Virus record (IMG/VR): IMGVR_UViG_3300030060_005518
Location: 1-36,236 of that record
Length of the DNA: 36,236 nucleotides
Source: a virus
Reading direction: 5' to 3' (one strand)
The notes under the pieces are model-generated. The model saw only the letters and a program-made list of their open reading frames with translations. It searched no databases and was not told the DNA's origin. Positions 1 to 36,236 of the stretch are shown one piece after another; within the stretch, counting starts at the first letter, position 1; every line of letters begins with the position of its first letter. Made by a program: the position numbers and the translations under genes.

Positions 1-96
1 GGTTTAGTAAATAATCAAAAGATAAATGTAACTGAAGCTCAAATAACAGGAACTCAACAAAGAGTAGCAGTACATGAAAAAAGAGCTAGGTACTAA
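1..96 (+). CDS. 3' end of tape measure protein (wrap-around copy)
   Basis: The last 31 codons plus TAA of the tape-measure gene reappear here because the contig is circular. The residues are the same as those ending at 36233 (C-terminus ...HEKRARY). It is not a separate gene. The next gene starts inside the stop codon (TAATG). Confidence 0.95.
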   Translation, partial: GLVNNQKINVTEAQITGTQQRVAVHEKRARY

Positions 97-99
97 TGT
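1..99. repeat. Left copy of 99-bp terminal direct repeat
   Basis: Bases 1-99 are identical to 36138-36236. The tape-measure reading frame is continuous across the join. A 99-base identity fits an assembler k-mer overlap on a circular or circularly permuted molecule, so one copy should be dropped (unique length 36,137 bp). Confidence 0.97.
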
Positions 100-263
100 C
101 AAAAAGGAATGGAAAAAATAAAATCAAATTGTCAATTTTGAATGAGATAAATCAAATTGATCAAAGATTAAAAAAGAAAAAGATTAGAGAAAATGAAGAT
201 GAAAAATCAAAATTATTATCTAAAAGAAAATCATTAACTGTTAAATTAAAAACAAAAAAATAA
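96..263 (+). CDS. Small very basic protein, 55 aa, unknown
   Basis: The ATG overlaps the tape-measure stop (TAATG), so translation is probably coupled. The 55 residues begin MSKRNGKNKIKLSILNEI and are rich in Lys, Arg and Glu with no Cys. They look helical, possibly one short amphipathic helix around residues 11-27. No family is recognised. The stop again overlaps the ATG of the next small ORF. Its place at the end of the tail operon suggests a minor virion or tail-assembly accessory role, which is inference only. Confidence 0.6.
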   Translation: MSKRNGKNKIKLSILNEINQIDQRLKKKKIRENEDEKSKLLSKRKSLTVKLKTKK

Positions 264-322
264 TGGCTAAAAAAATGAAGAAAAAAAAGAAAAAAGGAAC
301 TAAAAAGAAAAAAAAGTATTAA
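263..322 (+). CDS. 19-residue poly-lysine peptide ORF
   Basis: The ORF reads MAKKMKKKKKKGTKKKKKY, with 13 Lys in 19 residues. Its ATG overlaps the preceding stop (TAATG) and the next gene starts 2 nt after its stop, so it sits in the coupled gene chain like a real cistron. It could be a nucleic-acid-binding micropeptide. It could also be a chance reading of an A-rich spacer, because AAA runs translate to Lys. No homology can be judged at this length. Confidence 0.35.
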   Translation: MAKKMKKKKKKGTKKKKKY

Positions 323-323
323 G

Positions 324-509
324 ATGATATGGAATTTATTTGCTGACAATGATACTATCAAAGAAAGGAGAGCAATTTGTTATTCATGTGAAAAGATAAC
401 TGATAAATGGTTATTTATATTTGATGAAAAAAGTTGTTCATTATGTAAATGTAGTATTACTAAAAAAACAAAATTAAAAAGTTCAAAGTGTCCAATGAAG
501 AAATGGTAA
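324..509 (+). CDS. Small Cys-rich zinc-finger-like protein
   Basis: 61 aa. Cysteines at 19, 22, 38, 41, 43 and 56 form a CxxC ... CxxCxC ... C pattern that ends KCPMKKW. This strongly suggests one structural zinc site. Small proteins ending in a Cys-Pro-x-x-x-Trp motif are common in Bacteroidetes phages and prophages, but their function is not known to me. The first ATG (324) is 2 nt after the previous stop. The 3' end overlaps the next gene (ATGGTAA). Confidence 0.75.
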   Translation: MIWNLFADNDTIKERRAICYSCEKITDKWLFIFDEKSCSLCKCSITKKTKLKSSKCPMKKW

Positions 510-763
510 TCAAAGAAGCATTAAATGTTTCTGAAGCTGATCAAATAAAAATCAATGAAGTGTTTTGTAAAAACGCAGAATATTTTTCAGCCAATGATGT
601 CAATCATACAGGTTACATTTTTGAATTAATGGAGTTTTATAATAATAGTTTTTCAGGAGAGGGATTTGATCCTGCTGATGTTGAATGTGATGATTGTCAA
701 AAATCAATTATTCAATTTTGGAGTTTTATTTTATACGATTTATGGGAAAGAAAAATCATATAA
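503..763 (+). CDS. Hypothetical protein, 86 aa
   Basis: I choose ATG 503 (MVIKEALNVSEADQ) because it overlaps the upstream stop as ATGGTAA, the coupling style of this region. An in-frame GTG at 488 would add five residues. The protein is acidic and apparently helical, with a CDDC pair near residue 67. No family is recognised. It overlaps the next gene by about 22 nt. Confidence 0.65.
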   Translation: MVIKEALNVSEADQIKINEVFCKNAEYFSANDVNHTGYIFELMEFYNNSFSGEGFDPADVECDDCQKSIIQFWSFILYDLWERKII

Positions 764-1062
764 AAGAAATTCAGAGATTTGTTGAAGTGTTAAGTGAGGA
801 ACTTGATGCCAAGTATGGATCTTATCCAACAATAAAAGATTTATTATTACATTTATCAGTTAAAGGATTAATTCAACCAATAGTCATTAGAAACTATTTA
901 ATCATAGTTGATTTTTACAAACAATTAAAATTAAATGATGGACATATGAATCACACTTTTATGGACATATCTATTAAATATGATTTGAGTGAAAGACAAA
1001 TTCAAACAATTATTTATGAATATCAAAAAAAGTTTCAACCTAGTGAAAATTTTTATCGGTAA
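742..1062 (+). CDS. Hypothetical protein with C-terminal helix-turn-helix
   Basis: 106 aa from ATG 742 (MGKKNHIKEIQRFVEVL). The longer frame from TTG 694 would overlap the previous gene by 70 nt and is less likely. The C-terminal stretch from about residue 75 (FMDISIKYDLSERQIQTI) looks like a Mor- or sigma-like helix-turn-helix, with DLSERQIQ as the turn and recognition helix. It may bind DNA. A terminator starts within its last codons, so it closes the tail operon. Assignment to the Mor family is a guess. Confidence 0.65.
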   Translation: MGKKNHIKEIQRFVEVLSEELDAKYGSYPTIKDLLLHLSVKGLIQPIVIRNYLIIVDFYKQLKLNDGHMNHTFMDISIKYDLSERQIQTIIYEYQKKFQPSENFYR

Positions 1063-1094
1063 TTCCTGCGTAACATTGTAATTACTGTTTTTTT
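1057..1094 (+). terminator. Rho-independent terminator of the tail operon
   Basis: CGGTAATT (1057-1064) pairs with AATTACTG (1080-1087): 8 bp with one G-U, 15-nt loop. Seven T follow (1088-1094). The stem begins inside the last codons of the upstream gene. The T tract runs straight into the next promoter. Confidence 0.65.
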
Positions 1095-1101
1095 ATATTT
1101 G
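1076..1101 (+). promoter_or_regulatory. Bacteroidetes-type promoter for the head operon
   Basis: TATATTTG (1094-1101) matches the -7 consensus TAnnTTTG. A TTG at 1076-1078 is a possible -33 box, although its spacing (15 nt) is shorter than the usual 19-20. It lies 41 nt upstream of the protease ATG and directly after a terminator, as expected for a new transcription unit. Confidence 0.55.
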
Positions 1102-1142
1102 CGAATCAAAATAGTTTAATAATAAACAAAAAAGAAAAAGTT

Positions 1143-2438
1143 ATGCCAATACCAACACCAGAAAAAGATGAAACAAAAGTTGATTTCATGGAAAGATGTA
1201 TGTCAGATTCTTATATGTCAGAGGAATATGGAGATGAAGATGCAAGAACTGAAGCATGTACTATTTCATTTAATGAAGCTACAACCGAAGAAGAAGCTCC
1301 TGAAAAGGTAGAAAAAGAAGATGATGTTGAAGCAGCAGTTCCAACTCCTGAAGATGATGAAGAAAAAGAAGTGTTCATGGAGAGATGTATGGGATTGGAT
1401 TATGATGAAGAAGCATGTACTATTTCATGGGACAAATCACAGGAAAAAGAAGATGAATCAGAAGATGAAACTGAAGAAATACCAATTGAAGCAAAAGATG
1501 TTTTCATTTATGATATGATCGGAGCAGGTGGAGTCAATGCAAAAATGATCGTAGATGAACTAGGATCAATCGGATCAAAAACTCCAATTAATTTAAGAAT
1601 CAACTCAGCAGGTGGAGATGTATTTGAGGGGATCGCAATTTACAATTCGTTAAAAAAACATGAGGGTAATATCTCAGTTGAAATTGAAGGATTAGCAGCA
1701 TCAATGGCTTCAATTATAATGTTAGCAGGAGATAATATTTCTGCTAGTGAAAATTCATTGATCATGATACACAATCCAAGTATCGGAATTCAAGGCGAAG
1801 CAAAAGATTTAAATAAGAAAGCCGAACTATTAGACAAAATCAAAACTCAGATGGTTGGAATCTACACTTCTAAAACAGGAATGAATGAGAAAGAAGTAAT
1901 CAAGATGATGGATAATGAAACTTGGCTTTCTGCTGAAGAAGCAAAAGACAAAAAATTTATTGATAGTGTTGGAGCTTCAATAAAAGTAGCAGCAAATTCT
2001 AAATTGGAAATTTTTGCTACAGCTCCTGATTGGGTAAAAGAAACAATTAACAATCCAAACAAATCAGTTATGGATTCAATTGTTGATACTTTGACAAATC
2101 TTAAAGATAAAATTACAGGATTTAAAAAAGAATTACCAAAAGGAGTAAATATTCTTGATGAAAGTGCAATTAAAAATGAGTTGGTAAATTTATCTCAGGA
2201 GATAAGTGATTTATCTTCAGTAAATGATGAATTATCCGAAACATTGTCAATTGTAGCAACGCAAGAGTCGGAAATCTTGAATTTAAGAATTCAAAACAAA
2301 ATCAAGCAATCAGAAATAAATAAAATGAATGCTAAACCAACTAAAGTGAAATCAGACAAAGATCCTGTAATTTCACTCAGCACAAAAATAAAAGAAAGTT
2401 CAGGTTGGGATCTTGTAGCAAATGATTTAAAAAAATAA
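1143..2438 (+). CDS. Head maturation protease (ClpP-like) fused to scaffold-like tail
   Basis: 431 aa. The core (about 118-280) is a ClpP/S14-type prohead protease: oxyanion-loop INSAGGDVFEG (153-163), nucleophile Ser187 in LAASMAS, His210 in MIHNPS, and an acidic residue in DNETWLSAEEAK (257-268). It should cleave scaffold during capsid maturation. The N-terminus carries two copies of a Cys motif, PTPE(K/D)DE...FMERCM...EACTIS(F/W), at about residues 4-43 and 67-96. The C-terminus (about 310-400) is predicted coiled coil (LSQEISDLSSVNDELSETLS). No separate scaffold gene lies before the capsid gene, so the protease probably carries the scaffold domain (inference). A leader rich in A precedes the ATG. 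Confidence 0.88.
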   Translation: MPIPTPEKDETKVDFMERCMSDSYMSEEYGDEDARTEACTISFNEATTEEEAPEKVEKEDDVEAAVPTPEDDEEKEVFMERCMGLDYDEEACTISWDKSQEKEDESEDETEEIPIEAKDVFIYDMIGAGGVNAKMIVDELGSIGSKTPINLRINSAGGDVFEGIAIYNSLKKHEGNISVEIEGLAASMASIIMLAGDNISASENSLIMIHNPSIGIQGEAKDLNKKAELLDKIKTQMVGIYTSKTGMNEKEVIKMMDNETWLSAEEAKDKKFIDSVGASIKVAANSKLEIFATAPDWVKETINNPNKSVMDSIVDTLTNLKDKITGFKKELPKGVNILDESAIKNELVNLSQEISDLSSVNDELSETLSIVATQESEILNLRIQNKIKQSEINKMNAKPTKVKSDKDPVISLSTKIKESSGWDLVANDLKK

Positions 2439-2472
2439 TTAATAATAATAATAACAAAAAAAGAAAAAAGAA

Positions 2473-3465
2473 ATGGCAAATTTAATTACACACTCATTAA
2501 ATTATTCCAAAGAAGATGCTCAGAAATATTTCATGCAACCTTTATTTGTAGGAAACTCAGCATTAGATTACTTTGAAATAATGACAGGAGTAAAATCAAG
2601 TCAAAAACTTGACAAATTCTCAACTTTGCAAAAAATTACTAAAGCAAATGTAACAGGATTCGCAGGAGCAACAGGTGTTTCATACACTCAAAGAAGTATT
2701 ACAGTTGCTAGAATGGAAGCTGAAGTTGCTCAAGCAGGTGGTGCTTTTTGGAATTCTATAAAAGGAGAATTATTGAGAACAGGAAACAACAAAGATGATA
2801 TTTCAGGAACTAAATTACAGAAAATAGTTGCTGACATAATGATGCGTGGAGTTATGCGTGATCTAGAAAGACAATTATGGTTTTCAGATACAGCTTCAGC
2901 ATCAGCAGATTACAATGTTTATGATGGTATATTGAAACAATTAACTTCATTACCTGCTGCTCAGAGATTAGGTTGTTTATCTGTATTAACTACAGACACA
3001 GCAAGAGACAAATTCCAAGCAATGATTGATGCTATGCCATCAGAGGGAATGGAAGACAGAAGTCAATTAGTTATAATGGCTTCAAGAAGTTTATGTGATA
3101 ACTACCGAGCAACATTAAGATCAGGTGGACAGGAACTTGCTTACCTATCAATGACAGATGGAACTCCACAATTATCATACCAAGGAATTCCAATTGTAGA
3201 AATGGGATTATGGGATTCAGTTATTGGAGCAGATGCTGCTTCTACAGCTCCTGCACCACAAAATACAGCAAATGATCTTGATGGACATTTAGCAGTTTTA
3301 ACTGTTAAGAACAATATTGTTGTTGGAACTGATTATGATTCAGTTTCAGGTGCTGATATGTGGTATAATAGAGATGAAAAAGAAAACAGATTCAGATTGG
3401 AGTATGTTGTTGGAACAAACTACAAAAATGATGAATTGACAGTAACTTGTGATAGTAACTCATAA
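2473..3465 (+). CDS. Major capsid protein
   Basis: 330 aa, directly downstream of the prohead protease, which is the standard place for the HK97-fold capsid gene. Supporting segments are an N-terminal arm, a helix with TKLQKIVADIMMRGVMRDLERQLWF (about 113-136, typical of the spine-helix region), and a C-terminal part with ELAYLSMTDGTPQLSYQGIPIVEM, like capsid A-domain strands. The call rests on position, length and general character, not on a clear signature. It follows the protease by 34 nt of A-rich spacer. Confidence 0.78.
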   Translation: MANLITHSLNYSKEDAQKYFMQPLFVGNSALDYFEIMTGVKSSQKLDKFSTLQKITKANVTGFAGATGVSYTQRSITVARMEAEVAQAGGAFWNSIKGELLRTGNNKDDISGTKLQKIVADIMMRGVMRDLERQLWFSDTASASADYNVYDGILKQLTSLPAAQRLGCLSVLTTDTARDKFQAMIDAMPSEGMEDRSQLVIMASRSLCDNYRATLRSGGQELAYLSMTDGTPQLSYQGIPIVEMGLWDSVIGADAASTAPAPQNTANDLDGHLAVLTVKNNIVVGTDYDSVSGADMWYNRDEKENRFRLEYVVGTNYKNDELTVTCDSNS

Positions 3466-3502
3466 GAAATAAATTAGTAATTAACCTTTAAAAAATTAAA
3501 AA

Positions 3503-4105
3503 ATGGGAGTATTAACATCAGGACATATCATTCTTTGCGAGGACAGAAATCGTAGAGGTGGTATCAAAAACATTTGGTTGGGAGAGGTTGCTAATGTGAT
3601 TTCAACTACTACATCAACTCCTCATGGGTATTCATCAATTGATGGATTCTCAGGTGCAGCAGGAGCAGGTGCAGACATATATAATATGTGGAAGTTTGAG
3701 TTTGACAGAGAAACAGCTTACTTTACAGCCAACGCAACAAGAGAAAATGGATCTACAGTTGTAGAAACAGAAGTAGGTTTCAACATTCCAAAAATAACGC
3801 CAACAGTTCAAGCGAGATTAGAGGAATTAAAAGAAACTTGTGGTTTGTTTGCTATAGTAGAAACATTCGCAGATAACGGAGCAGCAACTCCTGTAACTTA
3901 CAAATTTGTTGTAGGTTATGATGAAGTATTTTCTCCTGATGCTTTCCTAGAGTTTTCTAGTGGAGAGCAGAATTCAGGAACAGGATTACAAGATCCAAAT
4001 GAAACTGTAGTAAAATTAAAAGGTTTCATGGGAGAATATCCAAGAGAATACTCAGGAACATTAGCAGTTGAAGATGCTGCAACAAATAAATATACAGCTT
4101 CATAA
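3503..4105 (+). CDS. Probable major tail (tube) protein
   Basis: 200 aa, beta-rich, with no Cys clusters. The core FTANATRENGSTVVETEVGF ... LKETCGLFAIVETFADNG ... FLEFSSGEQNSGTGLQDP resembles tail-tube proteins of Bacteroidetes siphophages: a strand pair, a helix, then a variable loop ending in a Gly-rich 'sG...G...d.n' stretch. It shares a transcription unit with the capsid gene and is followed at once by a terminator, so both are probably made in large amounts. A capsid decoration protein is the main alternative. Confidence 0.55.
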   Translation: MGVLTSGHIILCEDRNRRGGIKNIWLGEVANVISTTTSTPHGYSSIDGFSGAAGAGADIYNMWKFEFDRETAYFTANATRENGSTVVETEVGFNIPKITPTVQARLEELKETCGLFAIVETFADNGAATPVTYKFVVGYDEVFSPDAFLEFSSGEQNSGTGLQDPNETVVKLKGFMGEYPREYSGTLAVEDAATNKYTAS

Positions 4106-4126
4106 AAGTATAATTATTAAACAATC

Positions 4127-4170
4127 AAAAAGGGTTGGGGAAGTGCATACTAACTCAGCCCTTTTTTTTT
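4127..4170 (+). terminator. Rho-independent terminator after the capsid/tail-tube pair
   Basis: AAAAGGGTTG (4128-4137) pairs with CAGCCCTTTT (4156-4165): 10 bp with one G-U, followed by an unbroken T run to 4170. The next gene begins only 6 nt later and has no promoter of its own that I can see. Confidence 0.88.
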
Positions 4171-4175
4171 AAATT

Positions 4176-4409
4176 ATGGGTTGTAATTGTGGAAATAAAA
4201 AAATTAATCGTAATATTGTAAAAACATTAAATAAAATGGCAAAAACAAAATACAAAGTTAAAAAAGGAGTTTCGGATCATACAACATTGGTTTTGAGATC
4301 AGAAAAATTTTTAGTAAAAGATTTGACTCAACAGGTAATGAAAGTATTATACAAAGCAGGTAATCCAAACATTGAAATAGATTCAAATGCCAAAGAAAAA
4401 ACTAAATAA
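4176..4409 (+). CDS. Small protein with N-terminal CxC, upstream of portal
   Basis: 77 aa beginning MGCNCGNKK. The Cys3/Cys5 pair next to Gly residues suggests metal binding or a redox pair. The rest is basic and mixed alpha/beta (KYKVKKGVSDHTTLVLR ...). I do not recognise a named family. The gene begins 6 nt after the terminator and overlaps the portal gene by 23 nt, so its product is probably translated with portal and may act in head assembly. Confidence 0.7.
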   Translation: MGCNCGNKKINRNIVKTLNKMAKTKYKVKKGVSDHTTLVLRSEKFLVKDLTQQVMKVLYKAGNPNIEIDSNAKEKTK

Positions 4410-5742
4410 AGCAAAAGGTGTATTAGCATTTGATGTTTTAAATTTAGTAACTCAAAGAGAGGTTAGGGAGCAAAAAGATTTAACTAAATTAACTAAAGAT
4501 TATATTCCATTTGGGGAAGCTGAAGAAAATGATTTTCCTCAACATTTAGCAGAGTTAAAAAGAAAATCGGCAACTCATAGAGCAATTTTAGCTCAAAAAA
4601 CAATCTTTACAACAGGAGTTGGGTTTAATACAGAAGATGAATCTGTTTTAGCATATTTTGAAAATGCAAATGCTCATGGAGAAAACTTCATGTCAATATG
4701 GAGAAAGGTAATTGATGATTATTATACATTCGGAAACGCATATTATGAAGTAGTTCATTATGATGGTGGTGTAAACATTTATCATATTGATGCTACCAAA
4801 GTCCGAATATCAAAAGATCAAGAAAATGTAATCATTCATGCAGATTGGGATGAATATGAACAAAGAAAAGATGAAGCTGAAGTCATTCCATTTTATCCAA
4901 ACTTCATAAAAGACAAAGGAAACAAAAGAAGTGTCATTCACATTAAAGATTATGAGCCCGAGTTTGAATATTATGGTTTGCCTTGCTACATATCAGCATT
5001 AGAAGATATATCTGTAAATTATGAAATCGGAAGATGGAACAATACTAAATTTAAAAATCACTTTCAACCGAGTTCAATTGTTGAAATTAATGGAGATATG
5101 TCAGATGAAGAAGCAGAAGCATTAGTTGAAGAAGCAAGAAACAAATTTACAGGAGAGGGTAACAATGGCAAAATTCTTTTTTTAGTAAAGAATGGAGACA
5201 CATCTCCTGCACAAGTAACAACATTGTCAGACAATTCAGAAGGAAATTTTTTACAATTAGCAAACATAACAAATCAAAATATTATAACAGCACATCAGTG
5301 GCAACCTAGTTTATCAGGATTGGTTTCAGCAGGAAAAATGAATTCAACAGGATCAGAAATTAGAATTGCATATGAGATGGTTATGGCTACAGTTGTAAAA
5401 GGAACAATGCATTTGTTATTTGAGCCGATCAAACAAGTTTTACATGACTCAGGTTATGAAGTTGAAGATTTGGAAGTTAAATATGAGCCACCAATTTCAT
5501 TTATGTCAGATATTAAAATTGATGATGTTCTAGAAATTAATGAATTGAGAGAGGTGTTGGGTTATGAAGCAAAAGAGGGTTATGATAAACTACCAAATTT
5601 AACTCAAACATTGTGGCAACATCAACTTGAACAAGAAGCAGCAGAGCAAGAGCTTGAAGATGAAAAAGAATTGATGGAAGAAGAAGCTGAAATTGAAGAA
5701 GAATTAATTGAGAAAGAGCAAGAGCAAGAAAATGAAGATTAA
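4387..5742 (+). CDS. Portal protein
   Basis: 451 aa, a usual portal size. It has the pattern of PBSX/HK97-type portals: N-terminal HLAELKRKSATHRAILAQKT with FTTGVGF, then WRKVIDDYYTFGNAYYEVV (about 105-123), VNIYHIDATKVRI (wing), VIHIKDYEPEFEYYGLPCYI, and LSGLVSAGKMNSTGSEIRIAYEMV (about 309-332), the stem and tunnel-loop region that often carries GlnGly/SerAla motifs. The last 45 residues are strongly acidic (EEEAEIEEELIEKEQEQENED). It forms the dodecameric DNA channel at the head vertex. Unusually, it lies well downstream of the capsid gene and far from terminase. Confidence 0.88.
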   Translation: MPKKKLNKAKGVLAFDVLNLVTQREVREQKDLTKLTKDYIPFGEAEENDFPQHLAELKRKSATHRAILAQKTIFTTGVGFNTEDESVLAYFENANAHGENFMSIWRKVIDDYYTFGNAYYEVVHYDGGVNIYHIDATKVRISKDQENVIIHADWDEYEQRKDEAEVIPFYPNFIKDKGNKRSVIHIKDYEPEFEYYGLPCYISALEDISVNYEIGRWNNTKFKNHFQPSSIVEINGDMSDEEAEALVEEARNKFTGEGNNGKILFLVKNGDTSPAQVTTLSDNSEGNFLQLANITNQNIITAHQWQPSLSGLVSAGKMNSTGSEIRIAYEMVMATVVKGTMHLLFEPIKQVLHDSGYEVEDLEVKYEPPISFMSDIKIDDVLEINELREVLGYEAKEGYDKLPNLTQTLWQHQLEQEAAEQELEDEKELMEEEAEIEEELIEKEQEQENED

Positions 5743-6124
5743 TTTTATTTCAGATAATAATATCATTGAACATATTAATGATGTTTTGAGAGTGTTTATG
5801 GAAACATATAATGATTATCCTCAGAGTGCTTCAAACAATGCTAAAAAAGTTTTGAAGTGGAGAGATGAACACAAAGATGAAGTAAAAGGAATGACTAGGG
5901 TTGGTTGGAATCGTGCAAATCAATTAGCAAAAAAAGAAAAGATTTCAAGATCAACAATAGCAAGAATGGCATCATTTAAAAGACATGAAAAAAATGCAAA
6001 AATTGATCCAAAATTTAAAGCGACACCATGGAAAGATAAAGGATATGTTGCGTGGCTAGGTTGGGGTGGAAGTAGTGGAGTCAATTGGGCAATTAGAAAA
6101 TTAAAAAGTATAGATAATAAATAA
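5732..6124 (+). CDS. Conserved phage protein with a VGW..A..L..RM domain
   Basis: 130 aa from ATG 5732 (MKINFISDNN). The longer TTG start at 5708 would lie deep within the portal gene. Residues about 30-125 match a small domain seen widely in phage head genes and prohead proteases: 'GMTRVGWNRANQLAKKEKIS', 'TIARMASFKRHEKN' and 'GYVAWLGWGGSSGVNWA'. I know it only as a recurring domain of unknown function, often fused to virion proteins. The 11-nt overlap with the portal gene suggests a head-assembly role. Confidence 0.72.
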   Translation: MKINFISDNNIIEHINDVLRVFMETYNDYPQSASNNAKKVLKWRDEHKDEVKGMTRVGWNRANQLAKKEKISRSTIARMASFKRHEKNAKIDPKFKATPWKDKGYVAWLGWGGSSGVNWAIRKLKSIDNK

Positions 6125-6136
6125 AAAGAATATAAA

Positions 6137-6583
6137 ATGGCAACAACTGTAACAGCAACAGCATTAACTGTAACAATAACAGAAGCAGTTTCTTTAAATG
6201 GAAACACTTATGGTAACACAACAACAAAAACAACAACAGTAGTTGGAAACGCATTACAAAGAATTCAAGCAATAAATACATCTGAGGAAGATTTATTATT
6301 GTTTCATTCTACAGCAGAAGCAGCAGGACAGGTAGTCGGAGACAATATGAAGTATTTACGATTGACAAACTTGGACAATACTAATTACATTACTGTTAGT
6401 TTTAAAACAGCAGCAGAACATTATTCAATAAAATTAGAATCAGGAGACAGTTATGTTTTAATGACTAATCAAATGAATGCTGAAGGTGATGTTTCAATAG
6501 GATCTTTAGAAGACATGGCAAAAATTACTGCTATGGCGAATGGAGATTTATGTGATCTTGAAATCTTTTGTGTTACTGAATAA
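6137..6583 (+). CDS. Beta-rich virion protein, possible head decoration
   Basis: 148 aa. The N-terminal third is almost only Thr, Val, Ala and Asn (MATTVTATALTVTITEAVSL), followed by strands such as LRLTNLDNTNYITVSF and YSIKLESGDSYVLM. This fits a beta-sandwich virion surface protein. It sits between portal and connector genes, and its stop overlaps the next ATG (TAATGG). A decoration protein or a small tail protein are both possible; no specific family is recognised. Confidence 0.6.
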   Translation: MATTVTATALTVTITEAVSLNGNTYGNTTTKTTTVVGNALQRIQAINTSEEDLLLFHSTAEAAGQVVGDNMKYLRLTNLDNTNYITVSFKTAAEHYSIKLESGDSYVLMTNQMNAEGDVSIGSLEDMAKITAMANGDLCDLEIFCVTE

Positions 6584-7119
6584 TGGCTTACAATAACATA
6601 AATAATTTAGCAACTTTGGTTACAAATATTGAAGTAATTCAACAATGTATTACAAATGCAAATTTTGATAAATATTTGATTTCAGATGACATTATTAAAT
6701 TAGCAGAGATCACTCATATTGAAAAACCTTTGGGGAGAGAGTTTTATGAAGAAATGGTAACTCAACACGCAGGAGCATCATTTACTGCTGCTAATCAAAC
6801 TTTATTTGATGATTATTTGAAAAGGACTTTGTGTTGGTTTGTAAAATTTGAGCTAATGAATGATGTTCAAAATAATACAACTTCAGCAGGAATTGTAACA
6901 AACATTGATGATTTTTCAGAACCTGTTGATCCTGCTATGTTTAATATGATGAAACAAGATGTTTTCAGAAAAGCAAATTTATTTTTACAAGATATGTTGG
7001 ATTTTTTAAATGATAAAAATCAAGTCGGATCATATCCAACTTATCATAACAATGCTCATGATACTGATGTATTGGGAGATTCATCAGCAAACAAAGCACA
7101 TGGAATAATTTTTTACTAA
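6583..7119 (+). CDS. Putative head-tail connector (adaptor)
   Basis: 178 aa, mostly helical. The pattern IEVIQQCITNANFDKYLISDDIIKLAE ... LGREFYEEMV ... LFDDYLKRTLCWFVKFELM resembles the multi-helix gp6/gp15-type adaptors that dock to the portal, including DUF6712-like proteins of Bacteroidetes phages. It follows portal and is translationally coupled to the gene before it. The function is inferred from fold-like pattern and position. Confidence 0.6.
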   Translation: MAYNNINNLATLVTNIEVIQQCITNANFDKYLISDDIIKLAEITHIEKPLGREFYEEMVTQHAGASFTAANQTLFDDYLKRTLCWFVKFELMNDVQNNTTSAGIVTNIDDFSEPVDPAMFNMMKQDVFRKANLFLQDMLDFLNDKNQVGSYPTYHNNAHDTDVLGDSSANKAHGIIFY

Positions 7120-7129
7120 ATAAAAAACA

Positions 7130-8809
7130 ATGAGTAATATACATTCTAAACAAACAGGAAACCAATTACATTATCCTAGAAGATACAAAGAAGCACATGA
7201 TGAAACAATTCTTTGTAAATCAGATGATACATATCAAAAATTTTTAGGATCAAGCGAATTGAAAGAAATTACATTAACACCTGTTGCTGATAGTTCAGGA
7301 AGTTTGAATAACAAATATTTTTACATTTATACAAGGAATTGCACACAAAAAATTGCTATGTATTTTAATGTAAATAACGCAGGAACATTGACAATAGCTG
7401 ATGTTGATAATTTAACTGATAGGTTGATTGAAATTACCTTAAACACCAATGATACTGTAGCAACAATTGTTGATCAAATAAAAGCAAAAGTTGAATCAAT
7501 ACATTCAACTGCTCATCAACTTTATTCATCATCAGTTGATGGAACATCAGCATATGTAGTTCAAAACTTTAACACAAAAGATTGGGAAGTTGGAAACACA
7601 GGATTTTCAGTTAGTGTAGAAACATCACCATATGATAAAGATGAATTTATTATTGCTACAGCCAACACAGGAGTTTTAGCCATGACAGATGCTAAAGAAT
7701 ATATTGCTGACACTATTGGAGATATGGTTACAGGAAACACAGAGACAAATGTTGCTGTTACCTATGATGATTCTGATAATACATTAGATTTCAATGTCAG
7801 TTTAGATGGTGCCCCTTTGACTACAGAGGAAGTTCAGGACATTGTTGGAGCTATGTTTACAGGTAATACAGAAACAAATATTACCGCAACATATCAAGAT
7901 GCTGATGGAACAATTGATCTTGTAGTTGCAGGAGAAACAGGAGATATTTCAAGTGTTACAATTACAGCAGATACAGGAGAACACGCAGGAGCAGAGGGAG
8001 CTTATTCTATAGTAATAGCAGGTGGAACAAATATTTCAACTTCAATAACAGATGGGACATTAACAATATCAGAAACAACTGAAAAGAAAACAAAATCAGA
8101 TATTGATACTTTAACAGGAACAACAGAAACTAATTTAGGAGAATTTACAGGAAGTACAATTCCAAATTCTAGAGATATTAAAACTGCTATTCAGGATTTG
8201 GAAACAAAAGCAGAAACTGAAGCAACAACTTCTGTTAAAGGGATTGCTAGTTTTAATACATCAGATTTTACAGTTACAAGTGGAGCAGTAAGTTCAAAGA
8301 AATTTGCTATAATATCAGAAACATACAGGTATGAAGCTCAAAATTTAGTTCCTGTAGCAACAAGTTTTTATGGATGGAATAATGAACAACACAACAAATC
8401 AGGAAAAGTTGAAACTGAACTTGGAGAAAATTTAAATGATTTAACAACAAATTATGGATTATGGAGTACGGTTTACATTAGACCAAACATGACAGGGACA
8501 TTTACTTTTCAAGATATGTCAGCAATAATGTCAGGAACTAATGGAGCAGTTGTAAAATTGAATCTTTATAAATTTTCTCCAAATGGAGAAACAGCAAATT
8601 ATGGTAATGGAACTTTAATTTCAACAACAAGCCACACATTGACAGGTAATGATAATCCTGTTATGGCAACAGGATCAAATGCAGAAGAATCAGAAACTTT
8701 AGTATTAGCATCACTTGATGTTTTAATGTTTGTATTAACAGTAGAAGAAGATTTAGAAGATTTAGATTGTAGAGGATCTTTTTCTTTTAATATTGAAAGA
8801 GCTTATTAA
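7130..8809 (+). CDS. Tail fibre / receptor-binding-like protein with tandem repeats
   Basis: 559 aa, rich in Thr, Asn, Ser and Asp, as in trimeric phage fibres. Two repeats start with TGNTET at residues 201 and 244 (43-residue period): 'GDMVTGNTETNVAVTYDDSD' and 'GAMFTGNTETNITATYQDAD'. A third weaker copy, LTGTTETNLGEFTGST, follows near 325. VKGIASFNTSDFTVTSG (about 371-387) is a motif found in phage fibre shafts. The C-terminal 170 residues lack repeats and could be the receptor-binding head. It lies just before the lysis genes. Confidence 0.72.
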   Translation: MSNIHSKQTGNQLHYPRRYKEAHDETILCKSDDTYQKFLGSSELKEITLTPVADSSGSLNNKYFYIYTRNCTQKIAMYFNVNNAGTLTIADVDNLTDRLIEITLNTNDTVATIVDQIKAKVESIHSTAHQLYSSSVDGTSAYVVQNFNTKDWEVGNTGFSVSVETSPYDKDEFIIATANTGVLAMTDAKEYIADTIGDMVTGNTETNVAVTYDDSDNTLDFNVSLDGAPLTTEEVQDIVGAMFTGNTETNITATYQDADGTIDLVVAGETGDISSVTITADTGEHAGAEGAYSIVIAGGTNISTSITDGTLTISETTEKKTKSDIDTLTGTTETNLGEFTGSTIPNSRDIKTAIQDLETKAETEATTSVKGIASFNTSDFTVTSGAVSSKKFAIISETYRYEAQNLVPVATSFYGWNNEQHNKSGKVETELGENLNDLTTNYGLWSTVYIRPNMTGTFTFQDMSAIMSGTNGAVVKLNLYKFSPNGETANYGNGTLISTTSHTLTGNDNPVMATGSNAEESETLVLASLDVLMFVLTVEEDLEDLDCRGSFSFNIERAY

Positions 8810-8812
8810 AAA

Positions 8813-9004
8813 ATGACAAAAATGATAGATATAATTGAAAGATGTTGTCCGACAACAATATTTTTGAATGTTGGAGCAATAGGAATAGGAATGAGTGAGG
8901 TGGAACAAGGATTAAAGATTATATCTTATGCAGTTGCAATCATTTGGACTATCTTAAAAATTAGAGCAGAGATAAAATTATACAATGAAAAACATAATAA
9001 ATAA
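8813..9004 (+). CDS. Small membrane protein, holin candidate
   Basis: 63 aa. A hydrophobic stretch TTIFLNVGAIGIGM (about 14-27) is followed by IISYAVAIIWTILKI (about 36-50), then a charged tail (RAEIKLYNEKHNK). Two short transmembrane segments with a basic C-terminus fit a holin. It is 3 nt after the fibre gene and overlaps the lysin gene by 20 nt, so it belongs to the lysis cassette. Holin activity is inferred from size, topology and place. Confidence 0.6.
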   Translation: MTKMIDIIERCCPTTIFLNVGAIGIGMSEVEQGLKIISYAVAIIWTILKIRAEIKLYNEKHNK

Positions 9005-9458
9005 ATTATTACAGTTTATTTGGAAAGCTATTGAGGGAAAAATGATTGTAAAAGCAAATTTATTATTGATTAGAAAATCATTTACTGAAAAAAGTACATT
9101 AGGAGAGTTGTATTTGAATGGAGAATTTAAAGCTCACACTTTAGAATTACCATGGAAAGACAATCAAAGATCAATTTCTTGTATTCCATCAGGAACATAT
9201 GATGTCAGATTCAGATACCCAAGAGAATCAGCATCAAGAGATTATTTACATTTAATGGTTAAAGATGTAAAAGACAGAGATTACATTTTATTTCATAGAG
9301 GTAACACATCAAAAGATACAAGAGGTTGTATTTTAACAGGATTAACAAAAAAGAAAGATTGGATCGGACAATCTACATTGGCTCATGAAGAACTGATGAA
9401 TTCAATAATAGAATTAAAAACAACAAGTAAAATTAAATTAATAATTAAAAACAAATAA
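8985..9458 (+). CDS. DUF5675-like protein, probable endolysin
   Basis: 157 aa. From residue 22 it matches the DUF5675 pattern: LLLIRKSFTEKSTLGELYLNG, the 'HTLELPWKDNQRSISCIPSGTY' block (51-72) and 'LFHRGNTSKDTRGCILTG' (102-119). His104 and Cys115 in H-x-GNT-x5-GC resemble the His/Cys active site of YkuD L,D-transpeptidase-type folds. A peptidoglycan-active enzyme is likely, although the activity of this family is not settled to my knowledge. The first 20 residues are amphipathic, and Met20 (9042) is an alternative start at the domain edge. It is flanked on both sides by small membrane proteins. Confidence 0.72.
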   Translation: MKNIINKLLQFIWKAIEGKMIVKANLLLIRKSFTEKSTLGELYLNGEFKAHTLELPWKDNQRSISCIPSGTYDVRFRYPRESASRDYLHLMVKDVKDRDYILFHRGNTSKDTRGCILTGLTKKKDWIGQSTLAHEELMNSIIELKTTSKIKLIIKNK

Positions 9459-9460
9459 AC

Positions 9461-9649
9461 ATGAAAGAATATTTATTGATGACTATTTTGAAGTCAAAAA
9501 AAGTATGGTACACTATTGCAGCAATTGTTGTTCCTATGATAGCAAAAGCATTAGATGTTGATGAAACATCTGTCTCAAATATTTTTTGGGCATTAGTATC
9601 TTTAACAGGTGCTCAGGGAATTGCTGACATGGGTAAACACTCTAAATAG
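9461..9649 (+). CDS. Small membrane protein, holin-like
   Basis: 62 aa. It has a transmembrane segment VWYTIAAIVVPMIAKAL (about 15-31), a polar linker DVDETSVSN, a second weak hydrophobic segment IFWALVSLTGAQGIA, and a short basic tail. It begins 2 nt after the lysin stop. Either this protein or the 63-aa protein at 8813 may be the holin, the other an antiholin or spanin-like partner. A terminator follows. Confidence 0.6.
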   Translation: MKEYLLMTILKSKKVWYTIAAIVVPMIAKALDVDETSVSNIFWALVSLTGAQGIADMGKHSK

Positions 9650-9703
9650 AAAAGGTTTCTCAATACCTGACAAACAAATTGAGAGTTTTCATTGTTTTTA
9701 GTT

Positions 9704-9739
9704 GAGAGGTGGGGAAAGTTTCGGCTTTCTCCATCTTTT
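9704..9739 (+). terminator. Terminator after the lysis cassette
   Basis: AGGTGGGGAAAG (9707-9718) pairs with CTTTCTCCATCT (9725-9736): 12 bp with two G-U pairs and a TTTCGG loop, followed by a short T run. A weaker hairpin, TCTCAAT/ATTGAGA (9658-9664 with 9678-9684), lies just upstream. It separates late genes from the early region. Confidence 0.8.
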
Positions 9740-9770
9740 AACAATCAAATGTTAAAAAATTTAAAATTAG

Positions 9771-9815
9771 ATGAAAAAAATTTACAAGTTTGATCAATAT
9801 CTTTGGATTCAATGA
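9771..9815 (+). CDS. 14-codon leader ORF
   Basis: This ATG opens the frame MKKIYKFDQYLWIQ, which ends at TGA overlapping the phosphoesterase ATG (ATGA at 9812-9815). The exact ATGA overlap is the coupling form used throughout this genome, so it may be a leader peptide that delivers ribosomes to the next gene. Chance cannot be excluded at this size. Confidence 0.35.
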   Translation: MKKIYKFDQYLWIQ

Positions 9816-11044
9816 AAACTAAACAATACCGACCAAGGTGGAATGACAAAGTTATTCCATACATCAAAGAAATAAAAAAGCTCAATATCAATGAGCAAAT
9901 ACAATTTTTCAAAAATACTTTAGATAATATCAGTAATGGAAATCAAATTACTGAAGACACTAATGATATTAATAAAACTCTAGAAAGTAAAATCTCTAAT
10001 AGAATTAAAACTCTAGATGATTTAATTAATGTTGCTAAAATAGATTTGAATGAATGGATAATTGATAGGCATGTCATAAACAAATGGGATGTTGGATCTA
10101 ATATAGATGATCAGATTGTTGTTGAAGAATTGTTTCAGGTTAAAGTATGGTTAAAAAAGAATGTTGAATTTGTAAATGCTCAACAAGTCAGAAAAAACAT
10201 TCTAAAAGAAATAAAAGAAAAATCTCCTAAAATAAAAAAGATAAATTATAAAGAGACAGCTCAAAATAATTTATTAGAAATAAACATTTTTGATTTACAT
10301 TTTGGAAAATTATGTTCGGCTCAAAGTTCGCAAGATGATTACAATACAGATATTGCAAGAGAAAGATTTTTAAAAGCATTAAATAAATTGATCTTGCGAA
10401 GTAAATCATTTGAATTTGAAAAGATTCTTTTTCCAATAGGTAATGATTTTTTTAATTCAGATAATCACAAAAACGAAACAACAAAAGGGACTCCACAAGA
10501 TGAACATTTACTTTGGCAAGAAACTGTAAAAAAAGGAAGACAATTAATGCAAATTGGAATTGAATACTTGACAATGTTTGCTCCTGTTCATGTTGTTGTA
10601 GTAAATGGTAATCATGATTGGCAAAGAATGTTTATGCTTGGAGAGATGTTAGAAGGTTGGTTTCACAACAATCAGAATGTTACAATAGACAATTCATTTA
10701 AAGCTAGAAAGTATTTTAAATATGGTAAATGTTTAATTGGATTCACTCATGGTAATAATGAAAAAGCAGCAGATTTACCATTAATAATGGCTCAGGAACA
10801 ATCTCAAAATTGGCAAGATACAAAATACAGAGAATTTCATTTAGGACATTTACATCACAAAAGAGATATTAAATATAAATCATCTCAGGCATATAAAGGC
10901 ATTGTAATTCGTTATCTCAGAAGTTTGGGGGGAGAGGATACTTGGCATAATATAAAAGGGTATGTCGGATCTATTCAATCAGCAGAATCTTTCATTTGGA
11001 ATAAAGATGAGGGATTAATCGCAAATTTTTCTCATAATTTATAG
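9812..11044 (+). CDS. Calcineurin-like metallophosphoesterase
   Basis: 410 aa from ATG 9812. The track-length start at TTG 9803 is less likely because ATG 9812 is coupled to the leader ORF. The C-terminal half has all the metal-binding blocks of the calcineurin/Mre11-like superfamily: D161-L-H163, G-N-D (210-212), G-N-H-D (266-269), T-H-G (312-314) and G-H-L-H-H (345-349). The N-terminal about 140 residues contain WIIDRHVINKWDVG and a fragment like VEELFQVKVWLKKN, an extension that I have seen on phage phosphoesterases and that may bind DNA. Substrate is unknown; a DNA nuclease or end-processing role near replication genes is plausible. The stop is TAG, inside a small hairpin. Confidence 0.85.
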   Translation: MKTKQYRPRWNDKVIPYIKEIKKLNINEQIQFFKNTLDNISNGNQITEDTNDINKTLESKISNRIKTLDDLINVAKIDLNEWIIDRHVINKWDVGSNIDDQIVVEELFQVKVWLKKNVEFVNAQQVRKNILKEIKEKSPKIKKINYKETAQNNLLEINIFDLHFGKLCSAQSSQDDYNTDIARERFLKALNKLILRSKSFEFEKILFPIGNDFFNSDNHKNETTKGTPQDEHLLWQETVKKGRQLMQIGIEYLTMFAPVHVVVVNGNHDWQRMFMLGEMLEGWFHNNQNVTIDNSFKARKYFKYGKCLIGFTHGNNEKAADLPLIMAQEQSQNWQDTKYREFHLGHLHHKRDIKYKSSQAYKGIVIRYLRSLGGEDTWHNIKGYVGSIQSAESFIWNKDEGLIANFSHNL

Positions 11045-11060
11045 AGTTTAGATACTCTAT
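11041..11060 (+). other. Hairpin over the phosphoesterase stop codon
   Basis: ATAGAGT (11041-11047) and ACTCTAT (11054-11060) pair perfectly over 7 bp with a TTAGAT loop. The TAG stop lies in the 5' arm. No T tract follows. A further ATAGAGT copy lies at 11064-11070. Confidence 0.5.
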
Positions 11061-11303
11061 GTAATAGAGTTAAATATAAAGAAAAAGTAAAAGCTCAATT
11101 AAAATCAAAGGTTAAAGACAAAAAAGAGCTAAAAAACAACAAAAAATTTTAAAGTAATTTGAAGTAATTTTAACTTTAATTTATAAGTTGCTGAAAATAA
11201 GCAAGTTACAACAGTAATTTTTTTTGCATTTTATTTGCTCAGTTGTAAATTTATTGTGGTATTTGTATCATAATTAAAAACAATAACTAAAAAAAACAAA
11301 ACA
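11045..11303. other. 259-nt AT-rich intergenic region
   Basis: This gap contains the stop-codon hairpin, a Lys-rich open frame without a start (11045-11149), paired direct repeats around AAGTAATTT/GAAGTAATTTT (about 11152-11170), a small TTGCT/AGCAA hairpin near 11190, and the first copy of the repeated early promoter (11234-11265). It separates late from early genes, so a replication origin is possible, but I see no clear iteron array. Confidence 0.6.
11234..11265 (+). promoter_or_regulatory. Repeated early promoter, copy 1
   Basis: TTTGCTCA at 11234-11241 (-33 region) is followed, 24 nt start to start, by GGTATTTG at 11258-11265 (-7 region, degenerate TAnnTTTG) and then TATCATAATTAA. Copies 2 and 3 have the same boxes with the same spacing, which supports a real promoter. 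Confidence 0.7.
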
Positions 11304-11522
11304 ATGAATTTAATCAACTTAACAACAATCAACGAAAACAACTTCAGAGCAATTTTAGATACATTAATTTGCACAGGTAATGAAATTGAATTTGCTAATC
11401 CTACAAAAGAACATGAATCAATTGCTTTAGGAATGGGATTAACAACAATATTATTAGAAGATTCAAAAGAAACAACATTAATTGTCAGAGATGAAGATGA
11501 AGACATTAATTCTTGGATATAA
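11304..11522 (+). CDS. Small acidic early protein, 72 aa
   Basis: First gene after the repeated promoter, with leader ACAAAACAATG. 72 aa (MNLINLTTINENNFRAIL), ending in an acidic stretch DEDEDINSWI. It looks like a compact alpha/beta protein with strands TTILLE and TTLIVRDE. No family is recognised. Position and acidity are compatible with an early host-takeover or anti-defence factor, which is inference only. A strong hairpin follows the stop. Confidence 0.65.
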   Translation: MNLINLTTINENNFRAILDTLICTGNEIEFANPTKEHESIALGMGLTTILLEDSKETTLIVRDEDEDINSWI

Positions 11523-11539
11523 TTACTAACCATTAACAA

Positions 11540-11571
11540 ACAGGAGAGCAATCAATGATGATCTCTCCTGT
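11540..11571 (+). other. Strong intergenic hairpin
   Basis: ACAGGAGAG (11540-11548) pairs with CTCTCCTGT (11563-11571), and inside it ATCA (11551-11554) pairs with TGAT (11559-11562) around an ATGA loop, giving 13 bp with a CA bulge. No T tract follows. It may be a terminator of non-classical form, an RNA-processing site or an mRNA stabiliser. Confidence 0.6.
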
Positions 11572-11598
11572 ATAATCTTTAACTAAAAAAACAAAACA

Positions 11599-11913
11599 AT
11601 GAAAATAAATCAAATATCAAAAATCAGAAAAACAAGACAGAAATTAATCAAAGCTCAATTAGATTATGTAAATACAATGAATCAAATCATTACATATAGA
11701 GATCAATGGCATGACAGAAAGGATCAAGATCCATGGAAAAAAACAGATGAACATGACAAAGTTCAGGAATTTTGTGATACAACTGATGAAATTGTGGATA
11801 GCAGAGATCTTGGACATAATCACATTGATGATGCTATTTCAGAATTGGAAGATGTTTTATCTTGGCTAGAGAGAGAAAGAATAAATAATAAAAAAACTTC
11901 AATAAAAAGTTAA
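11599..11913 (+). CDS. Hypothetical helical early protein, 104 aa
   Basis: Leader AAAACAAAACAATG. The 104 residues are charged and appear to be two long helices (ISKIRKTRQKLIKAQLDYVN and HIDDAISELEDVLSWLERER) joined by a His/Asp/Trp-rich linker (QWHDRKDQDPWKKTDEHD). No known family. It shares the early unit with the genes on each side and is followed by promoter copy 2. Confidence 0.65.
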   Translation: MKINQISKIRKTRQKLIKAQLDYVNTMNQIITYRDQWHDRKDQDPWKKTDEHDKVQEFCDTTDEIVDSRDLGHNHIDDAISELEDVLSWLERERINNKKTSIKS

Positions 11914-11929
11914 ATTTTTTACAATTTTA

Positions 11930-11961
11930 TTTGCTCAATTAAAAAAAAGGTTTTATTTTTA
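11930..11961 (+). promoter_or_regulatory. Repeated early promoter, copy 2
   Basis: TTTGCTCA at 11930-11937 and TATTTTTA at 11954-11961 (24 nt start to start), then CATCATAATTAA. The upstream block TTTTTTACAATTTTATTTGCTCA is shared almost exactly with copy 3. The -7 box is one base from consensus at the final G. Confidence 0.7.
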
Positions 11962-11984
11962 CATCATAATTAAAAACAAAAACA

Positions 11985-12197
11985 ATGAGAACAAAATATC
12001 AAATCGGACAAACAGTAACTTTCAAAAGATCAATTTTTGGAGTAGAAAAAACAATAACTAACATTATTCATAATGTAGAAGAAGTAGATGGAAAAATCTT
12101 TTATCATATAGGTGGAGTAGGACAATCATTATTTGGTAGAGATTTAGAGGGAAAAGAAGATTGTTTCGTAGTAAATCAAGATAAAATAATTAATTAA
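11985..12197 (+). CDS. Small SH3-like beta-barrel protein, 70 aa
   Basis: 70 aa, reading MRTKYQIGQTVTFKRSIFG, then strands KTITNIIHNVEEVDGKIFYHIG and a final DCFVVNQDKIIN. The alternation 'y.iGq.V.f' with later 'V..idgki.Yhigg' is typical of short SH3-like or KOW-like barrels found in phage early proteins. A binding function is likely; the partner is unknown. It is driven by its own copy of the repeated promoter and precedes the structured region at 12204. Confidence 0.68.
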   Translation: MRTKYQIGQTVTFKRSIFGVEKTITNIIHNVEEVDGKIFYHIGGVGQSLFGRDLEGKEDCFVVNQDKIIN

Positions 12198-12203
12198 TAA
12201 TCA

Positions 12204-12328
12204 TATAGAAAGAATCTAGGTTGGGTAACTATTTGTAGAATTAATAAAATTCATAATTAAAGTGTTTCAATTGAGAATAAACTTTAAGCATAGCAAGTTA
12301 GCGGAAAATGTCCTAGATCCTTTCTATA
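12204..12328 (+). ncRNA. Candidate structured RNA closed by a 17-bp helix
   Basis: TATAGAAAGAATCTAGG (12204-12220) pairs with CCTAGATCCTTTCTATA (12312-12328) at 16 of 17 positions (one A-C mismatch). Inside are TAACT/AGTTA (12226-12230 with 12296-12300), a GAATT/AATTC hairpin (12238-12252, loop AATAA), and TTAAA..GTTT/AAACTTTAA (12257-12287) with a GT bulge. This forms a multi-branch shape like a structured RNA. I do not recognise a known family. It could be a free ncRNA or the 5' UTR of the next gene. No T tract follows. Confidence 0.55.
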
Positions 12329-12347
12329 AAACTAAAAACAAAAAACA

Positions 12348-12779
12348 ATGGACAGAAAAAGAATGCAACAATACAAAGATCAAATCTTATTATTAGAAAA
12401 AAAAGACAGAGAAACATCAAAAAGAATTTCAGCAGAATTTGATAAACTTGACAAACTAGATATTGAAAAAGAAAAAAAAGCTAGACAAAGAATTTTATCA
12501 AATAACAACTTTGAAATTAATTATGATCACAAAAATCATTTTATTAATATCCACTTTTTTGATGATGAAAAAGAAAAAGAAACAATTATCTCATTATTTG
12601 GAGATCATTTTAACAAAGAGGAATACACATTAAACTCTCCTGATCCAACATTTGTTACGAGCTTAGGATCTCAAAACATATTTACAGGAGACAATTATTT
12701 GTATTGGGAAGATCATGAAGTGTTTGAAGTGTTTTACAATCATTTAATGGACTTTTATATTAAAATCAAAGAATATTAG
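12348..12779 (+). CDS. Hypothetical protein, 143 aa
   Basis: Leader AAAAACAAAAAACAATG. The first 50 residues are a charged helix (RKRMQQYKDQILLLEKKDRE ... KEKKARQRIL). The rest is a compact alpha/beta part with FINIHFFDDEKEKETIISLFG and LYWEDHEVFEVFYNHLMDFY. No family is recognised. The stop codon lies in the first arm of the hairpin at 12776-12840. Confidence 0.65.
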   Translation: MDRKRMQQYKDQILLLEKKDRETSKRISAEFDKLDKLDIEKEKKARQRILSNNNFEINYDHKNHFINIHFFDDEKEKETIISLFGDHFNKEEYTLNSPDPTFVTSLGSQNIFTGDNYLYWEDHEVFEVFYNHLMDFYIKIKEY

Positions 12780-12840
12780 GAGGGAGTAAACTGTAAAGAA
12801 CTCAAAGGGAGATCATTGTATCTTCCTTAGTTCCTCCTAA
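12776..12840 (+). other. Nested intergenic RNA fold
   Basis: TTAGGAGGGA (12776-12785) pairs with TTCCTCCTAA (12831-12840): 10 bp with one G-U. A second hairpin GGGAGAT/ATCTTCC (12807-12813 with 12820-12826, loop CATTGT) sits inside. The upstream gene's TAG stop is in the 5' arm. No T tract follows. Possible roles are terminator, processing site or cis-regulator. Confidence 0.6.
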
Positions 12841-12869
12841 ACAAAAAATATTAATCAAAAACAAAAACA

Positions 12870-13124
12870 ATGACAAAAATTGAATTACAAACAATGGAGA
12901 TTCTGATCAGAGAATTACCAAAAATTAGACAAGCAATTGAAAATTTAACTTCTGAAGCAATTCATGAAGAAATCCAAATGACTCCTGAGGAACTTTTAGA
13001 AGATAGATGTGAAAGATTGAGAGAAAACAATGTTTCTCTAAAACTTGAAATGATAGAATTACAAAAAGAACTTAATGAATTAAAATCAAATAATCATGGC
13101 TCACAGTTATCCGATTTGGAATAA
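12870..13124 (+). CDS. Small coiled-coil protein, 84 aa
   Basis: Leader AAAAACAAAAACAATG. The protein is nearly all helix. Residues about 40-75 (LLEDRCERLRENNVSLKLEM ...) show leucine spacing like a coiled coil, ending LNELKSNNHG. The N-terminus has LIRELPKIRQAIENL. Function is unknown; dimerisation is likely. The 3' end overlaps the next gene by 29 nt. Confidence 0.65.
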   Translation: MTKIELQTMEILIRELPKIRQAIENLTSEAIHEEIQMTPEELLEDRCERLRENNVSLKLEMIELQKELNELKSNNHGSQLSDLE

Positions 13125-13410
13125 AGTTAAAAGTTGTATTTACAAATCATTCAAAGGATTTGGAGTTAAAGAGACAGGAGAGATGACAATTTGCGTTGGA
13201 TCATCAGCTAAAAATTCTCATGACTTTGTCAATACAATAGTAACTCAAAGAAAAGACAAATGGAAAAACAGAGATGTAATTGTTTTTTCATATTCAGTAG
13301 ATGATGTCATTCTAAAAAGAATGATTTTTACAATAGATAAAAAAGGAAAAGCTGATACTCCGATTAAAGTTATCAGTAAATTAAATAAATTAAAATCACT
13401 AGGGTTGTAA
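13096..13410 (+). CDS. Conserved Bacteroidetes-phage hypothetical protein, 104 aa
   Basis: 104 aa starting MAHSYPIWNKVKSCIYKSFKG, with VGSSAKNSHDFV and IVFSYSVDDVILKRMIF. This 'W..V.sciYKS.k..G' plus 'vGssakNSh.f' pattern seems familiar from Bacteroidetes phage replication regions, but no function is attached to it in my memory. It lies just upstream of the annealing-protein candidate. Confidence 0.65.
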   Translation: MAHSYPIWNKVKSCIYKSFKGFGVKETGEMTICVGSSAKNSHDFVNTIVTQRKDKWKNRDVIVFSYSVDDVILKRMIFTIDKKGKADTPIKVISKLNKLKSLGL

Positions 13411-13431
13411 AAAATAATTTTAGTAATTTTG
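13405..13431 (+). promoter_or_regulatory. Probable promoter for the recombination genes
   Basis: TAATTTTG (13424-13431) matches TAnnTTTG, with TTG (13405-13407) 16 nt upstream as a possible -33 box. The next ATG is 24 nt downstream. Confidence 0.5.
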
Positions 13432-13454
13432 AAAAATTTTTAAAAAACAAAACA

Positions 13455-13889
13455 ATGAAAATAGAAAAACTAGAAACAAAACAAGACATCATGAATCGTA
13501 TCTATATTGATAATGGATTAGTTGAATCTGATCTTCATGAAGATAAAAGAGGATTTAAATATGTCAAAAGAGAGGGAATTGAAAAGATAATTGACAAAAG
13601 AAACATTCAAGTTCATTTAGAATTAAAACTTTGTAATCTTGGAATGCCTGAAGGGAGAGACAATGTAGTCATCATGGCTACAGGAAAAATGGGAAACAAA
13701 ATGATTCAATCTTTTGGATCAGCAAATGACAAATCATGTAATACTTTTCAGCAAAAAATTATGGTTGAAATGGCTGAAAAGAGAGCAAAAGCAAGATGTG
13801 TTCTTCAGTTAGCAGGATTATACAAAGCCAATATTAAATCAGAAGATGAATTTGATTCAATGCAACCTGTCAATTCTTTGAAAAAATGA
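13455..13889 (+). CDS. Putative ssDNA-annealing / recombination protein
   Basis: 144 aa. The C-terminal half, VVIMATGKMGNKMIQSFGSA (about 73-92) followed by MVEMAEKRAKARCVLQLAGLY and SEDEFD, resembles the conserved end of phage single-strand annealing proteins (Erf/Rad52-like groups with 'AEKRA.aRavL.l.Gl....sEdE'). The next gene, overlapping by 4 nt, is a RecB-type nuclease, the standard partner of an annealing protein. The two would act in recombination-dependent replication. The family call is tentative because the N-terminus is not diagnostic. Confidence 0.5.
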   Translation: MKIEKLETKQDIMNRIYIDNGLVESDLHEDKRGFKYVKREGIEKIIDKRNIQVHLELKLCNLGMPEGRDNVVIMATGKMGNKMIQSFGSANDKSCNTFQQKIMVEMAEKRAKARCVLQLAGLYKANIKSEDEFDSMQPVNSLKK

Positions 13890-14593
13890 AAATTAGTCAA
13901 GGAATGATCAGAGATTTTTACAATGAAGATTATTGTAAAACAAAATTTGAATCTATTTATTTTAAAAATCACAAATTACAGATGTCAGATGCTATGTTAA
14001 ATGGGTTAGTGTTTGAACAAAAAGTAATTGGAATGAGTAGAGGTGGAGAGATATTCTCTTTTCCTAAACTTAAAAATGGAAAAGATTCAAAAAGAGAGAT
14101 TGACATTAATGAACTTTCTGAATTCGCCAAAGAAACAATAAAAAAATTAAATATTAAATTACTAGACATACAACCTGAATGGGAAACTGATGAATTAATT
14201 GGACACCCTGATGCGTTGATTGAATGGAATGGAGAAAAATGTATTTTGGATCTTAAATTTACATCAACAAAAGAAGATGATTCTTGCAGATGGAATCCTC
14301 ATGCTTGGGGAAAAGATATGGAATACAAAGATTTCACTCAAGCAATTCATTATGTTGAGATGTATTACAGAATGACAGGAGAATATTTACCTTTTTTTTA
14401 TTTAGTATTTGGAAAAAGTGGTTGGGTTAAATTTATTAATGTTGATATTTCAGCAGAATCAATGATTGATCACAACAATAAAATTAAAAAGTTTAAAAAA
14501 GACATAAAAAAATTCAAAGCTACCAAATGTGAAAATTACAGATGTGAGTTTTGTAAACATGAAAAACCAAATTTAATAATCATAAACATTTAG
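13886..14593 (+). CDS. RecB/Cas4-like PD-(D/E)XK nuclease with Fe-S cysteines
   Basis: 235 aa. Nuclease blocks are visible in order: Glu45 in GLVFEQKV, Asp109 in GHPDALIEW, D122-L-K124 in ILDLKFT, and Gln152/Tyr156 in TQAIHYVEMYY (the QxxxY motif of RecB nucleases). One cysteine near the N-terminus (Cys17) and three near the C-terminus (Cys215, Cys220, Cys223, CX4CX2C) match the split 4Fe-4S site of AddB/Cas4-type enzymes. The likely role is 5'-3' resection that feeds the upstream annealing protein. The start overlaps that gene as ATGA. Confidence 0.82.
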   Translation: MKISQGMIRDFYNEDYCKTKFESIYFKNHKLQMSDAMLNGLVFEQKVIGMSRGGEIFSFPKLKNGKDSKREIDINELSEFAKETIKKLNIKLLDIQPEWETDELIGHPDALIEWNGEKCILDLKFTSTKEDDSCRWNPHAWGKDMEYKDFTQAIHYVEMYYRMTGEYLPFFYLVFGKSGWVKFINVDISAESMIDHNNKIKKFKKDIKKFKATKCENYRCEFCKHEKPNLIIINI

Positions 14594-14596
14594 ACA

Positions 14597-14878
14597 ATGG
14601 AAGAAAACAATTATTTTGACAAAAGATTGAGAGAGATGATTCATGAAGTATGTAATGGAAAACATGAAGACAGTTTAGAATCTCAATATAAAAATTTTGA
14701 TGAATTTATCAAAAACAATAGAATTAACAAATCAGTATTTGGAGAGATTGTAGGAGTTTCAGGATCAACAATAACAAAATATTTAAAAGAGCCACAAAAT
14801 TTAAAAATATCTCAGGTGGTTAAATTAGCTGAAGCAACTCAAACAGATGTGAGAACTTTAATTGATTTGATAAAATGA
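14597..14878 (+). CDS. XRE-like helix-turn-helix regulator
   Basis: 93 aa. The C-terminal two thirds form a classic lambda-repressor-type HTH: FGEIVGVSGSTITKYLKEPQ (about 48-67), then LKISQVVKLAEATQTDVRTL. The N-terminal 35 residues are charged helix. It probably represses or tunes early transcription. Without an integrase it need not be a lysogeny repressor. It overlaps the next gene by 4 nt. Confidence 0.75.
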   Translation: MEENNYFDKRLREMIHEVCNGKHEDSLESQYKNFDEFIKNNRINKSVFGEIVGVSGSTITKYLKEPQNLKISQVVKLAEATQTDVRTLIDLIK

Positions 14879-15075
14879 GAAAGAAGTTTAAAAAATATGA
14901 TGACTTGACAGCAGAAGACATAAAAGAAATTGAATCTTTGCTGAACATTGGAGTCAGAGTTAAAGACATATTGGAGAAAATAAATATTAATCAAAATACA
15001 TTAGATAAAATTTTTGAAAATGGATTTACTTCAGTATATTTAAAAAAAATTAATAATCAAAAACAAAAAAAATGA
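14875..15075 (+). CDS. Small HTH-like protein, 66 aa
   Basis: 66 aa, basic. Residues about 13-50 (LTAEDIKEIESLLNIGVRVK ... NTLDKIFENG) look like two or three short helices, with INQNTLDKIFENG a possible recognition helix. The ATG overlaps the HTH gene's stop, and its own stop overlaps the ssDNA-binding gene start, so the three are one coupled unit. Function is unknown; a small regulator or replication accessory is likely. Confidence 0.62.
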   Translation: MRKKFKKYDDLTAEDIKEIESLLNIGVRVKDILEKININQNTLDKIFENGFTSVYLKKINNQKQKK

Positions 15076-15428
15076 GCAACGAAAACACAAAAAAATATTT
15101 TGAAGTTTCAGGAAAAGTAGATAAAATCGGAAACAACTTAACAATTAAAAAGAAAGATGGTGGAGAATTATTCAAAAGATCAATTCTAATTGATACAGGA
15201 GCCGAATATAATCCAATAATTTGTTTTGATGCTTTTCAAGAGGAACTCAGAAACAGCATGGACAAACTTGAAGTTGGAGAGGTTGTTACGGTAAAGTTTA
15301 ATTTGTCTTCTAGAGAATATGATGGAAGATATTTTCATAATGTAAATGCTTTTTCTATTGAAGCAGTTTATTCTAAAAAGAAAGATGTTGCTGTTACATC
15401 TGATGATAAAGATGATTTTCCATTCTAA
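15072..15428 (+). CDS. ssDNA-binding protein, DUF3127-like
   Basis: 118 aa with an OB-fold pattern: YFEVSGKVDKIGNNLTIKKK, FKRSILIDTG, PIICFDAFQE, LEVGEVVTVKFNLSSREYDG and YFHNVNAFSIEAV. It ends DDKDDFPF, the acidic tip with terminal Phe typical of SSB proteins that recruit partners. DUF3127 is the Bacteroidetes family with this layout. It should coat ssDNA during replication and recombination, next to the nuclease and annealing genes. The leader AAAAACAAAAAAAATG lies in the upstream gene. Confidence 0.82.
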   Translation: MSNENTKKYFEVSGKVDKIGNNLTIKKKDGGELFKRSILIDTGAEYNPIICFDAFQEELRNSMDKLEVGEVVTVKFNLSSREYDGRYFHNVNAFSIEAVYSKKKDVAVTSDDKDDFPF

Positions 15429-16120
15429 TGGCTAAAAGATTTACAGATAATGACAAATGGAAGAAAAAATTCTTTAGGAATCTTTCTATGGAATACAAAC
15501 TTCTTTGGATATACATTCTTGATGATTGTAATCACGCAGGAATTTGGGATGTTGATCTAGATGTCGCAAGTTTAAGAATTGGAAATAAAATCGGATCAAT
15601 TGATTTTAAAATTGATAAATGTTTAGAAGTATTTGAAGATCAAGTTGTTTCATTTAAAAATGGAGATAAATGGTTTATTCCTGACTTCATTTGTTTCCAA
15701 TATGGTACTCTGAATCCAAACAGCAGAGTTCATCAATCAGTTATACAATTATTAGAAAAACATGATTTGTATCAACCTGCTATTGATTGTGATTATATTG
15801 AAGCCGAAGACAGCGTAAAAACACTTGGTTTAAAGCCATCTAAAGCAATAACAAAAAGATTTGTTATTCCTACATTACAAGAGATAAAAGATTACTGTGC
15901 TGAAAGAAAAAATCTTATTGATCCTGAACAGTTTTTTGATTTTTACACTTCTAAAAATTGGATGATTGGAAAAAACAAAATGAAGTGTTGGAAAAGTGCT
16001 GTTCGGACATGGGAAAGAAATCATTATGAAGATGGTTATGATAAAAGAGTCAAAGTACATGGATCAAAAATATCAACCAATTTACAAACTTGGAAAAACA
16101 TAAAAGAAAAATTAAATTAA
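15428..16120 (+). CDS. Putative replication initiation protein (DnaD/winged-helix type)
   Basis: 230 aa. The N-terminal part (WKKKFFRNLSMEYKLLWIYI ... AGIWDVDLDVAS) resembles the winged-helix start of phage replication proteins. The C-terminus has PTLQEIKDYCAERKNLIDPE and FYTSKNWMIGKNKMKCWKSAVRTWERN, the block found at the end of many Bacteroidetes phage initiators (the 'W.vgk.kMkdWkaAvr.We' motif). It probably opens the origin or loads the host helicase. No helicase, primase or polymerase gene is visible in the genome, so the phage should rely on host replication enzymes. Confidence 0.68.
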   Translation: MAKRFTDNDKWKKKFFRNLSMEYKLLWIYILDDCNHAGIWDVDLDVASLRIGNKIGSIDFKIDKCLEVFEDQVVSFKNGDKWFIPDFICFQYGTLNPNSRVHQSVIQLLEKHDLYQPAIDCDYIEAEDSVKTLGLKPSKAITKRFVIPTLQEIKDYCAERKNLIDPEQFFDFYTSKNWMIGKNKMKCWKSAVRTWERNHYEDGYDKRVKVHGSKISTNLQTWKNIKEKLN

Positions 16121-16123
16121 TTA

Positions 16124-16531
16124 ATGAAGCCAAAGAAAAAATTAACTAGAAAAAAAGTAATTCAAAAGCTAGACAAAGTTTTTTCTCAATATACAAGAGC
16201 AAAATACATGGATGATAATGGCTACATTGAGTGTTATACCTGTAGAATTAAATTTCCTTTTAATAAAATTCAAGCAGGACATTTTATGAGTCGGAAAAGT
16301 TATTCAACAAGATGGGAAGAAATGAATGTAATGCCACAATGTATCGGTTGTAATATGTTCAAACAGGGTAAACAATACGAGTTCGGAAAGCGATTAGACG
16401 CAGATTTTGGAGATGGAACTGCTGATGAAATGCTCATTTTATCTAAAAAAACAAAGAAATTTACCACATTTGAGTTGGAAGAAATGATTGATTCTTATCT
16501 AGAGAAACTAAATAATTTACAATTATTATGA
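16124..16531 (+). CDS. ninG: NinG-like recombination nuclease
   Basis: 135 aa. It matches the lambda NinG pattern: Cys37/Cys40 in ECYTC, QAGHFMSRKSYSTRWEEMNV (50-69) with His53, and PQCIGCNMFKQGKQYEF (Cys73/Cys76). The zinc-binding, HNH-like core places it in the NinG (Rap) group, which acts on recombination or replication intermediates. It lies directly after the replication gene and is followed by promoter copy 3. Confidence 0.85.
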   Translation: MKPKKKLTRKKVIQKLDKVFSQYTRAKYMDDNGYIECYTCRIKFPFNKIQAGHFMSRKSYSTRWEEMNVMPQCIGCNMFKQGKQYEFGKRLDADFGDGTADEMLILSKKTKKFTTFELEEMIDSYLEKLNNLQLL

Positions 16532-16548
16532 AATTTTTTACAATTTTG

Positions 16549-16580
16549 TTTGCTCAATAGTAAAAAAGCATTTATATTTG
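16549..16580 (+). promoter_or_regulatory. Repeated early promoter, copy 3
   Basis: TTTGCTCA at 16549-16556 and TATATTTG at 16573-16580, a full match to the -7 consensus, again 24 nt start to start, then TATCATAATAATTAA. This copy is the best of the three and drives the LPD29-like gene. Confidence 0.8.
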
Positions 16581-16611
16581 TATCATAATAATTAACTAAA
16601 AAACAAAAACA

Positions 16612-17070
16612 ATGAAATCAACACAAGCAAAAGCATCAAAAGCAATCAAAGCAGAATTAAAATCAACTTTTCCAACAATTAAGTTTTCAGTAACAAGCGA
16701 ATCATTCGCAGGTGGTAATTCAGTTCGTATATCATGGACAGATGGACCTCAGGAGAAAGATGTTAAATCAATTACTGACAAATATCAATATGGATCATTT
16801 AATGGAATGGAAGACATTTACGAATACAATAATAAAAATGCTGATCTTCCACAAGCTAAATATGTTCAAACTTCAAGACATATATCAGCTCAAAATGAAG
16901 CTGAAGCAATTGATAAAATAAATGAAGATTTTGGTTTGAATATTCAATACATAATTGAAAAATCAACATCATCAGAGTTTATCAGAATAGTGAATGATGA
17001 TTATCTAGACAATATGGGAGCATGGACATCTCAATTTGTTTACAGACAAATGAAAGAAATGGGATATTAA
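16612..17070 (+). CDS. LPD29-like polyvalent-protein domain
   Basis: 152 aa. The N-terminal 70 residues match the LPD29 pattern: KAIKAELKSTFPTIKFSVTS, FAGGNSVRISWTDGPQEKDV and YQYGSFNGMEDIYEY. LPD domains were described in polyvalent proteins delivered or made early by phages and mobile elements and are proposed to protect incoming DNA; here the domain stands alone with a C-terminal alpha/beta part. It has its own strong promoter (copy 3) and the A-rich leader ACAAAAACAATG, so early, high expression is likely. The biochemical role is unknown. Confidence 0.75.
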   Translation: MKSTQAKASKAIKAELKSTFPTIKFSVTSESFAGGNSVRISWTDGPQEKDVKSITDKYQYGSFNGMEDIYEYNNKNADLPQAKYVQTSRHISAQNEAEAIDKINEDFGLNIQYIIEKSTSSEFIRIVNDDYLDNMGAWTSQFVYRQMKEMGY

Positions 17071-17078
17071 TACAGATT

Positions 17079-17115
17079 AGGCATTCGCAAGATGTAAGTC
17101 CTTTTCTTTTTTTTT
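17079..17115 (+). terminator. Weak terminator-like hairpin after the LPD29 gene
   Basis: AGGCAT (17079-17084) and ATG...CCT (17092-17102) can pair over 6 bp with a TAAGT bulge, followed by TTTTCTTTTTTTTT. The T-rich run is clear but the stem is imperfect. Confidence 0.4.
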
Positions 17116-17134
17116 AACTTTAAAAACAAAAACA

Positions 17135-17368
17135 ATGAACAAAACGCAAGACATTTTAAATTATTTAAAAGAAAATCCAATGGGAATTACTTCAATGGAA
17201 GCAATCCAAATGTTTGGAGCAACAAGATTAGCAGACATTATTTTCAGATTAAGAAAAAAACATATCATTCAGGAAAATTCTGAGCTAGTCAAAACAAGAT
17301 ACAAAAAGAAAAATGGAGAGAATAGAGTTGTAAATGTTTCAAGATATACATACAAACATGAAAGATAA
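17135..17368 (+). CDS. Winged-helix protein, 77 aa
   Basis: 77 aa with leader AAAAACAAAAACAATG. The pattern QDILNYLKENPMGITSMEAI ... FGATRLADIIFRLRKKHIIQ ... RYTYKHER matches the small winged-helix proteins often found in phage replication regions ('I.s.eAi...gatRLaa.I..LRk.G..I'). It may bind DNA and act in replication or gene control. It overlaps the next gene by 11 nt. Confidence 0.78.
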   Translation: MNKTQDILNYLKENPMGITSMEAIQMFGATRLADIIFRLRKKHIIQENSELVKTRYKKKNGENRVVNVSRYTYKHER

Positions 17369-17537
17369 ATTGACTACATACGAAAAAAGCATAATTCATC
17401 TTGCATTATCAGTTTTGTATGACAAAGTTTACAATGATGAATTAAATAATGATGAAAAAGAGCATTTGGATCATGCTCATAAAAGAGTTATCTGTAAAGC
17501 AATTGAAAATATAGAAACAAATAATTTAATAAAATGA
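17358..17537 (+). CDS. Hypothetical protein, 59 aa
   Basis: I choose ATG 17358 (MKDKLTTYEKSI), because the earlier in-frame ATG at 17334 lies further inside the upstream gene. It is helical (EKSIIHLALSVLYDKVYN ... HLDHAHKRVICKAIENIE). No family is recognised. The stop overlaps the next start. Confidence 0.6.
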   Translation: MKDKLTTYEKSIIHLALSVLYDKVYNDELNNDEKEHLDHAHKRVICKAIENIETNNLIK

Positions 17538-17926
17538 AAGTAAAAGACATGAGTGAAAAGGAATTGATGAGCAAATCAGTTGATGTCATCATGAAAAGTT
17601 TTACAGAGTTAAGACAAACTCCAAAAGAAGAAGATGTAATTGTTGTTTCTCAATCATTAGCAAAAGATTTAGCAAAAAGATTCTCAGATTTTGATTGGTA
17701 TGATGTAGAACAAGCATTTGAAAGAGGTACAAGACAAACAGATGATTATGTTATAAATGTAAAAACATATTGGAAGTGGCTCACATTTTGGAAAAAACAA
17801 GTCATTGATGAAGCAACTTATCAAGTGAGGACAATGAATCAACCAAAGAATCGGATTCCTTATTATATAGAAAAAGCAAAACATGAAAAATTATTATTAA
17901 CCACAAAAACAAAAAACAATGGATGA
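17534..17926 (+). CDS. Hypothetical replication-region protein, 130 aa
   Basis: 130 aa. Helices VDVIMKSFTELRQTP and SLAKDLAKRFSDFDWYDVEQAFERG are followed by YVINVKTYWKWLTFWKKQV. This 'W.dv..Af..g......i.vktyy.WL' shape occurs in small phage proteins near replication genes, but I know no function for it. It overlaps neighbours on both sides (4 nt and 8 nt). Confidence 0.65.
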   Translation: MKVKDMSEKELMSKSVDVIMKSFTELRQTPKEEDVIVVSQSLAKDLAKRFSDFDWYDVEQAFERGTRQTDDYVINVKTYWKWLTFWKKQVIDEATYQVRTMNQPKNRIPYYIEKAKHEKLLLTTKTKNNG

Positions 17927-18137
17927 AATAACAAGAAAAAAAATTAATGAATTAAAACATGAATATGAAAAGAGATCAATTCTAAATGCAACAAGAGGAG
18001 ATGATGTTGGAATTGAATATCAAGTCCAAGAGTTATTATCAAAAGTTTATGAGACATTTGCGTTACAACTAGGCGGATTGATTGTAGATATTGAGAGAGA
18101 AAAAAATATTGCTAACAAAAACATTCAAAGGTTATGA
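17919..18137 (+). CDS. Hypothetical protein, 72 aa
   Basis: Leader ACAAAAACAAAAAACAATG inside the upstream gene. 72 aa, helical and charged (RKKINELKHEYEKRSILNA ... VQELLSKVYETFALQLGG). No family is recognised. It overlaps the next gene by 4 nt. Confidence 0.62.
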   Translation: MDEITRKKINELKHEYEKRSILNATRGDDVGIEYQVQELLSKVYETFALQLGGLIVDIEREKNIANKNIQRL

Positions 18138-18385
18138 GCTTAGATAAAAAAACAATTGATGATTTCTTTAATCAAATTGATAAACATTACAAAGCACCTG
18201 AGTTATCATATACAGATGTAATAGCTATAATGATAAAAGATAAATTAAAATCTGAAAAGAATTTAAAAGTAGGATCAGTTCAATGGGATCTACACTCAGA
18301 AAAAGGATATTATTTATCAAGCAATAAAACAATCAATGTAGAATATTCAGGAAAAGAATATGAAATAATTATAAAGGAAAAATAA
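18134..18385 (+). CDS. Hypothetical protein, 83 aa
   Basis: 83 aa: an N-terminal helix (KKTIDDFFNQIDKHYKAPEL) and a C-terminal beta part (GYYLSSNKTINVEYSGKEYE). No known family. It is the last gene before the terminator that closes the early region. Confidence 0.62.
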   Translation: MSLDKKTIDDFFNQIDKHYKAPELSYTDVIAIMIKDKLKSEKNLKVGSVQWDLHSEKGYYLSSNKTINVEYSGKEYEIIIKEK

Positions 18386-18457
18386 AGGCGAGATGTAAAT
18401 CTGATCAGTATTTAATTTCACAAGAGCATGCAGTTTGCGAGAGATTTTTCCTTACTT

Positions 18458-18489
18458 AGAGCTGACTTTTAACCGAGTCAGCTTTTTTT
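18458..18489 (+). terminator. Rho-independent terminator of the early region
   Basis: AGCTGACT (18460-18467) and AGTCAGCT (18476-18483) pair perfectly over 8 bp around a TTTAACCG loop, followed by seven T (to 18489). It is a clean terminator. Confidence 0.92.
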
Positions 18490-18504
18490 ATTAAAATATT
18501 TTCG

Positions 18505-18512
18505 TACATTTG
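18505..18512 (+). promoter_or_regulatory. -7 promoter box of the 7-deazaguanine operon
   Basis: TACATTTG matches TAnnTTTG exactly, 12 nt before the queD ATG and just after the terminator. The -33 region falls in the terminator's T tract and has no clear TTG, so this promoter may be weak or need an activator. Confidence 0.55.
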
Positions 18513-18524
18513 GAAAAAAAATTA

Positions 18525-18926
18525 ATGAAGATTTTAAAAACATATCACTTTTACGCAGGACATAGAAACAAAGAAGCAGGAGAAAAGTGTGGAAGATTAC
18601 ATGGACATACATATGATGTCAAATGCACATACAAATTTGATAATCTAGACAATGGAATTACAATGTTGTTTTCAGATATTGATTTAATTACTGAGCCAAT
18701 CATAAAACAATATGATCATTATTTTCTTTTGTTTGATCAAGATCCTTTATGTGAGTTGTTTGATCTAGCCAATGAGCCATACAAGAAAATGCCATTTGAA
18801 ACTTCAGCAGAAAACATGGCAATTTGGATCTTTAATGAGATCAGACAGAAACTTCCAATTGTTAAAATAGAATTAGCAGAAACAAAATCATCATCAGTTA
18901 TTTATGAAAAACCATTTAAGGATTAG
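18525..18926 (+). CDS. queD: 6-carboxy-tetrahydropterin synthase (QueD)
   Basis: 133 aa from ATG 18525; the TTG at 18510 belongs to the promoter box. It has the full QueD/PTPS active site: His13 in YAGH, catalytic Cys22 in CGRLHGH with zinc ligands His26 and His28, D64-H65 in YDHYFLL, and ETSAENMAIWIF (the PTAEN block). QueD converts dihydroneopterin triphosphate, the FolE product, into 6-carboxy-5,6,7,8-tetrahydropterin. It is the first gene of the operon and overlaps queE by 23 nt. The modified base made downstream is inserted into DNA by DpdA. Confidence 0.92.
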   Translation: MKILKTYHFYAGHRNKEAGEKCGRLHGHTYDVKCTYKFDNLDNGITMLFSDIDLITEPIIKQYDHYFLLFDQDPLCELFDLANEPYKKMPFETSAENMAIWIFNEIRQKLPIVKIELAETKSSSVIYEKPFKD

Positions 18927-19614
18927 CGAACATTTTTATTCGTTACAAGGAGAGGGAAAGACAATGGGAATTCCATCTGTTTTTTTAAGATTGCAAGCAT
19001 GTAATTTGTTATGTGATAATAAATGGAGATGTGATACAATTGAAGTTTGGATCAAAGGAGAAAAACATACAATTGAAGAAACATTAGATTTGTTTGAAAA
19101 GAAATATGAAAGAAAATTATTTAAAGGATCACATTTAGTAATAACAGGTGGAGAGCCATTGATTCAACAAGATATGATCATTGAATTTTTAAAACAATAT
19201 TATGAGAGATTTTTTTATATTCCATACATAGAAATTGAAACAAATGGAACTATAAATCCAAAAGATGAATTAATAAAGTTAGTCAATTTATTTAATGTTT
19301 CTCCAAAATTAAGTAACGCAGGAATGACAGAAAAAAGGAGAATCAAAGCTGAAGCTATTCATAAATTTAATTTAATTGAAAACAGTATATTTAAATTTGT
19401 AATTGGAGACAATGAAGATTGGAAAGAATTAAATGATACATATTTAAAACCATTCAAGATACGAAAAGAAAAAATTCATTTAATGCCATCTGCTGATGAT
19501 TCTGAGATGTTAAAAAAACATTCTCAATATGTAGCTGAATTATGTAAAAAAAATGTTTTCAATTACAGCAGTAGATTACAAATTGAATTATGGAATAAAA
19601 CCACAGGAGTATGA
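18904..19614 (+). CDS. queE: 7-carboxy-7-deazaguanine synthase (QueE)
   Basis: 236 aa. This radical-SAM enzyme turns 6-carboxytetrahydropterin into CDG. Motifs are SLQGEG (13-18), cluster cysteines Cys33, Cys37 and Cys43 followed by DTIEVW, and GGEP (82-85). The third cysteine is five residues after the second (CX3CX5C), in place of the standard CX3CX2C; QueE proteins with longer inserts before CDTIEVW are known. ETNGTINP and SPKLSNAG are also typical. It overlaps queD at its start and a membrane microprotein at its stop (ATGA). Confidence 0.92.
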   Translation: MKNHLRISEHFYSLQGEGKTMGIPSVFLRLQACNLLCDNKWRCDTIEVWIKGEKHTIEETLDLFEKKYERKLFKGSHLVITGGEPLIQQDMIIEFLKQYYERFFYIPYIEIETNGTINPKDELIKLVNLFNVSPKLSNAGMTEKRRIKAEAIHKFNLIENSIFKFVIGDNEDWKELNDTYLKPFKIRKEKIHLMPSADDSEMLKKHSQYVAELCKKNVFNYSSRLQIELWNKTTGV

Positions 19615-19736
19615 TTGAATTTTTAAAACACTTTTTCGGATTTTGTGGAGAGCCACATTTGAATTTTTGGCATATTTTATGCACTCCTGTTGGTGGTTAT
19701 TTATATTACAAAATAAAAAAGAATAAAAATGGATAA
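19611..19736 (+). CDS. Membrane-associated microprotein, 41 aa
   Basis: The ATG overlaps the queE stop (ATGA). It begins MIEFLKHFFGFCGEPHLNF, then has a short hydrophobic run with Pro-Gly-Gly (HILCTPVGGYLYY), and ends in a basic KIKKNKNG. The hydrophobic segment is short for a full membrane span. No family is recognised. The exact overlaps at both ends support a real cistron. Confidence 0.5.
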   Translation: MIEFLKHFFGFCGEPHLNFWHILCTPVGGYLYYKIKKNKNG

Positions 19737-19803
19737 ATATCAAAAAAGATTATTTGTTTTATATATGCTAATAATAATAATAATGTTAGTGATTGGTTTA
19801 TGA
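19729..19803 (+). CDS. 24-residue single-span membrane microprotein
   Basis: The frame starts MDKYQKRLFVLYMLI and continues as an almost pure Ile/Met/Leu/Val helix to GL-stop. It overlaps the previous ORF by 8 nt and the folE start as ATGA. It is plausible as a coupled membrane peptide, but it could also be only a coupling device for folE. Confidence 0.45.
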   Translation: MDKYQKRLFVLYMLIIIIMLVIGL

Positions 19804-20627
19804 AAATAAAAAAAGTAACTTGGCAAGAAATTTATGAAAGGTTAGCACAATTACCAAAAGGAAAATGTTATGGTATTCCTAGAGGTGGACAGGTTGTAGC
19901 AGGATTAACAATGAACGCAGTTGAAACTCCTGAAGAAGCAGATTTTTTAGTTGATGATCTTATTGATTCAGGTAGAACAGCAATGAAATGGAAAGAAAAA
20001 TACCCTGACAAACCTCTTTGTGTTTTATTTAATAAACAAGAGGAAAGTAATTTAGGTTGGTTGGAGTTTCCTTGGGAAGAAAGTGGACAGAGAGATGCTG
20101 AAGATTCTGTGGCTAGATTATTGGAAGCATTTGGAGAGGACATAAACAGAGAGGGATTGAAAGAAACACCAAAAAGATATGTTAAATTCTTTAAAGAGTT
20201 TTTAAATCCACCAAAATGGAATTGCACAACATTTGAATCAGAAGGTTATGATGAAATTATATTCCAAAACAATATTCCTTTTCATTCTTTATGTGAACAT
20301 CATATTGCTCCATTCTTTGGACATGGAATGATTGCTTACATACCTGATCAGAGAATTGTTGGATTGTCTAAATTAGCAAGGACTTTGGAAACATTTTCAA
20401 GGAGATTACAGAATCAAGAAAGAATAACAATGCAAGTTGCTGATTTTTTAGAGAAAGAATTAAAACCAAAAGCTGTGGCTGTAATTTTAAAAGCAAAACA
20501 TATGTGTATGGAGATGCGTGGAGTTAAAAAACATGATACTTGGACAACAACTTCAGTAATGAGAGGGATCTTTAAAGAAGATCACAAAGCTAGATTGGAA
20601 GTTATGAACTTATATAATCAAAAATGA
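19800..20627 (+). CDS. folE: Phosphoribosyltransferase-GTP cyclohydrolase I fusion (FolE)
   Basis: 275 aa, two domains. Residues about 1-95 resemble a type I phosphoribosyltransferase of the xanthine-guanine (Gpt) kind: VTWQEIYERL at the N-terminus, PRGGQVVAG (27-35), the PRPP loop VDDLIDSGRTA (51-61), and GWLEFPWEE (86-94), close to the end of E. coli Gpt. Residues about 97-275 are GTP cyclohydrolase I: zinc ligands Cys165, His168 and Cys236, CEHHIAPFFGHGMIAYIP (165-182) and HMCMEMRGV (234-242). FolE makes dihydroneopterin triphosphate for QueD. The fused domain could supply GTP from guanine. Both active sites look intact. ATGA overlaps bound the gene on both sides. Confidence 0.88.
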   Translation: MKIKKVTWQEIYERLAQLPKGKCYGIPRGGQVVAGLTMNAVETPEEADFLVDDLIDSGRTAMKWKEKYPDKPLCVLFNKQEESNLGWLEFPWEESGQRDAEDSVARLLEAFGEDINREGLKETPKRYVKFFKEFLNPPKWNCTTFESEGYDEIIFQNNIPFHSLCEHHIAPFFGHGMIAYIPDQRIVGLSKLARTLETFSRRLQNQERITMQVADFLEKELKPKAVAVILKAKHMCMEMRGVKKHDTWTTTSVMRGIFKEDHKARLEVMNLYNQK

Positions 20628-21016
20628 TTTCAGCTCATTTAGGATTGTTCGCAAATTTATTCGCAATGAAAAAATTAATAATATTACATTTTGAAATTGA
20701 AGGACATCATGCTTGGAAAGACGCACCTGAAAACATTTGGTTTCTGTCAAAAGAGCATAGGCATTTGTTTACAATAAGAATTGGAATGAATGTTGAGCAT
20801 AATGACAGAGAGAAAGAAATATTTTTACAACAACAATTATTTCAAGAATATTTAAAAACAAAATATGAAAAAACTCATTTGAATGATTATACATACCACG
20901 ATTTTGGAAACATGAGTTGCGAAGACATAGCTGAAGAAATAATAAAACTTGATGATTCAATTCATTGGGTTGAAGTTTTAGAAGATAACAAAGGTGGTGC
21001 AAGAATTGAAAGATAA
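20624..21016 (+). CDS. QueD-like T-fold protein without catalytic Cys (DpdL candidate)
   Basis: 130 aa from ATG 20624 (ATGA overlap with folE). The domain itself begins at Met15 (20666, MKKLIILHFEIEGHHAW), an alternative start. It follows the QueD plan: a first zinc His in EGHH, an H-R-H pair in SKEHRHLF (cf. LHGH), SCEDIAEEI (cf. PTAENLA) and VEVLEDNKGGARIE. The Cys that lies four residues before the HGH motif in QueD is Leu here, so standard QueD chemistry is unlikely. A QueD-like protein called DpdL was proposed as a CDG decarboxylase in phages (from memory). Because QueC is missing, that activity would fit well. Confidence 0.62.
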   Translation: MISAHLGLFANLFAMKKLIILHFEIEGHHAWKDAPENIWFLSKEHRHLFTIRIGMNVEHNDREKEIFLQQQLFQEYLKTKYEKTHLNDYTYHDFGNMSCEDIAEEIIKLDDSIHWVEVLEDNKGGARIER

Positions 21017-21019
21017 ATT

Positions 21020-21937
21020 ATGAAACTATTTTTAGCAGGAGTCAATGATCAAAATAAATTACAAGCTGTTTACAGAGCAAACCACCCTTACATTTTGAGT
21101 AGTTATTGGGAACACCAAAGAGGATTTCACAAAGAATGGTTACATTGGTATAAAAAAACAAGAGACAAAGGAGCTGATTTTATTATGGATTCAGGTTTGT
21201 TCACTATGATGTTTGGAGCAGGAAGCGATAAAACATATTCAGAAAAAGAATTATTAGATTACACTAATAAATATTTGAAAGATATAAAAGCAATCGGTTA
21301 TAATAATTACATTGTTGAAATGGATGTCCACAAAGTTTTAGGATTACAATCTTTAAAAAGATTCAGAAAGATTTTTGAAAAGGAATATCCATTAGAAAAA
21401 ACAATATTTGTTTGGCATGTTGAAGAAAAAGAATTAGGATTCAAAAAACTTTGTGAGAAATACCCTTACATAGCAATTTCAATTCCTGAATTGAGAATAA
21501 TTTTTAAAGGTAATAGAAAAAGTTTGAGAAACGCAATTAAAAATTTAATAAAGATTGCGAATGATATTAATCCAAACATTAAAATTCATTTGCTTGGTTG
21601 TACTCAAATTAGTTTAATGGAACAAAAAGGTTATTATTCATGTGATTCAACATCATGGCAATCAAGTCAGATGTTCGGAACTTGTTACTATTTTGATAAT
21701 AAGTTAAAGAGAGTCAAAGAAACTACAGATTTTTGGAAACAATATGCTTTGAGAATGGAAGATAAAATTTGGAGATACTCAGACAAAACAAAAGAAGAAA
21801 AATTCAAAAAATTAACAGCTCAAAACTATTGGAGAAACGCATCACTTTGTGCAATGGCATTTTCAAAATTGAATCAACATATAAACAACAGATATTATAA
21901 CTTTGAACAAATCAAAAAATTAAATTATGAAAGTTAA
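21020..21937 (+). CDS. dpdA: DpdA-like DNA guanine transglycosylase
   Basis: 305 aa. It belongs to the TGT-like superfamily: FIMDSGLFTMMFGAG (54-68, like DSGGFQ), NYIVEMDVHKVLG (96-108) with candidate catalytic Glu100/Asp102, VWHVEE (131-136), IHLLGCTQ (189-196) and YYSCDSTSWQ (205-214). This matches phage DpdA, which swaps guanine in DNA for a 7-deazaguanine base; it lacks the C-terminal zinc motif of tRNA TGT that I could find. It follows the CDG-pathway genes and overlaps the ParB-like gene by 11 nt. It protects phage DNA from restriction, by analogy with known DpdA phages. Confidence 0.85.
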   Translation: MKLFLAGVNDQNKLQAVYRANHPYILSSYWEHQRGFHKEWLHWYKKTRDKGADFIMDSGLFTMMFGAGSDKTYSEKELLDYTNKYLKDIKAIGYNNYIVEMDVHKVLGLQSLKRFRKIFEKEYPLEKTIFVWHVEEKELGFKKLCEKYPYIAISIPELRIIFKGNRKSLRNAIKNLIKIANDINPNIKIHLLGCTQISLMEQKGYYSCDSTSWQSSQMFGTCYYFDNKLKRVKETTDFWKQYALRMEDKIWRYSDKTKEEKFKKLTAQNYWRNASLCAMAFSKLNQHINNRYYNFEQIKKLNYES

Positions 21938-22589
21938 AAAAGGATTTACAAAAATTAAAATTGATAAATTAGTAAAAGCAGATTGGAACTATAAAGAAGA
22001 AAATGAAAAGCTATCAGAAAAACTTTTATCTAATATGAAAAGAAATGGACAGATTGAAAACATCTTGATCAGAGAATTGGAAACAGGTTTTTTTGAGGTT
22101 GTAAATGGAAATCATAGATTAGATGTAATGAATAAATTAAAAATTAAAGATGTTCAAGCATACAACTTTGGCAAGATAGGATTACCACAAGCTCAAAGAA
22201 TAGCATTAGAAACAAATGAAACAAAATTTGAAAATGACAGTATTAAAATGGCAGAACTTGTAACTGAATTAACAAAAGAGTTTGACATAAAAGATTTGGT
22301 TGATTCTTTGCCTTACACAATAGATGAAATCAACAACATGAATGATCTTGTTAGTTTTGATTTTAATGAATTTGAAACTGATGAATCAGAGTCAGGTTAT
22401 TTGAAAGAGAGTTTTGGAGATGAAAAGTTTTCTCATAATATAAATTTGAATGTTACTGCTGAAACTTTTGAAAGATGGAAAGAGTTAAAAGAAAAATTCA
22501 CAGATGTAATTGGTTATGAAAATGAATCTAAAGTATTTGAATTTGCTATAATAGAAGCATTGAACATTCCAATGGAATCATTAAATTAA
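21927..22589 (+). CDS. ParB/sulfiredoxin-like domain protein
   Basis: 220 aa. Residues about 8-100 have the ParB N-terminal pattern: IDKLVKADWNYKEEN, LLSNMKRNGQIENILIREL and VVNGNHRLDVMNKLKI (cf. GERR/GHRR box), then IALETNETKFENDSIKMAEL. The C-terminal half is acidic (FDFNEFETDESESGY) and may end in a small helical domain. ParB-fold proteins include NTPases, nucleases and kinases. This gene overlaps dpdA, so a link to modification (targeting DNA or regulating DpdA) is likely, but its activity is not known. Confidence 0.75.
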   Translation: MKVKKGFTKIKIDKLVKADWNYKEENEKLSEKLLSNMKRNGQIENILIRELETGFFEVVNGNHRLDVMNKLKIKDVQAYNFGKIGLPQAQRIALETNETKFENDSIKMAELVTELTKEFDIKDLVDSLPYTIDEINNMNDLVSFDFNEFETDESESGYLKESFGDEKFSHNINLNVTAETFERWKELKEKFTDVIGYENESKVFEFAIIEALNIPMESLN

Positions 22590-22594
22590 AAGAC

Positions 22595-22705
22595 ATGATA
22601 AATATTTTAATTAGTTTTGTAATCGGTATATTAGCAGGAATCTTTCTTAGCTATAAAATTGGAATGTATATAATAAACAAAAACAGAAAACGATATGGAA
22701 AATAA
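22595..22705 (+). CDS. Membrane microprotein, 36 aa
   Basis: Starts MINILISFVIGILAGIFL (one transmembrane helix), then a basic tail (NKNRKRYGK). It begins 5 nt after the ParB-like gene and its last codons overlap the next ATG. No family is recognised. Confidence 0.55.
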   Translation: MINILISFVIGILAGIFLSYKIGMYIINKNRKRYGK

Positions 22706-22865
22706 AAAAGTAAAACACCCTGATCCTGAAAAACATTTAATGTTAAGCATGAAGAAATCAATTTTTAGAATTGTTGGATTGATAGCTTTGCCTTTTAACA
22801 TTTGGATTGGATCAATTCTTTTAATAATTGCTGAGGGTTATGGTATTAAAGAGGAATTGGTATGA
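22695..22865 (+). CDS. Small membrane protein, 56 aa
   Basis: MENKKVKHPDPEKHLMLSMK, then a hydrophobic segment FRIVGLIALPFNIWIGSILLIIA (about 24-46), then YGIKEELV. One or two spans. It overlaps both neighbours (11 nt and ATGA). No family is recognised. Confidence 0.58.
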   Translation: MENKKVKHPDPEKHLMLSMKKSIFRIVGLIALPFNIWIGSILLIIAEGYGIKEELV

Positions 22866-23092
22866 TAGGAATGATAGGATTAATAGTTGGAATAGCTTTA
22901 GGAATTTTCATTGTTTATTTGATTCCAAAAATAATTGAATTCAGAGCTACAAAAAATCAAAATAAAGATTTGATTGAAAACATTACAAGATTGGATCAAT
23001 ACTTCAGAGCATTAGAGCAAGATCATACAGCAGGAGAGGAGAAAATTATACATTATTACACATCAAGTAAAGATAAAAACGAAATAAATTAA
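22862..23092 (+). CDS. Membrane-anchored helical protein, 76 aa
   Basis: N-terminal transmembrane helix (MIGLIVGIALGIFIVYLIPK) followed by a charged helix (NQNKDLIENITRLDQYFRAL), the layout of a type II i-spanin. It is not next to the lysin, so spanin identity is only a suggestion. Confidence 0.6.
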   Translation: MIGMIGLIVGIALGIFIVYLIPKIIEFRATKNQNKDLIENITRLDQYFRALEQDHTAGEEKIIHYYTSSKDKNEIN

Positions 23093-23173
23093 ATGATAAC
23101 AAATTTTTTAATATTATTAATGTGCTACATGCTGTGGCGAGTATTAACCAAAGAGGATTGGAATGGCGAATAA
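23093..23173 (+). CDS. 26-residue membrane microprotein
   Basis: MITNFLILLMCYMLWRVLTK, then EDWNGE. It starts right after the preceding stop (TAAATG) and overlaps the terminase small-subunit start by 11 nt. One short transmembrane helix. No family is recognised. Confidence 0.48.
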   Translation: MITNFLILLMCYMLWRVLTKEDWNGE

Positions 23174-23519
23174 AGACAGATTTACACCTGAAAAGATTGC
23201 TGATGCTTTAAGAAAAAACGCAGGATTGATTTCATTAACAGCTACAGCTTTAAATTGTACTAGAAAAACAATTTACAATTACATTGAAAAGTTTCCTGAA
23301 CTTCAAGAGGTATTAGAAGACATCAGAGAATCAATGGATGATATAGCAGAAGCAGCATTATTAAAAAACATCAAAGAGGGAAGTACGCAAGAAATATTAT
23401 ATTATCACAAAAGAAGATTGGGACACCGAGGATATGGAGATAATAAACAGATTGACATAACTTCAAACAATGAGCCGATTAAAATTAACATTGATCTAGG
23501 AGATGGAGATAACTCCTAA
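23163..23519 (+). CDS. terS: Terminase small subunit
   Basis: 118 aa. The N-terminal helix-turn-helix, KIADALRKNAGLISLTATAL (about 11-30) with NCTRKTIYNYIEKFPE, is the DNA-recognition module of small terminase subunits. ILYYHKRRLGHRGYG (about 79-93) resembles their oligomerisation tail. It overlaps the large subunit gene by 17 nt. It should select the packaging site and regulate the ATPase. Confidence 0.85.
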   Translation: MANKDRFTPEKIADALRKNAGLISLTATALNCTRKTIYNYIEKFPELQEVLEDIRESMDDIAEAALLKNIKEGSTQEILYYHKRRLGHRGYGDNKQIDITSNNEPIKINIDLGDGDNS

Positions 23520-24813
23520 CTTTACAGAAACTCAAAAGAAAGCATTAAAATATTTGTATGATGTAAAAACAAATGAAATTCTTTTCGGTGGTGGAGCAGG
23601 TGGTGGTAAATCATTTTGTGGCTGTGCATTTTTAATTTTAAGTTGTATCAAGTTTCCAAAAACTAGATATTTAATGGGAAGAAGCAAATTGGATTCTTTA
23701 AAGAAAACAACATTGAACACTTTCTTTGAAGTATGTGAGTTATGGAATATCAAATCAGGAAATCATTTTACATTCAATGCTTCTTCAAACATCATTAAAT
23801 TTTACAATGGAAGTGAAATTCTTTTAAAAGATTTATTCTCATATCCATCTGATCCAAACTTTGATTCTTTAGGATCATTAGAATTGACAGGAGCTTTTAT
23901 AGATGAAGCAAATCAAATATCACAAAAAGCAAAGATGATTGTTTTTTCTAGAATCAGATACAAACTAGATGATTATGGAATTGTTCCAAAGCTGTTATTG
24001 ACTTGTAATCCTGCAAAGAATTGGCTTTATTCAGAATGGTATTTACCTTATAAACAAAACATCTTATCTGAAGACAAACAGTTTCTTCAATCATTAGCTA
24101 TTGACAATCCAAACATCAGTAAACACTATGTTGAATCATTAAAGAAATTAGACAAAATATCAAGAGAGAGATTACTTTATGGCAATTGGGCATATGAAGA
24201 TACTGAGGGGAAGCTGTTTAAATATGATAAAATAGTTGATTGCTTTACAAATAACTTTATTAAAGGTGGAAAAGAAAAGTTTTTGTCAGTTGATGTAGCA
24301 AGATTCGGAAAAGATTCATCTGTTATTATTGTTTGGGATCATTATGTTATTGAAAAGATATATCAACATTCAAAAACATCAATTACAGAATTAGCAGAGA
24401 TAGTCAATAGAATCTCAAATGAAAACAGAGTTCCAAGAAGCAATATTGTTATTGATGAAGATGGAGTCGGTGGTGGTTTGAAAGACATGATCAGAGGATC
24501 AAAAGGTTTTGTCAATGGTAGCAAAGCACTAGGAAAAGAAAATTATTCTAATTTAAGAAGTCAATGCTATTACAAGTTTGCAGAGAAAGTAAATCAATCA
24601 TCAGTTTACATAAAAGATTCAACTTATAAAGATTCAATTGTTCAAGAGTTGGAAGTGATAGCCATGAAAGATATTGACAAAGATAATAAATTAGCAATCA
24701 TAGGAAAAGACAAAATAAAAGAGAATATCGGAAGATCTCCTGATATTGCAGATGCTATGATGATGAGGATGTATTTTGAATTGAATAAAACAAAGATTAC
24801 ATATTATGGCTGA
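23503..24813 (+). CDS. terL: Terminase large subunit
   Basis: 436 aa. ATPase: Walker A GGGAGGGKS (29-37), Walker B with D134/E135 in GAFIDEAN, coupling motif TCNP (167-170), and GNW (227-229). RNase H-like nuclease: Asp264 in SVDVARFGKDSS, IDEDGVGGG (317-325), and D414/D417 in SPDIADAMMM. It packages DNA into the portal-headed capsid and cuts the concatemer. The portal gene is 16 kb away on the circle, not adjacent as usual. Confidence 0.95.
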   Translation: MEITPNFTETQKKALKYLYDVKTNEILFGGGAGGGKSFCGCAFLILSCIKFPKTRYLMGRSKLDSLKKTTLNTFFEVCELWNIKSGNHFTFNASSNIIKFYNGSEILLKDLFSYPSDPNFDSLGSLELTGAFIDEANQISQKAKMIVFSRIRYKLDDYGIVPKLLLTCNPAKNWLYSEWYLPYKQNILSEDKQFLQSLAIDNPNISKHYVESLKKLDKISRERLLYGNWAYEDTEGKLFKYDKIVDCFTNNFIKGGKEKFLSVDVARFGKDSSVIIVWDHYVIEKIYQHSKTSITELAEIVNRISNENRVPRSNIVIDEDGVGGGLKDMIRGSKGFVNGSKALGKENYSNLRSQCYYKFAEKVNQSSVYIKDSTYKDSIVQELEVIAMKDIDKDNKLAIIGKDKIKENIGRSPDIADAMMMRMYFELNKTKITYYG

Positions 24814-24853
24814 TCAGCAAAAAGTGCGTAGAAAATTAAAAATGTTAAATTAA
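24806..24853 (+). CDS. 15-codon ORF after terL
   Basis: MADQQKVRRKLKMLN, basic, overlapping the terL stop by 8 nt. It could be a coupled micropeptide; it is equally possible that it is chance. No other support. Confidence 0.25.
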   Translation: MADQQKVRRKLKMLN

Positions 24854-24865
24854 ATTTGTAGAATT

Positions 24866-25630
24866 ATGATAATAGTTAAAGTTGGAGATAAAAAAGTTAA
24901 AATTCCTGAGAGTTATTCAGAGATTACAATTAAAGAGTTTACTCAGATTTGGAAAATACTTCATAAATATGAAACAATTCCATTAGCAGAGGGAGAGGAA
25001 TACAATGATACACAAAAATTGAAAATGGAAAACAATGAGAGAGATGTTACATTCATGTTAGTTTCTCATTTATTGGGATTGACTAAAGAAGAAACAAAAC
25101 AAGTTGATTTTTTGGCAGCACAGGAAATTGTAAATGTATTCAATAACTTCATTAACAATCAACCGATAAACAAGATAATAAAAAAAACAGGAAACAATCA
25201 TTTTGTTTTTAAAGGAGAAGCATATTATTATCCAAAACCTGATTTTAAAGACATGACTTTTGGAGAGTATTGTGAACTTCAACAATTACAATCAACTTTT
25301 GGAAAAGAAACAAAAAACAGATTTGATTTTATAGCAAAACAAATTGCTTTGAGCTGTAGAAGAAAAGGAGAGGAAAAAGATTCATATGATCTAGATGAAA
25401 GGACAAAGATGTTTGAAGATTTAACAATGGATTATGTTTTAGCATACAGTTTTTTTTTGAGCAATCGGGTAAAAATCTTGGGGAAAAATATCCAAACCTC
25501 TTTAAAGAATCAACAAACAGATTCCACAGAAAAACAAGACACATCATTGAAGGATATGGTTGGCTCAATACCATTTATGAACTTGCAAGAGAGGGAGTTT
25601 TTTCAAAAGGAACAAAATACAATGCAATAG
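24866..25630 (+). CDS. Tail assembly chaperone, zero-frame form
   Basis: 254 aa in the unshifted frame. The start (MIIVKVGDKKVKIPESYSEI, then TIKEFTQIWKIL) resembles the opening of tail assembly chaperones of siphophages. LVSHLLGLTKEETKQVDFLA and FNNFINNQP follow. At residue 197 the frame meets a T9 run. The residues after it (SNRVKILGKNIQTSLKNQQT ...) look less protein-like than the overlapping -1 frame. The gene is the first tail gene after terminase. The usual place for this gene is next to the tape measure; here two large tail genes lie between. Function is inferred. Confidence 0.62.
   Translation: MIIVKVGDKKVKIPESYSEITIKEFTQIWKILHKYETIPLAEGEEYNDTQKLKMENNERDVTFMLVSHLLGLTKEETKQVDFLAAQEIVNVFNNFINNQPINKIIKKTGNNHFVFKGEAYYYPKPDFKDMTFGEYCELQQLQSTFGKETKNRFDFIAKQIALSCRRKGEEKDSYDLDERTKMFEDLTMDYVLAYSFFLSNRVKILGKNIQTSLKNQQTDSTEKQDTSLKDMVGSIPFMNLQEREFFQKEQNTMQ
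25450..25458 (+). promoter_or_regulatory. T9 slippery sequence for -1 ribosomal frameshift
   Basis: Nine T with zero-frame codons AGT TTT TTT TTG contain a perfect T-TTT-TTT heptamer. A -1 slip moves ribosomes into a frame that stays open for 101 codons. I see no convincing downstream pseudoknot. Confidence 0.65.
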
Positions 25631-25761
25631 AATGTGTAGAAAAAGAAGATTTATTGATAGTATTTACATATTTGAGTTGGAAGAAAGCTCAATCAGATTA
25701 TGAAGTAGCAAATCAAAAACTGAGAGACAAAGAACATAAACAAAACATGAGAAAAAATTAA
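25456..25761 (+). CDS. -1 frame extension of the tail assembly chaperone
   Basis: Read after a -1 slip at the T9 run, this frame runs 101 codons to TAA at 25759-25761, 3 nt before the next ATG. It contains GYGWLNTIYELAREGVFSKG and LLIVFTYLSWKKAQSDYEVA, clearly protein-like. The frame has no start codon of its own (its only ATG is four codons from the end), so it needs frameshifting. The fusion would be 298 aa (197 + 101), like the G-GT products of lambda. The overlap of the two frames is about 170 nt. A missing T in the assembly would give one continuous gene; then the zero-frame tail would be an artefact. Confidence 0.7.
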   Translation, partial: FEQSGKNLGEKYPNLFKESTNRFHRKTRHIIEGYGWLNTIYELAREGVFSKGTKYNAIECVEKEDLLIVFTYLSWKKAQSDYEVANQKLRDKEHKQNMRKN

Positions 25762-25764
25762 AAC

Positions 25765-26277
25765 ATGGCAGTAATAAAAGACATAGAAGAACTTTCAACT
25801 GATATAAAAACAGCAGCAACACCTTATTGGGACACCTACAGATTTGGTTATTTAGGAGAGGTAAATAATTATCACAACAATGATTATCCTTTAATGTTAT
25901 TGTTACCACCTAGAAGTTCATTTGATGATCCTTACAAAAATGATGAGGAATTTATTTTAGAGTTTCATTTATACAAACCAAGTGAGGAATTATTAAGTGA
26001 AACAACAGGAAATTTACAGCTAGGACAAAATCAAACAGTAATGTTGGAAAGAACATTTGATGATTTGCTTTCAAGATTTAAAGAAACAATGGAAGATTTG
26101 TATCAAAATTATGAACACAAATACATAAACGCAGGTGGTTGGGAGATTGAAAGATTGTCTCAACAACATGCTGACAGATTAGTTTCATTAGTTGTAACAA
26201 TAAGATTGAGAAAATTCTCATTCTGTTTACAAACATCTGAAAATACAGATGTGGTAGTTGGTGGTGGTGGAGATTAA
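25765..26277 (+). CDS. Putative tail completion/terminator-like protein
   Basis: 170 aa. It is mixed alpha/beta: YWDTYRFGYLGEVNNYHNND, YPLMLLLPPRSS, FILEFHLYKPSEE, LERTFDDLLSRFKETMEDLY, RLVSLVVTIRLRKFSF, then a Gly-rich end. Length and strand-helix order fit the gpU-like tail terminator family, and it lies just before the neck protein gene. No motif is decisive. Confidence 0.5.
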   Translation: MAVIKDIEELSTDIKTAATPYWDTYRFGYLGEVNNYHNNDYPLMLLLPPRSSFDDPYKNDEEFILEFHLYKPSEELLSETTGNLQLGQNQTVMLERTFDDLLSRFKETMEDLYQNYEHKYINAGGWEIERLSQQHADRLVSLVVTIRLRKFSFCLQTSENTDVVVGGGGD

Positions 26278-26289
26278 TAAAATAATTAA

Positions 26290-26778
26290 ATGATTAAACT
26301 TGACAAAACAGATTTAGACAAAATTGGATTAGCAGTTACAACAGCTTTTGGAGTTGAGTTGGCTAGTCAAGGCAGAGGAAAGAAACAAGGATCTTTGATA
26401 AACTCATTAAAAGCAGTTCCTCAATCTCCTGATACTGTCCAAATCTTCGCAAACTACTATTGGAGATTTGTTGATCAGGGAGTTTCTTCAGCTAGTATTA
26501 AGAAACCATTTGCACCACCAAGAATTGATGGATTGATTCGTTGGCTAACATCAAAAGGAATCGGAAGCTCAGATAAAAAAATCAGAAGCATAGCATACGC
26601 AATTGCTAGAACTCATGGAAAAAAAGGAATGCCGACAATGAACAGCAGGAGAGATTCAAAAAGATTAAACTTTGTAGATAAAGCATTTAAAAAACATAAT
26701 GCAAAAATAAATAAAGTAATAGATAACATTTTAGAAAGTAAAATTGATTTTGCTTTTTTAAAAATAAAAAACGCATAA
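26290..26778 (+). CDS. Head-tail neck protein, HK97 gp10-like
   Basis: 162 aa. The pattern QIFANYYWRFVDQGVSS (about 51-67), KPFAPPRIDGLIRWLTSKGI and IRSIAYAIARTHGKKGMP is that of HK97 gp10-type (DUF-like) connectors, which have 'Y..fvd.G...', 'l..wv..kG' and 'ayaIar.i..kG'. It should seal the head-tail joint. It is followed 3 nt later by a large tail gene. Confidence 0.72.
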   Translation: MIKLDKTDLDKIGLAVTTAFGVELASQGRGKKQGSLINSLKAVPQSPDTVQIFANYYWRFVDQGVSSASIKKPFAPPRIDGLIRWLTSKGIGSSDKKIRSIAYAIARTHGKKGMPTMNSRRDSKRLNFVDKAFKKHNAKINKVIDNILESKIDFAFLKIKNA

Positions 26779-26781
26779 AAG

Positions 26782-28458
26782 ATGGCAAACAGATTACCAT
26801 TATCAGAAGAATACCAAGAAACTATTGTTCGGAACAATCGTAGCACTCAAGCACAAAGTTATGGGACAGTAACAGGAATCAGTGGAACACCAATAGCAAA
26901 TACAGCTACAGCTATTCAACAACAAATTCATATTTTAGAAACTCAATTACAACAAATAGATGATAGGTTTGTTCAAACAGGATCATCAAATGATAGTCCA
27001 AATTATGAAGGACCTGTCCGAGATGACAGAGCAGGAGATGATCGGTTTGATGATGGACCTATCAGAGATGGAGAGGTTACATTTGAAGCAGAGTCAGGAT
27101 CAGTTTTTGCTTCTGCTAGACCTTTTACATTCAAAGCAAATTTATTAAATGCTGTCAATTGTATTTACAAGATTCAAGTTTATGATGATGATCTAAATAC
27201 ATATGTTGATTTTACAAATAAACTGAGACAACCTGTTTCTCTTGGAAGTGATAGCATTGTAATGATTGATCCATCTCAAATATTATCTGATGCTGTCATG
27301 ACTACAGTTAGAATTACAGGTGGTGGAGCAACAAGATTGAAACATAATTTGAGAAAGTTTAAAATTATTTCAACTCCTGAGATGATTAGTAATTCAGGAT
27401 TGTTAGTTCATAATGAAGATGAATCTCAATGGGCTTCAACATTTGACAATTTTGTTATTGATGCTGCTCCACAACATAAACAAGTTGCGTTATTGAAAGA
27501 AAATTTGTATTTAACAAGATATTTTATTTCTGACAGTTCGCCACAACATTTTAGGTTTTTAACAAACCGCCCTCACAAAATTCATAGATGTGAGCCAAGA
27601 CCTTATTCATCAAATATGTTAGAGGGATTCAATGATTATATTTCATTCATGTGTCCACAAGATCAAGGACTTATTGCTAATGCTAGAATTACAGTTCAAG
27701 ATGATTCAGGATCACAAACTGCTCACACCTATGAAATATCAGGAACACAAAATGAATATGGAGCTTATAGTTTAGGAATCGGAATAAGACAACTCAAAGA
27801 TTATTTAGGAAGCTCAACATGGAGTACAATTACAAACAGCTATACAGAAAGAGTTATCAGAATTGAATATTGGTTAGTAAATTTCAATGGTGCTCAAGTT
27901 ACAAATACAATGACAACTGAAGTATCAAATAAAAATTGTTGCATTGAAAATACAGATTCGGTTGAGCTAATGTGGAAAAATAGATGGGGTGGTAATGACA
28001 CTTTTATGTTAAAAGGTGCTGTAACTGTAGAAGAAAGACATGAACATGAATTGTTTCAACGAGCACAAGGATTTAGGAGACAGATTACAGAAGATGGAAC
28101 ACATCCTATTCATTTTGATCCATACAATTATCAAAATACTTTTCATCAAGGATCAACAAATGTTGCTAAAATAGGAGTCAAAGCAACTAAAAGATTAAAA
28201 GTTGTTTCTCAGTTTATGAATAGAGAGACAATTAATTGGGTTGCTGAAATTGCTACAGCTCCAAGAGTTTGGATCAGAGAAAGTTATGATGATGTAAAAG
28301 ATGATATGCAATCAGTAAATTCTTTAAATGGACTTGATTTATTACAACAAGTTTATATTAACACAACTGATGTAACTTTAAAAGATAAAAAAACAGGACT
28401 TGGACAAGTTGAGTATGAATTGACTTTTGCAAATCCAATAACAACACAAAGATTATAA
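26782..28458 (+). CDS. Large tail/baseplate structural protein
   Basis: 558 aa. The N-terminal 110 residues are low complexity with an acidic repeat: GPVRDDRAGDDRFDDGPIRD. The rest is beta-rich, with VELMWKNRWGGNDTFMLKGA and VERHEHELFQRAQGF-like segments, and ends VEYELTFANPITTQRL. A distal-tail or baseplate role is likely from its place between neck genes and the next tail protein. No enzyme motif is visible. Confidence 0.62.
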   Translation: MANRLPLSEEYQETIVRNNRSTQAQSYGTVTGISGTPIANTATAIQQQIHILETQLQQIDDRFVQTGSSNDSPNYEGPVRDDRAGDDRFDDGPIRDGEVTFEAESGSVFASARPFTFKANLLNAVNCIYKIQVYDDDLNTYVDFTNKLRQPVSLGSDSIVMIDPSQILSDAVMTTVRITGGGATRLKHNLRKFKIISTPEMISNSGLLVHNEDESQWASTFDNFVIDAAPQHKQVALLKENLYLTRYFISDSSPQHFRFLTNRPHKIHRCEPRPYSSNMLEGFNDYISFMCPQDQGLIANARITVQDDSGSQTAHTYEISGTQNEYGAYSLGIGIRQLKDYLGSSTWSTITNSYTERVIRIEYWLVNFNGAQVTNTMTTEVSNKNCCIENTDSVELMWKNRWGGNDTFMLKGAVTVEERHEHELFQRAQGFRRQITEDGTHPIHFDPYNYQNTFHQGSTNVAKIGVKATKRLKVVSQFMNRETINWVAEIATAPRVWIRESYDDVKDDMQSVNSLNGLDLLQQVYINTTDVTLKDKKTGLGQVEYELTFANPITTQRL

Positions 28459-28459
28459 A

Positions 28460-31400
28460 ATGGCAGAACATCAAGTCAGTATTGAACTTTATGAAGAAGG
28501 AACTTTAAGAGATGAGAGAGCTGTAATCGGAAGTTTGGATTTAATGGTTGGAACTGATTTACCATTAGCCATGACATTTCAAGTGAAAGACATAAACAAT
28601 CTAGATGAAAATACAGCTTCATTTACAAAAACATTTGACATTCCTGCTACAAGAAACAACAACAGAGTTTTACAAGAAGCATTTTCTGATAATCTTGTGG
28701 ACTACCAAAAATTTGTTGGAGATAAGATAAAATGTACTGTTAAGGTAAATGGAATGACAATACTTGTTGGATCTTTTCAAATAACATCTACAATTGGGAG
28801 AGAAAAAATTGAAGCATATACAGTTACAATTTTAGGAGATGCGAACAATTGGGTTGCTAGATTTGAAACTCCTATGTGCGAAACTGAGTGGGACATGGAC
28901 AATGATAAATACAATGATGATGATGAGGGCAGAGGACATTACATTTTCAGTTCAAATTTATGGAAAAACATAAATGATAATGTTATTAATAGTGATGATT
29001 TTAATTGGTGTATGCCTCACATTTGTTGGGGAGAGTATAATCATATTCAAACTAATGGAGCACAAACAAGAGCAAAGATGTGGTTGGAAGATAATGTTCC
29101 AAGTATATTTATAAAACCATTAGTTGAAAAATATTTTAATGAAATTGGCTACACTTTGAAATCTGATTTCATGAATACAGATTATTTCAAAAAATTATGT
29201 TTTCCATTAGATTATGCTTATTTCAAACATGGTTATGGGCAAGAGCCTGTTTTTCATATTGAAGCTAGATTTGAGCCACCAAATCCTGATGATGCTATGT
29301 GGAAAGATTTATCAGAAAATGGATTTCAAAACAAAGAGATGTTTGGAATGTTTGCTTTAGCTAGATTTGGAGACAGACACCGACATTACTCAACTCAATA
29401 TGCTGATCCAAATTTAGGAATGGCAGGACCTAAATATGATAATCCAACTTCTCAATGGTACGCAGGATCAAACAGTAATTTTCAAAATTGGGGAGCTTAT
29501 GATATTATTGGTGGAAGTGATTATACTCCAAGTGGATTACCATTAGATAGTGCAAATTGGAATCCTGTTCATACGAGAGGACATACAAACAATCCATCAA
29601 TTACATCAAAAGGACATATGGGGCATGTTGCAGATGGTAGAAATGGATTGACTCATTATGATGGAAAATTATATGATGGAAACACTCCATGGCCTGATTC
29701 AATGTTGGCTTTTATAGATGACAATGATCCTGATACAGCAAGAGATGGAACTTTAAATGGAACGAAACTTCATCAGGGTTGTAATAGAGTTCCATTCAAT
29801 CATACAATTTATGATAATGGAAAAGGTAATTTAGATGTGAGTGGCGGTAATAGATGGGCAACTGAAGCATTGGTAAACTTTCAACCACCTTTTGGAGAGG
29901 GTGGTGGTGGTTATGATACATCTTTAGCTACATTATCTTCAGGAGCTGTCTATGTTGGAATGGGAACATCTTGCGGAACTTTTGAGAGTGGAGTTGAATT
30001 TGTCAGTAAAGGTGGAGATGCTAGAAGTCCATATTACATAACATATCCAACTCACATAAATAATGGTTATGGTTGGAGTTATGCAAATGGATCAGCGTGG
30101 TATGGAGTTTATAATGGTTGGGGTTGGGACATTACAGGTTTTAGCTCAACAGGAAATTTAGGACCATCAGCAGGTGGCACAAATTTAGGAGAAAGCCAAT
30201 GGAATCGTTCAATTGACAATAATGGAAATGTTACTTTTCCTGTATGTCCAATGATCTCTTTATTTGATGGAACTTTATATAAATACAATGGACCTCACCC
30301 TGCTAGTATTTTACATTGGCATAATGATGAGGGAGATGTTTGCGAACATCAAACTAGAAAAAGAATGGGAGCAGCATTTTTTAATTGGGTAGCTCCAAAA
30401 GAAGGTAAATACAGAATTGAAGTTTTAGTTCCATTAATGCATTACAATAAACAATTAAATGATAAAAACCGCCCTATTATTAGAATATTAAAAGCAGGAA
30501 TTGAAGATGTTGATATTCAAGATGTTGAAGTTTTAGCTCAGAGAACTGTCAATTTCAAACCTCAATATGATCAAGGATTTGATCAAATGGTTTATTCAGA
30601 AGTTGAAATGGATACAGGTTATTTTAGTTGTGATGCATATGACAGAGTTTGGGTTGATATATCATTACCTGCTTCTAGAAGTTTATCATTTGCTTATAAG
30701 AATCAAGCAATCATGTTGTCTTCAGAATTTAGCAGAAGATTAAATTCAGTAACAGCAACTGATCCTTTCTTGTGGGATGATTACTGTTTAGATCCGAATG
30801 ATCCACAAAACGCAAATCATTATCCAAAAGCAGGAAAAATCATTCATCAAACTTTTCCAAAGAATACAGATACAGGACAATTTGAAATTCCAAATGGTTA
30901 CTTTAAAGCATATCAAGATAACAAAGTCAGACACATGGACAAATTTGTTTTGAGAGATATGTTACCATGTGATGTTTCAAAAATGGAATTTGTTTCAGGA
31001 TTGACAGGATTGTTTAATTTACATTGGCATACTGATGAACTAAGCAAAACAATTACAGTTGAGCCATTTGATACATTCTACACAGGAAAAGAAAATGCTG
31101 AAGATTGGACAAACAAAAAAGATTACAATGTCGGTGCTACAACTACATTTATGGTTGATAGATTAGCTAAAAAAATAAAGTTTGCATATCAAGAAGATGG
31201 ATCAGATGAAGTTGTTGATGTTGTTTCTGAAAGACAGGGACAGCATTGGCATAGTCATGAAATTGAATTGAGTAGTAGATTCTTAAATGAAGAAATAATT
31301 TTAGGAACAAGTTTGTTTGGACCTACATTTATGTTTGAAGATTTTGAATTAAATTATAATTTTTCAGGTGGTGCTGCTCCATGGATTCCTTTGATATGTC

Positions 31401-32434
31401 CTGAGTTTGCAGAAGACATGGGTTACTTAACACCAAAACCTGAAGCAGGAGATGGTTTCTTGTTTAGGTTATTATCATACGAGGGAATGCAACCTGTCGG
31501 AACTTCAAACACTTGTTACGGTAGTTGGAATTGGAATGTAGCACACCCAACAACAGGAAACATGGGAGATGTATCAACATATCCACAAGCTGTTTCTTGG
31601 CATAAAAATTCTAGTACAGCACCAAATTTGAGTTATTCATTATCAAAGAATTTTGGATCAAGTGCTGATAATTTTGAGCAACATGGATTGTATCATACTT
31701 ATTGGAGAAACATGATGACAATGTTGGCTTCAGCACCAAGAATGAAAACAGTTCAAGTTTATTTAACACCTGCTGACATAGCAAAATTAAATTTAAGAAA
31801 CATTGTTCACATGACAGAAGCAGGTGGTGCAAATGCTAGTTATTGGATTGTTTCAAAAATTGTAGATTATCAACCACATATGGATGTTCCTACAGTTGTT
31901 GAATTAATTCAATATCAGATTCAAACTACAGATATTGGAACAATAGCTCATGCTGATGATACAACAACATTCAGATGGGAGACAGCAGGAAACTCAGGTG
32001 GCGGATCAGGATCAGGAACAGCAGCAATTAGTGGTGGGAATCCTACAGTTCCAATTATTCAATCTCCAAATCAACAAGCGAGAATGATTAACAATGGAAC
32101 TTTAGTACAAAGAAACGCAGGAAACCAAGCACCTGTAAATTCAGGAATAGCAATGCTCGGAAGTAATTTACAAGCTAGAAGACAGGGACAAATTTGTTTA
32201 GGACAATACAATAGGAGAGATGATGATGCAATCTTTGTAGTTGGTGGTGGGACATCAGAAAATGACAGAAGAAACATTTTAACAATTAGAGAATCAGGAG
32301 AGATAGTTGTTGGAGATAGTGGTGGTGGAATGAATATGGTTACCACAGATTCAAGTGGTAATTATGTTGATTTGTTTACTGAGATTAAACAAAGAGGATC
32401 AAATGAAATAACAGTTACAAAAGTAATAAAATAA
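28460..32434 (+). CDS. Very large tail protein (baseplate hub/tail-spike-like)
   Basis: 1324 aa. The N-terminal 130 residues (DLPLAMTFQVKDINNLDEN, then FTKTFDIPATRNNNRVLQEAF and ILVGSFQITST) match the start of tail proteins of Bacteroidetes siphophages, which bind the tail end. The middle is rich in Gly, Asn and Trp with unusual His and Asp content. Near the C-terminus is a Gly/Ser linker (NSGGGSGSGTAAISGGNP), after which a short block, RRNILTIRESGEIVVGDSGGG, could be a fibre attachment. It may act as the hub or tail tip. The tape-measure gene starts 1 nt after its stop. Confidence 0.68.
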   Translation: MAEHQVSIELYEEGTLRDERAVIGSLDLMVGTDLPLAMTFQVKDINNLDENTASFTKTFDIPATRNNNRVLQEAFSDNLVDYQKFVGDKIKCTVKVNGMTILVGSFQITSTIGREKIEAYTVTILGDANNWVARFETPMCETEWDMDNDKYNDDDEGRGHYIFSSNLWKNINDNVINSDDFNWCMPHICWGEYNHIQTNGAQTRAKMWLEDNVPSIFIKPLVEKYFNEIGYTLKSDFMNTDYFKKLCFPLDYAYFKHGYGQEPVFHIEARFEPPNPDDAMWKDLSENGFQNKEMFGMFALARFGDRHRHYSTQYADPNLGMAGPKYDNPTSQWYAGSNSNFQNWGAYDIIGGSDYTPSGLPLDSANWNPVHTRGHTNNPSITSKGHMGHVADGRNGLTHYDGKLYDGNTPWPDSMLAFIDDNDPDTARDGTLNGTKLHQGCNRVPFNHTIYDNGKGNLDVSGGNRWATEALVNFQPPFGEGGGGYDTSLATLSSGAVYVGMGTSCGTFESGVEFVSKGGDARSPYYITYPTHINNGYGWSYANGSAWYGVYNGWGWDITGFSSTGNLGPSAGGTNLGESQWNRSIDNNGNVTFPVCPMISLFDGTLYKYNGPHPASILHWHNDEGDVCEHQTRKRMGAAFFNWVAPKEGKYRIEVLVPLMHYNKQLNDKNRPIIRILKAGIEDVDIQDVEVLAQRTVNFKPQYDQGFDQMVYSEVEMDTGYFSCDAYDRVWVDISLPASRSLSFAYKNQAIMLSSEFSRRLNSVTATDPFLWDDYCLDPNDPQNANHYPKAGKIIHQTFPKNTDTGQFEIPNGYFKAYQDNKVRHMDKFVLRDMLPCDVSKMEFVSGLTGLFNLHWHTDELSKTITVEPFDTFYTGKENAEDWTNKKDYNVGATTTFMVDRLAKKIKFAYQEDGSDEVVDVVSERQGQHWHSHEIELSSRFLNEEIILGTSLFGPTFMFEDFELNYNFSGGAAPWIPLICPEFAEDMGYLTPKPEAGDGFLFRLLSYEGMQPVGTSNTCYGSWNWNVAHPTTGNMGDVSTYPQAVSWHKNSSTAPNLSYSLSKNFGSSADNFEQHGLYHTYWRNMMTMLASAPRMKTVQVYLTPADIAKLNLRNIVHMTEAGGANASYWIVSKIVDYQPHMDVPTVVELIQYQIQTTDIGTIAHADDTTTFRWETAGNSGGGSGSGTAAISGGNPTVPIIQSPNQQARMINNGTLVQRNAGNQAPVNSGIAMLGSNLQARRQGQICLGQYNRRDDDAIFVVGGGTSENDRRNILTIRESGEIVVGDSGGGMNMVTTDSSGNYVDLFTEIKQRGSNEITVTKVIK

Positions 32435-32435
32435 A

Positions 32436-35400
32436 ATGGCAGATTTAAAGAAAGTAATTGACATAAAAATAGTTGGAACTGATCAAATTGTTCAGTTGGA
32501 ACAAGCAATAACTCAAGCTGAGCAGAAGTTGAAAAACATGACAAAAGCTAGTAAGGATAACGCAGGAATGCAAAAGATTCATGTTAAAAATATTGCTAAA
32601 ACAAAAACAGAATTAAAAATGCTCAGAGCTGAAAGAAACGCAGAGCAAAAAAATCTGATAGCTAACACCAACGCAGCAAAACAATTAGATGGAAGTTACA
32701 ATTCACTTGTTCAAAGAAATAAAGATTTATTGACTAAAATGAAAGCCACAAAAGGTGGTATGAGTTCAAATACAAAGGAGATGAAAGCCATGAAAAAGGA
32801 GTATTTGGCTAATAATATTGAATTAAAAAAGTTTGATAAAACCATAGGAAACAATCAAAGAAATGTTGGAAATTATGGAGGAGTATTAGGAGGAGCGAGA
32901 GAAAAATTAGCAGCAGTTGGAATGGCAGTTGGAGCAGCAGTTGTTGCTTTCCAAGCTATGTCAAAAATTGTCGGAACAGCAACACAGGATTTTGCTCAGT
33001 TTGAATCAGGATTTACAAATGTATTAACACTAATGTCAGGAGATGATATTAATAGATTTGGAGATTCAATGCAAGCAGGAGCAATTGATGTAATGAAAGA
33101 GTTTGGATTACAAGCTGATGATATGAATACAGCTTTATTTGATATTGTATCAGCAGGAATTCCTGCAGGAGAGTCAATTGACTTTATGAGAGAAGCAGCA
33201 AATTTAGCTTTGGGTGGTGCTACAGATTTATCAACTGCTGTTGATGGAATGACATCTGTAATGAACGCATTTAGTTTAGAAACTGATGAAGCAGCACAGG
33301 TTTCTTCAGCATTTTTCTCAGCTCAAAAATTTGGTAAAACTACAGTATCGGAATTGTCTTCAGCAATTGGAGCAATAGCACCAATAGCAAATCAAGCAGG
33401 AGTTTCATATCAAGAACTTTTAACTTCAATGTCTTTATTAACTAAAGGTGGTATAAAAACAGATGAAGCAACAACAGCATTAAAAGCTACAATGACAGCT
33501 TTAATGAAGCCAAGCGAATCAGCCAAAAAGAAGTTTGATGAACTTGGAATCTCATATGGAACAAATGCGTTACAATCTGAGGGACTAATGAACATTCTTG
33601 GACAGGTATCAGCAGCAGCAGAAGAAAATGCTGATGTATTAACAGAGTTGATTCCAAATGTCCGAGCTTTAACAGGAGTTGGATCATTAGGAACTGAGCA
33701 ATTAGCAGAGTATGCCGAAATGTTAAAAGTTGTGAATAGTGATTATGGAGAAAATTCATCTTTAGCTGAAGCTGTTAAAATGCAACAAGAAACTTTACAA
33801 CAAAGATTGAATGTTGTAAATGCAGAATGGAGTGCTCAGAAAATAGCTTTAGGCGAACAATTGAAACCTATCTTGATGGCTGTCCTAGATATTTTTTCTA
33901 GTATGATTCAAAACTCACATCAAATAGTGGCTGTGGTAAAAGGAATGACAGCAGGATTGGTAGCATATGGAGCTGTGGTTGCTGCTCAAAATGTAAAACA
34001 AAAATTATTTAATTCAGCTATAAAAGCAGCATCAGCAGCAAAATTTCTTTACACAAAAGGATTATCAGCAGCAATTGTAAAAGTAAAAGCATTGAACGCA
34101 GCATCAAAAGCGAATGTATTTTTATTAATAGCTTCAGCAATAATAGCTATTGGAACAGCAATGGCAAGTTGGATCAAACAAATGTCAGCAGCAGAAAAAG
34201 CTCAAGCATCAATTGGCGAAGCTACAAAACAAGCGAATAAAGAAACTCAACAAGAAATCAAATCTGTAAATGAAGCATTAAAAGTAGCTCAGGACAAAAC
34301 AAAATCTGACAAAGAAAGGCAAGAAGCAGTTGATTTGTTAAATAAAGAAGTAGATGGATTCAATGGTACTTTGACACTTGAAACAGCAACCACGCAAGAA
34401 GCAATCAATGTTGTTGAGGAACATACAAAAGCCATATTCAATAACGCAAAAGCAAAAGCATTACAAACAAAAGCTGATGAATTAGCATTAGCTATTTTAG
34501 ATGAGGAAATAAAAGCTACAGATGAAGTTGTTGGATTAAATAATAAAATGGCAGCAGGTATTAAAGCAGCATTTTCAACTAAAACTTATGATCAAATATT
34601 AGATGAAAAAGGTAATAAAAAGAAAGCTGAAAACATTGTTGCATTACAAAAAGAGCAAGATATTTTAGAGGAACATATTAAAACACTAACAACAACAAAC
34701 AAGAAAAAAGATGAAGTAATAAAGAAAGAAGAAAAAACAAATGAAGTCAGAAAAGGAACATTAGCTTCATTACGAAAAGAAGTTTCTGATTTAAAGAAAG
34801 CTCAGGACAATGCAATAGTCGGATCAACAGAGTTTGAAAAAATAACTATTCAATTAAATGATGCAAAGAAAAAACTAAAAGATACAACTGACAGTTTAAA
34901 AGATTCAACCAAAAAAGAATTAACAGGATTTGCTTTGTTAAAAGATAATGTTGCGAAAGCGAAAAAAGCATTAGAAGATAAAATAATAGCAGGTGGTAAC
35001 GCACAAAAAGAAATGGATGCTTTGTCAGCAGCAAATGACAAACTGAAACAGAAAGAAGATGAATTAAAATTAGCTGTAGCAGGTGGAGTTACTGAAAATG
35101 ATAAAAAAATTGCTTCATTAAAAGAAGCTATTACTCAAACAGAAAACCAAACAAAGTTATTACAAGATTTGGGAGCAACTGAAGATGAAATTCATGCTAG
35201 TAAAATTGATCAGATAAATGCTGAAATAGCATTAGAGATTGAAAAGATGAATCAAAGTCAAGATTATTATGATACAGGAGTTGAAAATATAACTAAACTT
35301 AGGGATCAGATGGTAACTCTAGAGGAAGATGCTGCTGCAAATGATTGGGATGGAAAAATGTTTGGACCGAAAGTAATCAAAGCTATTAAAACAACAATGG

Positions 35401-36233
35401 CAGGAATGGATGCTGCTTTAGGAATCATGAATGAGATGTCAAACTTGGCTGATGTAAAAGCTCAAAATGTTATTAATGGATTAAACAAAGAAAGAGATGA
35501 AGAAATAAAAAAGTTTGAGGAATCAGCAGAGTTCCAAACAATGACAGAGGAAGAAAAAGCAGCAAGAATGGATGAAATCAATTTAGATTATGATGAAAAA
35601 GTAAAAGCAATAGAGTTAGAACAATTTGAAAGAGGAAAGAGAATGGCTATAGCTCAAGCATTAATTCAGGGAGCAATGGCTATCATGAGAATTGCTGCTG
35701 AAGTTCCAAAAGTAGATTTTGGAGTTACAACAGGAATTTTGATAGGTGCTCAGATTGTAATGACAGGATTACAAGTTGCTGCTATTCGTGCTCAGGAATT
35801 CGCAGGAGCTTTAGGTGGAACAATTCCATTGTTAGGAAAAGCTCAAATGGCAGGAGACATAGCAAGAAAATATGCTAATGGTGGTATGGTTTATGGACCG
35901 CCACATTCTCAGGGTGGTGTAAGGTTTAATGTTGGTGGTAGAGTCATGGAGTTAGAGGGTGGCGAAGCAGTAATAAATAAAAGATCAACAGCAATGTACC
36001 GAGATCAATTATCAGCTATCAATCAAGCAGGTGGTGGACAGAAATTTGCAAATGGTGGATTAGTTATGCAGAATCAAATAAGGAGAGATGCTAATGAACA
36101 AAGCCGAATATCTCCTGATGATTTGAGAATGGTAGCAGGTTTAGTAAATAATCAAAAGATAAATGTAACTGAAGCTCAAATAACAGGAACTCAACAAAGA
36201 GTAGCAGTACATGAAAAAAGAGCTAGGTACTAA
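32436..36233 (+). CDS. Tail tape measure protein (TP901 type)
   Basis: 1265 aa. The N-terminus is coiled coil. FAQFESGFTNVLTLM (about 186-200), ALFDIVSAGIPAGESIDFMR, KFGKTTVSELSSAIGAIAPI and GVSYQELLTSMSLLTKGGI are core TP901 tape-measure blocks. Hydrophobic segments near 565-590 and near 1070-1130 fit the DNA-injection role. A C-terminal FANGG/EGGEAV block (YANGGMVYGPPHSQGGVRF, EGGEAVINKRS) is typical of tape measures. By the common rule of about 0.15 nm per residue, a tail of roughly 190 nm is expected (inference). The end of the gene is also present at 1-96. Confidence 0.93.
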   Translation: MADLKKVIDIKIVGTDQIVQLEQAITQAEQKLKNMTKASKDNAGMQKIHVKNIAKTKTELKMLRAERNAEQKNLIANTNAAKQLDGSYNSLVQRNKDLLTKMKATKGGMSSNTKEMKAMKKEYLANNIELKKFDKTIGNNQRNVGNYGGVLGGAREKLAAVGMAVGAAVVAFQAMSKIVGTATQDFAQFESGFTNVLTLMSGDDINRFGDSMQAGAIDVMKEFGLQADDMNTALFDIVSAGIPAGESIDFMREAANLALGGATDLSTAVDGMTSVMNAFSLETDEAAQVSSAFFSAQKFGKTTVSELSSAIGAIAPIANQAGVSYQELLTSMSLLTKGGIKTDEATTALKATMTALMKPSESAKKKFDELGISYGTNALQSEGLMNILGQVSAAAEENADVLTELIPNVRALTGVGSLGTEQLAEYAEMLKVVNSDYGENSSLAEAVKMQQETLQQRLNVVNAEWSAQKIALGEQLKPILMAVLDIFSSMIQNSHQIVAVVKGMTAGLVAYGAVVAAQNVKQKLFNSAIKAASAAKFLYTKGLSAAIVKVKALNAASKANVFLLIASAIIAIGTAMASWIKQMSAAEKAQASIGEATKQANKETQQEIKSVNEALKVAQDKTKSDKERQEAVDLLNKEVDGFNGTLTLETATTQEAINVVEEHTKAIFNNAKAKALQTKADELALAILDEEIKATDEVVGLNNKMAAGIKAAFSTKTYDQILDEKGNKKKAENIVALQKEQDILEEHIKTLTTTNKKKDEVIKKEEKTNEVRKGTLASLRKEVSDLKKAQDNAIVGSTEFEKITIQLNDAKKKLKDTTDSLKDSTKKELTGFALLKDNVAKAKKALEDKIIAGGNAQKEMDALSAANDKLKQKEDELKLAVAGGVTENDKKIASLKEAITQTENQTKLLQDLGATEDEIHASKIDQINAEIALEIEKMNQSQDYYDTGVENITKLRDQMVTLEEDAAANDWDGKMFGPKVIKAIKTTMAGMDAALGIMNEMSNLADVKAQNVINGLNKERDEEIKKFEESAEFQTMTEEEKAARMDEINLDYDEKVKAIELEQFERGKRMAIAQALIQGAMAIMRIAAEVPKVDFGVTTGILIGAQIVMTGLQVAAIRAQEFAGALGGTIPLLGKAQMAGDIARKYANGGMVYGPPHSQGGVRFNVGGRVMELEGGEAVINKRSTAMYRDQLSAINQAGGGQKFANGGLVMQNQIRRDANEQSRISPDDLRMVAGLVNNQKINVTEAQITGTQQRVAVHEKRARY

Positions 36234-36236
36234 TGT
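36138..36236. repeat. Right copy of 99-bp terminal direct repeat
   Basis: Identical to 1-99, carrying the tape-measure C-terminus and the ATG of the 55-aa gene. One copy is redundant on the circular map. Confidence 0.97.

Follow-up and report, generated by a model that had tools for sequence, protein, structure and literature searches.

Which modified base does a phage make when its 7-deazaguanine DNA-modification operon contains FolE, QueD, QueE, and a DpdA-type transglycosylase and no QueC, the enzyme that normally consumes 7-carboxy-7-deazaguanine (CDG)? The operon in question is found in IMG/VR virus record IMGVR_UViG_3300030060_005518, the whole of which (36,236 bases, hereafter the window) was analyzed. 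An exact direct repeat of 99 bases occupies both ends of the record (positions 1-99 and 36138-36236), which probably means a circular assembly and a complete genome of ~36.1 kb, though no circularity flag appears in the tool output. The encoded proteins include a terminase, portal, head protease, tape measure, exonuclease, and NinG-like protein, and the virus is therefore a tailed phage.

The four pathway genes listed in the initial annotation are confirmed by Pfam and phrog profile matches (and by fold in the case of DpdA), and their products carry the key residues. They form a single run on the + strand (18525-21937) and are followed by a ParB-like gene. QueD, the CPH4 synthase (18525-18926, + strand), is recognized by PF01242 (E 7e-23) and phrog_2389 (1e-21), matches solved QueD/PTPS proteins, and keeps the zinc histidines, the catalytic Cys, and the Asp-His motif. 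QueE, the radical SAM CDG synthase (18904-19614, + strand), matches phrog_2076 (2.3e-56) and TIGR04349 (7e-21), and its cysteines C33, C37, and C43 are invariant in the alignment. A QueE alignment of ten sequences proved too diverse to serve as a scanning profile. Two very short ORFs of ~41 and ~24 aa, the second hydrophobic, lie between QueE and FolE (19611-19802). FolE, a GTP cyclohydrolase I (19800-20627, + strand; PF01227 4.6e-64), has a fused N-terminal XGPRT-like domain. This domain and a 130-aa ORF situated between FolE and DpdA (20624-21016, + strand; phrog_17812 9e-17) were overlooked in the original inventory.

The DpdA-type DNA guanine transglycosylase (21020-21937, + strand) is assigned by phrog_887 (3.5e-24). 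A profile built from the DpdA set finds no relative in the PDB by sequence, but a fold search with the AF2 model (pLDDT 92.5) does, the best match being the archaeosine TGT 1j2b (E 1.9e-6). The protein has both the TGT fold and the catalytic Asp residues, with D57, D102, and D209 invariant in the alignment. The next gene encodes the ParB-like protein (21927-22589, + strand; phrog_723 1e-22), a conserved neighbor of DpdA: of the 12 closest IMG/VR relatives, 10 have it after DpdA at 46-67% identity, and one more has a version there that is 22% identical. DpdA is also flanked by ParB-like genes in Cellulophaga phi38:2 and Fusobacterium phage phiFN37. This protein might be a guide for DpdA or a small nuclease. 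PADLOC returned no result for the operon. The initial annotation had also credited the unit with a clean terminator and its own promoter, neither of which is borne out. The sole convincing terminator-like hairpin (18458-18485, + strand; an 11-pair stem and then a T run) is upstream of QueD, with none downstream as far as 23300, and promoter-like matches are not enriched (37 versus 32.4 +/- 5.7 in shuffled sequences).

The claim that no reading frame encodes QueC stands. The PF06508 profile has no match in the six frames of the whole record, and gives matches in 12 of 14 control genomes; the SGGxD[ST] motif is likewise absent from all six frames of the circularized sequence. These scans rule out a QueC concealed in another frame. 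Because the terminal repeat implies a probably complete genome, the absence can be taken as genome-wide, and a contig too incomplete to judge the matter is made unlikely. Thus, this genome encodes neither QueC (PF06508) nor Gat-QueC, one of which a preQ0-type pathway requires. The accompanying view that the phage pathways known so far rely on QueC is out of date: QueC-less phages were noted in 2019, and a 2023 study reportedly described dDG and dCDG together with a predicted decarboxylase, DpdL.

No Pfam family, PF01242 included, matches the 130-aa ORF, which is nevertheless structurally related to QueD. Its AlphaFold (AF2) model (pLDDT 93.5) has E. coli QueD as the best structural match (Foldseek 5.5e-6; Z 13.2, 1.8 A over 105 residues), and archaeosine synthase QueF-like is also among the matches (Z 8.2). 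Identity to QueD is ~19%, and a profile of 120 relatives of the ORF gives a weak end-to-end match to QueD sequences (best E 0.007). The roles of the QueD residues are well established in that family, and the ORF retains only some of them. Residues H29, H45, and H47 align with the zinc histidines, the first two being invariant and the third nearly so, and E120 aligns with the ring-anchoring Glu. On the other hand, the catalytic Cys is replaced by Leu41, which is invariant, and alignments of the family show no Asp-His pair. Other invariant residues are R46, R62, E65, C99, and E100. The lost catalytic residues and the lack of a PF01242 match rule out an ordinary second QueD. Because the window's own QueD keeps the usual motifs, the ORF is regarded as a paralogue with a different job: a divergent zinc T-fold QueD paralogue that is probably a CDG decarboxylase and a DpdL candidate. 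In Chryseobacterium phage MA9V-3 (contig L016, 7452-8330), a single protein combines a DpdL-type QueD-like domain with one that resembles endonuclease VII, and further members of the family carry extra domains.

The genomic context of the family, phrog_17812, is conserved. The ORF is directly 5′ of DpdA in all 12 of its closest viral relatives, FolE is just 5′ of the ORF in each of the ten whose contig extends that far, and QueC is present in none of the 12. Across 184 loci with the family, FolE occurs in 143, QueE in 139, and DpdA in 120. The family and QueC are mutually exclusive. In a profile search of 223 distinct records, confident QueC (a QueC profile score of at least 40 bits) was found in 0 of 166 records with the family versus 22 of 57 without it, in sets that were partly seeded on the ORF family, take no account of kinship, and include many fragments. 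Vibrio phage D479 and the contig of L217, both with the family, gave QueC-like matches that were weak and partial, at 33 and 24 bits. When the QueE-seeded set is taken alone, QueC occurs in 0 of 12 records with the family versus 18 of 38 without it (Fisher p 0.002, kinship ignored).

The family also occurs in cellular genome assemblies, at 26 bacterial and archaeal loci that mostly carry QueD/QueE/FolE as well; a local profile able to find known QueC detected none near any of them. A bacterial metabolic enzyme was considered and rejected: the one locus checked in detail, on an Amycolatopsis chromosome contig, is a prophage with a DpdL-type gene, QueD, QueE, and FolE beside terminase and portal genes, and a capsid gene too. 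The counts of 0 of 166 versus 22 of 57 make a strong comparative-genomics case for a single small QueD paralogue substituting for QueC.

Taken as a whole, the operon seems reasonably likely to make 7-deazaguanine through a QueD-paralogue decarboxylase, for insertion by DpdA as dDG that would resist host restriction enzymes. FolE would convert GTP to H2NTP, which QueD would turn into CPH4 and QueE into CDG. The 130-aa T-fold paralogue would then act in the usual place of QueC and strip the carboxylate from CDG. The resulting 7-deazaguanine, which has no side chain at position 7, would be exchanged by DpdA for some of the guanines in DNA, and the dDG so formed may protect the phage genome. Decarboxylation is proposed because, of the reactions that CDG could undergo with no need for ATP or ammonia, it is the simplest. 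To our knowledge, no T-fold protein has been described as a decarboxylase. For tubercidin synthesis, the enzyme proposed to decarboxylate the CDG nucleotide belongs to the UbiD type (PMC6112128). The initial annotation had predicted CDG, or 7-deazaguanine if a decarboxylase acts; its direction agrees with the present reading, but the dedicated, QueC-excluding QueD paralogue had gone unseen.

The exclusion of QueC fits equally well any other CDG-using enzyme, or a CDG carrier, and several other outcomes must be weighed. DpdA could insert CDG itself to give dCDG, while the QueD-like ORF does something else, such as binding or delivering CDG or tuning the pathway. The lack of QueC in the genome suits this outcome, and dCDG is reportedly already a phage base (Cui et al. 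2023). It was also proposed by Hutinet 2019 that a phage without QueC could carry CDG, with Bipper as a possible case (PMC6884629). A separate, conserved, enzyme-like gene with an intact zinc-site pattern in QueC-less operons nevertheless points to a further step on CDG, and renders dCDG an unlikely product. Conversion of the phage's CDG to preQ0 by host QueC, so that the DNA carries dPreQ0, appears quite unlikely: many bacteria possess QueC, the phage QueD, QueE, and FolE would raise CDG, and in E. coli the DpdA of phage 9g is by itself able to insert some preQ0 (PMC6884629), yet the mutual exclusion of the ORF family and QueC in viruses would be left unexplained.

The paralogue could also be an unrecognized replacement for QueC that adds nitrogen to CDG, yielding ADG or preQ0, or the maker of another new base. 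The exclusion pattern would be the same, QueF-group T-fold enzymes act on preQ0, and the structural match to archaeosine synthase QueF-like is in line with such a role; however, neither in the ORF nor elsewhere in the operon do Pfam and phrog profiles reveal a domain that handles ATP or ammonia, and this chemistry is accordingly held to be improbable. Finally, service in tRNA queuosine or folate/pterin synthesis, in which FolE, QueD, and QueE also function, is scarcely credible, because the genes are linked to a DpdA of the phage type and to a ParB-like gene, and because the 36,236-base window has no tRNA genes.

Decarboxylation of CDG therefore remains the preferred reading of the 130-aa ORF, and the FolE fusion adds a second peculiarity to the operon. 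GTP cyclohydrolase I makes up residues ~97-275 of the protein, and the shortened XGPRT-like domain residues 1-~95 (19800-20084). The N-terminal domain matches the phosphoribosyl transferase phrog_8995 (4e-5) and has no Pfam PRTase match; its PDB matches are XGPRT but weak. Three motifs align with E. coli Gpt: PRGG at the PPi loop, VDDLIDSGRT at the PRPP loop, and WLEFPW at the purine loop. With ~95 residues versus 152 in the full PRTase, the domain is short of full length, the middle segment being deleted. The fusion protein is matched over at least 80% of its length in 33 phage records, including PaMx25, VpKK5, and MMDA13. Further 7-deazaguanine phages have comparable fusions, and in the operon of Synechococcus phage BUCT-ZZ01 XGPRT is encoded by a gene of its own.

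The XGPRT-like domain could recycle the guanine released by DpdA, a connection for which a search of the available literature found no paper. A broader and more doubtful proposal joins both peculiarities. Members of phrog_17812 might be widespread viral decarboxylases of a zinc T-fold type that replace QueC, in which case the QueD fold would host a new chemistry, and XGPRT-FolE might salvage the guanine evicted by DpdA to GMP and then to more 7-deazaguanine, making a closed guanine-to-deazaguanine loop.

The operon represents a complete and compact QueC-less example of 7-deazaguanine modification. The contrast in QueC between records with and without phrog_17812 reduces the prediction of a CDG decarboxylase to a question about one enzyme, and, for hundreds of viruses, the modified base could be predicted from the genes they carry. 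What becomes of the guanine displaced from DNA is a question on which the XGPRT-FolE fusion offers a testable idea. As the type of modification is already known, the operon is a good but not unprecedented example; what it adds is a well-supported extra gene and an unusual XGPRT-FolE fusion.

The dPreQ0 phages Rosebush and CAjan share FolE, QueD, QueE, and DpdA but have QueC, which this phage lacks (PMC6884629). Cellulophaga phage phi38:2 shares QueD, QueE (44-45% identical), FolE, DpdA, and ParB-like neighbors, and differs by having QueC and QueF and no DpdL-type ORF. The QueC-less Mycobacterium phage Bipper and uncultured clone 7AX_2, both noted by Hutinet 2019, resemble this phage in having a DpdA pathway without QueC (PMC6884629). 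Relative to the QueD/6-pyruvoyltetrahydropterin synthase family (PF01242), the 130-aa ORF has the fold and the zinc histidines in common, but not the catalytic Cys or the Asp-His pair.

A further parallel is the dDG pathway. Cui et al. 2023 reportedly described two bases, dDG and dCDG, and put forward DpdL as a predicted CDG decarboxylase; the DNA of Cellulophaga phage phiST is said in the same study to contain dDG. That study is cited in PMC13329287 and PMC11515303. The phiST operon has the order QueD-QueE-FolE-MazG-gp040 and no QueC, and gp040, which matches phrog_17812 over its full length, is a homologue of the 130-aa ORF. phrog_17812 is hence a candidate DpdL family, a link made without a published DpdL sequence. 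The dDG pathway and the present operon have the same FolE, QueD, QueE, and DpdA without QueC, together with one extra small gene, while the XGPRT-FolE fusion and the ParB-like gene are additions of this phage.

Follow-up and report, generated by a model that had tools for sequence, protein, structure and literature searches.

A probable G/GT-type tail assembly chaperone gene of a putative Bacteroidota phage: two products possibly set by RNA polymerase slippage on a run of nine T's

In phages lambda (gpG/gpGT) and HK97 (gp14), the tail assembly chaperone gene precedes the tape measure gene within the tail module, and its single start yields a short product and a longer one extended in the -1 frame. 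A stimulatory RNA structure or a Shine-Dalgarno element is usual, though not obligatory, in -1 programmed ribosomal frameshifting. The G/GT frame change is generally ribosomal, and some tailed phages carry it out without stimulators (PMC5009743). Slippage on nine A's or nine T's has been described in the open-access literature for Shigella mxiE, IS elements (PMC1088944, PMC3711429) and dnaX. Slippage-prone runs with lengths near nine are subject to length-dependent negative selection (PMC1088944, Baranov et al.), insertions rise exponentially with the length of the run, and the hybrid formed in the polymerase is 9 nt long (PMC5574713).

We analysed a 36,236-nt stretch of viral DNA (IMG/VR record IMGVR_UViG_3300030060_005518, hereafter the window), in which a gene on the plus strand shares with the lambda and HK97 genes both the two-form architecture and the location in the tail module. 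Its 0-frame ORF (24866..25630) encodes a short product of 254 aa, probably a G-like tail assembly chaperone, in which residues 1-196 are conserved and the final 58 are not. The frame-change site is a T9 run (25450..25458, plus strand), read in the 0-frame as AGT TTT TTT TTG AGC and containing the in-frame heptamer T_TTT_TTT (25450-25456). The -1 frame stays open between 25417 and 25761, and the part that follows the run (25459..25761, plus strand) encodes a T-like domain of 100 residues plus the stop codon; the ATG of the next gene stands 3 nt on, at 25765. The fused product would thus comprise 195 + 3 + 100 = 298 residues. The only start codons of the -1 frame (TTG 25654, TTG 25672 and ATG 25747) are situated deep within the conserved domain. 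The T count, the coordinates and the products of 254 and 298 residues given by an earlier sequence-only reading of this DNA were all correct on re-reading (T9 at 25450-25458, -1 stop ending at 25761), as was its statement that the -1 frame has no start codon of its own, the first possible one (TTG 25654) being far inside the conserved domain. The two other T9 runs of the window (4162-4170 and 17107-17115) are both intergenic; the former comes after GGGTTG...CAGCCC, an arrangement resembling a long-looped terminator.

Structure prediction gave a confident model of the N part (pLDDT 88, pTM 0.82) and a weaker one of the C part (pLDDT 79, pTM 0.59). When PDB matches of the N part were re-ranked with VIA-align, the HK97 tail assembly chaperone 2OB9 came out on top (Z 5.4, 78 residues, rmsd 3.1), and the rows below it were unrelated proteins with Z <=2.6; Foldseek of the N part against the PDB returned no match at E<=0.001. 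BFVD contains a 254-residue protein identical over the N-part model, the short ORF thus having already been deposited, as well as weaker matches that bear the name tail assembly chaperone. The C domain had no informative fold match in BFVD. Among profiles of chaperone families, those of PHROGs and NCBIfam gave no match, and Phage_TAC_7 was reached by 1 of 54 members (E 0.0065).

Directly upstream, in conserved synteny, lies the gene of the terminase large subunit (terL, 23503..24813, plus strand). It is followed, beyond the putative chaperone gene and on the same strand, by a 170-aa gene (25765..26277) and a 162-aa gene (26290..26778), both kept in this order in relatives. The tape measure gene, whose product is the presumed chaperone client, is located further downstream (32436..36233, plus strand; phrog_1533 5.2e-46, PF10145 3.2e-31), codirectional and separated from the chaperone gene by four genes. 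Within the stretches covered, the nearer relatives show the same succession: TerL, chaperone gene, 170 aa, 162 aa, 558 aa, 1324 aa, tape measure. Because the product has a predicted HK97 gp14-like fold, is encoded at a conserved place in the tail module and shares the architecture of G/GT, it is probably a G/GT-type tail assembly chaperone. The sequence-only reading had named it a tail chaperone, and that name is retained on these three grounds, which do not amount to proof by sequence, as no profile match was significant. The nearest named TerL relatives belong to phages of Flavobacterium and Cellulophaga, and therefore the host is probably a member of the Bacteroidota. The window also carries, at 18510-21937, a cluster of QueD-, QueE-, GTP cyclohydrolase- and queuine tRNA-ribosyltransferase-like genes, after which comes a ParB-like gene; the cluster possibly serves 7-deazaguanine modification of the phage DNA.

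Relatives were gathered through the neighbouring TerL, which yielded 80 IMG/VR loci. In nine TerL-linked relatives both parts occur soon after terL, all in the -1 relation at the same T run (N part 34-45% identical; about 32-53% identity by part). Searches with the N part alone (viral contigs, phage records) and with the C part (genomes) found none. A wider set was obtained by profile searches with both parts, using peptide patterns that do not touch the junction. It gave 113 IMG/VR loci for the branch of the window, and as some of these are overlapping pieces of one contig, the count to use is that of the 81 distinct sequences, which share descent and are all in the -1 relation. A continuous homologue in relatives, which the sequence-only reading had named as one observation that would speak against it, was looked for and occurred in 0/81 distinct sequences of this branch. 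The run comprises nine T's in 61 of them, ten in 18 and eleven in 2, and is never shorter than nine; the longer runs, T10 and T11, stem from altered codons just ahead of the run (GTT, ATT, TTT), with no effect on the frame relation.

A second branch (L012) includes at least 86 loci (at least 77 distinct sequences), with exactly T9 in the register 2+3+3+1; one of the two search patterns used for it spans FFL at the junction, yet permits TTC. The same register is present in the cultured Nonlabens phages P12024S and P12024L (CTT TTT TTT TAT at the junction). The register is 1+3+3+2 in the branch of the window and in L021 and L075, 0+3+3+3 in the L035 family, and either 2+3+3+1 or T10 in the L025 family, and the in-frame heptamer is present in every relative. 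When the DNA after terL was scanned for runs of at least 7 T's or A's between two suitably open frames, T>=9 was the only kind found. The prophage search of named genomes produced one match, to the second branch only, on a 36-kb contig of a Pseudooceanicola MAG. This contig (PAPR01000004.1, 36104 bases, binned as Pseudooceanicola) carries the second-branch gene with T9, and its size suggests a mis-binned whole phage.

The distribution of substitutions was examined in 72 pairs of close relatives; the pairs share ancestry and the figures are descriptive. Upstream of the run, 0-frame third positions account for 67% of the differences (3731/5604); past the point where the 0-frame tail ends, the same share (67%, 685/1028) lies on -1-frame third positions, a bias that bears out the protein-like character which the sequence-only reading had ascribed to the -1 frame. 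In the overlap region the 0-frame second position varies most (171/384), which indicates that the protein sequence of the 0-frame tail is not conserved. The C part is conserved from the T run onward. As the -1 relation is kept in every relative and the -1 frame is under coding constraint, a programmed -1 frame change, proposed from the single sequence, is now strongly supported by comparative sequence analysis.

To characterize the run itself, we surveyed 37 loci (359 ORFs, 281 kb), with expectations derived from codon-order shuffling. All 37 coding runs of T>=9 are at the frame junction and 0 elsewhere, where 9.4 would be expected. Shorter T runs and A runs are also below expectation: 4 T8 versus 16.7, 40 T7 versus 52, 7 A>=9 versus 52, and 35 A8 versus 67. 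In-frame T_TTT_TTT, on the other hand, occurs in 32 cases in other genes, outside the junction. In the branch of the window the ninth T is never replaced through the use of TTC, although TTC makes up 20% of Phe codons (P 0.002 for 27 clusters at 60% identity, if the clusters are independent). Folding of six loci downstream of the run and of one stretch upstream, together with two alignments, revealed no stable or covarying RNA structure, and a Shine-Dalgarno-like element at the usual spacing from the run was not conserved in alignments A7/A8. Of 14 start regions examined in the window, a clear Shine-Dalgarno-like AGGAG was seen in that of terL only. Shine-Dalgarno sequences are not recognised by Bacteroidia ribosomes (PMC9976891).

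These results bear on the step at which the frame is changed. Ribosomal -1 frameshifting at T_TTT_TTT (or T_TTT_TTG), as in lambda G/GT, would give the same two products; it is the usual route for G/GT genes, a stimulator is dispensable in some phages (PMC5009743), and all relatives have the heptamer in frame. Seven T's would suffice for it, yet at least nine are kept, in three registers, the ninth is never lost to TTC in the branch of the window, in-frame heptamers are tolerated in other genes, and there is neither a conserved structure nor, for most genes of the window, a Shine-Dalgarno site. The kept run length, the moving register, the tolerated heptamers and the missing stimulators together fit transcriptional slippage better than a ribosomal heptamer, and the mechanism given in the sequence-only reading, a T-TTT-TTT ribosomal heptamer, is consequently not established: what is kept is the length and not the heptamer. 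Several points nevertheless count against slippage of the polymerase. The in-frame heptamer is always there, the two extra flanking T's of the second branch may be kept by Val/Leu codons, and the avoidance of T8/T9 elsewhere may stem from replication slippage. On balance the sequence evidence favours transcriptional slippage, which we hold to be reasonably probable, over ribosomal frameshifting, a credible but less probable reading; both may act at once. The junction peptide (...AYSFFFEQSGK...) is identical for a -1 step of the ribosome on the heptamer and for one U added to the mRNA, so peptide evidence alone cannot separate the two.

Homopolymers are error-prone and the original finding came from one contig, which made an error of sequencing or assembly, or a pseudogene with a broken frame, worth considering; the relatives refute this, since many metagenomes supply the same junction, in 81 and at least 77 distinct sequences, two cultured phages have it as well, and the -1 frame is under coding constraint, leaving such a reading virtually no probability. 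Long homopolymers are likewise typical of phase-variable genes, in which replication slippage alters the run length in the DNA and would toggle the long form. This, too, is very improbable here, given that no locus has both parts in one frame and that T10 and T11 come from an altered preceding codon with the -1 relation kept. The two parts might instead be separate proteins, the second started by translational coupling or from an unusual start codon, as the annotation of two separate hypothetical genes in the Nonlabens records would suggest; Flavobacterium phage 6H, without a slip site between the fold-related gene and the following ORF, points the same way. However, the window and most relatives examined have no start codon ahead of the conserved part, the T run is invariant, and C-part conservation starts exactly at the run, all of which makes two independent products highly unlikely.

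We therefore consider it somewhat probable that the gene encodes a G/GT-type chaperone whose two forms arise by RNA polymerase slippage on T9, in a phage probably infecting Bacteroidota. Most transcripts would keep nine U's and specify the 254-residue short form. The T9 run equals the 9-bp RNA:DNA hybrid in length; slippage of the polymerase on it would add one U to a fraction of the mRNAs, and these would join the -1 frame and yield the 298-residue form, which carries the additional C-terminal domain. By analogy with lambda, the short form may bind the tape measure protein, and the presumably rarer long form may recruit the tail tube subunit.

G/GT frame changes are generally regarded as ribosomal. 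If RNA polymerase slips here, a group that numbers hundreds of metagenomic members would attain the same assembly ratio at a different stage of gene expression. That this large uncultured, largely metagenomic group sets its chaperone ratio by transcriptional slippage on T9, perhaps as Bacteroidota ribosomes ignore Shine-Dalgarno stimulators, seems to us slightly on the probable side. We found no phage tail chaperone using slippage in the open-access literature, which is weak evidence of novelty as most subscription papers were outside the search. Were the slippage reading right, a search for T9 could recover missed second halves of chaperone genes. Because run length and heptamer can be set against each other, the question lends itself to direct testing, for which the cultured Nonlabens phages offer a system.

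Other phages provide several points of comparison. In Flavobacterium phage 11b an A9 run at 18173-18181 (GAT AAA AAA AAA GTG) joins gene 38 to a -1 frame that leads into gene 39; this pair, two genes before the large gene 40, is likely an unannotated G/GT pair at A9, not T9. In Flavobacterium phage 6H (10044-10927, minus strand), gp10 has a fold matching that of the N part, and the gap after it is filled by an unannotated ORF of 105 codons. Phage 6H has no T9, and the overlap of its two frames is no more than about 10 nt; the second part must therefore be joined or started differently there. Cellulophaga phage phi10:1 was rejected as a parallel: an A8 run stands between two ORFs ahead of its tape measure gene, but the second of them has its own ATG and lies in the other frame. 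The closest cultured counterparts are the Nonlabens phages P12024S and P12024L (gp38-gp39 and gp40-gp41), which have the gene directly after terL, with T9 and a -1 continuation; in contrast to the window, the T run begins one base earlier relative to the codons, and the records give two hypothetical genes without a frame change. P12024L also encodes, in a row at 3359-5624, a 2OGFeDO-family oxygenase, a glucosyltransferase and a methyltransferase, likely DNA hypermodification genes.

The likeness to HK97 gp14 (2OB9) may extend to the fold predicted for the N part. The gene differs from its lambda and HK97 counterparts in that its frame-change site consists of nine or more T's and nothing else, and in that the protein has no significant sequence-level match to known chaperone families. 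Unlike in lambda, it stands directly after terL and four genes before the tape measure gene, not immediately upstream of it; this place next to the terminase, called unusual in the sequence-only reading, is so with respect to lambda but normal within its own phage group. With regard to Shigella mxiE and the IS elements (PMC1088944, PMC3711429), the present gene differs in acting, presumably, in structural assembly of a phage, and we infer its slippage from sequence. It resembles them in its two overlapping ORFs and its run of nine T's and, on the slippage reading, would do so in the one added nucleotide and the dependence of the longer product on the slip.
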